A DNA stretch of 64,000 bases, taken from NCBI RefSeq assembly GCF_000160135.1, contig NZ_GG729934.1, positions 252,499-316,498 on the forward strand. The letters are read 5' to 3'. Below the pieces are notes generated by a model, which saw nothing but the letters and a program-made list of their open reading frames with translations, ran no database searches and had not been told where the DNA came from. Every line of letters begins with the position of its first letter. Position 1 is the stretch's first letter. This DNA comes from Oribacterium sp. oral taxon 078 str. F0262 (GTDB lineage: Bacteria > Bacillota > Clostridia > Lachnospirales > Lachnospiraceae). The translations under genes and the position numbers were made by a program. Below, piece after piece: positions 1 to 64,000 of this stretch.

Positions 1-61
1 TGAAGCCGGGAGCTTGACGGCGAAAGCATGGATGGCGGCCGGTCACGAGATTCTGTCGATC

Positions 62-106
62 AGAGAGGGAGGGGAGAGAAGCTCTGCTTCTCTCCCCTCC
101 CTCTCT
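62..106. repeat. 20-bp perfect inverted repeat (hairpin)
   Basis: Positions 62-81 pair without mismatch with 87-106 around a 5-nt loop (ctctg). The arms are purine-rich and pyrimidine-rich (GA against TC). No T-run follows on either strand, so it is not a textbook intrinsic terminator. It probably ends or stabilises the transcript of the unseen upstream gene. Confidence 0.7.
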
Positions 107-230
107 CTGCCTGCGGGGAAAAACCGTCCGAAAGCTTAGGCATAATACGGAGGAGACAGCGGCGCACTGCGGGTCTTATGCCATATATTAGACAGGATTA
201 TCGCGGGTTGATTTAAATTTATCATGATTA

Positions 231-259
231 TTGCTAAACACGGCGGCTTATGCTAGTAT
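231..259 (+). promoter_or_regulatory. Sigma-A-type promoter for the symporter gene
   Basis: TTGCTA (231-236) and TAGTAT (254-259) are separated by exactly 17 bp. The expected start near 266 gives a leader of about 115 nt containing a small hairpin at 276-296. Confidence 0.55.
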
Positions 260-380
260 GAGCTCAGCAATAAATCCTGCCGCATTTTGGGGCAGGGCGG
301 ATCATATCTCTTACTGAGAATCACGCTTGGAGGGAAAGGAGCTGCATTCCGGTAAACCTATCCGAAAGGGGGATGTAACT

Positions 381-1754
381 TTGGAAGTCTTGTCAAATTT
401 AATTGCAAAAGGAAATGAATTTTTATGGAGCTTTCTCTTGATCCTGCTCCTCTGCGGCACCGGAATCTATTATACGATTCGCCTCCGCTTCATTCAGCTC
501 CGCCGCTTCTCCGAGGGATGGAAGCTTGTGTTTGGAAGCATCAATCTCCACGGTACGAAGCATGAAAAGGGAGAGATGTCTCCCTTCCAGGCCATCGCCA
601 CGGCCATCGCGGCGCAAGTCGGCACGGGAAATCTCGCGGGAGCGGCGACGGCGCTCATCAGCGGCGGTCCCGGAGCAATCTTCTGGATGTGGGTCTCCGC
701 ATTCTTCGGTATGGCGACGATCTACGGAGAAGCAGTGCTCGCGCAGACCTATAAGGAGGAGCACAACGGTGAGGTCACCGGCGGCCCCGCCTACTATATC
801 AAGGCGGCTTACCAGGGACCTCTGGGACAGATCCTGTCCAAGCTCTTCGCGGTATTCATCATCCTGGCACTGGGCTTCATGGGAAATATGGTGCAGTCGA
901 ACTCTGTCGGTGCGGCCTTTTCCGAGGTTTTTGAAGTCGCAAATGTCAATGTGCCCCCCATCGTGATCGGACTGGTGGTCGCGGCGATCGCGGCCTTCAT
1001 CTTCTTCGGCGGCACGAAGAGACTGGCCGCTGTGCTGGAGAAGGTCGTTCCGATCATGGCCGGAATCTATATCCTCGGCTCCCTGATCTTCATCCTCATG
1101 CATATCGGAGCGGTTCCGAACGCGATCCGCATGATCTTTGTCGGCGCCTTTGATCCGAAGGCGGCTCTCGGTGCAGCCGCGGGAATCACGGTCCGCGAGG
1201 CGGTCCGCTATGGTGTCGCGAGAGGACTTTTCTCGAATGAGGCGGGCATGGGCTCCACCCCCCACGCGCATGCGAGAGCGAAGGCCAGCTGCCCGGATGA
1301 GCAGGGTCTCTGCGCGATGGTCTCTGTCTTTATCGATACCTTTGTCATCCTGAATCTGACGGTCCTCGTCATCCTGACCAGCGGTATCCTCGGAAGCGCA
1401 AAGGAGAACGGCATCACCGGAATCGCTCTGACACAGGGCGCCTTTGATGCGGGCTTTGGAAGCTTCGGCACGATCTTTGTCGCATTCTGCCTCTTCTTCT
1501 TCGCCTTCTCCACCGTGCTCGGCTGGCATTTCTTCGGCGCGGTCAATGCGAAGTATCTCTTCGGATCGGATTCCGCGGTGAAGGTCTATTCTCTGATCGT
1601 CGTTTTGTGCATCATCCTCGGCTCGACGATGAAGGTGGATCTTGTCTGGGATATGGCGGATTTCTTCAATGGACTTATGGTAATTCCGAACGTCCTCGCA
1701 CTTTTGAAGCTGGGATCCGTCGTGGTCAATACCAGGAAATTGGGGAAAGGCTGA
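381..1754 (+). CDS. Alanine/glycine:cation symporter (AGCS family)
   Basis: An integral membrane Na+-coupled amino-acid carrier of about 457 residues with around ten hydrophobic segments. The N-terminus runs into LLLCGTGIYYTIRLRFIQ and is followed by QVGTGNLAGAATAL and a GGPGAIFWMW segment, all typical of the alanine/glycine:cation symporter family. I prefer the TTG start at 381, which has a GAAAGGGGG ribosome-binding site about 8 nt upstream and matches the usual family N-terminus; a TTG at 327 would add 18 unlikely residues. It sits directly ahead of the thioredoxin/glycine reductase operon, so it probably imports glycine as substrate. That substrate is inferred from context, since family members also carry alanine. 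Confidence 0.9.
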   Translation: MEVLSNLIAKGNEFLWSFLLILLLCGTGIYYTIRLRFIQLRRFSEGWKLVFGSINLHGTKHEKGEMSPFQAIATAIAAQVGTGNLAGAATALISGGPGAIFWMWVSAFFGMATIYGEAVLAQTYKEEHNGEVTGGPAYYIKAAYQGPLGQILSKLFAVFIILALGFMGNMVQSNSVGAAFSEVFEVANVNVPPIVIGLVVAAIAAFIFFGGTKRLAAVLEKVVPIMAGIYILGSLIFILMHIGAVPNAIRMIFVGAFDPKAALGAAAGITVREAVRYGVARGLFSNEAGMGSTPHAHARAKASCPDEQGLCAMVSVFIDTFVILNLTVLVILTSGILGSAKENGITGIALTQGAFDAGFGSFGTIFVAFCLFFFAFSTVLGWHFFGAVNAKYLFGSDSAVKVYSLIVVLCIILGSTMKVDLVWDMADFFNGLMVIPNVLALLKLGSVVVNTRKLGKG

Positions 1755-1793
1755 ATAAGCCTATAGCGAAATCCTATAAATAGGTGAAAAGCT

Positions 1794-1821
1794 TTGAAGA
1801 TTACAGCACATGTGATAAAAT
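1794..1821 (+). promoter_or_regulatory. Promoter for the trxB-trxA-grdACD operon
   Basis: TTGAAG (1794-1799), a 16-bp spacer and TAAAAT (1816-1821) form a plausible sigma-A promoter between the symporter gene and trxB. It predicts a leader of about 135 nt carrying two hairpins. No glycine riboswitch core was recognised in that leader. Confidence 0.5.
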
Positions 1822-1831
1822 ATCCGCGTCA

Positions 1832-1923
1832 GGGAAACGGAAGATACTCTATATGTAGAAAGTTTCCCGTATAGGACGTTTTGATGATCCGGGGGCGAGA
1901 AGGACATCCTTCTCCTCCCGGAT
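1832..1923 (+). promoter_or_regulatory. Structured 5' leader of trxB
   Basis: Two hairpins lie between the proposed promoter and trxB. The first pairs GGGAAAC (1832-1838) with GTTTCCC (1862-1868). The second is long and GC-rich: 1887-1903 pairs with 1908-1923 around a tight loop with one bulged C at 1896, about 16 bp in all. No T-run follows, so a stabilising or protein-binding role is as likely as attenuation. The function is not known. Confidence 0.4.
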
Positions 1924-1963
1924 GGTCATGAGGATTTCAGGCACAAAAAGGAGAAACGGGAAA

Positions 1964-2911
1964 ATGAGCAAGATTTATGATGTCATTATTCTCGGTGCCG
2001 GTCCCGGGGGACTGGCTGCCGGACTGTATTCCGGCAGGGCAAGGCTCTCGACCTGCATCATCGAGAAGGGGCAGGACGGAGGGCAGATTGCCATCACCGA
2101 TTCGATCGAGAACTATCCCGGACAGATCGTGGAGGGAGAATCCGGACCCTCTCTCATTAAGAGGATGACGGAGCAGGCGGAGAAGTTCGGCTGTGAGAGA
2201 GTCAGGGATACCATCAAGTCCGTGGAGCTCGGAGGCAAGATCAAGAAGCTTGTCGGAACAAACGGAAGCTATGAGGGGAAGACTGTGATCCTCGCCACCG
2301 GCGCCTATCCCCGCCCCATCGGCTGCAAGGGAGAGCAGGAGTTCCTGGGAAAGGGAGTTTCCTACTGCGCAACCTGTGACGCGAACTTCTTTGAGGAGCT
2401 TCCCGTCTATGTGGTAGGAGGGGGAGATGCCGCTGTCGAGGAGGCGATGTATCTGACGAAGTTTGCGAGCTCCGTCACGCTCATCCACAGGAGAAACGAG
2501 CTCCGCGCGGCAAAGTCCATCCAGGAGAGAGCCTTCAAGAACGAGAAACTTCATTTTATGTGGGATTCCGTGGTGGAGGAGCTCGGAGGGGATGATATCC
2601 TCCAGGAGATGAAGGTCAAAAATGTGAAGACGGGAGAGATCACGGAGATCCGCGCCTCGGAGGAGGATGGGATGTTCGGACTCTTCGGCTTCATCGGAAG
2701 GATTCCGAATACCGACCTTCTGAAGGACTGCGGTCTTACGATGGATGACAGAGGCTATATCCCGACCGATGATGATATGAAGACCAATATCCCCGGAGTT
2801 TTCGCCGCGGGTGATGTCCGTGTCAAGAGCCTCCGCCAGGTCGTGACGGCCGCCGCGGACGGCGCGATCGCCGCCACGCAGGCCGAGAAGTATATCAACG
2901 AAAATCCGTAG
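1964..2911 (+). CDS. trxB: Thioredoxin reductase
   Basis: A flavoprotein of 315 residues that passes electrons from NAD(P)H to thioredoxin. The FAD motif GAGPGG is at residues 11-16, the redox-active CATC at 135-138, and the second nucleotide-binding GGGDAA at about 152-157; the C-terminal AAGDVR motif closes the FAD site. The ATG at 1964 has AAAAGGAG upstream; an in-frame ATG at 1922 would fall inside a hairpin. With trxA it supplies the electrons used by glycine reductase, and the gene order trxB-trxA-grd matches known glycine-fermenting clostridia. Confidence 0.95.
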   Translation: MSKIYDVIILGAGPGGLAAGLYSGRARLSTCIIEKGQDGGQIAITDSIENYPGQIVEGESGPSLIKRMTEQAEKFGCERVRDTIKSVELGGKIKKLVGTNGSYEGKTVILATGAYPRPIGCKGEQEFLGKGVSYCATCDANFFEELPVYVVGGGDAAVEEAMYLTKFASSVTLIHRRNELRAAKSIQERAFKNEKLHFMWDSVVEELGGDDILQEMKVKNVKTGEITEIRASEEDGMFGLFGFIGRIPNTDLLKDCGLTMDDRGYIPTDDDMKTNIPGVFAAGDVRVKSLRQVVTAAADGAIAATQAEKYINENP

Positions 2912-2989
2912 TCGAAAGAGGCTTTCCAGATTGCGGATTTCGCGAAAAGCTGTTAAGATGGATTTGCAGGCAGATTAGAGGAGGGACTT

Positions 2990-3313
2990 ATGTTAGAGGT
3001 AGATAAGAACAGCTTCGAGCCGGAGGTTCTGAAGGCTGAGGGCTATGTGTTTGTGGATTTCTTCGGAGACGGCTGCGTGCCCTGTGCGGCGCTCATGCCC
3101 TTTGTCCACAGCCTCGCCGATCAGTATGAGGGAAAGCTTAAGTTCTGCTCCCTGAATACGACCCGCGCGAGGAGACTCGCCATCGGACAGAAGGTTCTCG
3201 GACTGCCGGTCATGGCGATCTACAAGGACGGAGTGAAGGTCGAGGAGCTCGTGAAGGACGACGCGACCGAGGAAAACATCAAGGCTATGGTGGAAAAGTA
3301 CGCGGCGATGTAA
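2990..3313 (+). CDS. trxA: Thioredoxin of the glycine reductase type (GCVPC active site)
   Basis: A 107-residue single-domain thioredoxin. The usual WCGPC active site is replaced by GCVPC, with the cysteines at residues 29 and 32, and the cis-proline segment [11 protein letters not shown] is present. The GCVPC variant is known from thioredoxins that serve glycine reductase in amino-acid-fermenting clostridia, which fits the position between trxB and grdA. Its expected role is to re-reduce selenoprotein A after each turnover. A strong GAGGAGGGAC ribosome-binding site precedes the ATG. Confidence 0.93.
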
Positions 3314-3409
3314 TCAGGCGTAAATGGCGAAAGCCTTTACGATATATGGACAGAGAGGGTCCTTCTTCGGGCTCTCCGCGTTCGATCATTTGAGGAAAGG
3401 AGAAAGAAG

Positions 3410-3889
3410 ATGTCTATTTTAAAGGGCAAGAAAGTAGTCATCATCGGTGACCGTGACGGTATTCCGGGACCCGCCATCCAGGCGTGTGTCGAGAGTGCCG
3501 GCGGTGAGGTTGTTTTCGCATCCACCGAGTGCTTCGTGTGAACGAGCGCAGGCGCGATGGATCTCGAAAATCAGAAGAGGGTAAAAGACTTCGCTGAGAA
3601 GTACGGCCCCGAGAACCTTGTAGTGGTTCTTGGAGCGGCGGAGGGCGAGGCTGCAGGACTTGCAGCTGAGACCGTCACAGCGGGCGACCCGACTTTCGCA
3701 GGTCCGTTGACAGGGGTCCAGCTTGGACTCACGGTGTACCATGTTTGCGAGCCGGAACTCAAGGAAGAGTTCGACCCGGCGGTTTACGAGGATCAGGTCA
3801 GCATGATGGAAATGGTGCTGGATGTCGATGATATCGTAAACGAGATGAATGAAATCCGGAAAGAATATTGCAAGTATCTCAGTGCATAA
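3410..3889 (+). CDS. grdA: Glycine reductase selenoprotein A (UGA read as selenocysteine)
   Basis: Protein A of glycine reductase carries the selenocysteine that takes the carboxymethyl group from protein B and hands it to protein C. The frame runs from ATG 3410 (AGGAAAGGAGA upstream) through an in-frame TGA at 3539-3541 to the stop at 3887-3889, giving 159 residues. The TGA is codon 44 in the context C-F-V-Sec-T, the CxxU redox motif and position known for this family. The N-terminus ([14 protein letters not shown]) and the downstream part both fit the family, so a frame broken at the TGA would be an annotation error. It lies between trxA and grdC; the grdE and grdB genes often found here are missing. 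Confidence 0.96.
3539..3566 (+). promoter_or_regulatory. Selenocysteine codon and candidate SECIS hairpin of grdA
   Basis: Just after the UGA (3539-3541), CGAG (3543-3546) can pair with CTCG (3563-3566), with an upper stem CGC/GCG (3547-3549 with 3554-3556) and an AGGC apical loop. Bacterial SECIS elements lie close to the UGA and carry G in the apical loop. The structure is short and its 3' side has a 6-nt bulge, so the exact fold is uncertain. Confidence 0.4.
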
Positions 3890-3895
3890 CGGATA

Positions 3896-3917
3896 GGGTT
3901 CGCCTCAGGGCGAACCC
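3896..3917 (+). terminator. Hairpin between grdA and grdC
   Basis: GGGTTCGCC (3896-3904) pairs perfectly with GGCGAACCC (3909-3917) around a 4-nt loop, starting 6 nt after the grdA stop. No T-run follows, so it may be a processing or stabilising hairpin that sets a high grdA to grdC ratio and not a full terminator. The rest of the 238-nt gap to grdC holds pyrimidine-rich sequence and no recognised element. Confidence 0.5.
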
Positions 3918-4127
3918 CCACCATCCATAAGGCAGACAGTCTTTGAGGGGGCGGAGAGGTGGATTACCTCAATGCTTCCTCTTTTTCTTTCTTCCATTCT
4001 TCCAATATTGTAATTTTGTGCTTCTGCTGTCAAGGCCCGGAGACGGGATCTTATGACACGCTCCTTTTGGTGCGGGAAGCATTACATATATTCCACCAAT
4101 TCACTATCATTCAAACGAGGTATGTAC

Positions 4128-5672
4128 ATGAACAGTGTAATCAAGGGAAGCGGTTACTGTCTCAGCTATACGCCGGGACTGATGCTCCACAACGGATCGA
4201 CCATCACCACAGAAAGAGTCGTGAATCCGGACGGAGAGTTCCTGAAGGAGATGGGAAAACACGTCCGCTCCTACGAGGACTGCGTGGCGTATTGGCCGAA
4301 TCAGGTCTATATCGGAAACGCAGACCCCGAAGAGCTCCGGAAGGTGGAGTTTCCTTATTATGATAAGAAATTCGAGAACGCGAGCCGCTATGGAAAATTC
4401 GGAGAGATCATGCCGGAGGCGGAGTTCCTGCTCCTCGCGCAAAGTTGTGACTGCTTCGAGGTCTTCTATCTGGAGAAGGGCTTCGTCGAGGCCCATAAGA
4501 AGGAGCTCGCGGCAGATCCTGTGATCACGGAGGCGATCCTTAACAGAGTGACCGCGGGTTCCGAGCTCTCCGAGATCGAGACCCTGGTCTCGAACGGCGA
4601 GGCGGAGGGACTCTACTACGAGAATAAGCTCGTCGGCTGCGTCAAGAGAGCGCATGACATCGATGTGAACCTCTCCGCGGAGGTCATGCTCGAGAACCTC
4701 ATGAACAAGGCCAGCAGTGTCCTTGCAATCCTCCATTCTCTGAAGAATGCCGGAATCTCCCCCGACGATGTCGAGTATGTGATCGACTGCTCCGAGGAGG
4801 CCTGCGGAGACGTGAACCAAAGAGGCGGCGGAAACTTCGCGAAGGCAGCGGCAGAGATCGCGGGTCTGAACAACGCGACCGGATCCGATTCGAGAGGCTT
4901 CTGCGCGGGACCGAGCCATGCGATGATTGAGGCGGCAGCTCTGGTAAAGGCCGGTGCCTTCCGCACGGTCGTCGTAATCGGAGGAGGCTGCGTTCCGAAG
5001 CTCGGCATGAACGGAAAGGATCACGTGAAGAAGGGACTTCCGATGCTGGAGGACTGCCTCGGAGCCTTCGCTGTCATCGTCTCCGAGAACGACGGGAAGA
5101 GCGCGGAGATCAATCTCGACATTCTCGGCCGCCACACCGTGGGAACCGGAGCCGCCCCGCAGAATGTCATCGGCTCCCTCGTCGCGGATCCTCTGGAGAG
5201 GGCTGGACTCACCGTCAATGATGTGGATAAGTTCTCGCCCGAGATGCAGAACGCGGATATCACAAAGCCGGCCGGAGCCGGGGATGTCCCGATGGCAAAC
5301 TACAAGATGATCGCGGCGCTTGCCGTGAAGAAGGGCTGGCTCCAGAAGTCGGAGCTTGCGAGCTTCTCCGAGGAGCACGGTCTCGTCGGCTATGCGCCGA
5401 CCCAGGGTCACATCCCCTCCGGCGTGCCCTATGTGGGCTTTGCCAAGGAGAATATCGAGGCCGGTAAGATGAACCGCGTCATGATCATCGGAAAGGGCTC
5501 CCTCTTCCTCGGAAGGATGACGAACCTCTTTGACGGTGTCTCCTTCATCATCCAGAAGAATACGGCGGAGAACGAGCAGGGCGCGGTCTCGGAGGATGAG
5601 GTCAGAAAACTCATCGCAAAGGCCATGAAGGATTTTGCGGCTTCCATCCTCGACAAAGAGGCGGAGGCATAA
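4128..5672 (+). CDS. grdC: Glycine/sarcosine/betaine reductase complex, component C beta subunit
   Basis: Protein C takes the carboxymethyl group from the selenocysteine of protein A as a ketene-like intermediate and releases acetyl phosphate; GrdC is its beta subunit. The 514-residue product has the family N-terminus (GSGYCLSYTPGLMLHNG) and a thiolase/ketoacyl-synthase-like fold with small-residue loops such as VVVIGGGCVPKLGMNG. The ATG at 4128 is preceded by ACGAGG; an ATG two codons earlier (4122) is also possible. It is followed 14 bp later by grdD, its alpha-subunit partner. Confidence 0.93.
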   Translation: MNSVIKGSGYCLSYTPGLMLHNGSTITTERVVNPDGEFLKEMGKHVRSYEDCVAYWPNQVYIGNADPEELRKVEFPYYDKKFENASRYGKFGEIMPEAEFLLLAQSCDCFEVFYLEKGFVEAHKKELAADPVITEAILNRVTAGSELSEIETLVSNGEAEGLYYENKLVGCVKRAHDIDVNLSAEVMLENLMNKASSVLAILHSLKNAGISPDDVEYVIDCSEEACGDVNQRGGGNFAKAAAEIAGLNNATGSDSRGFCAGPSHAMIEAAALVKAGAFRTVVVIGGGCVPKLGMNGKDHVKKGLPMLEDCLGAFAVIVSENDGKSAEINLDILGRHTVGTGAAPQNVIGSLVADPLERAGLTVNDVDKFSPEMQNADITKPAGAGDVPMANYKMIAALAVKKGWLQKSELASFSEEHGLVGYAPTQGHIPSGVPYVGFAKENIEAGKMNRVMIIGKGSLFLGRMTNLFDGVSFIIQKNTAENEQGAVSEDEVRKLIAKAMKDFAASILDKEAEA

Positions 5673-5686
5673 GGAAAGGCGGAGAT

Positions 5687-6841
5687 ATGGCTAAAAATTT
5701 GGATCGACTGATCGCCGACACCTTTCTGGATATGGCGAACGGTCTTGAGACCGGGAGCTTCGGCAAAAAGCCCCGGATCGCGCTCACCGGCATGGGCAGT
5801 GAGCACGGAGAAGAGAACGCCATGGAGGCCGCCGCGGCAGCGGCGAAGGACGGCATCGATGTCGTCTACCTCGGCTCTCTCCAAAGAGACGGCGTCAGCA
5901 CCATCCTGGTAAAGGATGATGAAGAGGGCCATGCGAAGATGGATGAGCTTCTCGATAAGGGGGAGATCGACGGCGCGGTCACGATGCACTATCCCTTCCC
6001 CATCGGCGTGTCCACCGTGGGCCGCTCCATCACACCGGCGCTCGGGCGGGAGCTCTTCCTCGCAAATACCACGGGAACCTCCAGCACAGACCGGATCGAG
6101 GGCATGATCAGGAATGCGCTCTATGGCATCATCACGGCCAAGGCCTGCGGCCTTTCGGATCCCAGTGTCGGCATCCTCAATGTGGACGGTGCGAGGCAGA
6201 CGGAGAAGGCCTTAAAGAAGCTCTCGGAGCAGGGCTATCCGATCCGCTTCGCGGATTCCAGCAGGGCGGACGGCGGCTGTGTCATGCGGGGAAATGATGT
6301 CCTCCGCGCCTCCTCCGATATCCTGGTCATGGATTCTCTGACGGGAAATGTGCTCAGTAAGCTCCTCTCCTCCTATACGACGGGCGGCTCCTTTGAGGCC
6401 GCCGGCTACGGCTATGGCCCCGGTATCGGAGAGAATTATGAGAAGCTCGTCATGATCGTCTCGAGAGCCTCAGGCGCTCCCGTCATCGCGAATGCGATCC
6501 GTTTCGCAGGGCAGCTGGTCCGCGGCAGAGTCTTTGACCTTGCAAAGGAGGAATTTGCGAAGGCAAAGAAGGCGGGCCTTGAGAATATCCTTCAGGAGCT
6601 CCGCGCTTCCGCAAAGCCCGCTGCGGCGGAGGAGAATGTGAAGGAGCCGCCGAAGGAGATCGTCACGGCGATCATCCCCGGCATTGAGGTCATGGACCTG
6701 GACGATGCCGTACACGCCCTCTGGAAGCTCGAGATCTATGCGGAGAGCGGGATGGGCTGTACCGGACCGATCATCCGGATCTCCGAGGCAAATGAGGAGA
6801 AGGCGAAGGCGGAGCTCAAAAAGCTCGGCTATATCGGATAA
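5687..6841 (+). CDS. grdD: Glycine/sarcosine/betaine reductase complex, component C alpha subunit
   Basis: The 384-residue alpha subunit of protein C, related to PlsX and phosphate acetyltransferases. It works with GrdC to convert the enzyme-bound two-carbon unit into acetyl phosphate, which yields ATP through acetate kinase. The C-terminal motif GMGCTGP places a cysteine at about residue 358, matching the acetyl-accepting cysteine known in this family. A segment rich in Ala, Glu and Lys near residues 300-325 (RASAKPAAAEENVKEPPKE) looks like a flexible linker. It is the last gene of the operon and a terminator follows at 6968. Confidence 0.93.
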   Translation: MAKNLDRLIADTFLDMANGLETGSFGKKPRIALTGMGSEHGEENAMEAAAAAAKDGIDVVYLGSLQRDGVSTILVKDDEEGHAKMDELLDKGEIDGAVTMHYPFPIGVSTVGRSITPALGRELFLANTTGTSSTDRIEGMIRNALYGIITAKACGLSDPSVGILNVDGARQTEKALKKLSEQGYPIRFADSSRADGGCVMRGNDVLRASSDILVMDSLTGNVLSKLLSSYTTGGSFEAAGYGYGPGIGENYEKLVMIVSRASGAPVIANAIRFAGQLVRGRVFDLAKEEFAKAKKAGLENILQELRASAKPAAAEENVKEPPKEIVTAIIPGIEVMDLDDAVHALWKLEIYAESGMGCTGPIIRISEANEEKAKAELKKLGYIG

Positions 6842-6967
6842 AATTCGGATAGAATCCTTCTCTGATTCCGCTTTTCCCTTCTTTTGGCCTTAGAAGAAGG
6901 GTGAAGCCCGCAGAAATGGGAGAGTGTTATATAATAAATTTTTATCATGGCATATCCCTGAAGAAAG

Positions 6968-6992
6968 AGAGCGCCGGCATTCCCGGCGCTCT
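6968..6992 (+). terminator. Intrinsic terminator after grdD
   Basis: AGAGCGCCGG (6968-6977) pairs perfectly with CCGGCGCTCT (6983-6992) around a 5-nt loop. The short TATT tract after it is weak, but the position between two operons supports a terminator. Confidence 0.7.
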
Positions 6993-7048
6993 TATTCTGT
7001 GCGCTGTGCAGCCAAGCTGCAGCGGGAGCGGATGAGAGTTTCTGGGTC

Positions 7049-7083
7049 TGACTTATTGACTTTCCTGATAAGTCAAGTAGAAT
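7049..7083 (+). promoter_or_regulatory. selD promoter with LysR-type dyad
   Basis: TTGACT (7056-7061), a 16-bp spacer and TAGAAT (7078-7083) make a good sigma-A promoter. A perfect dyad, TGACTTAT (7049-7056) and ATAAGTCA (7068-7075) separated by 11 nt, overlaps the -35 box. It fits the T-N11-A pattern of LysR-type operators, and a LysR gene lies downstream of selB. Confidence 0.6.
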
Positions 7084-7258
7084 AGAAATAGCAGCAAAGA
7101 GGAGAATTTTATTACTTTTCAGGCGGATCCGAGAGAGAATTTTCTCATAAAGGACAGTAAAGGACAGTCCGTCCGGTGTTTGTCCGCTCGGCGGAATTTT
7201 ACGCGGCGATCTTCGGAAAAGGAAATACAGAAGGAAAAAGGATACAGAAGGAAAAAAT

Positions 7259-8311
7259 ATGCAAAAGAAGGAAGAGATAAAGCTTACACAGATGACGAAG
7301 CAATCCGGCTGAGCGGCTAAGATAGGTCCTGAGACCCTTGCCCAGGTTCTGGGCAAGCTGCCGAAATTTGAAAAGGATGACAGACTTCTCGTGGGGCTTT
7401 CCACCTCGGACGATGCCGCAGTCTACAAGGTGTCGGAGGAAGTCGCCATGATACAGACCGTGGATTTTTTCACCCCGGTCGTAGATGACCCCTACACCTT
7501 TGGCATGATCGCTGCGTGCAATGCGCTCTCCGATGTCTATGCCATGGGCGGTATCCCAAAGGTCGCACTGAATATCGTAGGCTTCCCGAACTGTCTTAAT
7601 CCCGAAATCCTCGGGGATATCATGGCGGGCGGCGCGGAAAAGGTAAAGGAGTCGGGCGCGCTTTTGATCGGCGGGCATTCCATCCAGAATGACGATCCTC
7701 TCTACGGGCTCTGTGTCTCCGGCTTCGTCCATCCCGAGCGGATTCAGAAGAACTACGGGGCCAAGCCGGGCGATGTCCTGATCCTCACAAAGCAAATCGG
7801 ATCCGGCATCATAAATACTGCCGTAAAGGCCGAGCTCGCCTCGGAGAAGGCCATGGAGGAGGCCGTGAGAGTCATGGCGTCCCTGAACAGAAAGGCAAAG
7901 GAGGCCATGGATCCCTTCCATGTCCATGCCTGTACGGATATCACGGGCTTTGGGCTCCTGGGCCATGCGATGGAGATGGCGGAGGCCAGCAGGGTGAGCT
8001 TTGCGCTTCATTTTCGAAATATTCCGCTGATAGAAGCTGCGAAGGAATATGCGGAGCTCGGGCTTGTCCCGGCGGGCGCTTATCGAAACCGGAAGTACAC
8101 GGAGAATAAGCTCTCGATCCTCGGGATCTCCGATACGGATGCGGATCTTCTCTTTGACCCGCAGTCCTCCGGCGGTCTCCTCTATGCGATTCCCGCGGAG
8201 GAGAAGGACAGCGCGATGGACGCCCTTCTTGCGGCCGGACTTGAGACGAAGGCGGAAGTCATCGGGAGCGTAGAGCCGCTCGAAGAGAAATTCATAACAG
8301 TGAAGCCATAA
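7259..8311 (+). CDS. selD: Selenide, water dikinase (selenophosphate synthetase), itself a selenoprotein
   Basis: Makes selenophosphate, the selenium donor for selenocysteine, from selenide and ATP. The frame starts at ATG 7259 (AGAAGGAAAA upstream) and reads through a TGA at 7310-7312, codon 18, in the context S-G-Sec-A-A-K-I-G-P, the catalytic position that is Cys or Sec in all SelD proteins. The rest, with SDVYAMGG and GHSIQNDDPLYGL, is standard SelD; the total is 350 residues. A start placed at 7391 would remove the active site. It heads a selD-selA-selB operon, and its own translation depends on the products of that operon. Confidence 0.96.
7310..7357 (+). promoter_or_regulatory. Selenocysteine codon and SECIS hairpin of selD
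   Basis: After the UGA at 7310-7312, CTTGCCCAG (7337-7345) pairs perfectly with CTGGGCAAG (7349-7357). The tip reads AGGUUCU, close to the AGGUCU loop of the Escherichia coli fdhF SECIS. The apical G is 33-34 nt after the UGA, inside the spacing allowed for bacterial SECIS elements. Confidence 0.7.
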
Positions 8312-8328
8312 GGAAGGCGGAGAGAAGG

Positions 8329-9813
8329 ATGAATCAAAATCTGTTGTTTCGCAGGATCCCGAAGGTGGATCTCCTCCTGGGAAGAGAGGAGATCCAGAGT
8401 CTGATCCCTCTCTACGGGAGATGCCGCGTCACAGAGGCGGTGCAGGAGGAGACGGATCAGCTCAGGGAGGAGCTCCGAGCCGAGATCGAGAAGGCGGAGG
8501 AAAGAGGGAGTCTTCGGAAGGGGGAGATCGGAAGAGCAGAGCCTTCGGAAGCCGAAAGGGAGGCGGAGAGAGCGCTGGAGCGAAGCCTTTCCGAGCGAAT
8601 CGAAAAACTTCCGGAGAGGATCCGCATTTTCCTGGAGGAGCTCTTTCGACCGGGACTTAGGCGGGTCATCAATGGATCCGGCACCATCCTCCACACAAAC
8701 CTCGGGAGGGCTCCCATCGAGAGGAGGATCGCGGAAAGACTCGCAGACCTCGTCTCCTCCTACTCGAACCTGGAATACCGCCTCTCCGAGGGGAGAAGGG
8801 GGGAGCGCTACTCTCACTTCGAGAAGCTCCTCTGCCGCCTGAGCGGGGCGGAGGCCGCGATGGCCGTAAACAACAATGCCGCGGCCGTGCTCCTGATCCT
8901 CTCCACCCTTGCATCGGGAGGGGAGGTCATCACCTCCCGGGGGGAGCTCGTGGAGATCGGAGGGAAATTCCGGATCCCGGATGTCTGCGCGCAGAGCGGG
9001 GCAAAGCTTGTGGAGATCGGATGCACGAACAAGACCCATCTCTCCGATTATGAGGAGGCCCTGAATGAGAACACAAAGGCAATCCTCAAGGTGCACTCCA
9101 GTAATTACGCGCTCGTCGGCTTCACGGAATCCGTGAGCGCCGCGAGTTTAAAGCCTCTTTCGGAGAAGCACGGGCTTCCGCTCATCGAGGACCTCGGAAG
9201 CGGAGTGCTCCTGGACCTTGAAAGATATGGGAGGATGCACGAACCGACCGTGCAGGAGGCGGTCCGAAACGGCGTCGATGTCGTCTCCTTCAGTGGAGAT
9301 AAGCTTCTCGGCGGTCCGCAGGCCGGGATCATCGTCGGGAAGAAGTGCTTCATCGACAGGATGAAGAAGCATCCTCTCACAAGAGCGGTCCGGATCGATA
9401 AATTCACCGTCGCCGCGCTGGAGCTCACCCTCCTGGAATATCTCAAGGAGGAGGGGATCGAGGAGCGAATTCCGACACTCCGCATGATCGCGGAGACGGA
9501 GGAGAAGGTTTCGGAGAGGGCGGAGCGCCTCCTCTCTATGCTATCCGGAAGCTGCCGGGGAGCGGAGCTCTCGACCCTCCCCTGCGAATCCCAGGTCGGA
9601 GGGGGCTCCCTGCCCCTGGAAGAGCTTAAGAGCCGGGCTCTTTGCATCCGTCCTCGTTCGATGAGCGTAACAGCGCTGGAGGAGCGGCTCAGAGGACTTC
9701 CTATCCCCATTATAGGACGCGTCGCGGAGGAGCGGCTCCTTCTGGATCTTCGCACGATTTCGGACGCAGAGCTTCCGGAGCTTTCCGAAGAGCTTAAAGA
9801 GGTGATCGGATGA
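8329..9813 (+). CDS. selA: L-seryl-tRNA(Sec) selenium transferase
   Basis: A PLP enzyme of 494 residues that converts seryl-tRNA(Sec) to selenocysteinyl-tRNA(Sec) with selenophosphate. The PLP-binding lysine is residue 325 in the motif SFSGDKLLGGPQAG. The N-terminal region includes the family GSGTILHTNLGRAP segment, and the length is slightly above the usual 460-470 because of an Arg/Glu-rich stretch near residues 45-85. It begins 17 nt after selD with GGAAGGCGGAGAGAAGG upstream, and its stop overlaps the start of selB by 4 bp. Confidence 0.95.
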   Translation: MNQNLLFRRIPKVDLLLGREEIQSLIPLYGRCRVTEAVQEETDQLREELRAEIEKAEERGSLRKGEIGRAEPSEAEREAERALERSLSERIEKLPERIRIFLEELFRPGLRRVINGSGTILHTNLGRAPIERRIAERLADLVSSYSNLEYRLSEGRRGERYSHFEKLLCRLSGAEAAMAVNNNAAAVLLILSTLASGGEVITSRGELVEIGGKFRIPDVCAQSGAKLVEIGCTNKTHLSDYEEALNENTKAILKVHSSNYALVGFTESVSAASLKPLSEKHGLPLIEDLGSGVLLDLERYGRMHEPTVQEAVRNGVDVVSFSGDKLLGGPQAGIIVGKKCFIDRMKKHPLTRAVRIDKFTVAALELTLLEYLKEEGIEERIPTLRMIAETEEKVSERAERLLSMLSGSCRGAELSTLPCESQVGGGSLPLEELKSRALCIRPRSMSVTALEERLRGLPIPIIGRVAEERLLLDLRTISDAELPELSEELKEVIG

Positions 9814-11732
9814 AGCATATCATCATAGGGACGGCGGGACATATCGATCACGGGAAGACCACGCTGATCCGCGCCCTCACAGGGCGGAATACGGATCGGC
9901 TGAAGGAGGAGCAGAACAGGGGCATCACGATCGAACTCGGCTTCACCTGGTTTGACATGAAGGACGGCACGAGATGCGGCGTCATCGATGTCCCGGGACA
10001 TGAGAAGTTCATCAATAATATGGTGGCCGGCGTCGTGGGCATGGATCTTGTTCTGATGGTGGTCGCCGCGGATGAAGGGATCATGCCTCAGACAAGGGAG
10101 CATCTCGATATTCTGGAGCTTCTTGGCATAAAAAAGTGCATCCTCGTCCTGAATAAATGCGATCTCGTGGAGGAGGAGTGGATCAGCATGATGGAGGAGG
10201 AGATCCGAGGGGAGCTGAAGGGCACCATCCTGGATCATGCGCCCCTCGCCAGAGTCTCCGCCGCGACGGGAGAGGGGATTGACGCTCTGAAGGATCTCAT
10301 CCTACAAATGGTGACGGAGGATGTGCCGGAAAAGGATGTAAACGGCATCCCCCGCCTTCCCATCGATCGGGTCTTCAGCCTGCCGGGCTTTGGCACCATC
10401 ATCACAGGGACTCTGCTCTCCGGAAGGATCAGCAGGGGAGACAGTCTCTCGATCTACCCGGAGGGACTTTCCTGCAAGGTCAGGAACATACAGGTCCATG
10501 ACCGCGATACCGATATCTGCGAGGCGGGGCAGAGGGTGGCCCTGAATCTGTCCAATGTGAAAAAGTCCGATCTCAAGAGAGGCTCCGTCATCGCTCCCTC
10601 CGGCAGCATGGAGAACACGACCCTCATCGATGTGAAGCTCAGCGTACTGAGGGATTCCAGGAGGAGCATCCGGAACAGGGAGCGCCTTCACCTCTTCACC
10701 GGGACCAGTGAGCTTTTGTGCCGGGCCGTCCTCCTCGATCGGGATGAGATCCCGCCCGGGGAGACCGGACCCGCTCAGCTCCTCCTGGAAGAGGAGCTCG
10801 TCGTAAAGAGAGGAGATCGCTTTGTCGTCCGCTTTTACAGCCCTCTCGAGACGATCGGGGGAGGAGTCGTGCTGGAGCCGAATCCCAGGAAGAAGAAGCG
10901 CTTCAGCGAGGAGGCGATCGCGGAGCTCTCCCGGAAGGAGAGCGGAAGCCTCGCCGATGTGTGCGAGCTGAATATCCGGGCGGAGAACGATACCCTCATC
11001 AATCTAAGGGAGCTCGCGAAGAATATGTCCCACTCCGAGGAGGAGCTGAAGCCCTGTCTTTCGGAGCTCAGGGACAGGGGGCTGATCTATGAATTTGTGC
11101 TTAGGAAGGACAGCTATTACTGGCACAGAGATAATGCCTTCATCATAGAGCAGGAGATACAGAGGGCGCTCCGGAGCTTCTACGAGAAGCATCCCTACCG
11201 CTACGGCATCCGAAAGGCCGAGATCCAGAGCGTCTATATGAAGTCGGTTAAGCTGAATGTCTTTGACGCCTGCATGGAAAAGCTCTGTGCGGACGGTTCT
11301 CTGCAGCTTCGGGAGGAGTATCTCTGCCTCCCGGGAAGGGAGATCCCGAAGGATGAGAGATTCCGGGACCTGGAGTCGCTCATCACGGAGCAGCTTGAGA
11401 AGGCGGGCTATGAGTTCCTCCGCTTCTCGGAGCTCTCAAGGAAGAATTACTCCGACGAGCTTATGCTGGATGTCATTCATGTGCTCATGGATGAGGGAAA
11501 GCTGGTCCGGATCGGCGGGGAAGAGCTTGAGATGTATACCATGAAGCACTTCATGGACAGCGCAAAGGAGGCGGTAAAAAAGCATTTTGAGACCAATGAG
11601 CTTCTGACCATCTCGGAGATCCGGGATATGTTTGCGACGAGCCGAAAGTGCGCAAAGCCCATCATTTTATATATGGACAGCCAGAAGATCACAAAGAAGC
11701 TCGGCGCGGAGACAGAGAGAGTCGCATATTGA
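9810..11732 (+). CDS. selB: Selenocysteine-specific elongation factor
   Basis: A 640-residue GTPase that delivers Sec-tRNA to the ribosome at a UGA followed by a SECIS hairpin. The EF-Tu-like half has the P-loop GHIDHGKT at residues 10-17, DVPGHE and NKCD; the C-terminal half is built of winged-helix repeats that bind the SECIS RNA. It is translationally coupled to selA through ATGA. Together with the UGA-containing grdA and selD it shows that selenocysteine decoding is active here; selC is expected elsewhere in the genome. Confidence 0.95.
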   Translation: MKHIIIGTAGHIDHGKTTLIRALTGRNTDRLKEEQNRGITIELGFTWFDMKDGTRCGVIDVPGHEKFINNMVAGVVGMDLVLMVVAADEGIMPQTREHLDILELLGIKKCILVLNKCDLVEEEWISMMEEEIRGELKGTILDHAPLARVSAATGEGIDALKDLILQMVTEDVPEKDVNGIPRLPIDRVFSLPGFGTIITGTLLSGRISRGDSLSIYPEGLSCKVRNIQVHDRDTDICEAGQRVALNLSNVKKSDLKRGSVIAPSGSMENTTLIDVKLSVLRDSRRSIRNRERLHLFTGTSELLCRAVLLDRDEIPPGETGPAQLLLEEELVVKRGDRFVVRFYSPLETIGGGVVLEPNPRKKKRFSEEAIAELSRKESGSLADVCELNIRAENDTLINLRELAKNMSHSEEELKPCLSELRDRGLIYEFVLRKDSYYWHRDNAFIIEQEIQRALRSFYEKHPYRYGIRKAEIQSVYMKSVKLNVFDACMEKLCADGSLQLREEYLCLPGREIPKDERFRDLESLITEQLEKAGYEFLRFSELSRKNYSDELMLDVIHVLMDEGKLVRIGGEELEMYTMKHFMDSAKEAVKKHFETNELLTISEIRDMFATSRKCAKPIILYMDSQKITKKLGAETERVAY

Positions 11733-11809
11733 GGGGAGCGGAGTTCATCCGTTTTCTCCGGCGTTTCCACGGGGATGATCGCGCATCCGTTGAAAAAGGA
11801 AGGGACAGC

Positions 11810-12829
11810 ATGAATATCAAACAACTAGAAGCCTTTGTTCGGATCGTAAAAAATAAAAGCTTTTCGCAGACCGCAAAAGAGCTTTTTCTCACTCAGCCTA
11901 CGGTGAGCGCCTATATCAGCAACCTCGAGGAGGAGCTCGGAGTGCGGCTTTTCCTCCGAACCACGAAAGAGGTGAATATTACGGAGGCCGGGGAGAAGAT
12001 CTATCTCTATGCGAAGGAGATCATCCAGCTCTCCAATCAGATCCGGGAGGTGACGAGCGGAAGGCAGGAGGGAGCGATGGAGAAGGAGATCGTGATCTCC
12101 ACCTCCTCCATCCCCGGACAGTATCTGCTTCCGAGCATCCTGGCCTCCTACAGCAAGTCCTATCCCAATGTGGAATTCCGGACCAATGAGACCGACAGCA
12201 GGGGAGTGGTGGACGATATCGTGAGCCACAGAGCGGAGCTCGGCTTCTGCGGCACCATGATCCAGAGGAACGGATGCAATTATCTTCCCTTCTACGATGA
12301 TGAGCTCATACTGGTCACGCCGAATACCCCGAAATATCGAAAGAGGAGGGAGCTCGGCTTTCAGATGGACTGGCTGAGTGAGGAGGACTTCATCATGCGG
12401 GAGAGCGGCTCCGGGACGAGGAAGGAAGCGATGAAGATCCTCGCCCGGCTCGGCTTCATGCCGGAGGATGTCCACATTAAAGCGAGCTTCGCCAGTACCG
12501 GAGCCATCCTTCTCTCTGTCAGAGAGCAGGTCGGGGTCGCCATCGTATCCAAGCTCGCCGCAAAGATGGAGATTCGAAACGGCGCGGTACTCCCCTTCCG
12601 CCTCTCTGAAAACGGCTGCTTCCGGAAGATTTATCTCCTGACCAGCACGGAGTTCTCCATGTCGGAGGGGGCCAAGAAGCTGGTAAAGATGATGCAAAAT
12701 CACGTCCGGCGGATGCAGATGAAGGGGAGGGCCAGCTTAAGTCAGATCGGGAATCCGGAGCCGAGAATCATAAAAGACAGCGCGCCTGAAGGGAAGAAGG
12801 AGGGGCTTCTCTCCTCAAAGAAGCGTTAG
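11810..12829 (+). CDS. LysR-family regulator, selenium-metabolism type
   Basis: A 339-residue regulator with an N-terminal winged helix-turn-helix (MNIKQLEAFVRIVKNKSFSQ, then the TQPTVSAYISNLEEELGV recognition region) and a C-terminal LysR effector domain. The ATG at 11810 has AAAAAGGAAGGG upstream; earlier starts would overlap selB. It lies 77 nt after selB, a position typical of the LysR group linked to selenium genes. A T-N11-A dyad at the selD promoter (7049-7075) is a likely target. The effector is unknown. The last 40 or so residues are basic and may be disordered. Confidence 0.88.
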   Translation: MNIKQLEAFVRIVKNKSFSQTAKELFLTQPTVSAYISNLEEELGVRLFLRTTKEVNITEAGEKIYLYAKEIIQLSNQIREVTSGRQEGAMEKEIVISTSSIPGQYLLPSILASYSKSYPNVEFRTNETDSRGVVDDIVSHRAELGFCGTMIQRNGCNYLPFYDDELILVTPNTPKYRKRRELGFQMDWLSEEDFIMRESGSGTRKEAMKILARLGFMPEDVHIKASFASTGAILLSVREQVGVAIVSKLAAKMEIRNGAVLPFRLSENGCFRKIYLLTSTEFSMSEGAKKLVKMMQNHVRRMQMKGRASLSQIGNPEPRIIKDSAPEGKKEGLLSSKKR

Positions 12830-12840
12830 GGGGAGACAGA

Positions 12841-13515
12841 ATGGCGTCAGAGCGCTTTTGCAAAAAAATACCGGCGGAGAAAACGGATCTTTCGAAAATC
12901 TTAGCGATGCGGGAGAAGCTCTCCGAGCTCTTGAAGCCGGAGCGCTACGAACATTCCCTGAGCGTCAGCTTCTCGGCGGCGGCCCTCGCTATGCGCTATG
13001 GGGCGGATCTTCAGAAGGCGGAGATCGCGGGGCTTTGCCACGACTGCGCAAAGCATTTTGGAAAGCAGGAGATTCTTCGTGTCTGCGAGAGGGATGGCCT
13101 TGTTCTCTCCCCGGAGCTCCTCCGCTTTCCGCAGGTAATCCATTCCTTTTACGGGGAGATCTATGCGGAGAAGCTCTTTGGGATCCGGGATCCGGAGATT
13201 CTGTCCGCGATCCGCTTCCATACGCTGGGCCGCCCCGGTATGAGTCTCCTGGAGAAGATCATCTTTACGGCGGACTTTATAGAGCCCCGGCGTTATAAGG
13301 CGGCAGGGCTTTCTGAGATCCGAAGGATGGCCTTTCTCGATCTGGATGAGGCGGTATATCTGATCTTAAAATCCACGATAGAATATCTGAGAGAGCGCGG
13401 GGGGGAGATCTGCCGGGCCTCCCTCGAGAGCTATGAATATTACCGAAAGGTCCATGAGGAAAAAGGGCAAACTGCGGATCCGGGAGAAGAGGAGAGAGTC
13501 CGCGTCGAAGACTAA
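12841..13515 (+). CDS. yqeK: HD-domain hydrolase, YqeK family (probable symmetrical Ap4A hydrolase)
   Basis: A 224-residue HD phosphohydrolase. The metal motif GLCHDCAKHF and the upstream histidine in ERYEHSLSVS match the YqeK family, whose characterised members split diadenosine tetraphosphate symmetrically. A GGGGGAG ribosome-binding site precedes the ATG at 12841. It is followed by rsfS, the usual partner; nadD, normally upstream of yqeK, is replaced here by the LysR gene. Confidence 0.85.
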   Translation: MASERFCKKIPAEKTDLSKILAMREKLSELLKPERYEHSLSVSFSAAALAMRYGADLQKAEIAGLCHDCAKHFGKQEILRVCERDGLVLSPELLRFPQVIHSFYGEIYAEKLFGIRDPEILSAIRFHTLGRPGMSLLEKIIFTADFIEPRRYKAAGLSEIRRMAFLDLDEAVYLILKSTIEYLRERGGEICRASLESYEYYRKVHEEKGQTADPGEEERVRVED

Positions 13516-13630
13516 TATATATTTTGCGGGATAGATCCCGCCGCTTTACTTAGATAGCTTTAAGAAAGGACCTGCCCTGTCCTATGAGACAGGGAGGGCG
13601 TCTCCCTCGAAAAGAGGGGAGAGGAGGAAG

Positions 13631-13990
13631 ATGATAGCGGAAACTTCAAGGGCGATGGCAAAAGCTGCGGCGGAAATCTGCGAAGAAAAAAAGGGGCGGG
13701 AGATCTCAATCATTGATATCTCGGAGATTTCCGTGATCGCGGATTATTTTGTGATCGTGACGGCGGAGAACAGCCGACAGGTGGAGGCGCTCTCCGATTC
13801 TCTGCAGGATGGCATGGCGAAGAGGGGCTACAGGATTCGGCGGGCGGAGGGAAAGCCGGACTCCGGATGGATCCTTCTGGATTTTAACGATATCATCATC
13901 CATGTCTTCGACAAGGAGCAGAGATTCTTCTATGATCTTGAGAGAATCTGGTCAGACGGAAAGAAGATCGTGAATCCGAAGGAGCTCTGA
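13631..13990 (+). CDS. rsfS: Ribosomal silencing factor
   Basis: A 119-residue RsfS/Iojap protein that binds ribosomal protein L14 and blocks subunit joining during starvation. The conserved core ADYFVIVTAENSRQVEALSD and the EGKPDSGWILLDFNDIIIHVF segment are present. GAGAGGAGGAAG precedes the ATG. The 115-nt gap after yqeK contains two small hairpins (13526-13541 and 13575-13594) of unknown role. Confidence 0.93.
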   Translation: MIAETSRAMAKAAAEICEEKKGREISIIDISEISVIADYFVIVTAENSRQVEALSDSLQDGMAKRGYRIRRAEGKPDSGWILLDFNDIIIHVFDKEQRFFYDLERIWSDGKKIVNPKEL

Positions 13991-13994
13991 TCCC

Positions 13995-14780
13995 GTGCTC
14001 AATCTCACCAGCAAAAAAGAGGAGATGGAAAAGGAGATGGAAAACTCATTGAAGAAAATGGAGCCTCGCAGGGACCGAATGAAAGACGGCTGCCTGATCT
14101 GCGGAGCGGATTTGGAATATCTCAGCGATGAGATCCCGATGAAATGCTCCATCTGTCATAAGACAGAGCAAAGCAAGACAAGATGTGTCCATGGGCACTA
14201 TGTCTGTGATGACTGTCATATGAAAGGAATGGACAGCATCTTTTCCTTTTGTATGAAGAGTCAGAGCAGGGATCCCGTAGAAATCCTGGAGGGGATGATG
14301 TCCCTTCCTTTTTGCCATATGCACGGACCTGAGCACCATGTGATGGTCGGGGCCGCTCTTCTGAGCGCGTGCAGAAATGCCGGGAAAAAGATAGATCTGG
14401 AGCATTCCCTCCTGCAAATTTATCGCCGCGGAAGGGAAGTCCCCGGGGGATCCTGCGGATACTGGGGCGCCTGCGGCGCCGGCATCAGCACGGGGATCTT
14501 TGTTTCTGTGCTTACCTTTTCCTCTCCTCTTTCCGGAGAAAGCTGGGGAATCTCCAATCTTATGACAGCGAGAGCGCTGGAGAGGATCGGACGATACGGG
14601 GGCCCCCGCTGCTGTAAGAGAAATTCCTATCTGGCCCTTATAGAGGCGGTAAAGCTTATAAAAGAATACTTCGATATCCCGATCGAGATCAAAAAAATCA
14701 GCTGCTCCCGCTCCTCCCGAAATGAACAATGCCTGAGAAAACGCTGCCCCTTTTTCAGGAATGCTGACTCGGGATCCTAG
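13995..14780 (+). CDS. DUF5714-type protein of unknown function, cysteine-rich
   Basis: A 261-residue protein (from a GTG at 13995) with a Cys-rich N-terminal region: CLICGADLEYL, MKCSICHKT and VCDDCH form CxxC pairs suited to binding zinc. It is followed by a conserved helical core with PFCHMHGPEHHVMVGAALL and GSCGYWGACGAGISTG and by a Cys-rich C-terminus. These match the uncharacterised DUF5714 family. The start is uncertain: GTG 13995 overlaps nothing, but ATG 14025, 14037 and 14061 are also in frame. The gene abuts rsfS. No function is assigned. Confidence 0.7.
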   Translation: MLNLTSKKEEMEKEMENSLKKMEPRRDRMKDGCLICGADLEYLSDEIPMKCSICHKTEQSKTRCVHGHYVCDDCHMKGMDSIFSFCMKSQSRDPVEILEGMMSLPFCHMHGPEHHVMVGAALLSACRNAGKKIDLEHSLLQIYRRGREVPGGSCGYWGACGAGISTGIFVSVLTFSSPLSGESWGISNLMTARALERIGRYGGPRCCKRNSYLALIEAVKLIKEYFDIPIEIKKISCSRSSRNEQCLRKRCPFFRNADSGS

Positions 14781-14818
14781 TACAAATGTTTGTAGATGCC
14801 GGAAAGATATGTTAAAAT
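14781..14818 (+). promoter_or_regulatory. lexA promoter with overlapping palindrome
   Basis: TTGTAG (14790-14795), a 17-bp spacer and TAAAAT (14813-14818) form a promoter. The -35 box overlaps a perfect palindrome with arms TACAAA and TTTGTA (14781-14794) around a TG centre. Its place at the lexA promoter suggests an autoregulatory operator, though the sequence differs from the usual Gram-positive GAAC-N4-GTTC box. Confidence 0.55.
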
Positions 14819-14884
14819 GAAGAGGACCCCGGAATTAGCCGGAATAGATTGGCCCTTGAGAGAGGGGACGGAAGGGAGGTAAAG

Positions 14885-15535
14885 ATGGGAAGAAAAAAGA
14901 AGGAGCCGGATGCCAATCATATGACAGAGATGCAGGCCGCGGTTTTTCAATATCTGAAAGCCCATGTCAAGGAAAAAAATTACGCTCCCTCCGTCCGGGA
15001 TATCTGCCGCGCGGTCGGGCTCAAGTCCACCTCCAGCGTCTTCAGCTACCTGAATGATCTCGAAGCTATGGGCCTCATCCGGAAGGATCCGACGCATCCC
15101 AGAGCGATTCAGATCCTGGGGCTAAACCAGGATGCCCGGGAAGAGGGCGGAAGAGAGCTCGTCCAGGTCCCGCTTCTCGGCACCGTCGCCGCGGGGCAGC
15201 CGATCTTTGCGGAGGAAAACATCACCGATTATTATCCGATCCCGGTAGATATGCTTCCGAATCAAAGGATCTTCATGCTGAACGTAAAGGGGGATTCTAT
15301 GATTAACTGCGGTATCCTGAGCGGAGACCGCGTCATTGTGGCACAGCAAAACAGCTGTGAAAACGGGGAGATCGTCGTCGCCCTCATCGATGACAGCGCC
15401 ACCGTAAAGCGCTTCTATCGAGAAAAGGATTATATCCGGCTCCAGCCGGAGAATGACAGCATGTCTCCCATTCTGGTGGAAAATTGCGAGATCCTCGGAA
15501 AAGTCATCGGCCTGATTCGGATGGGGCTTCACTAA
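14885..15535 (+). CDS. lexA: LexA repressor (SOS response)
   Basis: A 216-residue self-cleaving repressor of the SOS regulon. It has an N-terminal winged helix-turn-helix (PSVRDICRAVGLKSTSSVFS), the cleavage site Ala103-Gly104 in VAAGQP, and the catalytic dyad Ser138 (GDSM) and Lys175 (ATVKRF) of the S24 peptidase domain. The ATG at 14885 has GGGAGGT upstream; a start at 14849 would overlap the promoter leader. It converges with the recombinase operon on the other strand. Confidence 0.95.
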   Translation: MGRKKKEPDANHMTEMQAAVFQYLKAHVKEKNYAPSVRDICRAVGLKSTSSVFSYLNDLEAMGLIRKDPTHPRAIQILGLNQDAREEGGRELVQVPLLGTVAAGQPIFAEENITDYYPIPVDMLPNQRIFMLNVKGDSMINCGILSGDRVIVAQQNSCENGEIVVALIDDSATVKRFYREKDYIRLQPENDSMSPILVENCEILGKVIGLIRMGLH

Positions 15536-15593
15536 ATCATGTCCCGATCCTTTTCCTTCCCCGCGGAAGAACGGAAATAGGGATTTAGGACAT

Positions 15594-15677
15594 GCATGTC
15601 ACTTTTAATTATGACATGCCTCCGGGAGCTCCTTCGAGGAGATAGCTTACCTGAACTTATACTTTAACTTATACTTT
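15594..15677. repeat. Inverted repeat and 12-bp tandem repeat between lexA and the convergent gene
   Basis: GCATGTCA (15594-15601) and TGACATGC (15612-15619) form an 8-bp stem with a 10-nt AT-rich loop. AACTTATACTTT is repeated exactly in tandem at 15654-15665 and 15666-15677. The segment lies between the ends of two convergent genes and may serve as a bidirectional terminator; no clear T-run was seen. Confidence 0.6.
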
Positions 15678-15712
15678 CATGAATCTACTGGAAAACCGGG
15701 TGTCGGCCTGCC

Positions 15713-16114
15713 TCAGAACCAGCCCTCAGCTTCCTTTCCCCAGAGCCCATTCTCTTTATATTTTTTTACGCGGCGCTGGTAGCTTCGGAGGAGGAGACCG
15801 GCGTAGTCCGCAGCTTCTGCGGCGCTGTGACACTGACGGTAGAGGTAGACTTCGCAAATCCTTCGGAGCTTTCCGAGCTTCCTCCTTTTTCCGGCATTTC
15901 TCTTTAAGAGATCCTCGTAGACCGCGATCTGGAGGAGGGCGCTTCCGTCTCGCCATTCGGAGAGGAGATAGCGGGTTCCGTGTCGCTCTGTGAGCTCTGA
16001 CAGGAGAGAGAACTCCTCCTGAAGCTTCCCGTAGTCCTCCCGGGACGGGCAGAGGATGCGGACGGATTCCGTCCAATGTCTTCCCACTCCGATTTCAGAC
16101 CAGCGCTTCAGCAT
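15713..16114 (-). CDS. Small protein of unknown function with a helix-turn-helix-like C-terminus
   Basis: A 133-residue basic protein with a convincing ribosome-binding site (AAAGGGAGAAAAGGC before the ATG), 37 nt downstream of the tyrosine recombinase gene and so probably co-transcribed with it. The C-terminal part (HSAAEAADYAGLLLRSYQRR, then VKKYKENGLW) resembles the homeodomain-like helix-turn-helix of transposases and resolvases. The N-terminal half (VRILCPSREDYGKLQEEF) resembles no family I know. A DNA-binding accessory role for the recombinase is only an inference. Confidence 0.6.
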   Translation of the reverse strand: MLKRWSEIGVGRHWTESVRILCPSREDYGKLQEEFSLLSELTERHGTRYLLSEWRDGSALLQIAVYEDLLKRNAGKRRKLGKLRRICEVYLYRQCHSAAEAADYAGLLLRSYQRRVKKYKENGLWGKEAEGWF

Positions 16115-16151
16115 GCCTTTTCTCCCTTTCCTTATCTCGCTGAAATACTTC

Positions 16152-17246
16152 CTAATCCTCTCTTAAGTGCACGCGGTTTCTCGCGCTTCTGCGGCGTTCC
16201 TCCTCCAAAGCGGCATAGTGCTTTTTCGTCGTATTGACATCCTCATGCCCGAGGACGTCCGCCACGAGATAAATGTCCCCGGTCTCCCGGTAGAGATTCG
16301 TGCCATAGGTGCTCCGGAGCTTATGCGGGGTAATATGTTTTAACGGCGTGACGGCGGAGGCGTATTTTTTTACCATGTTCTCGACTGCCCGTACACCGAT
16401 TCTTTTCTTCTGAAGGGAGAGGAAGAGCGCGTCCTCCGAGCTGGAGAGCGCAGGCATCTTTTTCCGGGCTTTGAGGTAAGAGGAGAGGATGCGCTCTACC
16501 TCATCGCTGAAGTAGACTGTGACCTCCTTTCCGCCCTTCCGGTGAATGCGGATTCCGTCTGAATTCAGGTCCAGATCCTGGATATTCAGCCCTACGCACT
16601 CGGAGACGCGGATCCCGGTGCCGAGCATGAGACTTAAGATCGCGGTGTCCCTAAGGGCCGTCTTTTCATGAAAGCGCTGCTGCCTCTCCGTCAGCTTTTC
16701 CCCGCTCTCCGCTGTATCCAGAAGATCCGCGACCTCGTTTTCGTCCAGACGGATAATTTCTCGGTCCCTGAGCTTCGGGAGGATGAGGAGAGAGGCCGTG
16801 TCCTCCGAAATCAGCTGATCCCGGTAGAGATACTTGTAAAAGCTCTTGAGAGAGGAGATCTTTCTCTTGATGCTCTGCTCATGGTTCAGAATTTCGATTT
16901 TTCCTTTTCCTTTCCGCCCGGAAGCCCGGTCCTCCGGGAGCTCCTCCTGTTCCCGGACCCGGTATTTCAGGTATTCCATATATTCCTCCAGGCGGAGAAC
17001 CGGGAGGCCAGCGATATCCGACAGGACGAATTTTTCGATCGGCTTTCCCGAGAGCTCCGGGACGGAATCTGCAAGAAACTGAAAAAAGACGCGGAGATCA
17101 TAGGCGTAGGCGATTCTCGTCCGAGAGGAGGTCCTCGGTTCAATTGCCCGGAAAAAGCAGCGGCAAAACGGCGGGAGCTCCTGAAGGAGCCCACGGAGCT
17201 TTAAGGTATTGTCGCGATCCATCTGTTCATGATATTTCAGAGGCAT
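16152..17246 (-). CDS. Tyrosine recombinase (XerC/XerD-like)
   Basis: A 364-residue site-specific recombinase. An N-terminal SAM-like core-binding domain (about residues 30-145) is followed by the catalytic domain with Arg213 (GTGIRVSEC), His308 and Arg311 (HKLR), His334 (LGHED) and the nucleophile Tyr344 (KKHYA), so all key residues are present. A GGAAAGGAGGG ribosome-binding site precedes the ATG. It lies next to lexA with no prophage genes around it, so a chromosomal or autonomous role is more likely than a phage integrase. A 38-bp inverted repeat (17273-17310) lies 26 bp upstream. Confidence 0.9.
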   Translation of the reverse strand: MPLKYHEQMDRDNTLKLRGLLQELPPFCRCFFRAIEPRTSSRTRIAYAYDLRVFFQFLADSVPELSGKPIEKFVLSDIAGLPVLRLEEYMEYLKYRVREQEELPEDRASGRKGKGKIEILNHEQSIKRKISSLKSFYKYLYRDQLISEDTASLLILPKLRDREIIRLDENEVADLLDTAESGEKLTERQQRFHEKTALRDTAILSLMLGTGIRVSECVGLNIQDLDLNSDGIRIHRKGGKEVTVYFSDEVERILSSYLKARKKMPALSSSEDALFLSLQKKRIGVRAVENMVKKYASAVTPLKHITPHKLRSTYGTNLYRETGDIYLVADVLGHEDVNTTKKHYAALEEERRRSARNRVHLRED

Positions 17247-17269
17247 TTTCCCTCCTTTCCTCGTTTTTT

Positions 17270-17311
17270 ATTATATCTATTCGTTAAACAAGAGTTTAGC
17301 GAATAGATATA
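17270..17311 (-). promoter_or_regulatory. 38-bp inverted repeat at the recombinase promoter
   Basis: Arms 17273-17289 and 17294-17310 (17 bp, one mismatch) flank a 4-nt centre AAGA. A TATAAT -10 box on the - strand (17270-17275) overlaps the edge of the repeat, though no good -35 was found. There is no T-run after it in either direction. It could be an autoregulatory operator or a site acted on by the recombinase. Confidence 0.55.
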
Positions 17312-17407
17312 GATCTGCTCCCCCGCGTTCTCATTTCCCTTTCAGGCCAAGGAGCTGCTTCCTTCTCATCCTATACCATCTTATCCTATTGTTTCTATAC
17401 CGATTCT

Positions 17408-18853
17408 TCAATTCGTCTTCCTCCAGGTTCTGTGTGAAAACAGGATCAGCATGGGCAGGATCTCCAGTCGGCCCGCCAGCATGTCAAAGATCATGACGAG
17501 CTTTGAAAAATCCGAGTAGGCGGAAAAATTCCTCACAGGGCCCACCATGCCAAGCCCCGGTCCGATATTGTTGAAGGTGGCGGCGACCGCGGAGAAATTC
17601 GTCGTGAAATCGAAGCCGTCGAAGGAAATGAGAAAGACCGAGCTCATGAAGAGGAAGCAATAGAGAATCAGATAACAGTTCACCGATCGGACAATGGGGT
17701 GATCCAGGCTTTTTCCCTCCAGCCGTATCCTTCTCACAGCCTCCGGGTGTATGATGAGGTGCATTTCCTTCCCGATCTCCTTCCCCATGATGATGAGCCG
17801 CGAGACCTTTATCCCTCCCCCGGTGGATCCCGCGCAGGCTCCGCAGATCATGAGAAAAAGGAGAAGCATCTGGCAGGGCGCGGGCCAGAGATTAAAGTCC
17901 AGACTGGAAAAGCCCGTCGTCGTGATGATGGACCCCACGGTGAAGAAGGAGTGATGCAGAGCGTAGAGAAAGTCCCCTCCGCATTGCCGGAGGATCTGGA
18001 AGGCGATGAACAGCGTGGAGAAGGCGATGATGAGAAGGTAATATCTCGCCTCCTCCGAGTGGAGAGAATCCCGGAATCTCCTCTTCTGCATGAGATAATA
18101 GACATTGAAGTTCACCCCGAAGAGGATCATGAAGATCGTGATAAAGAACTGACTCAGCATGCTGTAGTCCGCCATGCCGCTGTTTCGAACCGCAAAGCCG
18201 CCGGTCCCCGCTGTTCCGAAGCCGATGCAGAGCGAATCGAAGAGGGGCATACCCGTCAGAAGAAAGACCGCGATCATCAGGACCGTCAGGGCGAGGTAGA
18301 TCTTATAGAGGGCCTTCGCGCTGTCCGCGACTCTCGGGACCATCTTGCTCACATCGGGGCCCGGGGACTCGGCCTTCATGATCATCAGATTATAGCCGCC
18401 TCCCAGAGGGAGGATGGTGAGCACCAGCACGAGGACTCCCATTCCGCCGATCCAGTGGGAGAAGGAGCGCCAGAAAAGGAGCCCCTTCCCGAGGAACTCC
18501 ACATCCCCGAGGATGGAGGAACCCGTCGTCGTAAAGCCGGAAACGATCTCAAAGACCGCATCCACATAGCGCGGGATCCTCCCGCTCAGAAAAAAGGGGA
18601 GCGCCCCGACCAGGGAGAGGACGATCCAGCAGCCCGCGACGGCCACAAAGCCCTCTCTGGCATAAAAGGCGGTCCTCCGCGGCTTTTTAAAGCCGAGTAT
18701 GGTTCCGAAAATCCCTGAGAGGAGGGCGACCAGAAGGATGGGAACGGCACTTTGCTCCCGGTAGATGAGTGAGATAAGGAGAGGAAGGAGCAAAGACAGC
18801 GCCTCGATCTTCAGAACCCACGCGAGAATATAGACTATCATTCCGAAATTCAT
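17408..18853 (-). CDS. trkH: Potassium uptake protein, TrkH/KtrB family
   Basis: The membrane subunit of a Trk/Ktr potassium transporter, 481 residues with repeated membrane-pore-membrane units. Pore-loop glycine motifs are seen in SGFTTTGSSIL, GTAGTGGFAVRNSG, ITTTGFSS and NNIGPGLG. It is transcribed after trkA, 18 nt away, and the two should form a channel gated by nucleotide binding. An 82-bp part of this gene (18299-18380) recurs at 90% identity at 35672-35753. Confidence 0.93.
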   Translation of the reverse strand: MNFGMIVYILAWVLKIEALSLLLPLLISLIYREQSAVPILLVALLSGIFGTILGFKKPRRTAFYAREGFVAVAGCWIVLSLVGALPFFLSGRIPRYVDAVFEIVSGFTTTGSSILGDVEFLGKGLLFWRSFSHWIGGMGVLVLVLTILPLGGGYNLMIMKAESPGPDVSKMVPRVADSAKALYKIYLALTVLMIAVFLLTGMPLFDSLCIGFGTAGTGGFAVRNSGMADYSMLSQFFITIFMILFGVNFNVYYLMQKRRFRDSLHSEEARYYLLIIAFSTLFIAFQILRQCGGDFLYALHHSFFTVGSIITTTGFSSLDFNLWPAPCQMLLLFLMICGACAGSTGGGIKVSRLIIMGKEIGKEMHLIIHPEAVRRIRLEGKSLDHPIVRSVNCYLILYCFLFMSSVFLISFDGFDFTTNFSAVAATFNNIGPGLGMVGPVRNFSAYSDFSKLVMIFDMLAGRLEILPMLILFSHRTWRKTN

Positions 18854-18871
18854 CGAAAGCTCTTCTCCTTG

Positions 18872-20233
18872 CTATGCCAGAATATCCTTTAAGTCGTTGA
18901 AGCCGGTATTTGTGGTCACGATGATGACGCGGTCTCCGGGAAGCATATAATCCGATCCGCCGGGGGTGATGACCTTGTGGTTTCGGATGATGCCTCCCAC
19001 CAGGACGTTTGGCTTAAAGCGAAGCTCCGAGAAGCTTCTCCGGATGAGCGCCTTGTCCTCTCCCACCTTGAACTCCAGGGCCTCGGCCTTCCCGTCCGCG
19101 ATCCGGTAGAGCGTCTCGACATTGGAGCCGAGGGAATTCTTTAAAGCCCTGACATACTGGATGATGGACTCCGCGACGATCTGCTTTGGGTAAATCACGG
19201 AGCCCAGGTTCATCTCGCTGGTCACATTTTCAAAGGCGATGCGGTTTATTTTTGTGATGAGCCTCGCATCGGAGAGCTTCCCCGCATAGAGAGAAAGCAT
19301 GATATTTTCCTCGTCAAAGCCGGTCAGGGAGCAAAAGGCGTCGGTCGTCTCAATTCCCTCCCGAAGGAGAAGCTCCTGATCCACGCCGTCTCCATTGATG
19401 ATGGTCGCGGCGGGCAGGGCGTCGGAGAGATAATCACAGCGCTCCCGGTTCGACTCGATGATTTTCAGCTTCATCCGGAGCCTGGATTCCTCGACATATT
19501 TTGCGATATAATAGCTGATCCTCCCCCCTCCGACGATCATGCAGTCCCGGACCGGCTCGTATTTGATGCCGATCTTCTGGAAGAAGGGGGTGATATCCCC
19601 GGGGTCCGCGATGAAGTTGATCTCGTCCCCCCCGAAGATCTCGTCGTCTCCGCCGGGAATCCGGACCTCCTCTCCTCTTCGGATGGCGCAGATCAGTACA
19701 TTCACGCCGATCTTCTCCGGGAGATCCCGGAGCCTAAGCCCGCAGAGGAGACTTCCCCCCGGGATCTTCGTCCGGATCAGGTCGAGGCGTCCGCGGGAGA
19801 AGCTGTCGATCTTCATGGCAGAGGGAAAGCGGAGCAGCCTCTCCGCCTCCTTCGCCGCCGCCATCTCCGGGTTGATGACCATCGCGAGATTAAGCTCATC
19901 CCGAAGGTATCCGATTTCATTCGTGTACTGGGGGTCCCGGATCCTCGCGATGGTGCTGCAGTTCCCCTTCTTTTTCGCGATCAGGCAGCAGAGCATGTTG
20001 ATCTCATCGGAGCTTGTGGCGGCGATCAGAACATCCGCATTCTGTATGCCCGCCTCGCTCTGCGTCTGAAGCATGGCTCCGTTTCCGTGGATTCCCATGA
20101 CATCGATGGACTCCACGGCATGCCGCAGAGCCTTTTCATTGTTATCAATAATGGTCAGGTCATGCCCCTCCCGGTTCAGCTGATCCGCCAGGGTGAGCCC
20201 CACCTTGCCGCATCCGACGACAATGATATTCAT
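18872..20233 (-). CDS. trkA: Trk system potassium uptake protein, NAD(H)-binding RCK protein
   Basis: The cytoplasmic regulatory subunit of the potassium transporter, 453 residues, with two RCK modules: a first Rossmann motif VVGCGKVG near the N-terminus and a second MIVGGGRISYYIA near residue 230, each followed by a TrkA_C domain. The ATG at 20233 overlaps the recU stop by 4 bp (ATGA). Upstream in-frame codons lie within recU and are not credible. trkH follows directly. Confidence 0.94.
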   Translation of the reverse strand: MNIIVVGCGKVGLTLADQLNREGHDLTIIDNNEKALRHAVESIDVMGIHGNGAMLQTQSEAGIQNADVLIAATSSDEINMLCCLIAKKKGNCSTIARIRDPQYTNEIGYLRDELNLAMVINPEMAAAKEAERLLRFPSAMKIDSFSRGRLDLIRTKIPGGSLLCGLRLRDLPEKIGVNVLICAIRRGEEVRIPGGDDEIFGGDEINFIADPGDITPFFQKIGIKYEPVRDCMIVGGGRISYYIAKYVEESRLRMKLKIIESNRERCDYLSDALPAATIINGDGVDQELLLREGIETTDAFCSLTGFDEENIMLSLYAGKLSDARLITKINRIAFENVTSEMNLGSVIYPKQIVAESIIQYVRALKNSLGSNVETLYRIADGKAEALEFKVGEDKALIRRSFSELRFKPNVLVGGIIRNHKVITPGGSDYMLPGDRVIIVTTNTGFNDLKDILA

Positions 20234-20790
20234 GCCTTCTGCTCCTCTTCTCTCTCCCTGTCCCGCCGCAGAAGGTCCTCCTTGAGCGGCTCCAGAAAAT
20301 GGATGAACATGTCCTTGTGGGCGCGGATCCGGTAGCTCCTGTCGATCTCCTCGTAGCGGAAGCTCTTCCGCCCCCCCTCCTCTCTCCTCTTCCAGAAACG
20401 ATAAATGTCCCGGAACGGGACATAGTAGCATTCCTGCATTTTGGTAAAGGAAAGCACAATGAAGCTGACGCCGCCCTGTGACTCGAAGTCCCGCATAAAG
20501 AGAACCTGATGCGGATGAAGATTTCGAAGGGAAAAGGACCTCTCCGCGCATTCCTTCGCGTCAAAGCAGACCGGAATTCCCTGGACGACACCGATGTAGT
20601 CCACGGTGGACTTCTGATTAAAGTAAGCCAGATTGATCTGGTGCAGCCCCTTGTCCATGCTGATCGGGGTGATGGGAGTCGGAACCTTCTGGACAAGCGC
20701 GAGCTGCTTCTCCCGGTAGCTCTCCACCGTGAGGTTGATCAGCTCCTCAAGCTGAGAGCCCCTCAGCCCTCTTGAGTTCCATGTACCCAT
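20230..20790 (-). CDS. recU: Holliday junction resolvase RecU
   Basis: A 186-residue resolvase of Firmicutes that cuts Holliday junctions in recombinational repair. The N-terminus MGTWNSRGLRGSQLEELIN and the catalytic segment KSTVDYIGVVQGIPVCFDAKE with its acidic residues and lysine match RecU. It overlaps the end of trpS by 28 bp and the start of trkA by 4 bp. The usual neighbour ponA is absent. Confidence 0.92.
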   Translation of the reverse strand: MGTWNSRGLRGSQLEELINLTVESYREKQLALVQKVPTPITPISMDKGLHQINLAYFNQKSTVDYIGVVQGIPVCFDAKECAERSFSLRNLHPHQVLFMRDFESQGGVSFIVLSFTKMQECYYVPFRDIYRFWKRREEGGRKSFRYEEIDRSYRIRAHKDMFIHFLEPLKEDLLRRDREREEEQKA

Positions 20791-21908
20791 GCTTCCCAGT
20801 CCTTCACAATGGAGCGGTCCTCGAAATAATCGATTCTCATCGCGGAGCGGACCTCGGACAGAGTCTTCTCCGTGCGTTCCGCCGCGCGCTTTGTCCCATC
20901 GCGGAGAATCTCATAGACCTCCGGAATGCGCTTCTCCCAGTCCGCTCTCTTCCTCCGGATCGGAGAAAGCAGCTCCTCCAGAACCTTTAAGAGGAATTTC
21001 TTGCACTTGACGTCTCCCAGTCCGCCCTTTCGGTAGTGCTCCTCCATCTCCTCGAGGCAGCTGTATTCCGGAAGATATTCCGAAAACGCATCCTTCCCGG
21101 AGAAGGCCTCGAGATAGGTAAAGACGGCATTTCCCTCGACATGCCCGGGGTCATTGATATTGATGTGCTCCGGGTCCGTATACATGCTCATGACCTTCGT
21201 CTTCACGGTCTTTTCATCGTCTGAGAGATAGATTCCGTTCCCGAGGGACTTCGACATCTTCGCTCTCCCGTCTGTCCCGGGGAGACGCCTCCGGCTCTCA
21301 TTTTCCGGGAGGAGGATATCCGGCTCGACCAGAATGTCCCTGTGGTAGGTCTGATTGAAGCGGCGCACGATCTCTCTCGTCTGCTCGAGCATCGGAAGCT
21401 GATCCTCCCCTACGGGCACGGTGGTCGCCTTAAAGGCGGTGATATCCGCAGCCTGCGAGACAGGATAGGTGAAAAAGCCCGCCGGGAGCCCGGCCTCATT
21501 CTCGTTTCCATTTTCTCCGGCGCTGAAGCCCCGGAGCTTCATCTCCGATTTCACGGTGGGATTTCTGCTCAGCCGCTGCGTCGTCACGAGATTCATATAG
21601 TAGAAGCTGAGGGAGTGAAGAGCGGGAAGGGCCGATTGGATGCAGATCGTGGAGAGCTCCGGATCGATCCCGACGGAGAGGTAGTCCAGCGTCACTTCTA
21701 TGATATTGTCCCGGATCTTTTTCGGATTGTCCCAGTTGTCGGTCAGTGCCTGATCATCCGCGATGAGGATATTGATCTCATCGAATTTCCCGGAATTCTG
21801 AAGCTCTACCCTTCTCTGAAGGGAACCCACGTAGTGCCCAAGATGAAGCTTCCCCGTCGGACGGTCTCCCGTGAGAATCACCTTTCTGCCCGCATCCTTT
21901 GCTTCCAT
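20763..21908 (-). CDS. trpS: Tryptophanyl-tRNA synthetase
   Basis: A 381-residue class I synthetase charging tRNA-Trp. The HIGH-like motif TGKLHLGHYVG is near residue 18, the KMSKS motif is AKMSKSLGN, and the core segment VGEDQLPMLEQTREI is diagnostic for TrpS. The C-terminal region is somewhat longer than the common 330-residue form. No T-box leader was found in the 186 nt upstream, although many clostridial trpS genes have one. Confidence 0.92.
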   Translation of the reverse strand: MEAKDAGRKVILTGDRPTGKLHLGHYVGSLQRRVELQNSGKFDEINILIADDQALTDNWDNPKKIRDNIIEVTLDYLSVGIDPELSTICIQSALPALHSLSFYYMNLVTTQRLSRNPTVKSEMKLRGFSAGENGNENEAGLPAGFFTYPVSQAADITAFKATTVPVGEDQLPMLEQTREIVRRFNQTYHRDILVEPDILLPENESRRRLPGTDGRAKMSKSLGNGIYLSDDEKTVKTKVMSMYTDPEHININDPGHVEGNAVFTYLEAFSGKDAFSEYLPEYSCLEEMEEHYRKGGLGDVKCKKFLLKVLEELLSPIRRKRADWEKRIPEVYEILRDGTKRAAERTEKTLSEVRSAMRIDYFEDRSIVKDWEAWVHGTQEG

Positions 21909-22094
21909 TTTCCCATCCTCCCAATCTCTAATCCGCTGCCAAAACTTGAGTCCCGCCCGGCTCTTCCGATCACCTGCCGATCTTTATGAGGGACTCCGCT
22001 CCCCTCTTTTCTTTGCAAAATCCGGAGAAACACGGATTCCAGGCACGGAAAGTCCGGATATCAGGAGACTTAAGCTCTATCCGCTCTTTTCCTC

Positions 22095-22451
22095 CTAGAA
22101 CGCATTTCTGTAATGCCTTAGTTCTCCCTCGTCAATACTTATAATATCAAATCGACAGGGAGTATCCCAGAGGGAGAGCTGATTTTGCAAAAGATAATGC
22201 TCCGCGACGCTTCGGATCCTCTCCTGCTTCCTTCGGTCCACCGCCTGAAAGCCATAGCCCTTTTCCGAACGGCTTCTCGCCTTCACCTCGATAAAGACAA
22301 GGCAGTCTCCCTCCTTTGCGATGAGGTCGATCTCATTTCGGTGAAAGCGATAGTTTTTCGACAGGATAAGAAAGCCCCGGGAACGGAGATAATCCGCGGA
22401 GAGCGACTCGTAGTGCTGCCCCTTCTCATGATTTTTCTTCTTGTCCTCCAT
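22095..22451 (-). CDS. yraN: YraN/UPF0102 family protein, endonuclease-like
   Basis: A 118-residue protein of unknown role with a restriction-endonuclease-like core: NEIDLIAKEGDCLVFIEVKAR carries the acidic/EVK catalytic pattern. The chosen ATG (22451) overlaps the end of rnhB by 26 bp; earlier codons lie deep within rnhB. The yraN-after-rnhB order is common in Firmicutes. Confidence 0.85.
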   Translation of the reverse strand: MEDKKKNHEKGQHYESLSADYLRSRGFLILSKNYRFHRNEIDLIAKEGDCLVFIEVKARSRSEKGYGFQAVDRRKQERIRSVAEHYLLQNQLSLWDTPCRFDIISIDEGELRHYRNAF

Positions 22452-23181
22452 CTCCCGGATCCTGTCCTTTCGCCCCTCTCTCCTCTTCCTCCCGTGCCCT
22501 TTCGAAAAGCTTCTTAACGAAGCTTCTCCTGTGGATGCGGCACAGGCCCTTCGACAGGATTTTTTCCCGGTGGAGAGCAGTGCCGTAGCCCTTATGCCTT
22601 GCGAAGCCGTAGCCCGGAAATTCTCTGTCATAGCGAAGCATCAGACGGTCCCTGATCACCTTCGCGATCACGCTGGCCGCCGCGATGGACAGGGACTTGG
22701 AGTCCCCCCGTATGATCGGAAGCTGGGGGATTTCGATGCCCGGGATCGTGACGGCATCATTCAGGAGAAGCTCAGGAGGGCGCCCGAGCTTTGAAGATAC
22801 AGAGAGGATCGAAAGCCGCATCGCCTCATAGCTTGCATTCAGGATATTGATTTCATCGATCCTCTTCTCCCCCACGATGCCGACGCCGAAGGCGAGCGCC
22901 TTTTTTGTGATCTCCGGAAACAGGAGCTCTCTCCTCTTCTCGCTGAGCTTCTTGGAGTCATCGAGATAGAGGATCAAGGCATCCTTTGGGAGAACGCAGC
23001 AGGCTGCCACAACGGGTCCTGCGAGCGGCCCCCTCCCCGCTTCATCAACTCCTCCGATCAGGGAGAGGTTGGGATATTGCTCCTCGTAAAAACGCATCTT
23101 CCGGAGACGGAGAAGCTCCTTCTCCAGGCGCTCATCCCCCCGCTCTCTCACAGCCCTCTCCCTCTCCATCCGATGATCCAT
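22426..23181 (-). CDS. rnhB: Ribonuclease HII
   Basis: Removes RNA from RNA-DNA hybrids and single ribonucleotides from DNA. The 251-residue product has the GVDEAGRGPLAGPVVAA active-site motif and the downstream acidic residue in LNDAVTIPG. The C-terminal tail beyond residue 225 is rich in Glu, Lys and Arg and may be disordered. It overlaps rbgA by 50 bp at its start; a shorter start cannot be ruled out. Confidence 0.92.
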   Translation of the reverse strand: MDHRMERERAVRERGDERLEKELLRLRKMRFYEEQYPNLSLIGGVDEAGRGPLAGPVVAACCVLPKDALILYLDDSKKLSEKRRELLFPEITKKALAFGVGIVGEKRIDEINILNASYEAMRLSILSVSSKLGRPPELLLNDAVTIPGIEIPQLPIIRGDSKSLSIAAASVIAKVIRDRLMLRYDREFPGYGFARHKGYGTALHREKILSKGLCRIHRRSFVKKLFERAREEEERGAKGQDPGDGGQEEKS

Positions 23182-24019
23182 GCTCCAGCGTAATCCTCCC
23201 CAGGCGTCCGGAGCGAAAATCCTCCAAAATGATGCGGGCCGTCCTCTCGTAGTCCGCCTCTCCCCCCTTTTTCACACAGCCCCTCTTCCTCGCGATCTCC
23301 GAAAAGGCGGGAAGCGCCTCCCGGACCGACATAAGCCCCTCTCCGTATCTTTCGGGGAGACTGTCTGGATAGTAGCGGATCAGGTACTTGAGAAGATAGA
23401 AGACGAGCTCTGACAGATTCAGGATCTCATCGTTGACGGAACCGATCAGGGCCAGGTTCAGCCCGACAATCTCCCGCTCGAATTTCGGCCAGGTGATGCC
23501 CGGTGTGTCCAGAAGCTGCAGGCGCCGGTTCACCTTGATCCATTGGTTTCCCCTCGTGACACCGGGGCGGTTTCCCGTCCTCGCCATGGCCTTTCCGACA
23601 TAGCTGTTGATGAAAGTCGATTTCCCCGCATTCGGGATGCCGAGCACCATGGCCCGTATCACCGGTGTGAGGATCCCCCGCTTTTGATTTCGCTCGATGA
23701 TCGGGGCACAGGCCCTCTCGATCAGAGGATTCAGTTTCTTTAAACCGGCGCGCTCTCTCGCATCAATCTCCATACTGTAAAAGCCTCTCCTCCGAAAGGC
23801 CTCGGAAAAGGCGCGGTTTTGTACGGGGTCCGCGAGATCCGCCTTGTTCAGAAGCATGATCCGGGCCTTGTCCTTTGCGAAGCTGTCAATATCCGGATTC
23901 CTGGAGGACTCCGGACAGCGCGCATCCAAAATCTCGATCACGAGCTCTACAAGCTGCAGGTCGTTTCGGATATTCCGCTTCGCCTTCGCCATATGGCCGG
24001 GATACCACTGAATCTTCAT
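23132..24019 (-). CDS. rbgA: Ribosome biogenesis GTPase RbgA (YlqF)
   Basis: A circularly permuted GTPase needed for late assembly of the 50S subunit. In the 295-residue product the G4 motif NKADLAD precedes the P-loop GIPNAGKSTFIN and the G3 motif DTPG, the permuted order of this family; the N-terminus MKIQWYPGHMAKAKR is diagnostic. The gene lies between lepB and rnhB, as in many Firmicutes. Confidence 0.95.
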   Translation of the reverse strand: MKIQWYPGHMAKAKRNIRNDLQLVELVIEILDARCPESSRNPDIDSFAKDKARIMLLNKADLADPVQNRAFSEAFRRRGFYSMEIDARERAGLKKLNPLIERACAPIIERNQKRGILTPVIRAMVLGIPNAGKSTFINSYVGKAMARTGNRPGVTRGNQWIKVNRRLQLLDTPGITWPKFEREIVGLNLALIGSVNDEILNLSELVFYLLKYLIRYYPDSLPERYGEGLMSVREALPAFSEIARKRGCVKKGGEADYERTARIILEDFRSGRLGRITLEHGSSDGEGEGCERAGG

Positions 24020-24069
24020 TGCGAGCCCTCCTTTCGTCAGCGCTGCGATATGGATATGCCGCTTCCCTC

Positions 24070-24600
24070 CTAGCGCGGAAGAGGTCCGAACTTTCGGAAG
24101 GGAAGGAGGCGGAACCATACCCTTCCGCTGATCTGAGATCTCTTGACATTTCCGACATTCTGGAAACGGCTGTCCTCGGAGGAATCCGCGTTGTCTCCGA
24201 TCAGGAAATACTCATCCTGCTGGAGCTCTACCGGATTTGCTGCGATGCCGGGCAGGGCAATATTGGAGACTCTCTGCTTATCCAGAAGCTTTCCGTCGAT
24301 ATAGACGGAGCCATTTTGGATCGTGACGGTCTCCCCGGGAAGTCCGACCACCCGCTTGACATTCTCCGCGCTCCCGCCGCGCTGAAAGATCACGATGTCC
24401 ATCCGGCGAGGGGCAAAGAAACGGTAGCTGAGTATGTCCACTAAAACGATATCTCCAGCGGAGATTCCGGGCTCCATGCTGTGCCCGGAGATCGTGGTCT
24501 GTGAGAGGAAGCTATGGACCACAAGCCAGGCCAGACTGATCATGACGATGACATCCATCAAAAAACGGACCCACTTTCGGATCGGATTTTTCTCCTTCAT
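24070..24600 (-). CDS. lepB: Signal peptidase I
   Basis: A membrane-anchored serine protease that removes signal peptides. The 176-residue protein has one N-terminal membrane segment (about residues 12-32), the catalytic Ser41 in SGHSMEPG and the general base Lys82 in NVKRVVGLPGE, and the GDNADSSEDSR box near the C-terminus. The ATG at 24600 avoids an Arg-rich upstream extension. rplS ends 150 nt upstream behind a terminator. Confidence 0.95.
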   Translation of the reverse strand: MKEKNPIRKWVRFLMDVIVMISLAWLVVHSFLSQTTISGHSMEPGISAGDIVLVDILSYRFFAPRRMDIVIFQRGGSAENVKRVVGLPGETVTIQNGSVYIDGKLLDKQRVSNIALPGIAANPVELQQDEYFLIGDNADSSEDSRFQNVGNVKRSQISGRVWFRLLPFRKFGPLPR

Positions 24601-24680
24601 CGCTCCCGTCTCTCCTCTCTTCGTTTTCCCGGCTTGCCTCGCAGTTGGCTCTTGACGGGACTGATACACTTATACAGCAA

Positions 24681-24714
24681 GAATGGGCGCTCCCGCTGAC
24701 AGGAGCACCCATTC
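24681..24714 (-). terminator. Intrinsic terminator after rplS
   Basis: On the - strand a 13-bp stem (24702-24714 with 24681-24693, one G-U pair) is followed by TTGCTGT. It separates the ribosomal/tRNA-modification operon from lepB. Confidence 0.7.
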
Positions 24715-24750
24715 GCTTGTCTGTTTCCGGTCTCCGCTTTGATTCCGGCC

Positions 24751-25101
24751 TCAGTTTGCCGCCTTGACCTTCGCCGCTTTTCCGACTCGATCCCGAAGGT
24801 AGTTGAGCTTAGCTCTCCTGACCTTGCCCCGGCGGACGACCTCGACCCTCTCAACGAACGGGCTGTGAATCGGCCAGGTCTTTTCGACTCCGACACCGTT
24901 GGAAGACTTCCTGACGGTGAAGGTTCTTCTGTTGGAGCCGCCCTGGACCTTTAAGACAGTCCCCTCAAAAATCTGTGTTCTCTCCCGGCTTCCCTCTCGG
25001 ATCTTATTGTAGACCTTGACGGTATCCCCGGTGCGAAAAAGCGGAAGCTCCGCCTTTTTCTGTCCATCCTCGATCCCCTTGATGATCTCATATGCTGTCA
25101 T
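24751..25101 (-). CDS. rplS: Ribosomal protein L19
   Basis: A 116-residue large-subunit protein at the subunit interface. [20 protein letters not shown] and [21 protein letters not shown] cover the conserved core. The ATG at 25101 has GGGAGGTATCAGC upstream. It follows trmD as in the classic rpsP-rimM-trmD-rplS order. Confidence 0.97.
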
Positions 25102-25221
25102 GCTGATACCTCCCTGAACTAAAACCATGATGTTCATACGCGATCCTGGCGCCAGCGGAACATCAGATGTTTAACTTAAAAATTCTATCATAATCCGAAA
25201 GGAAACACAAGCCCTTTCAAG

Positions 25222-25947
25222 CTATTCGGCTCCGTTCAGCGCCTCCTCCGGGTGAGAGCGGATATAGGCCTCATAGAGCTCCGGACGGCGCTCTTTGGTC
25301 CGAAGCAGACTCTGCCTCTGCCTCCAGCAGTCGACCTTTTTGTGATCCCCCGAGAGCAGGATCTCCGGGACCCTCCTCCCCTCATAGATCTCCGGCCGGG
25401 TATACTGGGGATACTCCAGGAGACCGTTGGAGAAGCTCTCGATCTCATGGGAGGCCTCTTTATTTAAGACACCGGAGACAAGGCGCGATATCGCATCGAT
25501 CATGACGAGTGCGGGAAGCTCCCCTCCGGTAAGGACATAGTCTCCGATCGAGATATTCTCCGTATGCAAAAGCTCCAGTGCCCGCTCATCCACCCCCTCA
25601 TAGTGACCGCAGAGAAAGACGAGCTCTTCCTCCTCTGCGAGTTCTTCTGCGAGCCTTTGGTCAAAGCATCTCCCCTGGGGGGAGAGATGGAGCACTCTGG
25701 GGATTCCGCCGCAGTGCTCCAGGATCGCGAGAAAGCAGTCATGGATCGGCTGTACCTGCATCAGCATCCCGGCTCCGCCCCCGTAAGGGGCATCATCCAC
25801 ATGCCGATGCGGGTCCTTCGTGTAATCCCGGATGTCGAAGGCCTTGACGGAGATCCTTTCGTCCCGGATCGCCCGCCCCGTGATGGAAAAGGAGGATGCG
25901 TTTTCGATCATTTCCGGGAAAAGCGTCATCACATAGTAGCTCTTCAT
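25222..25947 (-). CDS. trmD: tRNA (guanine-N1)-methyltransferase
   Basis: Methylates G37 of tRNAs and so prevents frameshifting. The 241-residue SPOUT enzyme shows DDAPYGGGAGMLMQ and the knot segment GDYVLTGGELPALV. It overlaps rimM by 4 bp (ATGA), so the two are translationally coupled. Confidence 0.96.
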   Translation of the reverse strand: MKSYYVMTLFPEMIENASSFSITGRAIRDERISVKAFDIRDYTKDPHRHVDDAPYGGGAGMLMQVQPIHDCFLAILEHCGGIPRVLHLSPQGRCFDQRLAEELAEEEELVFLCGHYEGVDERALELLHTENISIGDYVLTGGELPALVMIDAISRLVSGVLNKEASHEIESFSNGLLEYPQYTRPEIYEGRRVPEILLSGDHKKVDCWRQRQSLLRTKERRPELYEAYIRSHPEEALNGAE

Positions 25948-26480
25948 AGATCCAGCAGGCCCTCCAGAAGATGGATGCGAAGATAACCCTCCTCCGGCTT
26001 TTTTTCCAGCACGCAGTTTTCTGAATTCGGGATGAGGAGCTCTCTTCCTCCTTCCCTCTCCACGGAAAAGACATAGTTGGCGCCTGTCTCCAGGATGGAG
26101 CGGATTTTTCCGAGCTCCTCTCCGTCCTCTGTGAGGACGCGAAGCCCGATGTAGTCCCCCAGGAAGTATTCGCCCTCGGCGAGCGCCACGGCATCCGCGC
26201 GGTCGATCCAGAGCTCGGAGCCCCGAAGATTCTCCGCATCCTCGATCCGGTTGATGCCCGAAAGCTTTAAAAGGACGAGCTCCTTTTGGAAGCGGACGGA
26301 TTCCACGGAAAACTCCCGTTCCGTCTCATCTTCTCTCCGAAGACCCCGAGCCTTTTTCCGAAGTCTCAGCTTTTTCAGCTCCAGAAAACGCTTCGGATCG
26401 TCTGTCGTCGGGATCACCTTGAGCTCTCCCTTCAGTCCGTGGGTCGCCGATATCATCCCGACTCTGAGCTCCTGAAGCAT
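25944..26480 (-). CDS. rimM: 16S rRNA processing protein RimM
   Basis: A 178-residue ribosome maturation factor that binds S19. The N-terminal barrel (ATHGLKGELKVIPTTDDPKRF) and the C-terminal PRC domain are both visible. A 164-nt gap to khpA upstream holds no gene; it can form a 7-bp stem (26572-26578 with 26591-26597) of unknown meaning. Confidence 0.93.
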   Translation of the reverse strand: MLQELRVGMISATHGLKGELKVIPTTDDPKRFLELKKLRLRKKARGLRREDETEREFSVESVRFQKELVLLKLSGINRIEDAENLRGSELWIDRADAVALAEGEYFLGDYIGLRVLTEDGEELGKIRSILETGANYVFSVEREGGRELLIPNSENCVLEKKPEEGYLRIHLLEGLLDL

Positions 26481-26644
26481 CTCTCTCCTTCCTCCCTAAA
26501 GCGGCCAAAGCCCGGCATCGCTCTGCCCGCGCTTCGGACTGCCGCCCTTTCGCCTTTGTCTGTCTTCGCAGAGACCGGCTGTCCCTTGTCCCGGTCTTTA
26601 ATTTGAGCGGGAGCCCTCTTTCCCGGGCGAAAACGGCGGCGGAC

Positions 26645-26884
26645 CTATTTGATGTCGACCGATATCCGAAGATCCGCCTTGGACGCCGCGGCATTCATGA
26701 CAGAACGGATCGCCTTTGCAATACGTCCCGAGCGGCCGATCACCTTCCCCATGTCCTGCTCATTGACAGAGAGCGTCAGAACGAGTTCCCCGTCCCTCTC
26801 CTCCTCTGTGGCATGGACATCCTCCGGAAACTGGACGAGGGCTCTCGCAATCGTCTCAAGCAATTCCTTCATCTTAAACTCCAA
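26645..26884 (-). CDS. khpA: KH-domain RNA-binding protein KhpA (YlqC)
   Basis: A 79-residue single KH domain with the GxxG loop in KVIGRSGRIAKAIRSVM. In related Firmicutes it pairs with KhpB and affects cell-division and small-RNA biology. It lies between rpsP and rimM, its usual place. Confidence 0.94.
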   Translation of the reverse strand: MEFKMKELLETIARALVQFPEDVHATEEERDGELVLTLSVNEQDMGKVIGRSGRIAKAIRSVMNAAASKADLRISVDIK

Positions 26885-26906
26885 TCACTGCATCCATCCG
26901 CTTTTC

Positions 26907-27146
26907 TTAGAGGCCGACCTTTTTCAGGAGTCTCGCAACGGTCTCCGTGGGCTGTGCGCCGTTTTCAATCCACTTCTTCGCCTTAGCCGCGTCAAGCTTT
27001 AAAACGGTCGGCTCCTTCGTCGGATCATAGATGCCGAGCTCCTCGATGAATCTTCCGTTTCTGGGGCTTCTGGAATCCGCGACGATGACTCTGTAGTAAG
27101 GTGCGTGAATCTGTCCCATTCTTCTCAATCTGATCTTGACTGCCAT
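26907..27146 (-). CDS. rpsP: Ribosomal protein S16
   Basis: A 79-residue small-subunit protein. [20 protein letters not shown] and the [14 protein letters not shown] segment are diagnostic. AAAGGAGAAAAGAA precedes the ATG. It follows ffh and starts the ribosomal part of the operon. Confidence 0.97.
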
Positions 27147-27264
27147 TTCTTTTCTCCTTTTCCTTTTCTGCGAATTTCTGTGATTTTTACATTACGGCGC
27201 CGTGCAGGGGAATCCTGTGCCTCAGGGAAAATCTCCGGGCGGATGGAATGAGCCGCCGGGTATC

Positions 27265-28641
27265 CTAGAACGGAAATTTTCCTCCCCCCCGCATGCCCCC
27301 GAGAGCGCCCATGCCGGGGAAGCCGCCCCTTCCGCCCCTCATATTTCCGCCGAGCTGCTTCATCATCTTCTGCATCTGCTCGAACTGCTTTACGAGGCGG
27401 TTGACCTCCGAGATGTCGACCCCGGCTCCCTTTGCGATCCGCTTCTTCCTCGAGGGGTTCATGAGCTTCGGGTTGGCTCTTTCCTTGAGCGTCATCGACT
27501 GGATGATGCTCTTCACCCTCCCCATCTGCTTCTCGGATTCCTCGAGATCGAGGCCCTGCATCGCCTTGTTCATGCCGGGGAGGAGCTTCAGGATCCCGCC
27601 GAGTCCGCCGAGCTTCTTCAGCTGATTCATCTGATCCATGAAGTCGTCGTAGTTGAACTGGCCCTTGGACATCTTCCGGACGGATTCCCGTGCCTTCTTC
27701 TCGTCCATCTCGCCCTGTGCCCTCTCGATGAGAGAGAGCACATCCCCCATGCCGAGGATGCGGCCGGCCATGCGGTCCGGATAGAACTGCTCGAGATCGG
27801 AGAGCTTCTCTCCCATGCCGAGATAAAGGATCGGCTTTCCGCACATCGCCCGGATGGACAGGGCCGCTCCCCCGCGGGTATCTCCGTCGCACTTTGTGAG
27901 GATTACGCCGTCGATCCCCACCTTCTCCGAGAAGCTTTCCGCCACATTGACAGCCTCCTGTCCCGTCATGGCGTCGACGGTCAGGATGCTCCAGTCGACC
28001 CGGACGGCCTTTTTGATATCCTGGAGCTCCTTCATCAGCCTCTCATCGATCTGGAGCCGTCCCGCGGTGTCGATAATCACGAGATTCTGCCCCTGCTCCT
28101 TCGCATATTCCAGGGAGCGCCTCGCGATTTCGACGGGGCTTAGCTTATCGCCCAGCGAGAAGAAGGGAACCTCCTGCTTCTCCGCATTGACGCGGAGCTG
28201 GTCGATGGCGGCGGGGCGGTAGACATCGCAGGCGACGAGCAGCGGCTTTCTGTGCTGCTTTTTGAATTTTCCGGCGAGCTTTGCGGCGCTCGTCGTCTTT
28301 CCGGCTCCCTGGAGTCCCACCATCATGATGACGCTGATCTCGCTCTGGGGGCGAAGCCGGATCTCGGTCGTCTCGGAGCCCATCATTTCCGTGAGCTCCT
28401 CGTTTACGATCTTTACGACCATCTGCGCCGGAGTGAGGGAATGCATGACATCCTCTCCGACGGCCTTTTCCTTGACCTTCGCGGTGAAGTCCTTCACGAG
28501 TTTGAAATTGACGTCCGCCTCGAGAAGGGCCATGCGGATCTCGCGAAGCGCCGCATTGACGTCGTCCTCCGTGAGTCTCCCCTTCCCGGAAAGTCCGGAG
28601 AAAATATTGCTCAGCCGATCTGTCAGATTCTCAAATGCCAT
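27265..28641 (-). CDS. ffh: Signal recognition particle protein Ffh
   Basis: The SRP GTPase that targets nascent membrane proteins, 458 residues. It has an N domain, a G domain with GLQGAGKTT, DTAGRL and TKCDGD, and a methionine-rich M domain ending in a Gly/Met-rich tail (MRGGRGGFPGMGALGG). The ATG at 28641 overlaps the ylxM stop by 11 bp, the usual coupling with its regulator. Confidence 0.97.
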   Translation of the reverse strand: MAFENLTDRLSNIFSGLSGKGRLTEDDVNAALREIRMALLEADVNFKLVKDFTAKVKEKAVGEDVMHSLTPAQMVVKIVNEELTEMMGSETTEIRLRPQSEISVIMMVGLQGAGKTTSAAKLAGKFKKQHRKPLLVACDVYRPAAIDQLRVNAEKQEVPFFSLGDKLSPVEIARRSLEYAKEQGQNLVIIDTAGRLQIDERLMKELQDIKKAVRVDWSILTVDAMTGQEAVNVAESFSEKVGIDGVILTKCDGDTRGGAALSIRAMCGKPILYLGMGEKLSDLEQFYPDRMAGRILGMGDVLSLIERAQGEMDEKKARESVRKMSKGQFNYDDFMDQMNQLKKLGGLGGILKLLPGMNKAMQGLDLEESEKQMGRVKSIIQSMTLKERANPKLMNPSRKKRIAKGAGVDISEVNRLVKQFEQMQKMMKQLGGNMRGGRGGFPGMGALGGMRGGGKFPF

Positions 28642-28945
28642 CGATGATCTCCCTTGCAAGTGCCTCTATCTTCGGGTCGCGGCACTGCTCCCGGATCGAA
28701 AGCGCAAGGCCCCGTATCCGAAGCAGCTTCTCCTGGAGCCTCAGTATCTCTTCAAAGGACTGCAGCTTCCTGTCCGCCCTCCGAAAAAGCTCCTGTGCCG
28801 CCTGCCGACTGATCGACAGCTCCTCTCCGATTTCAGAGAAGCTCATATCGTCTACGACATGGTATTCATAGACCCTCCGCGGGTTTTCCTTCAAAAGTCC
28901 GCCGTAGAGCTCGTAGAGATTTCCCTTCCTCACAAAATCTTCCAT
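28631..28945 (-). CDS. ylxM: YlxM (UPF0122), SRP-associated helix-turn-helix protein
   Basis: A 104-residue sigma-70 region 4-like helix-turn-helix protein (MSFSEIGEELSISRQAAQEL) that is found upstream of ffh in Firmicutes and in some species modulates SRP. It is first in the ylxM-ffh-rpsP operon, with a strong promoter at 28994-29022. Confidence 0.93.
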   Translation of the reverse strand: MEDFVRKGNLYELYGGLLKENPRRVYEYHVVDDMSFSEIGEELSISRQAAQELFRRADRKLQSFEEILRLQEKLLRIRGLALSIREQCRDPKIEALAREIIDGI

Positions 28946-28993
28946 CCTCGCCCTCCGCCCGAAAAACGGGAAGTCCGAAGTCCCGCGGAAGCT

Positions 28994-29022
28994 ATCCTAG
29001 CAAATCAAAAAGCAGCTGTCAA
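28994..29022 (-). promoter_or_regulatory. Promoter of the ylxM-ffh operon, inside the ftsY terminator
   Basis: On the - strand a consensus TTGACA (29017-29022), a 17-bp spacer and TAGGAT (28994-28999). The -35 box lies in the 3' arm of the ftsY terminator hairpin. Confidence 0.7.
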
Positions 29023-29043
29023 GGAAAAATCCTGGCAGCTGCT
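29006..29043 (-). terminator. Intrinsic terminator after ftsY
   Basis: AGCAGCTGCCAGGA pairs with TCCTTGACAGCTGCT (one bulge) between 29043 and 29011 around a TTTT loop, followed by TTTTTGATTT on the - strand. It separates the plsX-smc-ftsY operon from ylxM-ffh. Confidence 0.85.
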
Positions 29044-29062
29044 CCGCATTCCCGGGCGAGTG

Positions 29063-29938
29063 CTATTGCTTTTCGAAGATGGAATCCACATAGCTCCCCG
29101 CGTCAAAGCGGTGCAGATCCTTCGCCCTCTCGCCGGAACCGATATATTTCACCGGGATGCCGAGCTCGGACTGGACGGAGAGCGCGACTCCGCCCCGGGC
29201 GCTGCCGTCCATCTTCGTCAGAATGATCCCCGTCACCTGGCTGGTCTCCTGAAAGACCCGCGCCTGGCTCAGCGCGTTCTGCCCTGTTGTGGCATCCAAA
29301 ACGACCAGAGTCTCCCGAAAGCCCTCCGAAAATTCACGGTCGATGATCCGGTTGATCTTTCCCAGCTCCTGCATGAGGTTTTTCTTATTATGGAGTCTCC
29401 CGGCGGTGTCGATGATGAGGATATCCGCATTTTTTGCCTTGAAGGACTGGAGAGCGTCAAAGACGACCGCCGCGGGGTCAGAGCCCTCCCTCTGCCGGAT
29501 GACGTCCACTCCGACCCTCTTTCCCCATTCCACGAGCTGTTCGATCGCACCCGCGCGGAAGGTGTCCGCCGCGGCGAGGATGACCTTTTTCCCCATGGAC
29601 TTAAAGTGCTCCGCGAGCTTCCCGATGGAGGTCGTCTTTCCGACGCCGTTAACGCCGATCACGGAGATGATGCTCTTCTGCCTCTCGAACTCATAGTAGC
29701 TTTCGTCTGTCCGCATCAGCTCATAGAGATAATCCTTCAGGATCTTCCGGACATCCTTCGTCAGATTGCAGCCCTTCCGCTTCGCCTCCCGGCGCACCGC
29801 ATCGATGATCCGAAGCGCCGCGTCGGCTCCGACATCACTCATGATCATCGCATCCTCCAGCTCCTCATAGAAGCTGTCGTCCGCGACCTCACTGGACGAA
29901 AAGATATTGTTCAATAATTTGGAAAAAAAATTCGCCAT
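29063..29938 (-). CDS. ftsY: Signal recognition particle receptor FtsY
   Basis: The membrane-associated SRP receptor GTPase, 291 residues, a compact NG-domain form without the long acidic N-terminal region. GVNGVGKTTSIGKLA, DTAGRLHNKKNLM and TKMDGSARGG mark the GTPase. It follows smc by 2 bp, the rnc-smc-ftsY order typical of Firmicutes. Confidence 0.96.
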   Translation of the reverse strand: MANFFSKLLNNIFSSSEVADDSFYEELEDAMIMSDVGADAALRIIDAVRREAKRKGCNLTKDVRKILKDYLYELMRTDESYYEFERQKSIISVIGVNGVGKTTSIGKLAEHFKSMGKKVILAAADTFRAGAIEQLVEWGKRVGVDVIRQREGSDPAAVVFDALQSFKAKNADILIIDTAGRLHNKKNLMQELGKINRIIDREFSEGFRETLVVLDATTGQNALSQARVFQETSQVTGIILTKMDGSARGGVALSVQSELGIPVKYIGSGERAKDLHRFDAGSYVDSIFEKQ

Positions 29939-29940
29939 AC

Positions 29941-32900
29941 TTACTCCTCCAGCTGGTCCTGCACAAGGTCCACGGATACCAGGGTCGATACCCCCTTCTC
30001 CTGCATGGTGATGCCAAAGAGCCGGTCGGCCCGCTCCATCGTCCCTCTTCTATGGGTGATGACAATGAACTGGGTCTTATCCGTAAGACGGTTCAGGTAC
30101 TCCGCAAAGCGGATGACATTGGAATCGTCCAGCGCAGCCTCGATCTCATCCAGAAGACAGAAGGGGGAGGGCTTCAGACTTTGCAGGGCAAAAAGGAGCG
30201 ATATGGCGGTGAGAGCCTTCTCTCCTCCAGAGAGCTGCATCATGTTCTGGAGCTTCTTCCCCGGCGGCTCCGCGATGACATTGATCCCCGCCGTAAGGAC
30301 ATCCGGGTCCTCCGGATCCAGCGAGAGCTTCCCCTGTCCTCCCCCGAAAAGCACGCGGAAGACCTCGTCGAATTTGAGCTGGATCTTCGAGAAGTTCTCT
30401 CGAAACTGCCTGCGCATCCCGCTGTCCAGATCGCGGATGATCTTTGTGAGGCTCTCCTCCGAGCTCACAAGATCCTGATACTGTCTGTCCAAAAAGCTGT
30501 GACGCTCGGAGATCTCCTTGTACTGTTCGATCGCATCGAGATTGACGGAACCGAGGGCTCGGATTCCGGTTTTCAGGCGGTTCACTCCGGCCCGAAGCTC
30601 CTTTGTGTCGGGGAACTCCGGGGAGTAGCGCTCCTTCGCGCCCTGGTAGCTCAGATCGTATTCCTCGAGCATATAGCTTGTCAGGCTCTCAATCCGCTGC
30701 TCCTGCTTCTCCCTCTTATTCTGGACGCGGAGCGCCTCCTTTTCCATGAGAAGCAGGCGCTCGGACAGGGCATCCTTCCTGCCAAAGAAGCTGCTCCGTT
30801 CCGAGAGGATCTCTTCCTTTCTCTGCTCGGAAAGAGAGAGCTCCTTCTCTAAAAGAATCTTCTTTTTCTCCGTATTCTCGATGAGAGAGCAAAGCTCCTC
30901 TATCCTCTCCTCCCTTTCCCTGGCCTTCCTTCCGAAGCTCTCCTCTGAATCCTCAATCCCCGCCCTCTCCTCGAACAGCCTCCCGAGCTGATCGCTCAGT
31001 CGGTTCAGATTCTCCGTCACAAGATCCGTCCTCGCGGAAAGAGTGCTGTATTCTGTGTTGATCTCCGAAGCGATGCCAAGAGAGCTGGTGTTTCTCTCAA
31101 GCTCCAGTCTGCGAAGCTCCTCCTCCAGCCGGAGAAGTCTCTCCCCGCTTTGACGGAGCTCCTCCTGAGAATGGGTCCTTTTCTCCGAGAGCCTTGCGAG
31201 CTCCTCCTCCGTCTGCTTCAGTCTTTCCGAGAGCTCGGAGAGCTCCCTCCTCCGCCCAACGAGATTGGAACTGTTCCGATAGGCCCCTCCGGAGATGGAG
31301 CCCCCCGGATTTAAGAGCTCCCCCTCCAAAGTGACGATGCGGATGCTCTGATGATATTTCCTCGCGATCGAAAGCGCGTTCTCCATCCGGTCCACGATGA
31401 GGATCCGCCCCAGGAGATAATCCAGAAGCCCCCGGTAGCGCTCTTCAGAGTGAACGAGCTCGCTTCCGAGTCCGAGCGCGCCCTTCTCCTCCCTTGCCCT
31501 TAAGCAGTTTTCATCCCTCCTGCTCCGAAGATTCGGAAGGGGGAGAAAGGTCGCCCTCCCGAGACGGTTTTTCTTCAGGTAATCGACCATCTCCTTCGCT
31601 GTGGCCTCGTCCCCCGTCACAATATTCTGGAGGGCTCCGGCGAGCGCGGTCTCCACCGCGGTCTCGTACTGCCCCGGGACATCCAGAAGCTCCGATACCA
31701 CACCGAGAATGCCGGGGCAGGTCTTTCTTTTTTCCATGACGGATTTTACCGCGTGCCCGTAGCCCTCATAGCGCTCTGCGAGATTTCGGAGAAGCTCGAG
31801 CTGATTTTTCTCCCGATCCCTCTCCCGGATCTTGTCCTGAAAAAGGCGCTGTCCCTCCTCGAATTGCCTTCGAAGCGCTGCCTCCTCTCCCCTCTTCTCC
31901 CTCCGCTCCGCTTCGAGAGCTTCCTGCCTTTTTGTGAGCTCCTCGAGTTCTCTTTGCTTTTCCTCAAGCTTATGGAGGAAAGCATCGGACTTTCCGGGGA
32001 GCGCCTTCTCCGCCTCCCGGATCGGGCGCTCTTCGAGAGAATAGTCCGCTCCCATGCAGGAGCTGACGACGGATCTCGCCCCCTTGAGACTCGCATCGAT
32101 CAGACTGAGATCCAGCTCGATATTCTCCGGCTCCGCTTCCTTTCCGCAGCTCTCCCGGATAAAGGCAATCTGCTTTCGGATAAAAAGAAGTACGGAGACG
32201 GCGTCCTCAATCCCCGCGATTCTCTCGAATTCCTCCTTCTTCAGCGCGGCGATTCTCTCCCGGAAATGGCTCTTTTCGCTTTCCCCGCTTCTCATCTGTT
32301 CCCGCAGCAGCTCGACCTGACCGAGGAGCTCCGTTTTCAAAAGCTCCGACTTTGAGAGCTCGCTTCGGCCCTTTGCGAGCATTTCCTCCAGCTCCCTTTG
32401 CTTTTCCTCGATCTCTTTATATTTTTTCGCGAGCTCCTCGGATTCCGCCCGGACGGAGGCGAGCTCTGCCTGCACATTCTCCTCGTTCTCCGAGGAATCC
32501 GCGAGCTCCTTCGATGCGGCATCCATTTCCCGAAGAAACAGGTTTGCCTCATAGAGAATCAGCTGATCTCTGAGAGAGAGATACTGCTTCGCCTGCTCGG
32601 ACTGCTTCCGGAGCGGCTCCATCTGACGGCCAAGCTCGTTCAGGATGTCTGTGACCCGCTGGAGATTCAGCTGCTCCTCCCCGAGCTTCCGCTCCGCGAC
32701 ATCCTTCCTTCTCTTATATTTCACGATCCCGACCGCCTCGTCGAAAAGGGCCCTCCTCTCCTCGGCCCTGCCGGAGAGAATCTTGTCGATCTGCCCCTGG
32801 CCGATGATGGAGTAGCCCTCCTTCCCGATCCCGGTATCATAGAAAAGCTCATTGATATCCTTCAGGCGGCAGTCCGTTCCATTCAAAAGATATTCGGACT

Positions 32901-33225
32901 CCCCGGAGCGGTAGATCCGCCTCGTCACCGTGAGCTCATCATAGTCCAGATTCAGCGCGTGGTCGGCGTTGTCGAGCGTGATGCTGACATAGGCGTAGCT
33001 CTGGGGCTTTCTCTTCTGTGTGCCGGAGAAGATGACATCCTGCATGGAGGCTCCCCGGAGCTGCTTGATCTTCTGCTCTCCCAGTACCCAGCGAACGGCA
33101 TCGGAGATATTGGATTTTCCGGAACCGTTCGGTCCGACGATCCCGGTGACACCGCGGGAAAAGTCCAGCTCCGTCTTATTGGCAAAGGACTTAAAGCCCT
33201 GAATCTCAATGGATTTTAAATACAT
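29941..33225 (-). CDS. smc: Chromosome segregation ATPase SMC
   Basis: The condensin ATPase that organises the chromosome, 1094 residues against about 1186 in Bacillus subtilis. Walker A GPNGSGKS is at 31-38, the hinge at about 503-650, the signature LSGGEK at 998-1003, and Walker B with LLDEIEAALDD at about 1024-1034, so the protein is complete. The N-terminal arm is about 330 residues and the C-terminal arm about 240; residues 335-415 of the N-arm do not look like coiled coil and probably loop out. It overlaps rnc by 20 bp. Confidence 0.96.
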   Translation of the reverse strand: MYLKSIEIQGFKSFANKTELDFSRGVTGIVGPNGSGKSNISDAVRWVLGEQKIKQLRGASMQDVIFSGTQKRKPQSYAYVSITLDNADHALNLDYDELTVTRRIYRSGESEYLLNGTDCRLKDINELFYDTGIGKEGYSIIGQGQIDKILSGRAEERRALFDEAVGIVKYKRRKDVAERKLGEEQLNLQRVTDILNELGRQMEPLRKQSEQAKQYLSLRDQLILYEANLFLREMDAASKELADSSENEENVQAELASVRAESEELAKKYKEIEEKQRELEEMLAKGRSELSKSELLKTELLGQVELLREQMRSGESEKSHFRERIAALKKEEFERIAGIEDAVSVLLFIRKQIAFIRESCGKEAEPENIELDLSLIDASLKGARSVVSSCMGADYSLEERPIREAEKALPGKSDAFLHKLEEKQRELEELTKRQEALEAERREKRGEEAALRRQFEEGQRLFQDKIRERDREKNQLELLRNLAERYEGYGHAVKSVMEKRKTCPGILGVVSELLDVPGQYETAVETALAGALQNIVTGDEATAKEMVDYLKKNRLGRATFLPLPNLRSRRDENCLRAREEKGALGLGSELVHSEERYRGLLDYLLGRILIVDRMENALSIARKYHQSIRIVTLEGELLNPGGSISGGAYRNSSNLVGRRRELSELSERLKQTEEELARLSEKRTHSQEELRQSGERLLRLEEELRRLELERNTSSLGIASEINTEYSTLSARTDLVTENLNRLSDQLGRLFEERAGIEDSEESFGRKAREREERIEELCSLIENTEKKKILLEKELSLSEQRKEEILSERSSFFGRKDALSERLLLMEKEALRVQNKREKQEQRIESLTSYMLEEYDLSYQGAKERYSPEFPDTKELRAGVNRLKTGIRALGSVNLDAIEQYKEISERHSFLDRQYQDLVSSEESLTKIIRDLDSGMRRQFRENFSKIQLKFDEVFRVLFGGGQGKLSLDPEDPDVLTAGINVIAEPPGKKLQNMMQLSGGEKALTAISLLFALQSLKPSPFCLLDEIEAALDDSNVIRFAEYLNRLTDKTQFIVITHRRGTMERADRLFGITMQEKGVSTLVSVDLVQDQLEE

Positions 33226-33910
33226 ATCCGCTCTCCGCCTTGATCTTTAGTAAAGCCTGGTACGCCGCCGCCTGCTCCGCCTTTTTCTTGGAGGAGCCTT
33301 CGCCTCTTCCGTATTCTTTCTCCTCGATGAGCGCGGAAACCCGGTAGAAGCGTTCGTGGCAGGGACCGCTCTCCTCCAGGAGAGCATAGCGAAGAGAAAG
33401 GCGCTGCTTGGAGACATACTCCTGAAGCATCGTCTTTGCATCCCGATAAAGGCTCTTGTTCTCGATGTCGGAGAGCACCAGTCTTTTGATAAAGCACTGC
33501 GCTGCGGAGAAGCCGCCGTCCAGATAGATCGCGCCGATCACGGCCTCGAAGGCATCGGAGAGCACGGAATCCCGAAGCTGAATCCCCTCCCGGCCCTCTC
33601 CCCTCCCCAGGACAAGATAGTCTCCCAGGGAGAGCTTCCTCGCGGCCTCCGCGAGCGTCGGTTCACAGACAAGCGCGGCCCGGAGCTTCGTCATGACGCC
33701 CTCCTGGATCACCGGCACTCTATGGTAGAGGAAGTCACTTGCGGCCAGCTCCAGCACCGCGTCTCCCAGAAATTCCAGCCGCTGATTGGACGCCTCCTTC
33801 GGATCCCCCTGTTCATTGGAATAGGAGGGATGCGTGAGAGCATGGAGAAGAAGTTCGCGGTCCCGGAAGGAATAGGCTAATTTTTCTTCCAAAAGAGAAA
33901 GCCTATCCAT
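33206..33910 (-). CDS. rnc: Ribonuclease III
   Basis: Cleaves double-stranded RNA in rRNA and mRNA processing. The 234-residue product has the catalytic signature NQRLEFLGDAVLEL, the second acidic cluster SDAFEAVIGAIYLDGG and a C-terminal double-stranded RNA-binding domain (GEGSSKKKAEQAAAYQALL). It overlaps acpP by 8 bp and smc by 20 bp. Confidence 0.96.
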   Translation of the reverse strand: MDRLSLLEEKLAYSFRDRELLLHALTHPSYSNEQGDPKEASNQRLEFLGDAVLELAASDFLYHRVPVIQEGVMTKLRAALVCEPTLAEAARKLSLGDYLVLGRGEGREGIQLRDSVLSDAFEAVIGAIYLDGGFSAAQCFIKRLVLSDIENKSLYRDAKTMLQEYVSKQRLSLRYALLEESGPCHERFYRVSALIEEKEYGRGEGSSKKKAEQAAAYQALLKIKAESGYVFKIH

Positions 33911-34148
33911 CCACCTCTCCCGTCGCTTTCCGGATCGCTTCTGCGGCCTCTCCGACGGTCCGGATCTTCTCCGCGGCGTCCTCCGGGATCTCGATTCCGA
34001 ACTCCTCCTCGATCGCCATTACGATCTGCACGACATCCAGAGAATCCGCCCCGAGATCCTCGACGAAGCGGCTTTCCATGTGAATCTCCGTTTCCGTTCC
34101 GAGATTCATCTCCTTCTGAATGATCTTCTTCAGCTTTTCCAGTTCCAT
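33903..34148 (-). CDS. acpP: Acyl carrier protein
   Basis: An 81-residue carrier of fatty-acid synthesis. The phosphopantetheine attachment serine is residue 36 in GADSLDVVQ. It follows plsX by 3 bp, as expected for the fatty-acid/phospholipid pair plsX-acpP. Confidence 0.97.
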   Translation of the reverse strand: MELEKLKKIIQKEMNLGTETEIHMESRFVEDLGADSLDVVQIVMAIEEEFGIEIPEDAAEKIRTVGEAAEAIRKATGEVDG

Positions 34149-34151
34149 CTT

Positions 34152-35195
34152 TTATCCTTTCTCCTCTTCCCGATCCGGGAGCGCCTCTTCGCTTTTCTCC
34201 GCCAAAAGACTTCTCTCGATCTTCCCAACGATATCCCTTCGGCAAAAGTCCGCGCACTGTCTGACAGCGTGCTTTAGCTCCGTACCATCCGTGTTGCCGT
34301 GCACCTTTACGACGAGCCCCTTCAGTCCGAGAATCGGCGCGCCGCCGTAGCGCTTTGCATCGAATTTAGAGAGCCCCTTTTTCAGGCTTTTCTGAATCAA
34401 GGCTGCGCCGAGCAGGGTGATGGGACCGCTCTGCTTCAGACAATCCTTAATTTCTGTGAGGAGCATCTTTCCGACTCCCTCATACATCTTTAAGACGACA
34501 TTCCCGACGAAGGCGTCCGCGACAACGACATCGCAGCTTCCCTCCACGATATCCCTTGCCTCGACGGAGCCCTGAAAATGGAGCTCCTCATCCGCTCTGA
34601 GAAGAGGCATCGCCTCCTTCACCAGCCGATTTCCCTTCTCCTCCTCCGCGCCGATATTCACAAGTCCGACCGAAGGCCTCTCGATGCCGAGCATCTCCCG
34701 GAGATAAATGCTTCCCATTTTTGCAAACTGCAAAAGCCATTCCGGACTCGCGTCCACATTGGCCCCGCAGTCCGTGAGGAGACAGACCCCTCTCCTCGTC
34801 GGAATCAGCGCAGCGAGGGGCGGCCGGTAAATGCCGCGGATCCTCCCGACGATCAGCTGGGCTCCCGCAAGGATTGCCCCGGAGGATCCGGCGGAGATCA
34901 GCGCATCCGCCTTCCCCTCCTTTACAAACTGCATTCCCCTCACAATAGAGGAATCCTTCTTTCTCCGGATCGCAAGCACCGGGGACTCGTGAAGAGAGAT
35001 CACATCCTCCGCATTGACAAGCTCCACCCGCTCCCCGTCGAAGGAATACTGCGAAAGCAAAGCGGAAATCCTCTCCTTCGGTCCGAAAAGGAAAAGTTTC
35101 GTGTCCTCCGTCTCCCCGAGGGACTCGATGGCCCCCTTTACGATGGCCTCCGGAGACTCATCTCCTCCCATCGCATCGATCGCAACTTTGATCAT
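34152..35195 (-). CDS. plsX: Phosphate acyltransferase PlsX
   Basis: Makes acyl phosphate from acyl-ACP as the first step of membrane phospholipid synthesis; 347 residues. The N-terminal IDAMGGD and the segment LLTDCGANVDASPEWLLQFA are diagnostic. The ATG at 35195 has GGGAG upstream and a 17-bp hairpin (35208-35224) just before it. The usual preceding rpmF and DUF177 genes are missing; in their place is a long non-coding repeat-rich region. Confidence 0.95.
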   Translation of the reverse strand: MIKVAIDAMGGDESPEAIVKGAIESLGETEDTKLFLFGPKERISALLSQYSFDGERVELVNAEDVISLHESPVLAIRRKKDSSIVRGMQFVKEGKADALISAGSSGAILAGAQLIVGRIRGIYRPPLAALIPTRRGVCLLTDCGANVDASPEWLLQFAKMGSIYLREMLGIERPSVGLVNIGAEEEKGNRLVKEAMPLLRADEELHFQGSVEARDIVEGSCDVVVADAFVGNVVLKMYEGVGKMLLTEIKDCLKQSGPITLLGAALIQKSLKKGLSKFDAKRYGGAPILGLKGLVVKVHGNTDGTELKHAVRQCADFCRRDIVGKIERSLLAEKSEEALPDREEEKG

Positions 35196-35247
35196 AAAAA
35201 ACTCCCATGCCGGAATACCCGGCATCCATAAACATAAGCTTTTGTAA

Positions 35248-35332
35248 GACTCGGCTTCGCCCGGGAGGCACTTCTCTTCAAGAAGACTCAAGTACGCTCC
35301 GAGTCTGCCTGATGGCAGACTTCTGCACTTAC
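35248..35332. repeat. Structured intergenic repeat, copy A
   Basis: An 85-bp copy sharing its first 23 nt and a 37-nt 3' block exactly with copy B. The ends GACTCGG (35248-35254) and CCGAGTC (35299-35305) can pair, and GTCTGCC/GGCAGAC (35303-35309 with 35314-35320) forms a further hairpin. It lacks one internal hairpin present in copy B. Confidence 0.8.
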
Positions 35333-35449
35333 ATACTAGGGAAATGGTCGTGACAGGGTTGCGAATGCCGCCCTTGCCGTTTTGTCCGTCTGCGCACAGG
35401 CCGTCTGCCGCCCCGGCGTTTAGCGATTTGGTCTTTTAAATCGCTTAAG

Positions 35450-35560
35450 GACTCGGCTTCGCCCGGGAGGCATCAGCCGATCTCCCTTCGGGAGACACTT
35501 CTCTTCGAGAAGTGGTCAAGTACGCTCCGAGTCTGCCTGATGGCAGACTTCTACGCTTAC
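35450..35560. repeat. Structured intergenic repeat, copy B
   Basis: A 111-bp copy. An outer 7-bp stem GACTCGG/CCGAGTC (35450-35456 with 35527-35533) encloses perfect small hairpins TCTCCC-ttc-GGGAGA (35481-35495) and CACTTCTC-ttc-GAGAAGTG (35496-35514); GTCTGCC-tgat-GGCAGAC follows. The extra hairpin relative to copy A looks like an insertion of a stem-loop unit. Confidence 0.8.
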
Positions 35561-35671
35561 GCGCCGCTGGCCGCGGCAGTCGGAGCGAGAGCGTCCTGTG
35601 CCGGGCGGGCAAAAGGCAGAAGAAGCGGTGTCCCTGCGTACTCATACCTCTTGTCTCGTCAAATGCCGAAA

Positions 35672-35753
35672 GATCTTATAGAGGGCCTTCGCGCTATCCG
35701 CGCCTCTCGGGACCATCTTGCTCACAGCGGTTCCCAGGGATTCGGCCTTCCTG
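35672..35753 (-). pseudogene. Fragment of a trkH gene
   Basis: 82 bp with 74 identities (90%) to 18299-18380 inside trkH, in the same orientation. In the trkH frame it encodes SKMVPRGADSAKALYKIF where trkH has SKMVPRVADSAKALYKIY. The similarity stops sharply at both ends. It is flanked by 24-bp direct repeats. The surrounding open frame (35642-35980 on the - strand) does not continue any TrkH sequence, so this is a remnant or captured piece. Confidence 0.75.
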
Positions 35754-35931
35754 AGGATCCTCATCAAGTATAAGTCCACGCGCTGCTCCGCTTCTTTGAA
35801 GCTCCCGCATCGCTCACAGGTATTCGACAATCGCCCTGCTCGCAATGCTCGCATGGCTTTTTGTCTCATACCTCTTGTTCCGTCAAATATCCAAATGCTC
35901 CTGCAAGCAAGCTTGCTCCGCATTTGTCTGC

Positions 35932-35980
35932 TTGACGGAGACTTATACAGTACTATAGTAAATTCCAAAGAAGCCGTCAA
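35932..35980. promoter_or_regulatory. Two opposed promoters sharing a palindromic -10 box
   Basis: + strand: TTGACG (35932-35937), 16-bp spacer, TATAGT (35954-35959). - strand: TTGACG (35975-35980), 17-bp spacer, TATAGT (35952-35957). Both -10 boxes sit in the palindrome TACTATAGTA (35951-35960). The - promoter faces plsX; the + promoter faces the terminator at 36002. Confidence 0.55.
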
Positions 35981-36036
35981 CCGTCCTTATTCCGCACAGG
36001 GGAGAGGGGCGCGGGTTTCCGCGCCCCTCTCTTTTT
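35966..36036 (+). ncRNA. Candidate ~70-nt small RNA
   Basis: The + strand promoter at 35932-35959 predicts a start near 35966, and a perfect intrinsic terminator ends at about 36036, with no open frame between. This is inference from promoter and terminator signals alone. Confidence 0.3.
36002..36036 (+). terminator. Strong intrinsic terminator (+ strand)
   Basis: A 13-bp perfect GC-rich stem (36002-36014 with 36019-36031) with a 4-nt loop and TTTTT at 36032-36036. The T-run is on the + strand only. The same hairpin lies 28 nt after the EF-G-like stop on the - strand, where it has no T-run. Confidence 0.85.
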
Positions 36037-36063
36037 CGGAGCTCTGCCAGGAGAGGCTTCCGC

Positions 36064-38160
36064 CTATTCCTGTGCCTTTGCCTCTTCCGCTTCCGCGACG
36101 AGCTGGTTCTGAATATCTCCCGGCGTCTGCTCATAGCGCACAAATTCGTACTCGTAGATGCCGCTTCCCCCCGTCATGGAGCGAAGATCCGTATTGTAGC
36201 CGTAGAGATTGCTCATCGGAAGCTCCGCCTCGATGCACTGCTTTCCGCCGTGCAGGGCATTCATGCCGAGCACTCTTCCACGCCGCTTCGTGAGGTCTCC
36301 CATGATATCCCCCGTATTGGAATCCGGGACCGTGACCTTCAAGGACACGATCGGCTCCAGGAGGACAGGCTGCGCCTGCATGAAGCCATCCTTAAAGGCG
36401 AGGCTCGCGGCGGTCTTGAAGGCCTGCTCGGAGGAGTCCACCGGATGATAGGAGCCGTCCAGGAGCACTGCCTTCAGCCCGACCACAGGATAACCGGCGA
36501 GCGGTCCCTTTTTGCAGGATTCCTGAATCCCCTTCTCGACCGCGGGGAAGTAGTTCTTCGGGACGGAGCCCCCGAAGACCTTCTCCTCAAAGACATAGGC
36601 CTTCTCATTGTCCCCGCTGGGGGAGAACTCCATGATGACATCCCCGTACTGCCCGTGCCCTCCGGACTGCTTTTTATAGCGGCCCTGGACCTTCACCGCC
36701 TTTTTGATGGTTTCCCGGTAGGCAAAGCGGGGCTTTTCGAGGAGCAGGGCCGCATTATAGCGCTCCCGGATCTTGGACTGAACCACCTCGAGCTGCTGCT
36801 CCCCGATGCCGTAGAGAAGGGCCTGGCGATTCTCCGGATCCGGAGCGGTCCGAAGCGTCCGATCCTCCTCCATCATCCGGGAAAGAGCCGTGGAGATCTT
36901 GTCCTCATCGGCCTTGTTTTCCGCGCGATAGGCCATATAGGTATAGGGTGTCGGGAAATGCGGGCCGTGGTAGAGGACGGGGGCATTTCTCACCGCAATG
37001 CTGTCTCCCGTTTCCGTGACGCTGAGCTTTGCGACAGCGCCGATATCCCCCGCGCGGAGCTCGGGGACCTCGATGGCCTCACTCCCCCGGAGGATATAGA
37101 GCTTTCCGACCTTCTCCATGCTCTCCCGGTTTACATTGTAGATCTCAGAGCTCTGGCGGAGCGTCCCGGTGCAGATCTTCATGAGGCTGTACTTCCCCAT
37201 GAAGGGATCGACGATGGTCTTAAAGACCTTGGCGCTCAGAGAGGCCTCGGGATTGAACTTCGCGCTGAAGTGCTCCCCGGAGGAGGCATCCACTCCCATC
37301 GTCTCGGATTCGTTTGGAGCCGGGAAATACTTCTCGATGATCTGAAGGAGGACGTTAAAGCCCTGGGCATGGATGCCGGAGCCCATCAGGACGGGGGCAA
37401 TGCTGCAGGTTCTGACATTTTCCTTCAGCGCATTCTGGATCTCCTCTATCGTAAACTCCTCCCCGGAGAAGTATTTCTCCATATACTCGTCGGAGGTCTC
37501 CGCTACCGCCTCCAGGAGGGCGCTTCTTGCGATGCCGAGATTTTTCTGAACATAGTCCGGGATATCGCAGGCCTCGTACTCATTTTTCTTCGTGAAGCGG
37601 CGGCCCGCCATCTTTACGACATTGACAAAGCCGACGAATTTCTCGTTCTCGCGGATCGGAAGCTGGAAGGGGGCGACGGAGCGGCCGAAGCGCTTCTCCA
37701 GGTCCAGTACGAGCTGACGGAAGGAGGCATGGTCATCATCCATATTTGTGACAAAGAAGAGTCTCGGAAGCTTCTCTCTCTCGCAGAGCTCCCAGGCCTT
37801 CACGGTTCCGGGCTCGATGCCGGCCTTGCAGTTTACGACGATGACTGCGGCGTCGGCGGCGGAGACCGCCTCCTCCACCTCACCCACAAAGTCGAAGTAT
37901 CCCGGGCTGTCCAGGATATTGATCTTGTACTCGCCCTTTTCCCCCTTGTATTCAATCGGAATGAGGGAAGTGGAGATCGAGAACTTCCGCCTCTTCTCCT
38001 CCTTCTCATAATCGGAAATCGTATTTCCGTCCGGAACGGTTCCCATTCTCTGGATCGTCCCCGTCACATAGGCGAGAGCCTCCGCGACTGTGGTCTTTCC
38101 CGCCCCGCCGTGGCCCAAGAGAATTACATTCCGAATGCTTCCGGTGTCATAAACCTTCAT
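36064..38160 (-). CDS. Elongation factor G paralogue (translational GTPase)
   Basis: A 698-residue EF-G-type GTPase with all five EF-G domains by length. The P-loop is GHGGAGKT (residues 16-23) in place of the AHIDAGKT of the main EF-G, and the NKxD motif has become TNMDDD, both marks of the EF-G-like paralogue group widespread in Firmicutes. DSPGYFDF is the G3 motif. The ATG at 38160 has AGGAGGGAAAGAGGAT upstream. It stands alone with its own promoter and is not next to rpsL-rpsG-tuf. Its task is not established. Confidence 0.88.
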   Translation of the reverse strand: MKVYDTGSIRNVILLGHGGAGKTTVAEALAYVTGTIQRMGTVPDGNTISDYEKEEKRRKFSISTSLIPIEYKGEKGEYKINILDSPGYFDFVGEVEEAVSAADAAVIVVNCKAGIEPGTVKAWELCEREKLPRLFFVTNMDDDHASFRQLVLDLEKRFGRSVAPFQLPIRENEKFVGFVNVVKMAGRRFTKKNEYEACDIPDYVQKNLGIARSALLEAVAETSDEYMEKYFSGEEFTIEEIQNALKENVRTCSIAPVLMGSGIHAQGFNVLLQIIEKYFPAPNESETMGVDASSGEHFSAKFNPEASLSAKVFKTIVDPFMGKYSLMKICTGTLRQSSEIYNVNRESMEKVGKLYILRGSEAIEVPELRAGDIGAVAKLSVTETGDSIAVRNAPVLYHGPHFPTPYTYMAYRAENKADEDKISTALSRMMEEDRTLRTAPDPENRQALLYGIGEQQLEVVQSKIRERYNAALLLEKPRFAYRETIKKAVKVQGRYKKQSGGHGQYGDVIMEFSPSGDNEKAYVFEEKVFGGSVPKNYFPAVEKGIQESCKKGPLAGYPVVGLKAVLLDGSYHPVDSSEQAFKTAASLAFKDGFMQAQPVLLEPIVSLKVTVPDSNTGDIMGDLTKRRGRVLGMNALHGGKQCIEAELPMSNLYGYNTDLRSMTGGSGIYEYEFVRYEQTPGDIQNQLVAEAEEAKAQE

Positions 38161-38202
38161 ATCCTCTTTCCCTCCTGTCGTCGAGCTCATTAAACTATGC
38201 CT

Positions 38203-38231
38203 ATTGTACTAAAACAGATAGGAGAATACAA
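38203..38231 (-). promoter_or_regulatory. Promoter of the EF-G paralogue
   Basis: On the - strand TTGTAT (38226-38231), a 17-bp spacer and TACAAT (38203-38208), 43 nt ahead of the start codon. Confidence 0.65.
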
Positions 38232-38268
38232 GATTTATATGGCGGATTTATGAGCTTTGGAGGCTTTT

Positions 38269-39990
38269 CTAATAGCGGAAGCTCTCCGCAAGCGCGGCAT
38301 TTTCCACAAGCTTTTGATAGCTCACGGAGCTCTTTAAGAGTTCCTTGTGTTTCCCCTCCGCCTCCGTCCTTCCCTCTTCGATGACCACGATCTTGTCCAC
38401 GTTTTCGACGGATTTCAGACGGTGAGAGATGATGAGCACTGTCCTCCCCCGGATCAGACTGTTCAGGCTCTCCTGGATCTTTTCCTCGTTTTCCACATCG
38501 AGAGAGGCCGCGATCTCATCCAGAATGAGGATCGGGGCATTCTTAAGGAAGGCTCTTGCGATCGAGATCCTCTGCCGCTCTCCTCCGGAGAGCGAGGCGC
38601 CGTTCTCTCCGATCAGGCTGTGAATCCCATCCGGCAATCTTTCGATGAAGTCCGTGCAGTTTGCGAGGCGGGCGGCCTCCATCACCTCCTCATCCGAGGC
38701 ATCCTTCCGCCCGATCCGGATATTCTCCAGGACGGAGCTGTTAAAGAGCGTCACATCCTGAAAGACGATCGAGACCTTCCGAAAGAGGGAGTCCGTGGAG
38801 ATTTCCCGGATATCCCTTCCGTCGATCCGGATGCTGCCCTTCTCATAGTCATAGAGCCGGGATATCACCCGGAGAATGCTGGTCTTTCCGCAGCCGCTCC
38901 GCCCGACCAGTGCTGTCACCTCTCCCTGCCTTGCGGAGAAGGAGACGCTCCTTAACACCGGCGTCTCATCATTATAGGAGAAGGCGACCTTTTCCAGATC
39001 GATCGTACAGCTTTTCAGCTCGTGCTCCTCTCCCCCCTGGAGCTTCGTCTGCCGTATCGCATCGATTCTCTGCACCCGCGCATTCAGGTAGAAAAGCTCT
39101 GCACTGAACATGGAGAGTCCGTCCATCCCCTCTTTTATCTTCATCGCCGCGAGGATATAGCCGATGAGGTAGAGGATACTGATCTCCCCCGAGAGATAAA
39201 GAGCGGTTCCCGTCAGGATGACCGCGGGGAGAGCCAGCTGCATGATAAGTCCCGAGAGCGTCACCGGAACCGCCTGCATCAGCTCCGTTCGGATATGAAG
39301 CCGCTCGCTCTCCTCCATCGTCCGGTAGAGCTCGGCCCTTTTTTCCAGGGAAAGCCCCAGACTCCGAAGCTCCTGCTGCATCTCGATCGTCTCCTGAAAT
39401 TTCTCGGAATTCTCCCTTAGTTGTTCATAATATTTCCGCGCGCCGCTGACCTGTATCCCCCGGGAGAGGCGAATCAGGAGAAGATCCGCGAGGACGGGAA
39501 TAATGACGGCGAGCCCTAGGCGAAAGTCCCCCGCGAGAAGGAGGACGGAGATCAAGGGGAAGAAGAGGAAAAAACCGATCGTCCTCGCCATCGCATGGCT
39601 CATCGCGTGCTCGATCGCCGTCACATCGCTCATGATCGTCTGCGAAAGATCCGAGAGATCGTGCTTTGAAAAGTAGGACAGAGGGAGCTTTGTAAGTCTC
39701 TTTGCGATCTCGATCCGAAGATTCGCGCTCTCCCGATAGGTCTCATTGAAGAGGGAGTCATATTCCAATCCAAGCTGAAAGGCCATTAGGAAAAGGATGA
39801 GGACGGAGAGAAGCAGGTAGAACGCGCTTCCGCGGAGTCCCGTAAAGAGAAGTCCCTCAAGGAAAAACATCAAGATCATGGCCGGAATCATATTCAGGAG
39901 ATAGCCGAAAAAGCAGGCAATGCTCGCCCGGATAAGGCCCTCTGCGCCCTGCTCTGTCAGGGCGAATTTATGCTGCAGATACTTTCTCAT
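38269..39990 (-). CDS. ABC exporter-type ATPase/permease, second subunit
   Basis: A 573-residue half-transporter with six membrane segments (about residues 20-290) fused to an ATPase domain: Walker A GRSGCGKTS, signature LSGGERQR and Walker B ILILDEIAASLD. The ATG at 39990 overlaps the stop of the preceding gene by 4 bp and has GGAGGG upstream, so the two subunits are coupled and probably form a heterodimer. The pair resembles the exporter-fold transporters that import siderophores (IrtAB/YbtPQ); the substrate is not shown by sequence. Confidence 0.88.
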   Translation of the reverse strand: MRKYLQHKFALTEQGAEGLIRASIACFFGYLLNMIPAMILMFFLEGLLFTGLRGSAFYLLLSVLILFLMAFQLGLEYDSLFNETYRESANLRIEIAKRLTKLPLSYFSKHDLSDLSQTIMSDVTAIEHAMSHAMARTIGFFLFFPLISVLLLAGDFRLGLAVIIPVLADLLLIRLSRGIQVSGARKYYEQLRENSEKFQETIEMQQELRSLGLSLEKRAELYRTMEESERLHIRTELMQAVPVTLSGLIMQLALPAVILTGTALYLSGEISILYLIGYILAAMKIKEGMDGLSMFSAELFYLNARVQRIDAIRQTKLQGGEEHELKSCTIDLEKVAFSYNDETPVLRSVSFSARQGEVTALVGRSGCGKTSILRVISRLYDYEKGSIRIDGRDIREISTDSLFRKVSIVFQDVTLFNSSVLENIRIGRKDASDEEVMEAARLANCTDFIERLPDGIHSLIGENGASLSGGERQRISIARAFLKNAPILILDEIAASLDVENEEKIQESLNSLIRGRTVLIISHRLKSVENVDKIVVIEEGRTEAEGKHKELLKSSVSYQKLVENAALAESFRY

Positions 39991-41735
39991 CCCTCTACCC
40001 TCCATTCATTGGCTCTGCCATAGAGCTCCTGCAGCCTCCGGTAACGGCTGTCTTTTGCCATAAGAGCTTCATCGCTCCCCCGCTCGATGATCCTCCCCTT
40101 TTCCAGCACGAGGATTTCATCGACGTTTCGGATGCTGCTCAGCCGGTGGGCAATCATAATGACGGTCCTCCCCTTCATGAGATGGGAAAAAGCCAGCTGG
40201 AGCTCATGCTCATTCTCCGGATCCACGGCGGCGCTCGCCTCGTCCAGGATGACAATGCGGCTTTTCTTAAGGATCGCCCTCGCGATGCTGATCCGCTGCT
40301 TCTCTCCCCCGGAGAGATAGACTCCCTTAGACCCGATCAGAGTGTTCTCCCGCTCCCTGAATTTGTCCAGGATGCTGCCGCAGCCCGCAAGGTGCAAGGC
40401 CTCCAGAACCTCCTCCCTCTTCGCATCCCGCCTGGCGAGGCTCACATTGTCATAGATGCTCATCTTGAAGAGGCGGGCATCCTGGAAGACGAAGCTGATA
40501 TTCTCGGAAAGGGCCCTCTCGGAGTAGCTCTCGATGGGGCGTCCTCCGATCCGGATGCATCCGCCGTTTATCTTATAAAAGCCGGAGATCAGCTTCACAA
40601 TCGTGGATTTCCCGCTCCCTGAGTCTCCTAAGAGGGCATAGATCTTCTTCTCCGGAAGATGGAAGCTGAGCTTCTCAAGCACCGGTCTCCCCTCGAGATA
40701 GGAGAAGTCCACCTCCTCAAAGTCGATATCGCAGTGCGGAAAGCTCTCCTCCGTTCCGAAGGAGATCTTGTCCTTTTGCATGGAAGCATAGAGCTCCTCC
40801 AGGCGGTTCACGGCGTATTTTCCCTCGAAGGCGTGCTGGGAGACATACATGATCTTCATGATGCTGTTAAAGAGCGTCCCTCCGAGGAAGAAGAGCATGA
40901 TGAGCTCTGATGCGAGCCTTCCCGGATCGGAAAAGGGGGCGATGAAGAGAGAGATCGGAGGGATCAGGAAGAGGACGAGGCCGAAGAAAATAAGCTGAAA
41001 GAGAACGTAGGGCTTTTTGCAGCTCTTCGAATACTCGTAGGCGTAGCGGGCATAGTCCTGAATCGCCCTGCTCAGGCTCTTAAAGGAGTCCAGATCGGCG
41101 CCGAAGATCTTGATAACCTGGATTCCCCGCACATATTCCACAGTTTCCGCGCTGAGCTTTTCCAAAGAGTTTTGGTAGATCTCCATGAAGTTCTTATTCC
41201 CCATCATGAGATAGAGGAGAAGCAGAGAGAGGAGAAAGACAAGTGTGAGCGTGATCCCAAGTCTTGGGCTGATGAGATAAGCGAGAAAGAGAAGGAGGAG
41301 AGGCGTGATGAGAGCACCCGTATTGTCCGGGATCAGATGCGCTACGATCATATGCGTCTGTGCGGCATTGTCATCGATGATCTTCCGCGTCTTCCCGGAG
41401 GGAGTCAGGTCGAAGAAGCGGAAGCTCGCATCCGTCAGCCCGTCGATGCCCCTCTTTCGGAGATTGGTCTCCAGGCGAAAGCCGAGCACATGGCTTATAA
41501 GCACTGCTGTCACATAGATCAGGGAAGCGAGCGCGAGCATCCCCGCGATGAGAAGGGCCGCTCTCCCCGCCCCGGAGCCGTCCTTTTGAAGGATCAGCCT
41601 TTCCAGAAAACAGTTCAGATAAAAATATCCTCCCACGGTAAAGAACGAGGAGAGGGCGGAAAAGAAAAGCGCGAGATAAGCAAGATAGCGCTCCCGCGGC
41701 ACATAATGCAGCAGCTTCTTATAGACATCAAACAT
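39987..41735 (-). CDS. ABC exporter-type ATPase/permease, first subunit
   Basis: A 582-residue half-transporter with an N-terminal six-helix membrane domain and a C-terminal ATPase domain: Walker A GDSGSGKST, signature LSGGEKQR and Walker B IVILDEASAAVD. Both subunits of the pair keep catalytic glutamates, so both ATP sites may work. It is first in a two-gene operon whose promoter (41983-42011) is covered by an inverted repeat resembling a metalloregulator site, which suggests a metal or siderophore link. Confidence 0.88.
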   Translation of the reverse strand: MFDVYKKLLHYVPRERYLAYLALFFSALSSFFTVGGYFYLNCFLERLILQKDGSGAGRAALLIAGMLALASLIYVTAVLISHVLGFRLETNLRKRGIDGLTDASFRFFDLTPSGKTRKIIDDNAAQTHMIVAHLIPDNTGALITPLLLLFLAYLISPRLGITLTLVFLLSLLLLYLMMGNKNFMEIYQNSLEKLSAETVEYVRGIQVIKIFGADLDSFKSLSRAIQDYARYAYEYSKSCKKPYVLFQLIFFGLVLFLIPPISLFIAPFSDPGRLASELIMLFFLGGTLFNSIMKIMYVSQHAFEGKYAVNRLEELYASMQKDKISFGTEESFPHCDIDFEEVDFSYLEGRPVLEKLSFHLPEKKIYALLGDSGSGKSTIVKLISGFYKINGGCIRIGGRPIESYSERALSENISFVFQDARLFKMSIYDNVSLARRDAKREEVLEALHLAGCGSILDKFRERENTLIGSKGVYLSGGEKQRISIARAILKKSRIVILDEASAAVDPENEHELQLAFSHLMKGRTVIMIAHRLSSIRNVDEILVLEKGRIIERGSDEALMAKDSRYRRLQELYGRANEWRVEG

Positions 41736-42085
41736 ACGATCCCCCGATCCGCCGCGGCCGCGGCAGGCTCCATAGCTGAAACAGCTTCCTCATCCGCTGC
41801 CTGTCAATACCCAAAATCCGGGGATAATCGAGTACAAACCCGGAACAAAGGCCCAGGTTCCTGCCGCCCGGCCGAAAAAAACGGCCGATAAATAAAAAAG
41901 CGACGCAAAAAGACCCCATGGGACAAAACAGAGCGGAGACAAAACGGGGATTCCGAAGATACTTCGGAGCTCCGATATAGTTAGTATAAGCTAACTTATC
42001 CGCAGATACAATACTGTTTTTTCCCTCTGGGGTCTTTTCGGATCCTTTTTTCCGTCAGATGATCCGATCCTGTCATATGATCCGA
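41736..42085. other. Intergenic region between tyrA and the ABC pair
   Basis: 350 nt without a gene. It holds the ABC operon promoter and dyad (41979-42011), a predicted leader of about 240 nt, and an 11-bp inverted repeat AAAAGACCCCA (41908-41918) and TGGGGTCTTTT (42028-42038) whose arms bracket the promoter. No clear tyrA terminator was seen. Confidence 0.6.
41979..42011 (-). promoter_or_regulatory. Promoter of the ABC pair with overlapping 18-bp dyad
   Basis: On the - strand TTGTAT (42006-42011), a 17-bp spacer and TATACT (41983-41988). The inverted repeat AGTTAG-CTTATA-CTAACT (41979-41996) covers the -10 box. It resembles the TTAG/CTAA arms of DtxR/MntR-type iron or manganese operators, so repression by a metal-loaded regulator is plausible. 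Confidence 0.55.
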
Positions 42086-43180
42086 TTATTTTCTTAAGTC
42101 ATAGCGGTATCGTTCGAGTACAGTAAGAGCCTTCTCCATAGCCTCCTCCTCATAGAAGGAGATCCGGAGCGCTCCCTCGCCGTGGTCCCTCGCATTGTTG
42201 ATCCCGATATTTTTGATGGAAATCCCCTTCGAGGCCAGGATCACGGAAATCGTGGAGATCGCCCCGACCTCATCCTCGATATCGACGGAAAAGCTGTAGT
42301 CCGGGCTCAGAGCCCCGCGGTTTTGCGAGCTCAGAGCATCCCGATAGCTGCGGGAGCTCTCAAAGAGCGAAAGGAGTGAGAGATCCCTCCTCTCCCCCTT
42401 AAGGTGGAGAGAGAGCGCGGAGAGCGAAAGGATATAGCGGTCCAGGACTTCGGAGAGAGGCCCGGCATTGCTCTCGCAGATCTGCTCCCAGAGCGGCGGA
42501 CTTGAGGATGCGATCCTCGTGATATCCCGAAATCCCCCGGCGGCGATCCGCATCATGAGCTTTTTCTCATCATCGGACTCTCTCACAAGATTCACAAGGG
42601 AGCTCGCGATCAGATGCGGAAGATGGGAGACCGCCGCAACTGCCCGGTCGTGCTCCCGGAAGTCCGAGAGAATCGGAATGGCGGAGAGCAGGGAGCTGAC
42701 GGCGCGGAGCTTCTCGCCAAGCTCAGGATGATCCTCCGAGATCGGACAGAGGATATAGTAGGCATTGGAGAAGAGGTAGTCCGTGCTCGCGCGGTAGCCG
42801 CTCTGCTCCGAGCCCGCCATGGGATGCCCCCCGATGAAACAGTGGGAAAGCCGAAGCTCTATCGCCCTCTCGCAGATCTCCGTCTTCGTGGACCCGACAT
42901 CCGTGAGGACCGCCCCCTCCTTTAAAAGAGGAGCCAGCTTCTCCAGGAGAAGCACGTTATCCCGGACCGGGGCGCAGAGAAAGACAAAATCACAGTCCGC
43001 TATATGCTCTGCGTCCGGCTGATCCAGGATGAGATTCAAGATCCCCTCCTCCTGGGAGAGCTCAAGCTCCGAGCGATTTTTCGAGAAGGCCATGATCCGA
43101 AGCTCCGGATCCTTTTTCCGAAGTCCCTTTGCGATAGAGCCGCCGATCAGGCCGAAACCGATAAATGCGATCGTCTTCAT
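42086..43180 (-). CDS. tyrA: Prephenate dehydrogenase with ACT domain
   Basis: Converts prephenate to 4-hydroxyphenylpyruvate in tyrosine synthesis; 364 residues. The NAD motif GFGLIGGSIA is at the N-terminus, the catalytic region includes GGHPMAGSEQSGY and HDRAVAAVSHLPH, and a C-terminal ACT domain (about residue 295 on) should sense an amino acid, probably tyrosine. It overlaps the DUF1015 gene by 4 bp and so belongs to the serine operon. Confidence 0.93.
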   Translation of the reverse strand: MKTIAFIGFGLIGGSIAKGLRKKDPELRIMAFSKNRSELELSQEEGILNLILDQPDAEHIADCDFVFLCAPVRDNVLLLEKLAPLLKEGAVLTDVGSTKTEICERAIELRLSHCFIGGHPMAGSEQSGYRASTDYLFSNAYYILCPISEDHPELGEKLRAVSSLLSAIPILSDFREHDRAVAAVSHLPHLIASSLVNLVRESDDEKKLMMRIAAGGFRDITRIASSSPPLWEQICESNAGPLSEVLDRYILSLSALSLHLKGERRDLSLLSLFESSRSYRDALSSQNRGALSPDYSFSVDIEDEVGAISTISVILASKGISIKNIGINNARDHGEGALRISFYEEEAMEKALTVLERYRYDLRK

Positions 43181-44460
43181 GCTTCTTCCTTTCCGGAGAT
43201 ATCGTGAATAAAGAGCCCGCTCCGAAGCTTCGGCTCAAACCAGGTGGATTTCGGCGGCATGAGAAGCTCTGCGTCTGCCACACAAAGAAGCTCCTCCATA
43301 GAGGTCGGAAAGAGCGTGAAGGCGGCGGCCATCTCCCCGCTCTTCACCGCTTCCTCGAGCTCTCCCGCGCCCCGGATCCCTCCGACAAAGCGAAGTCTTT
43401 TGCTCACTCCGGGATCCTTGATCCCGAGAATTCCGTCGAAGACAAAATCCTGTAAAAAGGAGACATCCAGACTGTGTACGGGATCTCTTCCCCGAAGCTC
43501 CTCCCTCGCGCTAAGCTGATACCAGCCCCCCGGAAGGAAAAGGCCGAAATCTCCTCTCGAAGCGGGAAGGACCGCCCCCTTTTCCGATCTCTCGAGGGAA
43601 AAGAACGGAGAGAGCGCGCGGAGAAAGGCAGCCTCATCCATGCCGGAGAGATCTCTGAGAAGCCGGTTATAGGGGAGGATGCGAAGCTCCTCTTCGGGGA
43701 AAAGGACGGAGAGAAAGAAGTTGAACTCCTCTCTCCCGCTGTAGTCCGGCTGCTCCCTCCGAAGCTCCTCCGAGACCCTGACGGCGCTCGCCGCACGGTG
43801 ATGTCCGTCCGCGATATAGCTTCTTTCGATATGGGAGAAGGCCTCCTCCGCCGCCCGTATCTCCTCCTCCCGATCCAGGCGGTAGACGCGGTGCCGTATT
43901 CCGTCTTCCGATACAAAGTCGAAAAGAGGACTTCTCTTTTTCCACTCCGAAAAGAGAAGCCTGAGCTCTTCGCTCTCCCGAAAGCAGAGGAAGATCGGAC
44001 CGGTCTGCGCCTTACAGGCCCGGATATGCCGGACCCTGTCCTCCTCCTTTTCTCTCCTGGTATTTTCATGCCTTCGGATCCGTCCAAAGAGATAGTCGTC
44101 CACCGCGGATAAGCCCACGATTCCGGTCTGGCTGTGGAAGGGCATGAGGGGGAAGAGCCCGCCCGATACCACCGTCTCCTCGTAGAGATAGAGGACGGGC
44201 CTCTCCTCCTGCAAAAATACGCCCTCTCTCCTCTCCTTTTGAAAAAGCTCCCGGGCTTTTTCATAGGCATCGTCGGAGTAGATCCCGGCTCCCGGAGGAA
44301 GCTGCGTCTCCGGGCGGTCAATATTTAAAAAGGACAGAGGGCGCCCGGAGACCTCTGTCCTGGCCTCCTCCGAAGTATAGACATCGTAGGGGAGCGCCGC
44401 GACCCTTTCCGCGAGCTCCGCCCTCGGGCGGACGGCGCGAAATGCTCTCAGAACCGCCAT
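43177..44460 (-). CDS. DUF1015 family protein in the serine operon
   Basis: A 427-residue protein of the DUF1015 family; the N-terminus LRAFRAVRPRAELAERVAAL and the segment SYIADGHHRAASAVRV are characteristic. It lies 15 nt after serA, in a serC-serA-DUF1015 order found in many clostridia. The phosphoserine phosphatase gene serB is not present here. A role in serine metabolism is therefore suggested by context only; the sequence does not show the reaction. Confidence 0.85.
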   Translation of the reverse strand: MAVLRAFRAVRPRAELAERVAALPYDVYTSEEARTEVSGRPLSFLNIDRPETQLPPGAGIYSDDAYEKARELFQKERREGVFLQEERPVLYLYEETVVSGGLFPLMPFHSQTGIVGLSAVDDYLFGRIRRHENTRREKEEDRVRHIRACKAQTGPIFLCFRESEELRLLFSEWKKRSPLFDFVSEDGIRHRVYRLDREEEIRAAEEAFSHIERSYIADGHHRAASAVRVSEELRREQPDYSGREEFNFFLSVLFPEEELRILPYNRLLRDLSGMDEAAFLRALSPFFSLERSEKGAVLPASRGDFGLFLPGGWYQLSAREELRGRDPVHSLDVSFLQDFVFDGILGIKDPGVSKRLRFVGGIRGAGELEEAVKSGEMAAAFTLFPTSMEELLCVADAELLMPPKSTWFEPKLRSGLFIHDISGKEEA

Positions 44461-44475
44461 GCTTTCCTCCCTTCG

Positions 44476-45654
44476 CTATGCCCCCTTATTCTCCGAGACG
44501 AGGCGAAAGCGGATGATCCCCTCTATGGCCTCGAGCTCTCTCACATCGCTCTCCTCCACGGGCTTTCCGAGATCGAGAAGTGTGTAGGCGAAGCCGCCCC
44601 GTCCTCTGTTTAGCATGTTCTCGATATTGATCTCTCTCCTTGCGAGTACGGCGGTGATCTGTCCCAGCATATTCGGGATATTTTTATGGAGGAGCGCGAT
44701 CCGCTCCCTGCTCTGGCAGATCCCCATGTCGCAGTCCGGATAGTTTACGGAGTTTCGGATGTTTCCGTTGTCGATATAGTCCATGAGCTCCTTTACCGCC
44801 ATCACAGCGCAGTTCTCCTCCGCCTCCTCCGTAGAGGCGCCAAGATGCGGGGTGATGACGGCGTGCTCCATCCCCATGGAGACGGGGTTTGCAAAGTCCG
44901 AGAAATAGCAGCGGACCTTTCCCTCCCTGAGCGCTCTGTCCATCGCTTGCTCATCCACGAGCTTATCCCGGGAGAAATTCAGGAGAATCACACCGTCTTT
45001 CATGGAACGGATCTCCTTCTCCCCGATCAGGCCGGGATTTTTCTCCGTGAGGGGGACATGGATCGAGATGAAGTCCGATTTTTCGCAAAGCTCCGCGAGG
45101 GAGGAGGCGTGGCGGATCTCCCGGGAGAGCCGCCACGCGCCGTTTACAGAGAGGTAGGGATCATAGCCGTAGACGATCATCCCGAGGGAGGATGCGGCAT
45201 TTGCGACCTCCGCTCCGATCGCGCCAAGCCCGATCACTCCGAGACTTTTCCCGCGGATTTCCGAGCCGACGAATTTCTTTTTCCCCTGCTCCGCGGCCTT
45301 TTGGATCTCCTCTTCGGGGGAGAGGGTGCGGAGCCAGTTCGCGGCGGAAAGGACGTTTCGGGATGCCATGACGAGGGCGCAGAGCACGAGCTCCTTCACG
45401 CTGTTCGCATTTGCGCCCGGCGTGTTGAAGACGACGACTCCCTCCTCTGCATAGCGCTCAAGCGGGATATTGTTCACACCGGCCCCGGCCCTTGCGACGG
45501 CGAGCACCCGCTTTGGAAGTACGAGCTCCTTCATGTCTTTGGATCGGACGAGAACGCCGTCCGCCCGATCCAGCTCCTCCGTGAGAGCGTAGCTTTCGCT
45601 CAGGCTGTCCGTGCCTCGCTTTGAAATCGGATTCAGGCAGTTCAGATATCTCAT
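44476..45654 (-). CDS. serA: D-3-phosphoglycerate dehydrogenase
   Basis: First step of serine synthesis; 392 residues. The NAD motif GVIGLGAIGAEVANAA, the catalytic region ISIHVPLTEKNPGLIG and the HLGAST motif are present, and a C-terminal ACT domain (about residue 320 on) suits feedback control by serine. It is shorter than the 520-residue type and lacks the intervening domain. It overlaps serC by 4 bp. Confidence 0.94.
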   Translation of the reverse strand: MRYLNCLNPISKRGTDSLSESYALTEELDRADGVLVRSKDMKELVLPKRVLAVARAGAGVNNIPLERYAEEGVVVFNTPGANANSVKELVLCALVMASRNVLSAANWLRTLSPEEEIQKAAEQGKKKFVGSEIRGKSLGVIGLGAIGAEVANAASSLGMIVYGYDPYLSVNGAWRLSREIRHASSLAELCEKSDFISIHVPLTEKNPGLIGEKEIRSMKDGVILLNFSRDKLVDEQAMDRALREGKVRCYFSDFANPVSMGMEHAVITPHLGASTEEAEENCAVMAVKELMDYIDNGNIRNSVNYPDCDMGICQSRERIALLHKNIPNMLGQITAVLARREINIENMLNRGRGGFAYTLLDLGKPVEESDVRELEAIEGIIRFRLVSENKGA

Positions 45655-46736
45655 GCTCTTCTCTCCCTCTCTTCAAAATCTCTCATAAAGCGGATCAGCT
45701 TCTCCACTCCGGCCCTGGGCATCGCATTATAGATGCTCGCCCTCATTCCGCCGACCGTCCGGTGTCCCTTCAGATTCTCAAGTCCCTCCGCCTTTGCCTC
45801 CTTCACGAATTTCTCGTCGAGCTCCGGATCCCCCGTCACAAAGGTTACATTCATGATGGAGCGGTCTTTTTTCGTCACAGGATTACGGAAGAGGCGGCTC
45901 TGATCCAGAAAATCATAGAGGAGCTTCGCCTTTTCCACATTGATCTCCCGCATGGCGGAAAGGCCGCCCTGCTTTTTCAGCCACTGAAAGACCTTGCCGC
46001 AGATGTAGATATTGTAGCAGGGGGGAGTATTGTAGAGAGAAGCGCTCTCACTGTAGGTTTTGTAATCGAGCATCGTCGGAGTCTCCGGGAGCGCTTTCCC
46101 GATGAGATCCTCCCGGATAATCGCGATCGCCATCCCGGCCGGTCCCACATTTTTCTGGACTCCGCCAAAGAGAAGCCCGAAGGGACGGACATCGAGAGGC
46201 TCCGAGAGGAAGCAGGAGGAGATATCGGAGACGAGAATCTTCCCCTTTCCGTCCGGGATGCTGTGAAAGGCCGTCCCGTAGATCGTATTGTTCATGCAGT
46301 AATAGAGGTAGTCGGCGTCCTCCCGGATCGGAAGATCGCTGCAGTCCGGGATATAGCTGTAGCATTTGTCCTCACTGGATGCGACGGCCCTCGCATCCCC
46401 ATAGCGCTTCGCCTCCGAGAGAGCCTTTTTGGCCCACTGCCCGCTCACGATATACTCGGCCTTCCGATGGACCATGAGATTCAAAGCCGCCATGGCGAAC
46501 TGCACATGGCCGCCCCCCTGGATGAAGAGAACGCGGTAGCTTTCGGGGATATCCATGAGCTCTCTGAGATCCCTCTCCGCCTGCTCTATAATCTCGCGAA
46601 ACATCGAGGAGCGGTGGCTCATCTCCATGACGGACATCCCATGCCCCCGGTAGTCCAGCATCTCCTCCGAGGCCTCCCGGAGGACCTCCTCCGGGAGCAT
46701 CGCGGGCCCTGCGCTGAAATTATAAACTCTTCTCAT
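45651..46736 (-). CDS. serC: Phosphoserine aminotransferase
   Basis: Transaminates 3-phosphohydroxypyruvate to phosphoserine; 361 residues. MRRVYNFSAGPAMLPEEVL and the PLP-lysine motif FGGVQKNVGPAG are diagnostic. The ATG at 46736 has AAAGGGGGAAGCGAT upstream. It heads the serC-serA-DUF1015-tyrA operon. Confidence 0.95.
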   Translation of the reverse strand: MRRVYNFSAGPAMLPEEVLREASEEMLDYRGHGMSVMEMSHRSSMFREIIEQAERDLRELMDIPESYRVLFIQGGGHVQFAMAALNLMVHRKAEYIVSGQWAKKALSEAKRYGDARAVASSEDKCYSYIPDCSDLPIREDADYLYYCMNNTIYGTAFHSIPDGKGKILVSDISSCFLSEPLDVRPFGLLFGGVQKNVGPAGMAIAIIREDLIGKALPETPTMLDYKTYSESASLYNTPPCYNIYICGKVFQWLKKQGGLSAMREINVEKAKLLYDFLDQSRLFRNPVTKKDRSIMNVTFVTGDPELDEKFVKEAKAEGLENLKGHRTVGGMRASIYNAMPRAGVEKLIRFMRDFEERERRA

Positions 46737-46765
46737 ATCGCTTCCCCCTTTCATGACTTTTACTT

Positions 46766-46794
46766 ATGATAAAACAGGGAAGAGCTTTTATCAA
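46766..46794 (-). promoter_or_regulatory. Promoter of the serC operon
   Basis: On the - strand TTGATA (46789-46794), a 17-bp spacer and TATCAT (46766-46771), 29 nt ahead of the serC start and just after the polC stop. Confidence 0.6.
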
Positions 46795-46804
46795 GTGCCC
46801 GGCA

Positions 46805-49800
46805 TCATATCTTTAAATCAAAAATGGAGAGCTGGTTGGAGCTTGGGATATCTCCGAGGAGACCGAGCTCCGAGAATTTATCCGCGAAGGCCCTCGGACA
46901 ATGGGTGCGGTTTAAAAAGTCGTCCTTCGAGAGAAAGGCCCCCTTCCTGGCCCCCTCCTCGATCCCGAGCGCCACGGCCTCCCCGAGTCCCGCCATACAG
47001 TTAAAGCTCGGCATGATTTTCCCGTCCCCCGTGATCTGGAAGTCCTTTGCCCTTGCCCGATAGATATCGATCGGCGCGAACTCGATCCCCCTTGCGTACA
47101 TTTCCTCGCAGATCTTCATATCCCGGAGGCAGACGGACTCCGTCGCCGTGGGACGCTCGATCTCCTGGTAGAGCTTGATATAATAGCGGAGCTTGTCAAG
47201 ACCAAAGCACATTTTGTCGTAGTCGAAGCCGTCCGCCCGGATCGAGTAGTAGGCGGCGTAGTATTCCCTCGGGTAGAAGACCTTGCAGTAGGCCACTCTC
47301 CAGGCCATCATGACATAGGCTGCGGCGTGCGCCTTCGGAAACATGTATTTGATCTTTTTGCAGGCGTCGATATACCACTGGGGGACACCGCGCTTTAGCA
47401 TGTCACTGCACCACTCCTCCTTCAGGGGCTTATGCTTCCTCGTGGCCTCCATGATGGAGAAGCTCTCCCCGGGGTCCATGCCCCTGTGCATGAGGTAGAC
47501 CATGATGTCGTCCCGGCAGCAGATCGCATCCTGCAGTGTCGTGACACCCTCCAGGATCAGATCCTGGGCATTATTCAGGTAGACATCCGTCCCGTGGGAG
47601 AGGCCGGAGATCCGGATGAGATCCGAGAAATACCTCGGCTTTGTGTCCTCCACCATCTGCATCGCGAAGGAGGTCCCGAACTCCGGGATGCCGAGACAGC
47701 CGAGCCGCACGCCCTGGATGTCCTCGGGGCGGATCCCGAGTGCCTCCGTGGATCGGAAGAGGCTCATGACCTCCGGAGAATCCAGCGGGATATCCTTCAC
47801 TGGGTCGATCCCGGTCAAATCCTGGAGCTTTCGGATCATCGTGGGATCATCGTGCCCCAGGATATCGAGCTTTAGGAGGTTATGGTCGATCTTATGGTAG
47901 TCAAAATGCGTGGTGATGATGGGGGAGCCAAGATCATTTGCGGGGTGCTGCACCGGAGTGAAGGTATTGATCTCCTCCCCGTGGGGGAGGACGACGATGC
48001 CACCCGGGTGCTGCCCCGTCGTCCTTCTCACACCGACGCAGCCCTGGACCATCCTCTCGATCTCCGCCCCCCGCTTTATGAGATTCCGCTCCTCATAATA
48101 TTTCTTCACCATGCCGTAGGCTGTCTTGTCGGCTAAAGTGCCTATGGTCCCCGCCTTAAAGGTATGCCCCTCTCCGAAGATCTCTCCGGTATAGGCGTGC
48201 GCCTTCGCCTGGTACTCCCCGGAGAAGTTCAGATCGATATCCGGCTCCTTGTCTCCGTTAAAGCCGAGGAAGGTCTCAAAGGGGATGTCGAAGCCCCAGC
48301 GGTTCAGCTCCGCACCGCAGTGCGGGCACTTTTTCTTTGGCATGTCACAGCCCGCCATCCCGGAGAAGGCCTTTACCTCCGGGGAGTCGAAGTCACTCCA
48401 GTAGCAGTCCGGGCAGACATAGTGCGGAGGAAGCGGGTTTACCTCCGTGATATGCGCCATCGTCGCGGCAAAGGAGGAGCCGACGGAGCCCCGGGACCCG
48501 ACGAGATAGCCGTCCTCATTGGACTTGTCGACGAGCCTTTGCGCAATGATGTAGAGGACAGAGTAGCCGTTTGAGATGATAGATCGAAGCTCTGTCTCAA
48601 GCCTCTCCTCCACGATCCTCGGAAGGCTGGGACCATACATCTTATGGGCGGTCTCGGAGCAGATTCTCCGAAGCTCCGCGTCGGAGTCCGGGATCACGGG
48701 AGGACACTTGTCCGGGCGGACCGGCTCTATGAATTCACACATATCCGCGATCCTTTTCGGATTATCAATTACGACCTCCTTCGCCTTGTTCGGCTCCAGA
48801 TACGAAAATTCCGAGAGCATCTCCTCCGTATTCCGAAAATAGAGGGAGGCATCGCTCTCCTCCTCTTCGAAGCCCCGCCCCGCCATGATGATCCTCCGGT
48901 AAATATCGTCCTCCGGCTCGATATAGTGGCAGTCACAGGTCGCACAGACCGGCTTTCCAAGCTGCTCCCCGAGAGAGAGAATCTTCCGGTTATAGGCGAT
49001 GAGATCCTCCCGGCTTTTTGCGGAGTAGCGGTCGGAGCCCAGCATAAAGGCATTGTTTCCCAGGGGCTGGATTTCCAGATAATCATAGAAGGATGCGATG
49101 GAGAGAAGCTGCTCCTCCTCCGCCCCCCGGAGGATCGCCTGAAAGAGCTCCCCCGCTGCGCAGGCCGATCCCAGAATCAGCCCCTCCCTGTACCTTTTCA
49201 AAAGGGATTTCGGGATCTTCGGATTTTTCCGGAAATACTTAAGATGCGATTCCGAGATCAGGCGGTAGAGGTTGATGCGGCCGATATCATTTTTAGCGAG
49301 GATGATGCAGTGAAAGCTCGGGAGCTTCCGCACATTGGCCTCATAGTCAAAGAGGAGACTGTCGATCTCCGACAGTTTTTTGACACCGCGCTCTCTGAGG
49401 AGTGAAAGCTCCTTTTGATAGATCTCCGCCGTCGCCTCGGCGTCATCCACTGCCCGGTGATGATTCAAAAGGCTGATTCCGAGCTCCTTTGCGACGGTGT
49501 CGAGCTTAAAGCGGTTCAGCTTCGGGAGGAGGAGACGCGAAAGACCCACTGTGTCCACGACAGTGGGATCATAGGAAAGACCCAGGCGCCTTGCGTTTTC
49601 GCGGATAAAGCCCGTGTCAAAGTCCGCATTGTGCGCGACGATCACAGCGTCCCCGCAGAAGGAGAGGAATTCCGGGAGAAGTTCCTCGATCGTCCTCTCT
49701 CCGATCACCATGGAGTCGTCGATGGAGGTGAGCTGCGTGATCCGAAAGGGGATCGGAATTTCGGGATTCACGAAGACATCCATTCGATCGCAGATCTTTC

Positions 49801-51358
49801 CCTCTCTGAGCTTCACCGCGCCGATCTCTATAATTTTATCCGTCTGCGGATGGAAGCCCGTGGTCTCGATATCGAAGACGACGGTCTCCGAAAAGAGCTC
49901 CTGCCCTCTGTCCCTCTGCACTATGGTCTTAAGATCGTCGACCAAATAACCCTCCAGGCCGTAAATCAGCTTAAAATCCCTTTCCTTCCCGAGCTTTTTC
50001 AGATGGGAGGCCGCATCCGGAAAGGCCTGCACGACGCCGTGATCCGTGATCGCCATCGCATCCATGCCAAAGGAAAGCGCCGTATCGATGTAGTCGTTCA
50101 CATCGGATACGCCGTCCATATCGGACATCTTCGTGTGGAGATGGAGCTCTACCCTCTTCTCCTTCGCGCTGTCCGTCCGCTTCTTTTTCTGAAACTCGTA
50201 CTTTTTGATGCCGCTTAGATGGGAGAGCTCAAGCTCCCGGTCAAAGCTGTCGTACTCGATCATCCCCTTTGCGAGGATTCCCTTTCCGACCTGCAAAAAG
50301 GCCCGCGCCTCCGGGAGATCCTCCTCTTCCACAAAGATTTTGGAAGCGATGGAATCCGTTTCATCCGTAAAGCGAAAGCTCAGTATGGTCTTTCCGCTTT
50401 TTGTGCTGCGCTCCTCGACCGTGAAGATGCGTCCGCAGAGCACGACCATCCCGCTCTCCTCCCTAAGCTCCGACATCGGAGTCGGCTGCTCCGAGAAATC
50501 TCTCCCGTAGAGAACATCCTCGGATTCGGAGCGCTTAAAAGGAAATTTCCTTCCCTTTCGCAGACCGTCCGATGAGGAGGCGCTGTACTCCCCCTTTCCG
50601 CCCTCTCCGGGGAGGATCCGAGAGGAAGGCGCTTTCTTTTCGGGAAGCTCAGGCCTTCTCGAACGAGGAGAAGGGCTCTGAGACTTCTCCGGGCGGAAAG
50701 CCGTCTTTTGAGACGCGCTTTTTGGCATATTTTCCGGAGGAAGATAAGGCAGCTCTTCTGCCGCTTCCGCTCTCTTGTTTCCCTTTTCTTTTCCTTGCTC
50801 CTTCCTGTCTTTTTCTCTCTCCTTCTCCTCTCTCTCTTCTTTCTCTTCTTTCTCCTCTTTCTCCTCATAGGAGAGGAGCAGGCGAAAGGGAAGGCCGCAG
50901 CGCTCGGAGAAAAGCTTATCTAAGCTATGGCGGAGGCGCTTCTCGGAGCGGAGATAGAGGGAGAGGGCCGGCACGCTGAGTCTCAGCGTTTCCTCGTCCT
51001 CCCAGGAGATTCTTCCGCTGCAAAGCATATTGTAGAGAAGGATGTCATAGTCCTTTAGCTCCGAGAGAATGGAGCTGGAATAGAGGCTGTAGAGAGCGCG
51101 GGATGTGTACTGGGCGGAGAGGCGAAAGCGCTCCATGATTCGGACCTCAATCCTTTTCCCCGGAAAAAGCTGCCTCCGGATCGCCTGCTCCGCCTCCCTC
51201 ACCCGCTCCTTTTCGATGAGATGCGGGCTTTCGATATAGATCCGAAGAAGGGATCTGTCCCGGGAAAAGGTGATGCGGCGAATCAGCACATCCTGAAGCA
51301 GGCCCTCGGCCACCCCGGAGAGCTCCAGCTCTTCAAAAACCTCAAAAAAGCGTTTCAT
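46805..51358 (-). CDS. polC: DNA polymerase III PolC-type alpha subunit
   Basis: The main replicative polymerase of Firmicutes, 1517 residues with built-in 3'-5' exonuclease. Order: N-terminal domain (1-160), a very charged Lys/Glu-rich linker (165-196) and a Ser/Pro/basic linker to about 295, an OB domain (300-395), the PHP domain starting at ELHLHTKMSD (about 404), the exonuclease with DIETTG at 496-501 inserted in it, then the polymerase core and helix-hairpin-helix region. A zinc-binding segment is seen in HYVCPDCYWSDF and CPHCGAELN. It follows ispG by 3 bp. Confidence 0.97.
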   Translation of the reverse strand: MKRFFEVFEELELSGVAEGLLQDVLIRRITFSRDRSLLRIYIESPHLIEKERVREAEQAIRRQLFPGKRIEVRIMERFRLSAQYTSRALYSLYSSSILSELKDYDILLYNMLCSGRISWEDEETLRLSVPALSLYLRSEKRLRHSLDKLFSERCGLPFRLLLSYEEKEEKEEKEEREEKEREKDRKEQGKEKGNKRAEAAEELPYLPPENMPKSASQKTAFRPEKSQSPSPRSRRPELPEKKAPSSRILPGEGGKGEYSASSSDGLRKGRKFPFKRSESEDVLYGRDFSEQPTPMSELREESGMVVLCGRIFTVEERSTKSGKTILSFRFTDETDSIASKIFVEEEDLPEARAFLQVGKGILAKGMIEYDSFDRELELSHLSGIKKYEFQKKKRTDSAKEKRVELHLHTKMSDMDGVSDVNDYIDTALSFGMDAMAITDHGVVQAFPDAASHLKKLGKERDFKLIYGLEGYLVDDLKTIVQRDRGQELFSETVVFDIETTGFHPQTDKIIEIGAVKLREGKICDRMDVFVNPEIPIPFRITQLTSIDDSMVIGERTIEELLPEFLSFCGDAVIVAHNADFDTGFIRENARRLGLSYDPTVVDTVGLSRLLLPKLNRFKLDTVAKELGISLLNHHRAVDDAEATAEIYQKELSLLRERGVKKLSEIDSLLFDYEANVRKLPSFHCIILAKNDIGRINLYRLISESHLKYFRKNPKIPKSLLKRYREGLILGSACAAGELFQAILRGAEEEQLLSIASFYDYLEIQPLGNNAFMLGSDRYSAKSREDLIAYNRKILSLGEQLGKPVCATCDCHYIEPEDDIYRRIIMAGRGFEEEESDASLYFRNTEEMLSEFSYLEPNKAKEVVIDNPKRIADMCEFIEPVRPDKCPPVIPDSDAELRRICSETAHKMYGPSLPRIVEERLETELRSIISNGYSVLYIIAQRLVDKSNEDGYLVGSRGSVGSSFAATMAHITEVNPLPPHYVCPDCYWSDFDSPEVKAFSGMAGCDMPKKKCPHCGAELNRWGFDIPFETFLGFNGDKEPDIDLNFSGEYQAKAHAYTGEIFGEGHTFKAGTIGTLADKTAYGMVKKYYEERNLIKRGAEIERMVQGCVGVRRTTGQHPGGIVVLPHGEEINTFTPVQHPANDLGSPIITTHFDYHKIDHNLLKLDILGHDDPTMIRKLQDLTGIDPVKDIPLDSPEVMSLFRSTEALGIRPEDIQGVRLGCLGIPEFGTSFAMQMVEDTKPRYFSDLIRISGLSHGTDVYLNNAQDLILEGVTTLQDAICCRDDIMVYLMHRGMDPGESFSIMEATRKHKPLKEEWCSDMLKRGVPQWYIDACKKIKYMFPKAHAAAYVMMAWRVAYCKVFYPREYYAAYYSIRADGFDYDKMCFGLDKLRYYIKLYQEIERPTATESVCLRDMKICEEMYARGIEFAPIDIYRARAKDFQITGDGKIMPSFNCMAGLGEAVALGIEEGARKGAFLSKDDFLNRTHCPRAFADKFSELGLLGDIPSSNQLSIFDLKI

Positions 51359-51361
51359 TTC

Positions 51362-52420
51362 TCAAAGTCTCTCCATCTCCCTCCGGAGCGCCGTAAGAAG
51401 CTCCGCCTCCGGGACCTTCCGAAGGATCTCCCCGCGCCGGAACAAAATCCCATAGCCCTTTCCGCCCGCGATTCCGATATCCGCTTCCCGAGCCTCCCCG
51501 GGTCCGTTCACGACGCAGCCCATGACGGCCACCTTGAAATCCTTCTCCTCAAATTCCTCCGCCATGCTCTCGACCTCCCCCGCAAGGCGGATGAGGTCGA
51601 TGTCGGTCCGCCCGCAGGTCGGGCAGGAGACCACCGTGACACCGCTCTTTCTCAGGCCTAGCGTTCGGAGGATCAGCTTCGCGGATTTCACCTCCTCCAC
51701 GGGATCCGCGGACAGGCTCACCCGCACGGTGTCCCCGATCCCCCGGGAAAGGATCATGCCGAGACCGACGGCGGACTTGATATTCCCCGACCAGAGCGTC
51801 CCGGCCTCGGTGATTCCGACATGGACAGGATAGTCTGTCCGCTCGGAGATCAGGATATGTGCCCGTTCTGCGATGAGAACATCCGAGGATTTGATGGAGA
51901 CCACAAGCTTGTCATAGCCCATGCTCTCTATGAGGCCAAGCTTATCCAGCGCGGAATCCACAAGTCCCTCCGCCGTCACATGGCCCCCGTACTTCTCAAG
52001 GAATCTTTTTTCGAGGGAGCCGGAATTCACCCCCACCCGGATCGGGATTCCTCTGTCCTTTGCGCAGTCGACGACCGCGCGCACCTTTTCCTCTCCTCCG
52101 ATATTTCCGGGATTGATGCGGATCTTATCCGCCCCCTCTTCCATCGCAAGAATCGCCATCCGGTAGTCGAAATGGATATCCGCTACGAGGGGGAGAGAGA
52201 CCTCCCTTCGGATCTCTCCGAAGGCGAGCGCCGCCTCCCGGTCCGGTACAGTGAGGCGGACGATCTGACAGCCCGCTCTCTCCAGTCTTCGGATCTGCTC
52301 GATGCTCCCCTGCACATCCTCCGTCTTTGTATTGCACATGGACTGAATGGCGATCGGGTTCCCCCCGCCGATCTTTACATTCCCGATCCGGATCACCTTC
52401 GTTTTTTCCCTCGCCGTCAC
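51362..52420 (-). CDS. ispG: 4-hydroxy-3-methylbut-2-en-1-yl diphosphate synthase (IspG)
   Basis: An iron-sulfur enzyme of the MEP isoprenoid pathway. CPTCG and the later VMGCVVNGPGEA provide the three cluster cysteines. I choose the GTG at 52420, preceded by GGGAGGAG, giving 352 residues; the ATG at 52519 would add a low-complexity Lys/Glu/Gly-rich extension not seen in the family. It lies between rseP and polC as in many Firmicutes. Confidence 0.93.
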   Translation of the reverse strand: MTAREKTKVIRIGNVKIGGGNPIAIQSMCNTKTEDVQGSIEQIRRLERAGCQIVRLTVPDREAALAFGEIRREVSLPLVADIHFDYRMAILAMEEGADKIRINPGNIGGEEKVRAVVDCAKDRGIPIRVGVNSGSLEKRFLEKYGGHVTAEGLVDSALDKLGLIESMGYDKLVVSIKSSDVLIAERAHILISERTDYPVHVGITEAGTLWSGNIKSAVGLGMILSRGIGDTVRVSLSADPVEEVKSAKLILRTLGLRKSGVTVVSCPTCGRTDIDLIRLAGEVESMAEEFEEKDFKVAVMGCVVNGPGEAREADIGIAGGKGYGILFRRGEILRKVPEAELLTALRREMERL

Positions 52421-52555
52421 CGCTCCGCTCCTCCCTTCCGCTCTATCTTCTTTGCCTTCTTCCGGAAAAGCTCTTCCGATCCCCTTTTCTTTCCCTTTTC
52501 CCTCCGAAATATTTTTCAAAAAGGGAGAAGCTTCTCCCCTGCTCCTCTTTCGGAG

Positions 52556-53746
52556 TCAGCCGATATTTCGGTAGGCTCCGTTAAAGAGGTTTACAATGTC
52601 ATTTAAGAAGATCAGCGCCATCAGAAGGAGGAGAACGATCATGCCGATCCGATTGATCGTCTCCTCGACTTTTGGATTGAGCCTCTTCCTGCTGATCATT
52701 TCCAGAAGGATAAAGAGGAGCCTTCCCCCGTCGAGAGCCGGTATCGGAAGGAGGTTCATGACGGCGAGATTTGCGCTCAGCATGATGCAGAGATTTAATA
52801 GGACGAGGAAGGCATTGAAGAGTCCGTAGCGGGTGGACTGCTCCACCGTATCCCCGATCACGGTCACGGTCCCCACCGGTCCCATGAGCTCATTCCTCCG
52901 GATCCTTCCGCGAAAGAGAAGCTGAAGACTGTCGAAGACCACGACGACATTGTAGCGAAGCTCCTGATAGGCATAGAGGAAGGAATCCCCGACCGTCTCC
53001 GGCCGGACCCTCTTTCCGGAAAATTCCAGGCCCAGGCGGTATTTCCCGCTCTCCTTATCATACCAGGGGCTGAACTTCATCCTCTCCTCCCGTCCGTTTC
53101 TTTGGCAGCGGAGCTCCAGGACGGAATTCTCCTTTATGGAATCCGAATGAAGATAGAGCCAGAGATAGAGCTCCCGGAAGGTCTCAATCCTTCGGAAGCG
53201 TTTCCCGTCCAGCGATATGCCGCTCAGAAGATCTCCTCTCTCAAAGCCCGCGCTCTCCGCGGAGGAGCCGGGCTGCGCGGCATCGATGACCGGCCTGTCC
53301 ATACCGCTGAAGTGGACGACAAAGAGAGCGAGGAGGAAGGCGAGGAGGAGGTTATGAAAGACACCGCCAAAGCAGATCAGAAAGCGCTGCCAGCCGGGGC
53401 GATTCTGGAAGCTTCTCCGGGAAAGCTCGGATTCCCGGTAGCGGACTCCGTCGAAGTCAATCCAGGGGTCCTCCTCTTCCCTTTCTTCCTCCATGATCTC
53501 CCCGTCCGCAGTGCTGAAATCCCCGGAGCCCGCGCTGTCCTCTCCGAGCATCGCGCAGGAGCCCCCGAAGGGCAGAAGCTTAAGGCTGTACCTTGTATTT
53601 CGAAAGACCCGGGAGATAAGCCTCGGGCCCATGCCGACAGAGAACTCCAATACGCCGACGCCGCAGGCCTTCGCCATAAGAAAATGTCCGAGCTCATGGA
53701 AAAAGATCAAAAACCCCAGCGCAAGAATCGCAACGATAATACTCAA
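52556..53746 (-). CDS. rseP: Site-2 membrane metalloprotease RseP
   Basis: A zinc intramembrane protease, 396 residues. HELGH at residues 17-21 lies in the first membrane segment, a PDZ domain is near the middle (about 185-215), and the third zinc ligand lies in LLPIPALDGGRLLF. It likely cleaves anti-sigma factors or leftover signal peptides. An acidic insertion between residues 70 and 105 is longer than usual. It overlaps dxr by 4 bp. Confidence 0.93.
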   Translation of the reverse strand: MSIIVAILALGFLIFFHELGHFLMAKACGVGVLEFSVGMGPRLISRVFRNTRYSLKLLPFGGSCAMLGEDSAGSGDFSTADGEIMEEEREEEDPWIDFDGVRYRESELSRRSFQNRPGWQRFLICFGGVFHNLLLAFLLALFVVHFSGMDRPVIDAAQPGSSAESAGFERGDLLSGISLDGKRFRRIETFRELYLWLYLHSDSIKENSVLELRCQRNGREERMKFSPWYDKESGKYRLGLEFSGKRVRPETVGDSFLYAYQELRYNVVVVFDSLQLLFRGRIRRNELMGPVGTVTVIGDTVEQSTRYGLFNAFLVLLNLCIMLSANLAVMNLLPIPALDGGRLLFILLEMISRKRLNPKVEETINRIGMIVLLLLMALIFLNDIVNLFNGAYRNIG

Positions 53747-54897
53747 GCTCTACCCTCTTTCCTTTTTCTGACAAATTCCCTCGCCCATCTCTCCGCCTCC
53801 AGGATCTCCGAAAGATCGGGATCGGGAAGATAGCCCTCCTCGTGGGCGCGCATCGCCTCCTCTACAAGCTCTGCGATCCTGAGAAAGCCGATTTCTCCTC
53901 TGAGAAAGCTCGCGACCGCCTCTTCATTTGCGGCGTTGTAGATCGTCGGAAGGGATCCTCCCCTCTTTGCCGCCTCCATTCCGAGAAAGAGCCCCCGGAA
54001 GGTCTCCGTATCCGGTCTCTCAAAGTGGAGACAGGAAAGAGCGGCGAAATCCAGCCTCTCCGCCGGAAGAAAGCGCCGGGACGGCGCATAGAGCGCGTAT
54101 TCGATCGGAATCCTCATATCCGCAGCGCCAAGCTGGGCCTTCACGGAGCCGTCCTTGAATTGAACCGCGGAATGGATGATGCTCTCCGGCTGGATCAAAA
54201 CCGTGATTTTCTCCGGCGGCACGGAAAAAAGCCACTTTGCCTCGATAAATTCCAGTCCCTTATTGATCAGTGTCGCGGAATCAATCGTGATCTTCTGTCC
54301 CATGGACCAGTTCGGATGCTTCAGGGCATCCTCCTTCGTCTTATTTTTAAGCTCCGCTCTCTTCCGCCCGCGGAAGGGTCCGCCGCTCGCCGTGAGCAAA
54401 ATCCTCTCCAAAGACTCCGGATCCTCTCCCATTAAGGACTGCCAGATCGCAGAGTGCTCGGAATCGATCGGCCGAAGCTCCGTGCAATATTCCTTTAGAA
54501 GCGGCATGATGAGATGCCCCGCGCAGACCAGAGTCTCCTTGTTTGCGAGGAGGATCCTCTTCCTCTTCCGTATCGCTGCGATCGTGGGCTCGATACCGAT
54601 CATCCCCACCAAAGAGACCAGGAGCTCATCGCAGCTCTCCATCTCCGAGAGCTCGATGAGCCCCTCCATACCGCTGAGTACGCGGACAGGAAGGCCGAAG
54701 GAGGAAAATCTCTCGGCCGCCTCCCGCTCAAAAACGCAGACCGTCTCCGGGCGGAAGCGCTCCGTCTGCTCCCGGAGAAGGGAAATGGAGGAGCGGACTG
54801 CAAGGCCGGAGATCCGAAGCTCCGGGTCCCTCGCTATGACATCGACTGCCTGTCTCCCGATGGATCCGCTGGATCCCAGTATCACGATATTTCTCAT
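53743..54897 (-). CDS. dxr: 1-deoxy-D-xylulose 5-phosphate reductoisomerase
   Basis: Second step of the MEP pathway; 384 residues. NADPH motif LGSSGSIGRQ at the N-terminus, the LANKETLVCAG segment and the substrate loop PNWSMGQKITIDSATL are clear. With ispG in the same operon, it shows that isoprenoids are made by the MEP route. Confidence 0.95.
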   Translation of the reverse strand: MRNIVILGSSGSIGRQAVDVIARDPELRISGLAVRSSISLLREQTERFRPETVCVFEREAAERFSSFGLPVRVLSGMEGLIELSEMESCDELLVSLVGMIGIEPTIAAIRKRKRILLANKETLVCAGHLIMPLLKEYCTELRPIDSEHSAIWQSLMGEDPESLERILLTASGGPFRGRKRAELKNKTKEDALKHPNWSMGQKITIDSATLINKGLEFIEAKWLFSVPPEKITVLIQPESIIHSAVQFKDGSVKAQLGAADMRIPIEYALYAPSRRFLPAERLDFAALSCLHFERPDTETFRGLFLGMEAAKRGGSLPTIYNAANEEAVASFLRGEIGFLRIAELVEEAMRAHEEGYLPDPDLSEILEAERWAREFVRKRKEGRA

Positions 54898-54954
54898 CCT
54901 CTTTCTCCCATGTCCTTCTCTTTCTCTCTTTTCCTCATCCCGGCAGACATCTCC

Positions 54955-55815
54955 TTAAAAGCTCAGAAAGCGAAGCGCGTAGTAGACCGTCGGTGCGGTA
55001 AACAGCATGGAATCGAAGCGGTCCAAAATTCCGCCGTGCCCGGGGATCAGCCTCCCGTAGTCCTTGATTCCCCGGTCTCTCTTGATGCCGGAGGCCGCGA
55101 GATCCCCCGCCATGGAGATCAATGATGCGGCCGCGGAGGAGACGGCGGAGATGATCTCCGGCCGTTCCACCGCCGTAAAGTAGCACCGGAAAAGAAGCGC
55201 ATAGAAAAAGCCCAGGGCCGAGGCCCCGATCACCCCGCCGATCGCTCCCTCCACGGTCTTTTTCGGACTGAGGACGGGAGTCATCTTGGTGCGCCCAAAG
55301 AGCATCCCCGCGCAGTAGGCGAAGGTATCCGTCCCCCAGCTTGAGAGCAGGATCAGCCAGGAGAGAATCTTCCCGTCCGGCAGCGTTCTTGTCCGGTAGA
55401 GGTAGCTCATCATAAGTCCCGCATAGACGAGACCGAAGAAGCTCTCCGAAACAGAATCGATATGGTATTTCGGATAGGAGAGCACATAGAGGGAGAGCAT
55501 CGCCATAAGACTTAGGATGAGAAGCATCGGAAGCAGCTCCTCCCTCCCGAGGTAGAGGAGCAGATAGGAAAGGAGAAGGGCGAGACAGCCGAGGCCTCCC
55601 AGTGCCGTCCTTTCCAGAGAAAAGGCCCGGTAGAGCTCAAAGAGCCCCAGAAGGGAGAGGGCAAGCGTCAGGAGAAAAAGCGGAAGCCCGCCCAGAGGAA
55701 TAAACAGGAACGCGAGGAACAGAAGCGCCGCGCCGCTCAGCAGTCTTTTCATGAACGAGCTTTTTCTCTTTTCATTCTGAGGCTGTCTCAGGTCATCCAG
55801 TGCAGAATCAGACAT
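54955..55815 (-). CDS. cdsA: Phosphatidate cytidylyltransferase
   Basis: Makes CDP-diacylglycerol for phospholipids; about 286 residues with seven or eight membrane segments. The C-terminal signature is in KRDRGIKDYGRLIPGHGGIL. The ATG at 55815 has GGAAGGGAGGGAGAAGG upstream and overlaps uppS by 8 bp; an ATG at 55836 is also possible. Confidence 0.93.
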   Translation of the reverse strand: MSDSALDDLRQPQNEKRKSSFMKRLLSGAALLFLAFLFIPLGGLPLFLLTLALSLLGLFELYRAFSLERTALGGLGCLALLLSYLLLYLGREELLPMLLILSLMAMLSLYVLSYPKYHIDSVSESFFGLVYAGLMMSYLYRTRTLPDGKILSWLILLSSWGTDTFAYCAGMLFGRTKMTPVLSPKKTVEGAIGGVIGASALGFFYALLFRCYFTAVERPEIISAVSSAAASLISMAGDLAASGIKRDRGIKDYGRLIPGHGGILDRFDSMLFTAPTVYYALRFLSF

Positions 55816-56593
55816 TGCCTTCTCCCTCCCTTCCATCGCCCCGGGCACGGGAAGAGGAGGAGCCCTCCGGCCTTCCGCCAAACCTCCGCTCCCTCTTCCG
55901 AAAGCTATCGATCGCGCGGAGCAGCTCCTCTTTGTCAAAATCCGGCCACAGGACCGGACTGATATAATATTCCGAATAGGCGCACTGCCAGAGGAGATAG
56001 TTTGAGAGACGGAACTCTCCCGAGGTCCGGATCACAAGATCCGGATCCGGCATTCCCGCTGTGTCCAGAAGACGGGAAAAGTCATCTTCTGTGAGGCTCT
56101 CGATCTCCTCCCGGCTCCTTCCCTCGGAGAGCGCCTGTATCGTGTATTTTTTGACGGCGCGGATAATTTCGTCCCGCGAACCGTAGTTCACGGCAAAGAC
56201 AAAGCACATCCCCGTGTTTTTCGCGGTCTCCCGCTCCAGATCCTCTATACCCTCCCGGATATCCCGGGCGAAGCCCTCCCGGCTCCCGATCATCCTCGCG
56301 CGGACATTGTTCTCATTTGCGACCTTGATCAGCTTCTTCATATAGATGCGGAAAAGCTGCATGAGAGCTGCAACCTCCTCGGGGGGGCGCTTCCAGTTCT
56401 CTGTGGAAAAGCCGTAGACCGTGAGATAGGAGATGCCGAGCCTCGCACAGTCCTCCACAATACGCTCCAGCGTCTCGCAGCCCTTCTTATGCCCCATGGC
56501 TCTCGGAAGACCCCTCCGCTTCGCCCAGCGGCCGTTTCCGTCCAGGATAATCGCGATATGAGCCGGCTCCTCTCCTTCTCTTTGCTCCCTCAT
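55808..56593 (-). CDS. uppS: Undecaprenyl diphosphate synthase
   Basis: Makes the C55 lipid carrier for cell wall synthesis; 261 residues. The signature ILDGNGRWAKRRGLPRAMGH with Asp18 and the later RTSGEFRLSNYLLWQ are typical. The C-terminal 25 residues are Arg/Gly/Ser-rich and beyond the usual end. It overlaps frr by 4 bp. Confidence 0.95.
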   Translation of the reverse strand: MREQREGEEPAHIAIILDGNGRWAKRRGLPRAMGHKKGCETLERIVEDCARLGISYLTVYGFSTENWKRPPEEVAALMQLFRIYMKKLIKVANENNVRARMIGSREGFARDIREGIEDLERETAKNTGMCFVFAVNYGSRDEIIRAVKKYTIQALSEGRSREEIESLTEDDFSRLLDTAGMPDPDLVIRTSGEFRLSNYLLWQCAYSEYYISPVLWPDFDKEELLRAIDSFRKRERRFGGRPEGSSSSRARGDGREGEGNV

Positions 56594-57144
56594 ACCGTCA
56601 TCAGTTCCTTGTTCTTCGCCTCCACCGAGCGGTCGATCTTCTCTATCATATGATCGGTCAGATCCTGGATATCCTTTGTCTGGCGGCTCAGATCATCCTC
56701 TGTGATCTCGGAGTTCTTCTCGAGCTTCTTTGCGAGCTCCATCGCGTCCCTCCTTATATTCCGGATCGCGACCTTCGCGGCCTCCCCTTTCTTTTTAACC
56801 TCCTTTGTGAGCTCCCTTCTCCTCTCCTCTGTGAGCTCCGGGAAGACAAGGCGGATGGTATTTCCGTCATTGGTCGGGTTGATGCCGAGATCCGAGAGAT
56901 TGATGGCCTTCTCGATCTCCTTCAGCATGCCCTTGTCCCAGGGCTGAATCTGGAGCATGCGGGCCTCCGGCACAGAGATATTTCCGACCTGCTGAAGCGG
57001 TGTCTGCGTGCCGTAATAATCCACTGTGATCCGGTCCAGAACATGGGGATTCGCGCGCCCCGCCCGGATCGTCGCAAGCTCCGACATCAGATTGTCATGG
57101 GTCTTATGCATCTTTTCGATATGGATGGTAAACTGGTCGTCCAT
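56590..57144 (-). CDS. frr: Ribosome recycling factor
   Basis: Splits the post-termination ribosome together with EF-G; 184 residues, full length. ATIRAGRANPHVLDRI and the C-terminal VRNIRRDA-like segment (AIRNIRRDAMELAKKLEK) are diagnostic. It follows pyrH by 85 nt. Confidence 0.96.
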   Translation of the reverse strand: MDDQFTIHIEKMHKTHDNLMSELATIRAGRANPHVLDRITVDYYGTQTPLQQVGNISVPEARMLQIQPWDKGMLKEIEKAINLSDLGINPTNDGNTIRLVFPELTEERRRELTKEVKKKGEAAKVAIRNIRRDAMELAKKLEKNSEITEDDLSRQTKDIQDLTDHMIEKIDRSVEAKNKELMTV

Positions 57145-57229
57145 ACTTCCTCCTGTCCTCTCTCTTTGGCAGCGCCGAAGTTTTCGGCATGAATGGTTGC
57201 GCCCTCCTTCTCAGCGGCAGGAGGCCGGC

Positions 57230-57937
57230 TCAGACCGCAGTCACTCTCGTCCCGTTGATCTTCCCTCTGAGCGCATTGGAGATCCCGTGCTTTTCCCGGA
57301 GAGAGAAGACAGCGAGCGGAAGATGATTCTCCAGGCAGAGGACGGAGGCCGCAAGATCAATGACCTCAAGCCTTTTATCCACAAGCTCCCGGAGCGGTAT
57401 CGTATCGTAGCGCTGCGCGGTCCTGTCCTTCTTCGGGTCCTTATCATAGACTCCGTCCACAGCCTTTGCGAGGAGGATCTCCTCACAGGAAAGCTCCAGG
57501 GCGCGGAGCACCACGCCGGTGTCCGTCGAGAAATAGGGATGCCCCGTCCCTCCGGCGAGGAAGAGCACGGTCCCCTTCTTCATGAGGCGGAGCGCCTTGT
57601 CCTTTGAGAAAAGCTCCGCCATATCGCCGATCGGGATGGAGGACATGACCTTCGTCCTGATCCCTTCCGTGCGGAAAAGCTCCGCGGTATAGATGCAGTT
57701 CATGGCGGTCGCAAGGATCCCGATCTGATCCGCCTTATAGCGGTCCACAGACTCCGACTGGCGCCCTCTCCAGAAGTTCCCGCCTCCAATCATGATCGCA
57801 AGCTCCACCCCCTCCTCCAGGGCAGGCTTTACCTCACGGGCCACCTCCCGGATGATATCATCCTCAAAGCCGAAACGCTTCTCCCCGGCGAGCGCTTCCC
57901 CGGAGAGCTTCAACATCACTCTTCTCTCTTTTCCCAT
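57230..57937 (-). CDS. pyrH: UMP kinase
   Basis: Phosphorylates UMP to UDP; 235 residues. MLKLSGEALAG, IMIGGGNFWRGR and the AKAVDGVYDKDPKKD segment are diagnostic. The ATG at 57937 has AGAGGA upstream. The usual upstream rpsB and tsf genes are absent, and the operon instead starts here with a promoter placed in the oppA terminator. Confidence 0.95.
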   Translation of the reverse strand: MGKERRVMLKLSGEALAGEKRFGFEDDIIREVAREVKPALEEGVELAIMIGGGNFWRGRQSESVDRYKADQIGILATAMNCIYTAELFRTEGIRTKVMSSIPIGDMAELFSKDKALRLMKKGTVLFLAGGTGHPYFSTDTGVVLRALELSCEEILLAKAVDGVYDKDPKKDRTAQRYDTIPLRELVDKRLEVIDLAASVLCLENHLPLAVFSLREKHGISNALRGKINGTRVTAV

Positions 57938-57980
57938 AAAAATCCTCTTCTCTGCCGCAAAATGAATCCGCATTTTCCTA

Positions 57981-58009
57981 AGTTTACCATAGAAAAAAGA
58001 GCTCGGCAA
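57981..58009 (-). promoter_or_regulatory. Candidate promoter of the pyrH operon, overlapping the oppA terminator
   Basis: On the - strand TTGCCG (58004-58009), a 17-bp spacer and TAAACT (57981-57986). The -35 lies at the base of the loop and 3' arm of the terminator hairpin. The -10 is only a moderate match. Confidence 0.45.
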
Positions 58010-58027
58010 TCATAGCGGAGCTCTTTT
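57993..58027 (-). terminator. Intrinsic terminator after the first oppA
   Basis: AAAAGAGCTC (57995-58004) pairs with GAGCTCTTTT (58018-58027) around a 13-nt loop, with a run of six T on the - strand side (57993-57998). Confidence 0.85.
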
Positions 58028-58091
58028 CTCTGCTCTCAATCCCGTCTCCAGGAGTCGGAAGGCCCCCGGAGAAAATCTCTCTTTCCTCTGC

Positions 58092-59789
58092 CTAGCCCTT
58101 GCTTCCGTACATGAAGTACCAGTAGCCGGAGGGGCTGTGCCAGGTGTTCTTCAGATTCTCCTTCTGCATCCAGAAATCGTTCTGACTTGCGATGGGAGCG
58201 ACGGCATAGTCCTTCAGCATATGCTGCTCCGCCTGATGCAGGAGATCGAACCGCTCCTCCCGATTGGTCGAGATCCGCGCCTTCTCCACCAGAGCGTCAA
58301 ATTCCGCGCTGGAATATTTCCCGTCGTTGTTTCCGTTGTTTGTCTCCAGAAGATCGATGAGGTTTGCGGGATCGTCCCAGTCATAGACCCAGGAATTTCT
58401 CGCCGTATCATAGTTTCCGGCGCGGCGGTTCACCGTCATCGTCTTCCACTCCTGTACGTCGATCGTCATATTGAGCCCAAGCTCCTTCCAGGCTGACTGG
58501 AGGTATTCCGCGACCGCCTTGTTGTAGCCGTTGTCATTGACGAGATAGCTGAAGCTCGGGAAGCCCTGACCGTTCGGATAGCCCGCCTCGGAGAGAAGCT
58601 GCTTCGCCTTCTCCAGATTCTCCTGATACTTCGAGTTATCGAAGAAATCGCCGTACTTTTCCTCCGTCACCTTCTCAAAAGAAGAGTTTTCCGCCGCGTC
58701 CGTGACTCCGGGGCCGACAAAATTCTTCGAAGGAGAATAGATGCCCTGCATGATGGTGTTTGCGACATAGTCCCGGTCGATCGCAAGCGTCATCGCCTCC
58801 CGGACCTTTGCATCGTCAAAGGGCTTCTTTGCAATATTGAAGTTGACATAGTAGGTACCCCGGATCGGCTCCACCCGGAACTCGGGATTGTCCCGAAGAC
58901 CCGCGATCTCCTCCGTCGGGACATCCTTTATCATATCGATCTCATCCTGCTTATAGGCGGTGTAGGCCGTGTTCGCATCGCTGATCAGATGCCAGACGAT
59001 CTTATCGAAGGTGATATGCTCCTTGTCCCAGTAGTTCTCATTCTTTTCAAAGACGACGCGGTCCCCGTCCGTGTACTCCGTCATCTTATAGGGGCCGTCC
59101 GTGATATAGCTCTCCGGATTCGTGGTCCAGCTGTCTCCATTTTCCTCGACGCTCTTCTCCTGCAGCGGAACCATGACGGGGAAGGCCGCGATCTTGTCAA
59201 AGTAGTCGCAGGGCTTGGAAAGATGGACCAGGAAGGTATTGTCATCCGGGGCCTCCACCTTTAAGGCATCGAGATTTCCGGTCTGCGCCTCCTCGAAGCC
59301 GTCGATCATATTCATAAGATCATAGGAATAGGGCGCTGCCGTCTGCGGGTCCGCAAGCCTCTTCCAGGAGTAGACGAAGTCCTTAGCCGTGAGATCGGTG
59401 CCGTCGGACCACTTTAAGCCCGGGCGAAGGTGGAAGGTGTAGCTTAGGCCGTCATCCGACTTCTCCCAGCTCTCGGCGAGTCCTCCGATGATATTGTTGT
59501 CCTTATCGGTCCGAAGAAGCCCTTCAAAGGCGTGCAGAATCATGACGGAGGCATCCCTTGTGCTGTTGAGCTGCGGGTCTATGGTCTCCGGCGTCGGGCC
59601 GACCTCCACGTCGAGCTGTCCCCCGGAGGAGCTCTTCTCCGCGCTCCCGGCTTCTCCCTCCGCCGTGCTTCCCTCCTTCTCTTCCTTCGCTCCGGAAGAA
59701 GCCGCGGAGCGAGACGCACCTCCGCAAGCTGTGAGCGCAAGTCCCAGAGAAAGGGCCGCGCTCAGAAGCACTACACTTTTTTTCTTCAT
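58092..59789 (-). CDS. oppA: Oligopeptide ABC transporter substrate-binding lipoprotein (paralogue 1)
   Basis: A 565-residue extracytoplasmic peptide-binding protein of the family 5 solute-binding group. A lipoprotein signal with the LTAC lipobox (LGLALTACGG) is followed by a low-complexity Ser/Gly/Glu/Lys linker to about residue 55, then the binding domain (KWSDGTDLTAKDFVYSWKRL). It is a close paralogue of the next gene. It has its own promoter (59917-59945), so its expression can be set separately. Confidence 0.93.
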   Translation of the reverse strand: MKKKSVVLLSAALSLGLALTACGGASRSAASSGAKEEKEGSTAEGEAGSAEKSSSGGQLDVEVGPTPETIDPQLNSTRDASVMILHAFEGLLRTDKDNNIIGGLAESWEKSDDGLSYTFHLRPGLKWSDGTDLTAKDFVYSWKRLADPQTAAPYSYDLMNMIDGFEEAQTGNLDALKVEAPDDNTFLVHLSKPCDYFDKIAAFPVMVPLQEKSVEENGDSWTTNPESYITDGPYKMTEYTDGDRVVFEKNENYWDKEHITFDKIVWHLISDANTAYTAYKQDEIDMIKDVPTEEIAGLRDNPEFRVEPIRGTYYVNFNIAKKPFDDAKVREAMTLAIDRDYVANTIMQGIYSPSKNFVGPGVTDAAENSSFEKVTEEKYGDFFDNSKYQENLEKAKQLLSEAGYPNGQGFPSFSYLVNDNGYNKAVAEYLQSAWKELGLNMTIDVQEWKTMTVNRRAGNYDTARNSWVYDWDDPANLIDLLETNNGNNDGKYSSAEFDALVEKARISTNREERFDLLHQAEQHMLKDYAVAPIASQNDFWMQKENLKNTWHSPSGYWYFMYGSKG

Positions 59790-59916
59790 AATCCATCCTC
59801 CCGGGCGGATCCGCCCGCATAAAATAATTTCCAAAGCTGCCGCCTCCCGGCTCAAAAGCCTTCCGCTCTTCGTCATTATTCCCGAAACAGATGAGCTTTT
59901 CGCGGCATACCGGGGA

Positions 59917-59945
59917 ATTATATCATAAGAAAACGGCCGCGGCAA
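59917..59945 (-). promoter_or_regulatory. Promoter of oppA paralogue 1, inside the upstream terminator
   Basis: On the - strand TTGCCG (59940-59945), a 17-bp spacer and a consensus TATAAT (59917-59922). The -35 box lies in the loop and 3' arm of the terminator of the preceding oppA. Confidence 0.65.
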
Positions 59946-59957
59946 TCGCCGCGGCCG
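59930..59957 (-). terminator. Intrinsic terminator after oppA paralogue 2
   Basis: CGGCCGCGGC (59934-59943) pairs perfectly with GCCGCGGCCG (59948-59957) around a 4-nt loop; TTTTCTT follows on the - strand. Confidence 0.8.
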
Positions 59958-60003
59958 AGAATTTCCAAAGGCCCTCCGAGAGCTTCCGCTCTGCCCCGGT
60001 TCT

Positions 60004-61707
60004 TTATTCCTTCGTGCCGTACATAAAGAACCAATAGCCATAGGGGCTGTGCCAGGTATTCTTCAGGTTTGGCTTCTGAAGATAGAACTCGTTATAGTAG
60101 GCAAGCGGCGCCATCGCATAATCCTTAAGGAGAAGCTGCTCCGCCTCGTGGAGAAGCTCATAGTGCTCCTTCAGATCCTTGGCCTCTCTCGCCTTCTTTA
60201 CGAGCGCGTCAAAGTCCGGATTCGAGTACTTTCCATCGTTGTTTCCGTTGTTTGTCTCCAGGAGATTGATCATATTGGAGGGATCGTCCCAGTCGTAGAC
60301 CCAGCCGTTTCTCGCCGTATCATAGTTTCCGCTCCGGCGGTTCGCGGTGACGGTCTTCCACTCCTGGATATCGATCGTCATCTTGAGTCCGAGATCTCCC
60401 CAGGCCTTCTGCAGATATTCCGCGACGGCCTTATGGTAGGAGGCGTCGTTTGCCATATAGCTGAATTCCGGGAAGCCCTGGCCGTTCGGATAGCCCGCCT
60501 CCGCGAGAAGCTGCTTCGCCTTCTCGAGATTCTCCTGATACTTCGAGTTGTCGAAGAAATCTCCGTACTTCTCCTCCGTCACCTTCTCAAAGGAGCTCCC
60601 GGGCTCCGCATCGGATACGCCGGGGCCGACGAAGTTCTTCGCCGGACTATAGGTCCCCTGCATGATGGTATTCCCCACATAGTCCCGGTCAATTGCGAGG
60701 GAGAGCGCCTCCCGGACCTTCTCGTTGTCAAAGGGAGCCTTCTTCAGGTTAAAGCTCACATAATAGGTCCCCATGATCGGATCCAGGTGGAAGTCCTCCT
60801 GTCCCTTGAGGCTCGGGATCTCCTCTGAGGGGACGGTCTTCATCATGTCCAGCGTCCCCTCCTTATAGGCGGTGTAGGCGGAATTTCCGTCCTCGATCAG
60901 GTGCCATACGATCTTATCGAAGGTGACGTGATCCTTGTCCCAGTAGTTCTCATTCTTCTCAAAGACGATGCGGTCCCCGTCCGTAAACTCCGTCATCTTG
61001 TAGGGGCCGTTCGAGATATAGCTCTCGGGCTTTGTGGACCAGCTGTCCCCGTTCGCCTCGATCGTCGCCTTCTGCACCGGAACCATGGAGGTGAAGGCCG
61101 CGATCTTGTCAAAATAGGAGCAGGGGCTGGAGAGATGGACGACGAAGCTGTCCTTTGCCGCGGCCTCCACCTTGAGCGCATCCAAATCACCCTCCGCCGC
61201 CTTGTCATAGCCCTCGATCTGATTCAAGAGATCGTAGCCGTAGGGCGCGGCGGTCGCGGGATCCGCAAGCCTCTTCCAGGAATAGACGAAGTCCTCCGCC
61301 GTGAACTCCGTGCCATCGGACCACTTTAAGTCCGGGCGGAGATGGAAGGTCCAGGTCAGGCCATCCTCCGAGCAGTTCCACTGATCGGAAAGTCCTCCGA
61401 TGATCTTATTGTCCTTATCGAACTTAAGGAGTCCCTCAAAGGCGTGGACGATCATATTGCCGCCGTCCACAGCGGAGTTTAAGGCCGGGTCCATGGTCTC
61501 CGGGGACGGGCCGATCTGCACATCGAGCTGCCCTCCGGAGGAGGTCTTTTCCACACTGCCGGACTCGCCCTCCGCCGTGCTTCCCCCCTCCTTTGCGCCC
61601 TTTGTCCCCGCAGAATCCGAGGAGCCCGCGGAGCCGCCGCAGGCTGTGAGCGCCGATCCCAAAAGGAGAAGCGCGGAAAGCAACATGGCCGCATTCTTCT
61701 TTTTCAT
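60004..61707 (-). CDS. oppA: Oligopeptide ABC transporter substrate-binding lipoprotein (paralogue 2)
   Basis: A 567-residue lipoprotein (lipobox LTAC in LGSALTACGG) with the same domain layout as paralogue 1 and long identical stretches such as ITFDKIVWHL-like and EENLEKAKQLL-type segments. Tandem duplication is the simple explanation. It is nearest to oppF, so it is probably the main binding protein of the permease. The 238-nt leader upstream contains an imperfect 22-bp direct repeat (61852-61873 and 61909-61930). Confidence 0.93.
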   Translation of the reverse strand: MKKKNAAMLLSALLLLGSALTACGGSAGSSDSAGTKGAKEGGSTAEGESGSVEKTSSGGQLDVQIGPSPETMDPALNSAVDGGNMIVHAFEGLLKFDKDNKIIGGLSDQWNCSEDGLTWTFHLRPDLKWSDGTEFTAEDFVYSWKRLADPATAAPYGYDLLNQIEGYDKAAEGDLDALKVEAAAKDSFVVHLSSPCSYFDKIAAFTSMVPVQKATIEANGDSWSTKPESYISNGPYKMTEFTDGDRIVFEKNENYWDKDHVTFDKIVWHLIEDGNSAYTAYKEGTLDMMKTVPSEEIPSLKGQEDFHLDPIMGTYYVSFNLKKAPFDNEKVREALSLAIDRDYVGNTIMQGTYSPAKNFVGPGVSDAEPGSSFEKVTEEKYGDFFDNSKYQENLEKAKQLLAEAGYPNGQGFPEFSYMANDASYHKAVAEYLQKAWGDLGLKMTIDIQEWKTVTANRRSGNYDTARNGWVYDWDDPSNMINLLETNNGNNDGKYSNPDFDALVKKAREAKDLKEHYELLHEAEQLLLKDYAMAPLAYYNEFYLQKPNLKNTWHSPYGYWFFMYGTKE

Positions 61708-61945
61708 GATACTCCCTCCTTGTTCTCTCTCCTTCGTCTCCCCTCTCCGAAGTCCTTCTCTCAGGGAAGATCTCAGGGGATACGATGAAAGCTTCTCCAT
61801 CTCAAAGCGGAGATGGATGGTCTATGACAAGCGGCAGGTTATAGCGTGCCGCAGGCTTCCAAAGGCTGTCCGATTCGAAAATCCGATGGCAGAAATGAAA
61901 TCCTCTCTCAGGCCTCCGAAGACCGTCCGATTTCGTTTTCCGGGC

Positions 61946-62947
61946 TTAAGATTTGCTCTGATCCGCCGGATTCAATTGGTCCAGATGATGGCAGGCCACA
62001 AAGTGGCCGGGCTTTTCCTCCCGAAACGCCGGATTCTCCTCCGCGCATCTTCCGTCCGCGTAGAGGCAGCGGGTGCGGAAGGGGCAGCCGGAGGGCGGAT
62101 TCACGGGGGAGGGCACATCCCCGCTTAAGATAATCCGCTTCGAGGAACGCGCGATCTTCGGGTCCGCGATCGGGACGGCGGAGATCAGGGAACGGGTATA
62201 GGGATGCATCGAGTGAAAGGTGATTTCATCCGCATCCGCCATCTCCACGAGATGCCCGAGATACATGACGCCGATTCTGCCGGAGATGTGATTTACGATC
62301 GAGAGGTCGTGGGCGATGAAGAGATAGGTCAGGCCCAGCTTCTTCTGCAGATCCTCGAACATGTTGACGACCTGCGCCTGAATCGACACATCCAGTGCCG
62401 ATACCGGCTCATCACAGACGATGAACTCGGGGTCCACGGCCAGCGCCCTCGCGATGCCGATCCTCTGCCGCTGTCCGCCGGAAAACTCATGCGGATAGCG
62501 GTTTGCGTGCTCGGAATTCAGGCCCACCGTGGACAAGAGGGATAGAATCCGCTCTCTCCTCTCCGCCCTTGTCCGGCAGAGCTTATGAATGTCCAGTGCC
62601 TCTCCCACGATATCCCCCACGGTCATCCTGGGGTCCAGAGAGGCATAGGGGTCCTGAAAGACGATCTGCATCTTTCTCCGGTAGGGGAGCATATCCGCCT
62701 TTTTCCCGCTCTCGGAATCGAAGATGACATTTCCGTCGTAGACAATCTTCCCCGCTGTCGGCTCCGTCAGCCGGAGGATGGAGCGCCCCGTCGTGGTCTT
62801 TCCGCAGCCGGATTCCCCCACCAGTCCGAAGGTCTCTCCCTTTCTTATGAAGAAGCTGACATCATCCACGGCCTTCACGGTCTTCCGGGAGCCGGCCACG
62901 GGAAAATACTGTTTCAGATGCTCGATTTCCAGCAGATTCTCAGACAT
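61946..62947 (-). CDS. oppF: Oligopeptide ABC transporter ATP-binding protein OppF
   Basis: A 333-residue cytoplasmic ATPase. Walker [10 protein letters not shown], signature [14 protein letters not shown], Walker [13 protein letters not shown] and the C-terminal CPFRTRC oligopeptide-transporter motif (cysteines that may hold a cluster) are present. It overlaps oppD by 8 bp. Confidence 0.94.
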
Positions 62948-63959
62948 GCGAAAGCTCCCCCTCCCTGTTCTTCAGGAATTCCTCCTTCTGCAAAAGCCAG
63001 CATCGGGAATAGTGCAGCCCGTCGAAATCCGTCCGGGGCGGCTTTTTGGCAAGGCAGATCTTCATGCAGCTTTGGCAGCGCGGCGCAAAGCCGCAGCCCT
63101 TCGGGGGATTCAGAAGATCCACCGGCTGCCCCTCGATCGGAATGAGACGCTCGTAGTCCTTCTCGTGGAACTTCGGGATCGAGCGAAGAAGTCCCTTTGT
63201 GTACTCGTGCATCGGGCGGTAGAAGATGTCGTCCGTCGTGCCGTACTCGACGATCTCCCCCGCATACATGACAGCGATATTGTCGCACATCGAGGCGACG
63301 ACTCCGAGATCATGGGTGATCATGATGATTCCCATTCCGAGCTTTTTCTTCAGATCCTGCATCAGCTCCAGGATCTGTGCCTGTATCGTCACATCGAGAG
63401 CCGTCGTCGGCTCATCCGCGATGAGAAGCTTCGGCTCACAGGCCAGGGCGATGGCGATCATGACCCTCTGGCGCATCCCTCCGGAAAGCTCATGGGGATA
63501 CTGCCCAAGGCGCTTCTCCGGCTCATTGATCCCCACGAGCTCCAGCAGCTCTCTCGCCCTCTTCCGGACCTCTGCCCCCCTCTTCTCCGTGTGGAGACGG
63601 ATGGACTCCTCGATCTGGTTTCCGACCGTCCAGACCGGGTTCAGGGAGGTCATCGGATCCTGGAAAATGATGCTCACCTCGCTGCCGCGGATCTTTCGGA
63701 GCTCCTTCTCCTTCATCTCATCGATGCGGTGCCCGTTGAATTCGACGCTTCCGCCGACAATGCGCCCGTTCTGCGCCGTGAGGCCCATGATCGAGTAGGC
63801 CGTGACCGACTTCCCGGAGCCGGACTCCCCCACGATTCCGAGGACCTCCCCCTCCTTCATCCGGATGCTGACATCATTTAAAGCCTTGACCTCTCCCGCG
63901 GAGGTGAAAAAGGAGAGCTGCTCATGCCGGATATCCACAAGATATTTCTCTTCTGACAT
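62940..63959 (-). CDS. oppD: Oligopeptide ABC transporter ATP-binding protein OppD
   Basis: A 339-residue ATPase partner of OppF. Walker A GESGSGKS, signature [15 protein letters not shown], Walker [13 protein letters not shown] and the C-terminal GCGFAPRC cysteine motif. It follows oppC by 12 nt. Confidence 0.94.
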
Positions 63960-63971
63960 AGTCTCTCCTCC

Positions 63972-64000
63972 CTACTGCTGCTTCAGCTTCGGATCAAAGG
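63972..64000 (-). CDS. oppC: End of an oligopeptide permease membrane subunit (partial, probably oppC)
   Basis: Only the last eight codons, FDPKLKQQ and a TAG stop at 63972-63974, lie in the window. The D-P-K-L-K ending and the position ahead of oppD fit OppC. The rest is cut off by the window edge. Confidence 0.6.

Follow-up and report, generated by a model that had tools for sequence, protein, structure and literature searches.

Two near-consensus promoters on opposite strands share one palindromic -10 region upstream of plsX in the window, that is, the whole 64-kb stretch of Oribacterium DNA that was analysed. We think it rather probable that they make up a bidirectional promoter formed at the junction of the conserved promoter of the plsX operon and a copy of the Clostridiales-1 RNA repeat (RF01699), and that the RNA running rightward from it is a by-product. 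Judging from these elements, the promoter probably fires in both directions, and it would do so because RF01699 adjoins it. Its parts are the following.

35951-35960, no strand: palindromic shared -10 region, TACTATAGTA, the sole copy within the window
35980-35975, minus strand: -35 box TTGACG of the plsX promoter (promoter scan, weight matrix; counterparts in 13 of 14 congeners)
35957-35952, minus strand: -10 box TATAGT of the plsX promoter (promoter scan, weight matrix)
35932-35937, plus strand: -35 box TTGACG of the plus promoter, inside the RF01699 repeat and the complement of its first helix arm
35954-35959, plus strand: -10 box TATAGT of the plus promoter, outside the RF01699 repeat; predicted start 35966

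A previous sequence-only reading had proposed good promoters on both strands around this palindrome, and the scan bears this out. Each matches the consensus at 10 of 12 bases, with spacers of 16 nt (plus) and 17 nt (minus), and the scores are 11.7 for the plus promoter and 12.7 for the minus promoter on a weight matrix. Scanning of 34800-37200 listed these two sites alone (shuffles 0.8 ± 0.9). Over the whole window, a score of at least 11.7 was reached at 6 of about 128,000 positions, both promoters being among those six; they form the sole pair with a shared -10 at score 11.7 in the 64 kb, and none was obtained in 40 Markov-1 sequences. The -10 hexamers of the opposite strands overlap, as is expected of a bidirectional promoter with a shared -10, and the earlier statement that only one polymerase at a time can sit there agrees with this overlap. 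The promoters had also been described as lying face to face, which has to be reversed: both -35 boxes stand outside the shared -10, so the RNAs diverge, with predicted starts at 35945 (minus, placed 7 nt past the -10) and 35966 (plus), 21 bp apart. As far as the boxes tell, the arrangement is that of a divergent bidirectional promoter, a known class.

Bidirectional promoters have been defined by divergent starts 7-25 bp apart (PMC10268837, citing Warman et al. 2021). As described in the cited parts of PMC10268837 and PMC12825309, those of bacteria resemble the present one in the near-symmetric shared -10, and the predicted 21 bp falls within 7-25 bp. Unlike them, the present site has a near-consensus -35 in both directions, one of them coming from a repeat, and it is known from sequence alone. 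The layout itself is not rare: this genome has a single TTGAC-TATA-GTCAA site, the present one, and no site of its control (the same pattern read backwards), and over 61 genomes the counts are 32 forward vs 31 control, both being sums of a table. There is no enrichment, so that one such site per genome is close to chance, and this fits the by-product reading.

The genes on both sides of the promoter are these.

34152-35195, minus strand: plsX, first gene of the operon (TIGR00182, above cut-off)
33903-34148, downstream in the operon: acpP (TIGR00517, above cut-off)
29941-33225, downstream in the operon: smc (TIGR02168, above cut-off)
36064-38190, minus strand: elongation factor G (EF-G)-type gene, upstream neighbour of plsX (NF009381, 847.7 bits, cut-off 583)

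Comparison with congeners was made in 14 of 16 genomes (G002 and G003 were left out for their short contigs). EF-G and plsX adjoin, with a gap below 500 nt, in 10 of these 14. A sense promoter scoring at least 10.5 is found upstream of plsX in 13 of them, with TTGAC in 12 of 14 and a spacing of 17 in 13 of 14; the exception is G005, in which the promoter scores 8.4 and plsX is far from EF-G. The earlier proposal that one promoter is directed towards plsX is strengthened by this conservation in 13 of 14 congeners, and we take the predicted minus promoter to be the conserved, ancestral plsX promoter. The antisense promoter on the shared -10 reaches at most 9.2 in the 14 congeners vs 11.7 here. 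The distance from the start of the -10 to the plsX ATG is about 49-172 nt in 13 of the 14 and 380 nt in G006; here it is 762 nt, which means that there is extra DNA directly past the -10. These distances are most simply read as an insertion of RF01699 and further repeats immediately downstream of the plsX promoter.

The leader contains the following elements.

35771-35945, minus strand: complete Clostridiales-1 RNA (RF01699), with which the plsX leader opens (Rfam)
35671-35754, minus strand: copy of about 84 nt, 90% identical to a stretch inside a trkH-like gene (window 17408-18853)
35366-35628, minus strand: further leader repeats with many copies in the genome, part of them in tandem arrays (DNA search of the genome)

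The 750-nt leader that had been proposed for plsX stands as to its length, from the predicted start 35945 to the ATG at 35195-35193. It is not a plain leader: RF01699 comes first, followed by a mosaic of other repeats. Region 35196-35770 gave 124 matches in this genome, itself counted, with 40 of 96 candidates scored. The best NCBIfam matches of the trkH-like gene are TrkH models, under their curated cut-offs. The captured piece of this gene keeps the same strand sense and is flanked by repeat elements. Segments of the leader within 35247-35628 come from other repeat families, and one repeat unit of about 110 nt forms tandem arrays elsewhere in the genome. A 112-aa open reading frame on the minus strand (35642-35980) was discarded as a gene; its matches are other repeat copies, many with stops, and the trkH-like piece. 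There is also a hairpin at 35207-35225 (ATGCCGG..CCGGCAT, minus strand) directly upstream of the GGGAG and TTTTTT of plsX, and it could affect plsX translation.

The RF01699 match covers the whole model (positions 1-166) with 87.3 bits vs a gathering score of 48, and base 1 of the model coincides with the predicted minus start 35945. This copy folds at -73.1 kcal/mol (z -7.0), and the consensus helices form, namely, the outer stem and CCGUCAA/UUGACGG, with some non-standard pairs marked in the alignment. Four RF01699 copies, the one in the window included, align from about 35950 inwards and show little likeness further out. Accordingly placed, the edge of the repeat near 35950 falls between the plus -35 (ending at 35937) and the plus -10 (from 35954), as in a fusion promoter. 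The CGTCAA arm is invariant in those four copies, and the plus -35 is complementary to the CCGUCAA arm of the CCGUCAA/UUGACGG helix.

A larger set of 15 copies of the subtype was selected with a motif filter (a TAAG-like start and TCA within 24 bases; L271 and L275 have the same flank). In this set the antisense hexamer is TTGAC in seven copies, CTGA in seven and TTGATA in one, and the helix arms are complementary in the predicted fold of each copy, with a single unpaired position in one; as the arms were taken from those same folds, there is a bias towards pairing. Since pairing persists through these changes of the antisense hexamer, the arm looks to be preserved as RNA structure and not as a -35.

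RF01699 is abundant here, with 66 matches in this genome, 54 of them above the cut-off; a wider search of 61 genomes found a match in 29 and one above the cut-off in 20. Tandem arrays of four or five units occur in G000 (C12:694459-695220, C12:448293-449039, and C10:81831-82517). Weinberg et al. (2010, PMC2864571) rated the Clostridiales-1 motif as probably RNA and probably not cis-regulatory. The copy studied here agrees with the motif in PMC2864571 as a full-length match above the gathering score with the same structure; it differs in forming part of a housekeeping operon's 5' leader. No functional study of Clostridiales-1 RNA or RF01699 was found among the literature matches listed.

RF01699 edges in general were studied in 101 copies from 18 genomes, 37 of them from this one; these were the best-scoring matches listed and not a random draw, and the sample from this genome was drawn from the best 40 of its 66 matches. 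Assembly gave 106 copies, from which three internal to tandem arrays and two with a duplicate flank were left out. A sense promoter with its -10 adjoining RF01699 was found at 36 of the 101 edges, for which the controls were 1-4 in upstream windows, a mean of 5.7 and a maximum of 10 in flank shuffles, and 14-30 with wrong spacings. Going by these counts, RF01699 is probably transcribed from an adjacent promoter at many sites. Antisense (outward) promoters were found at 26 of 101 edges. None of 100 element shuffles went above 17 and none of 100 flank shuffles above 22, and the upstream controls gave 2-7. Wrong -35 spacings, however, produced 5-40, as many hits or more, and therefore outward promoters remain unproven as a selected property of RF01699 even though the shuffles fall short of the count. 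They show no preferred spacing at the 101 edges. We read the antisense excess as TTGAC-like helices beside AT-rich flanks and not as a selected promoter; outward firing from RF01699 edges may still be more than noise. With the score lowered to 7 and the ranges widened, 50 sense and 40 antisense promoters were counted at the 101 edges. Both directions score at least 8 at 14 of the 101 edges (17 with wider ranges), and one other edge, L253 in G018, has the full TTGAC-TATA-GTCAA layout. Of eight RF01699 sites queried in sister species, four aligned. At one of these the whole element is absent from three sister species; at each of the other three, a single sister species has lost internal parts or retains remnants, and no target duplication was found. 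RF01699 may well be mobile, though this is not proven.

On the rightward side, the features of interest are two.

35966-36041, plus strand: candidate short non-coding RNA, with a length of about 71-73 nt if the U-tract is its end (fold)
36002-36036: 13-bp GC hairpin and TTTTT, on the plus strand a terminator, on the minus strand a hairpin after the EF-G gene

The hairpin GAGAGGGGCGCGG-GTTT-CCGCGCCCCTCTC occupies 36002-36031 and is followed by TTTTT at 36032-36036, 42 nt past the -10, in accordance with the plus-strand terminator that had been noticed before. It is absent from the list of our built-in terminator scan, possibly because the U-tract can also pair with an upstream G. The suggested RNA of about 70 nt is plausible: the predicted length is 71-73 nt, and the fold of 35966-36041 has -39 kcal/mol and z -4.9. 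A stable hairpin 3' of the EF-G stop codon, read from folds, is shared by this genome and 11 of the 14 congeners (it is interrupted in G011 and ambiguous in G006 and G012). The U-tract has 5 T in 8 on the plus side and 2 in 8 on the EF-G side, and this placement is the best argument that stopping a plus RNA matters here. Searching 61 genomes at the DNA level, 35967-36064 matched itself alone, in a search that left some candidates unscored and that distant relatives would escape. A small regulatory RNA would be recognised by conserved sequence or structure or by a demonstrated transcript, and this DNA search gave no conserved counterpart of 35967-36064. Rfam matches at the hairpin (STnc320, mir-9201, and CsrC) are all under their gathering scores, and a literature search for an Oribacterium small RNA together with a start site returned nothing.

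The reading that we favour would work as follows. Leftward, the ancestral promoter of the plsX operon would transcribe the Clostridiales-1 RNA, the further repeats and plsX. Rightward, RF01699 would supply an outward TTGACG, complement of its own RNA helix, and the near-symmetric -10 of plsX would complete a fusion promoter. The rightward RNA would stop at the hairpin following the EF-G gene, which would keep it from running antisense into that gene, and it is most likely a non-coding by-product. Similar constructions are described in the cited parts of the literature on Correia elements (PMC9330008) and MITEAba12 (PMC6382973), in which the outward -35 lies in the repeat end and the -10 in the flank, and inverted-repeat ends stand beside TA-rich DNA. 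Unlike fusion promoters of insertion sequences and MITEs as presented there, the -35 of RF01699 belongs to an RNA helix, and we only infer the insertion of RF01699. The start sites, the activity and the lack of a dedicated role of the short RNA are likewise inferred, whereas the sequence shows the layout of the parts, the Rfam membership, the conservation of the leftward promoter and the position of the repeat edge between the plus -35 and the shared -10. Some observations go against our reading: the plus promoter falls only a little short of the minus one, and none of the Markov copies gave such a pair; the hairpin has a U-tract only on its plus side, as would suit a terminator made for a plus RNA; and antisense promoters at RF01699 edges exceed shuffles and upstream controls.

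One alternative, which seems to us doubtful, is that transcription runs leftward only, from the plsX promoter, with the plus promoter a silent look-alike and the hairpin serving the EF-G gene alone. The minus promoter has the higher score, the ideal spacing of 17 and the conservation, a hairpin follows the EF-G gene in most congeners, and in the 61 genomes the two-way layout turns up about as often as its control, all of which agree with a silent plus side. Against it stand the 10 of 12 consensus bases and the permitted spacing of the plus promoter, and the absence of a U-tract on the EF-G side of the hairpin.

It had also been suggested that the short RNA could act as a switch on the plsX-acpP-smc operon. 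Here the rightward polymerase would exclude the leftward one, and the RNA or its synthesis would tune the operon. The shared -10 with two near-consensus promoters and the strong plus-side terminator speak in its favour, as do the five E. coli bidirectional promoters of PMC12825309, in the part cited here, for which strengthening one direction lowers the other. According to the same part, however, competition appears only then, the basal firing of the five being too low for it. Moreover, the plus promoter is not conserved in the 14 congeners (9.2 at most), the short RNA found no match but itself in 61 genomes, and the plus -35 is accounted for by the RNA helix. The switch is thus unlikely, in our opinion; a dedicated switch RNA is possible but unsupported. 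Mutual exclusion with the two TTGACG boxes of this site is possible, though unproven, and since both -35 boxes are good it should not be dismissed.

Quite unlikely, we think, is a more general role: as a structured RNA element with the mobility of a MITE, RF01699 would insert next to promoters and terminators and turn them into two-way sites. At plsX this would have given a working antagonistic promoter, with a terminated rightward RNA that tunes this lipid and chromosome-segregation operon. Finally, the palindrome could be the operator of a fatty-acid regulator, FapR for instance, and not a promoter feature, which we find very improbable: it is a perfect 10-bp palindrome in a lipid-gene promoter, but FapR (NF003359), the one regulator searched for, has no match in this genome (the control matched 5 of 14 named genomes, 1 above cut-off), and all 14 congeners have other sequences at the -10.

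If the by-product reading holds, the transcription layout of an essential operon can be remodelled by an abundant structured RNA repeat: at plsX, a long structured leader runs one way and a fusion promoter points the other. RF01699 would also gain a testable property, since roughly one in three of the examined copies (36/101) has a housekeeping-type promoter next to its 5' end.

Further observations concern RF01699 and its congeneric surroundings. In one RF01699 subtype, with ends near CTGTATAAG..CTTATACAG, copies lie directly 3' of T-runs resembling intrinsic terminators (L028, L076, L077, L280, L287, and L292-L294). Gene orientation round 27 copies, assigned by longest open frames, was abandoned; the known EF-G neighbour was mis-assigned in GC-rich DNA. 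Another two-way site, TTGACAgaa..TATA..TGTCAA, is common to seven congeners (G004, G010, G011, G013, G014, G015, and G016; loci L351, L350, L352, L353, L355, L356, and L357), and may be a conserved bidirectional promoter or operator. At L351 it lies between a 428-aa open reading frame and one that, by its look, we take to be a solute-binding lipoprotein.
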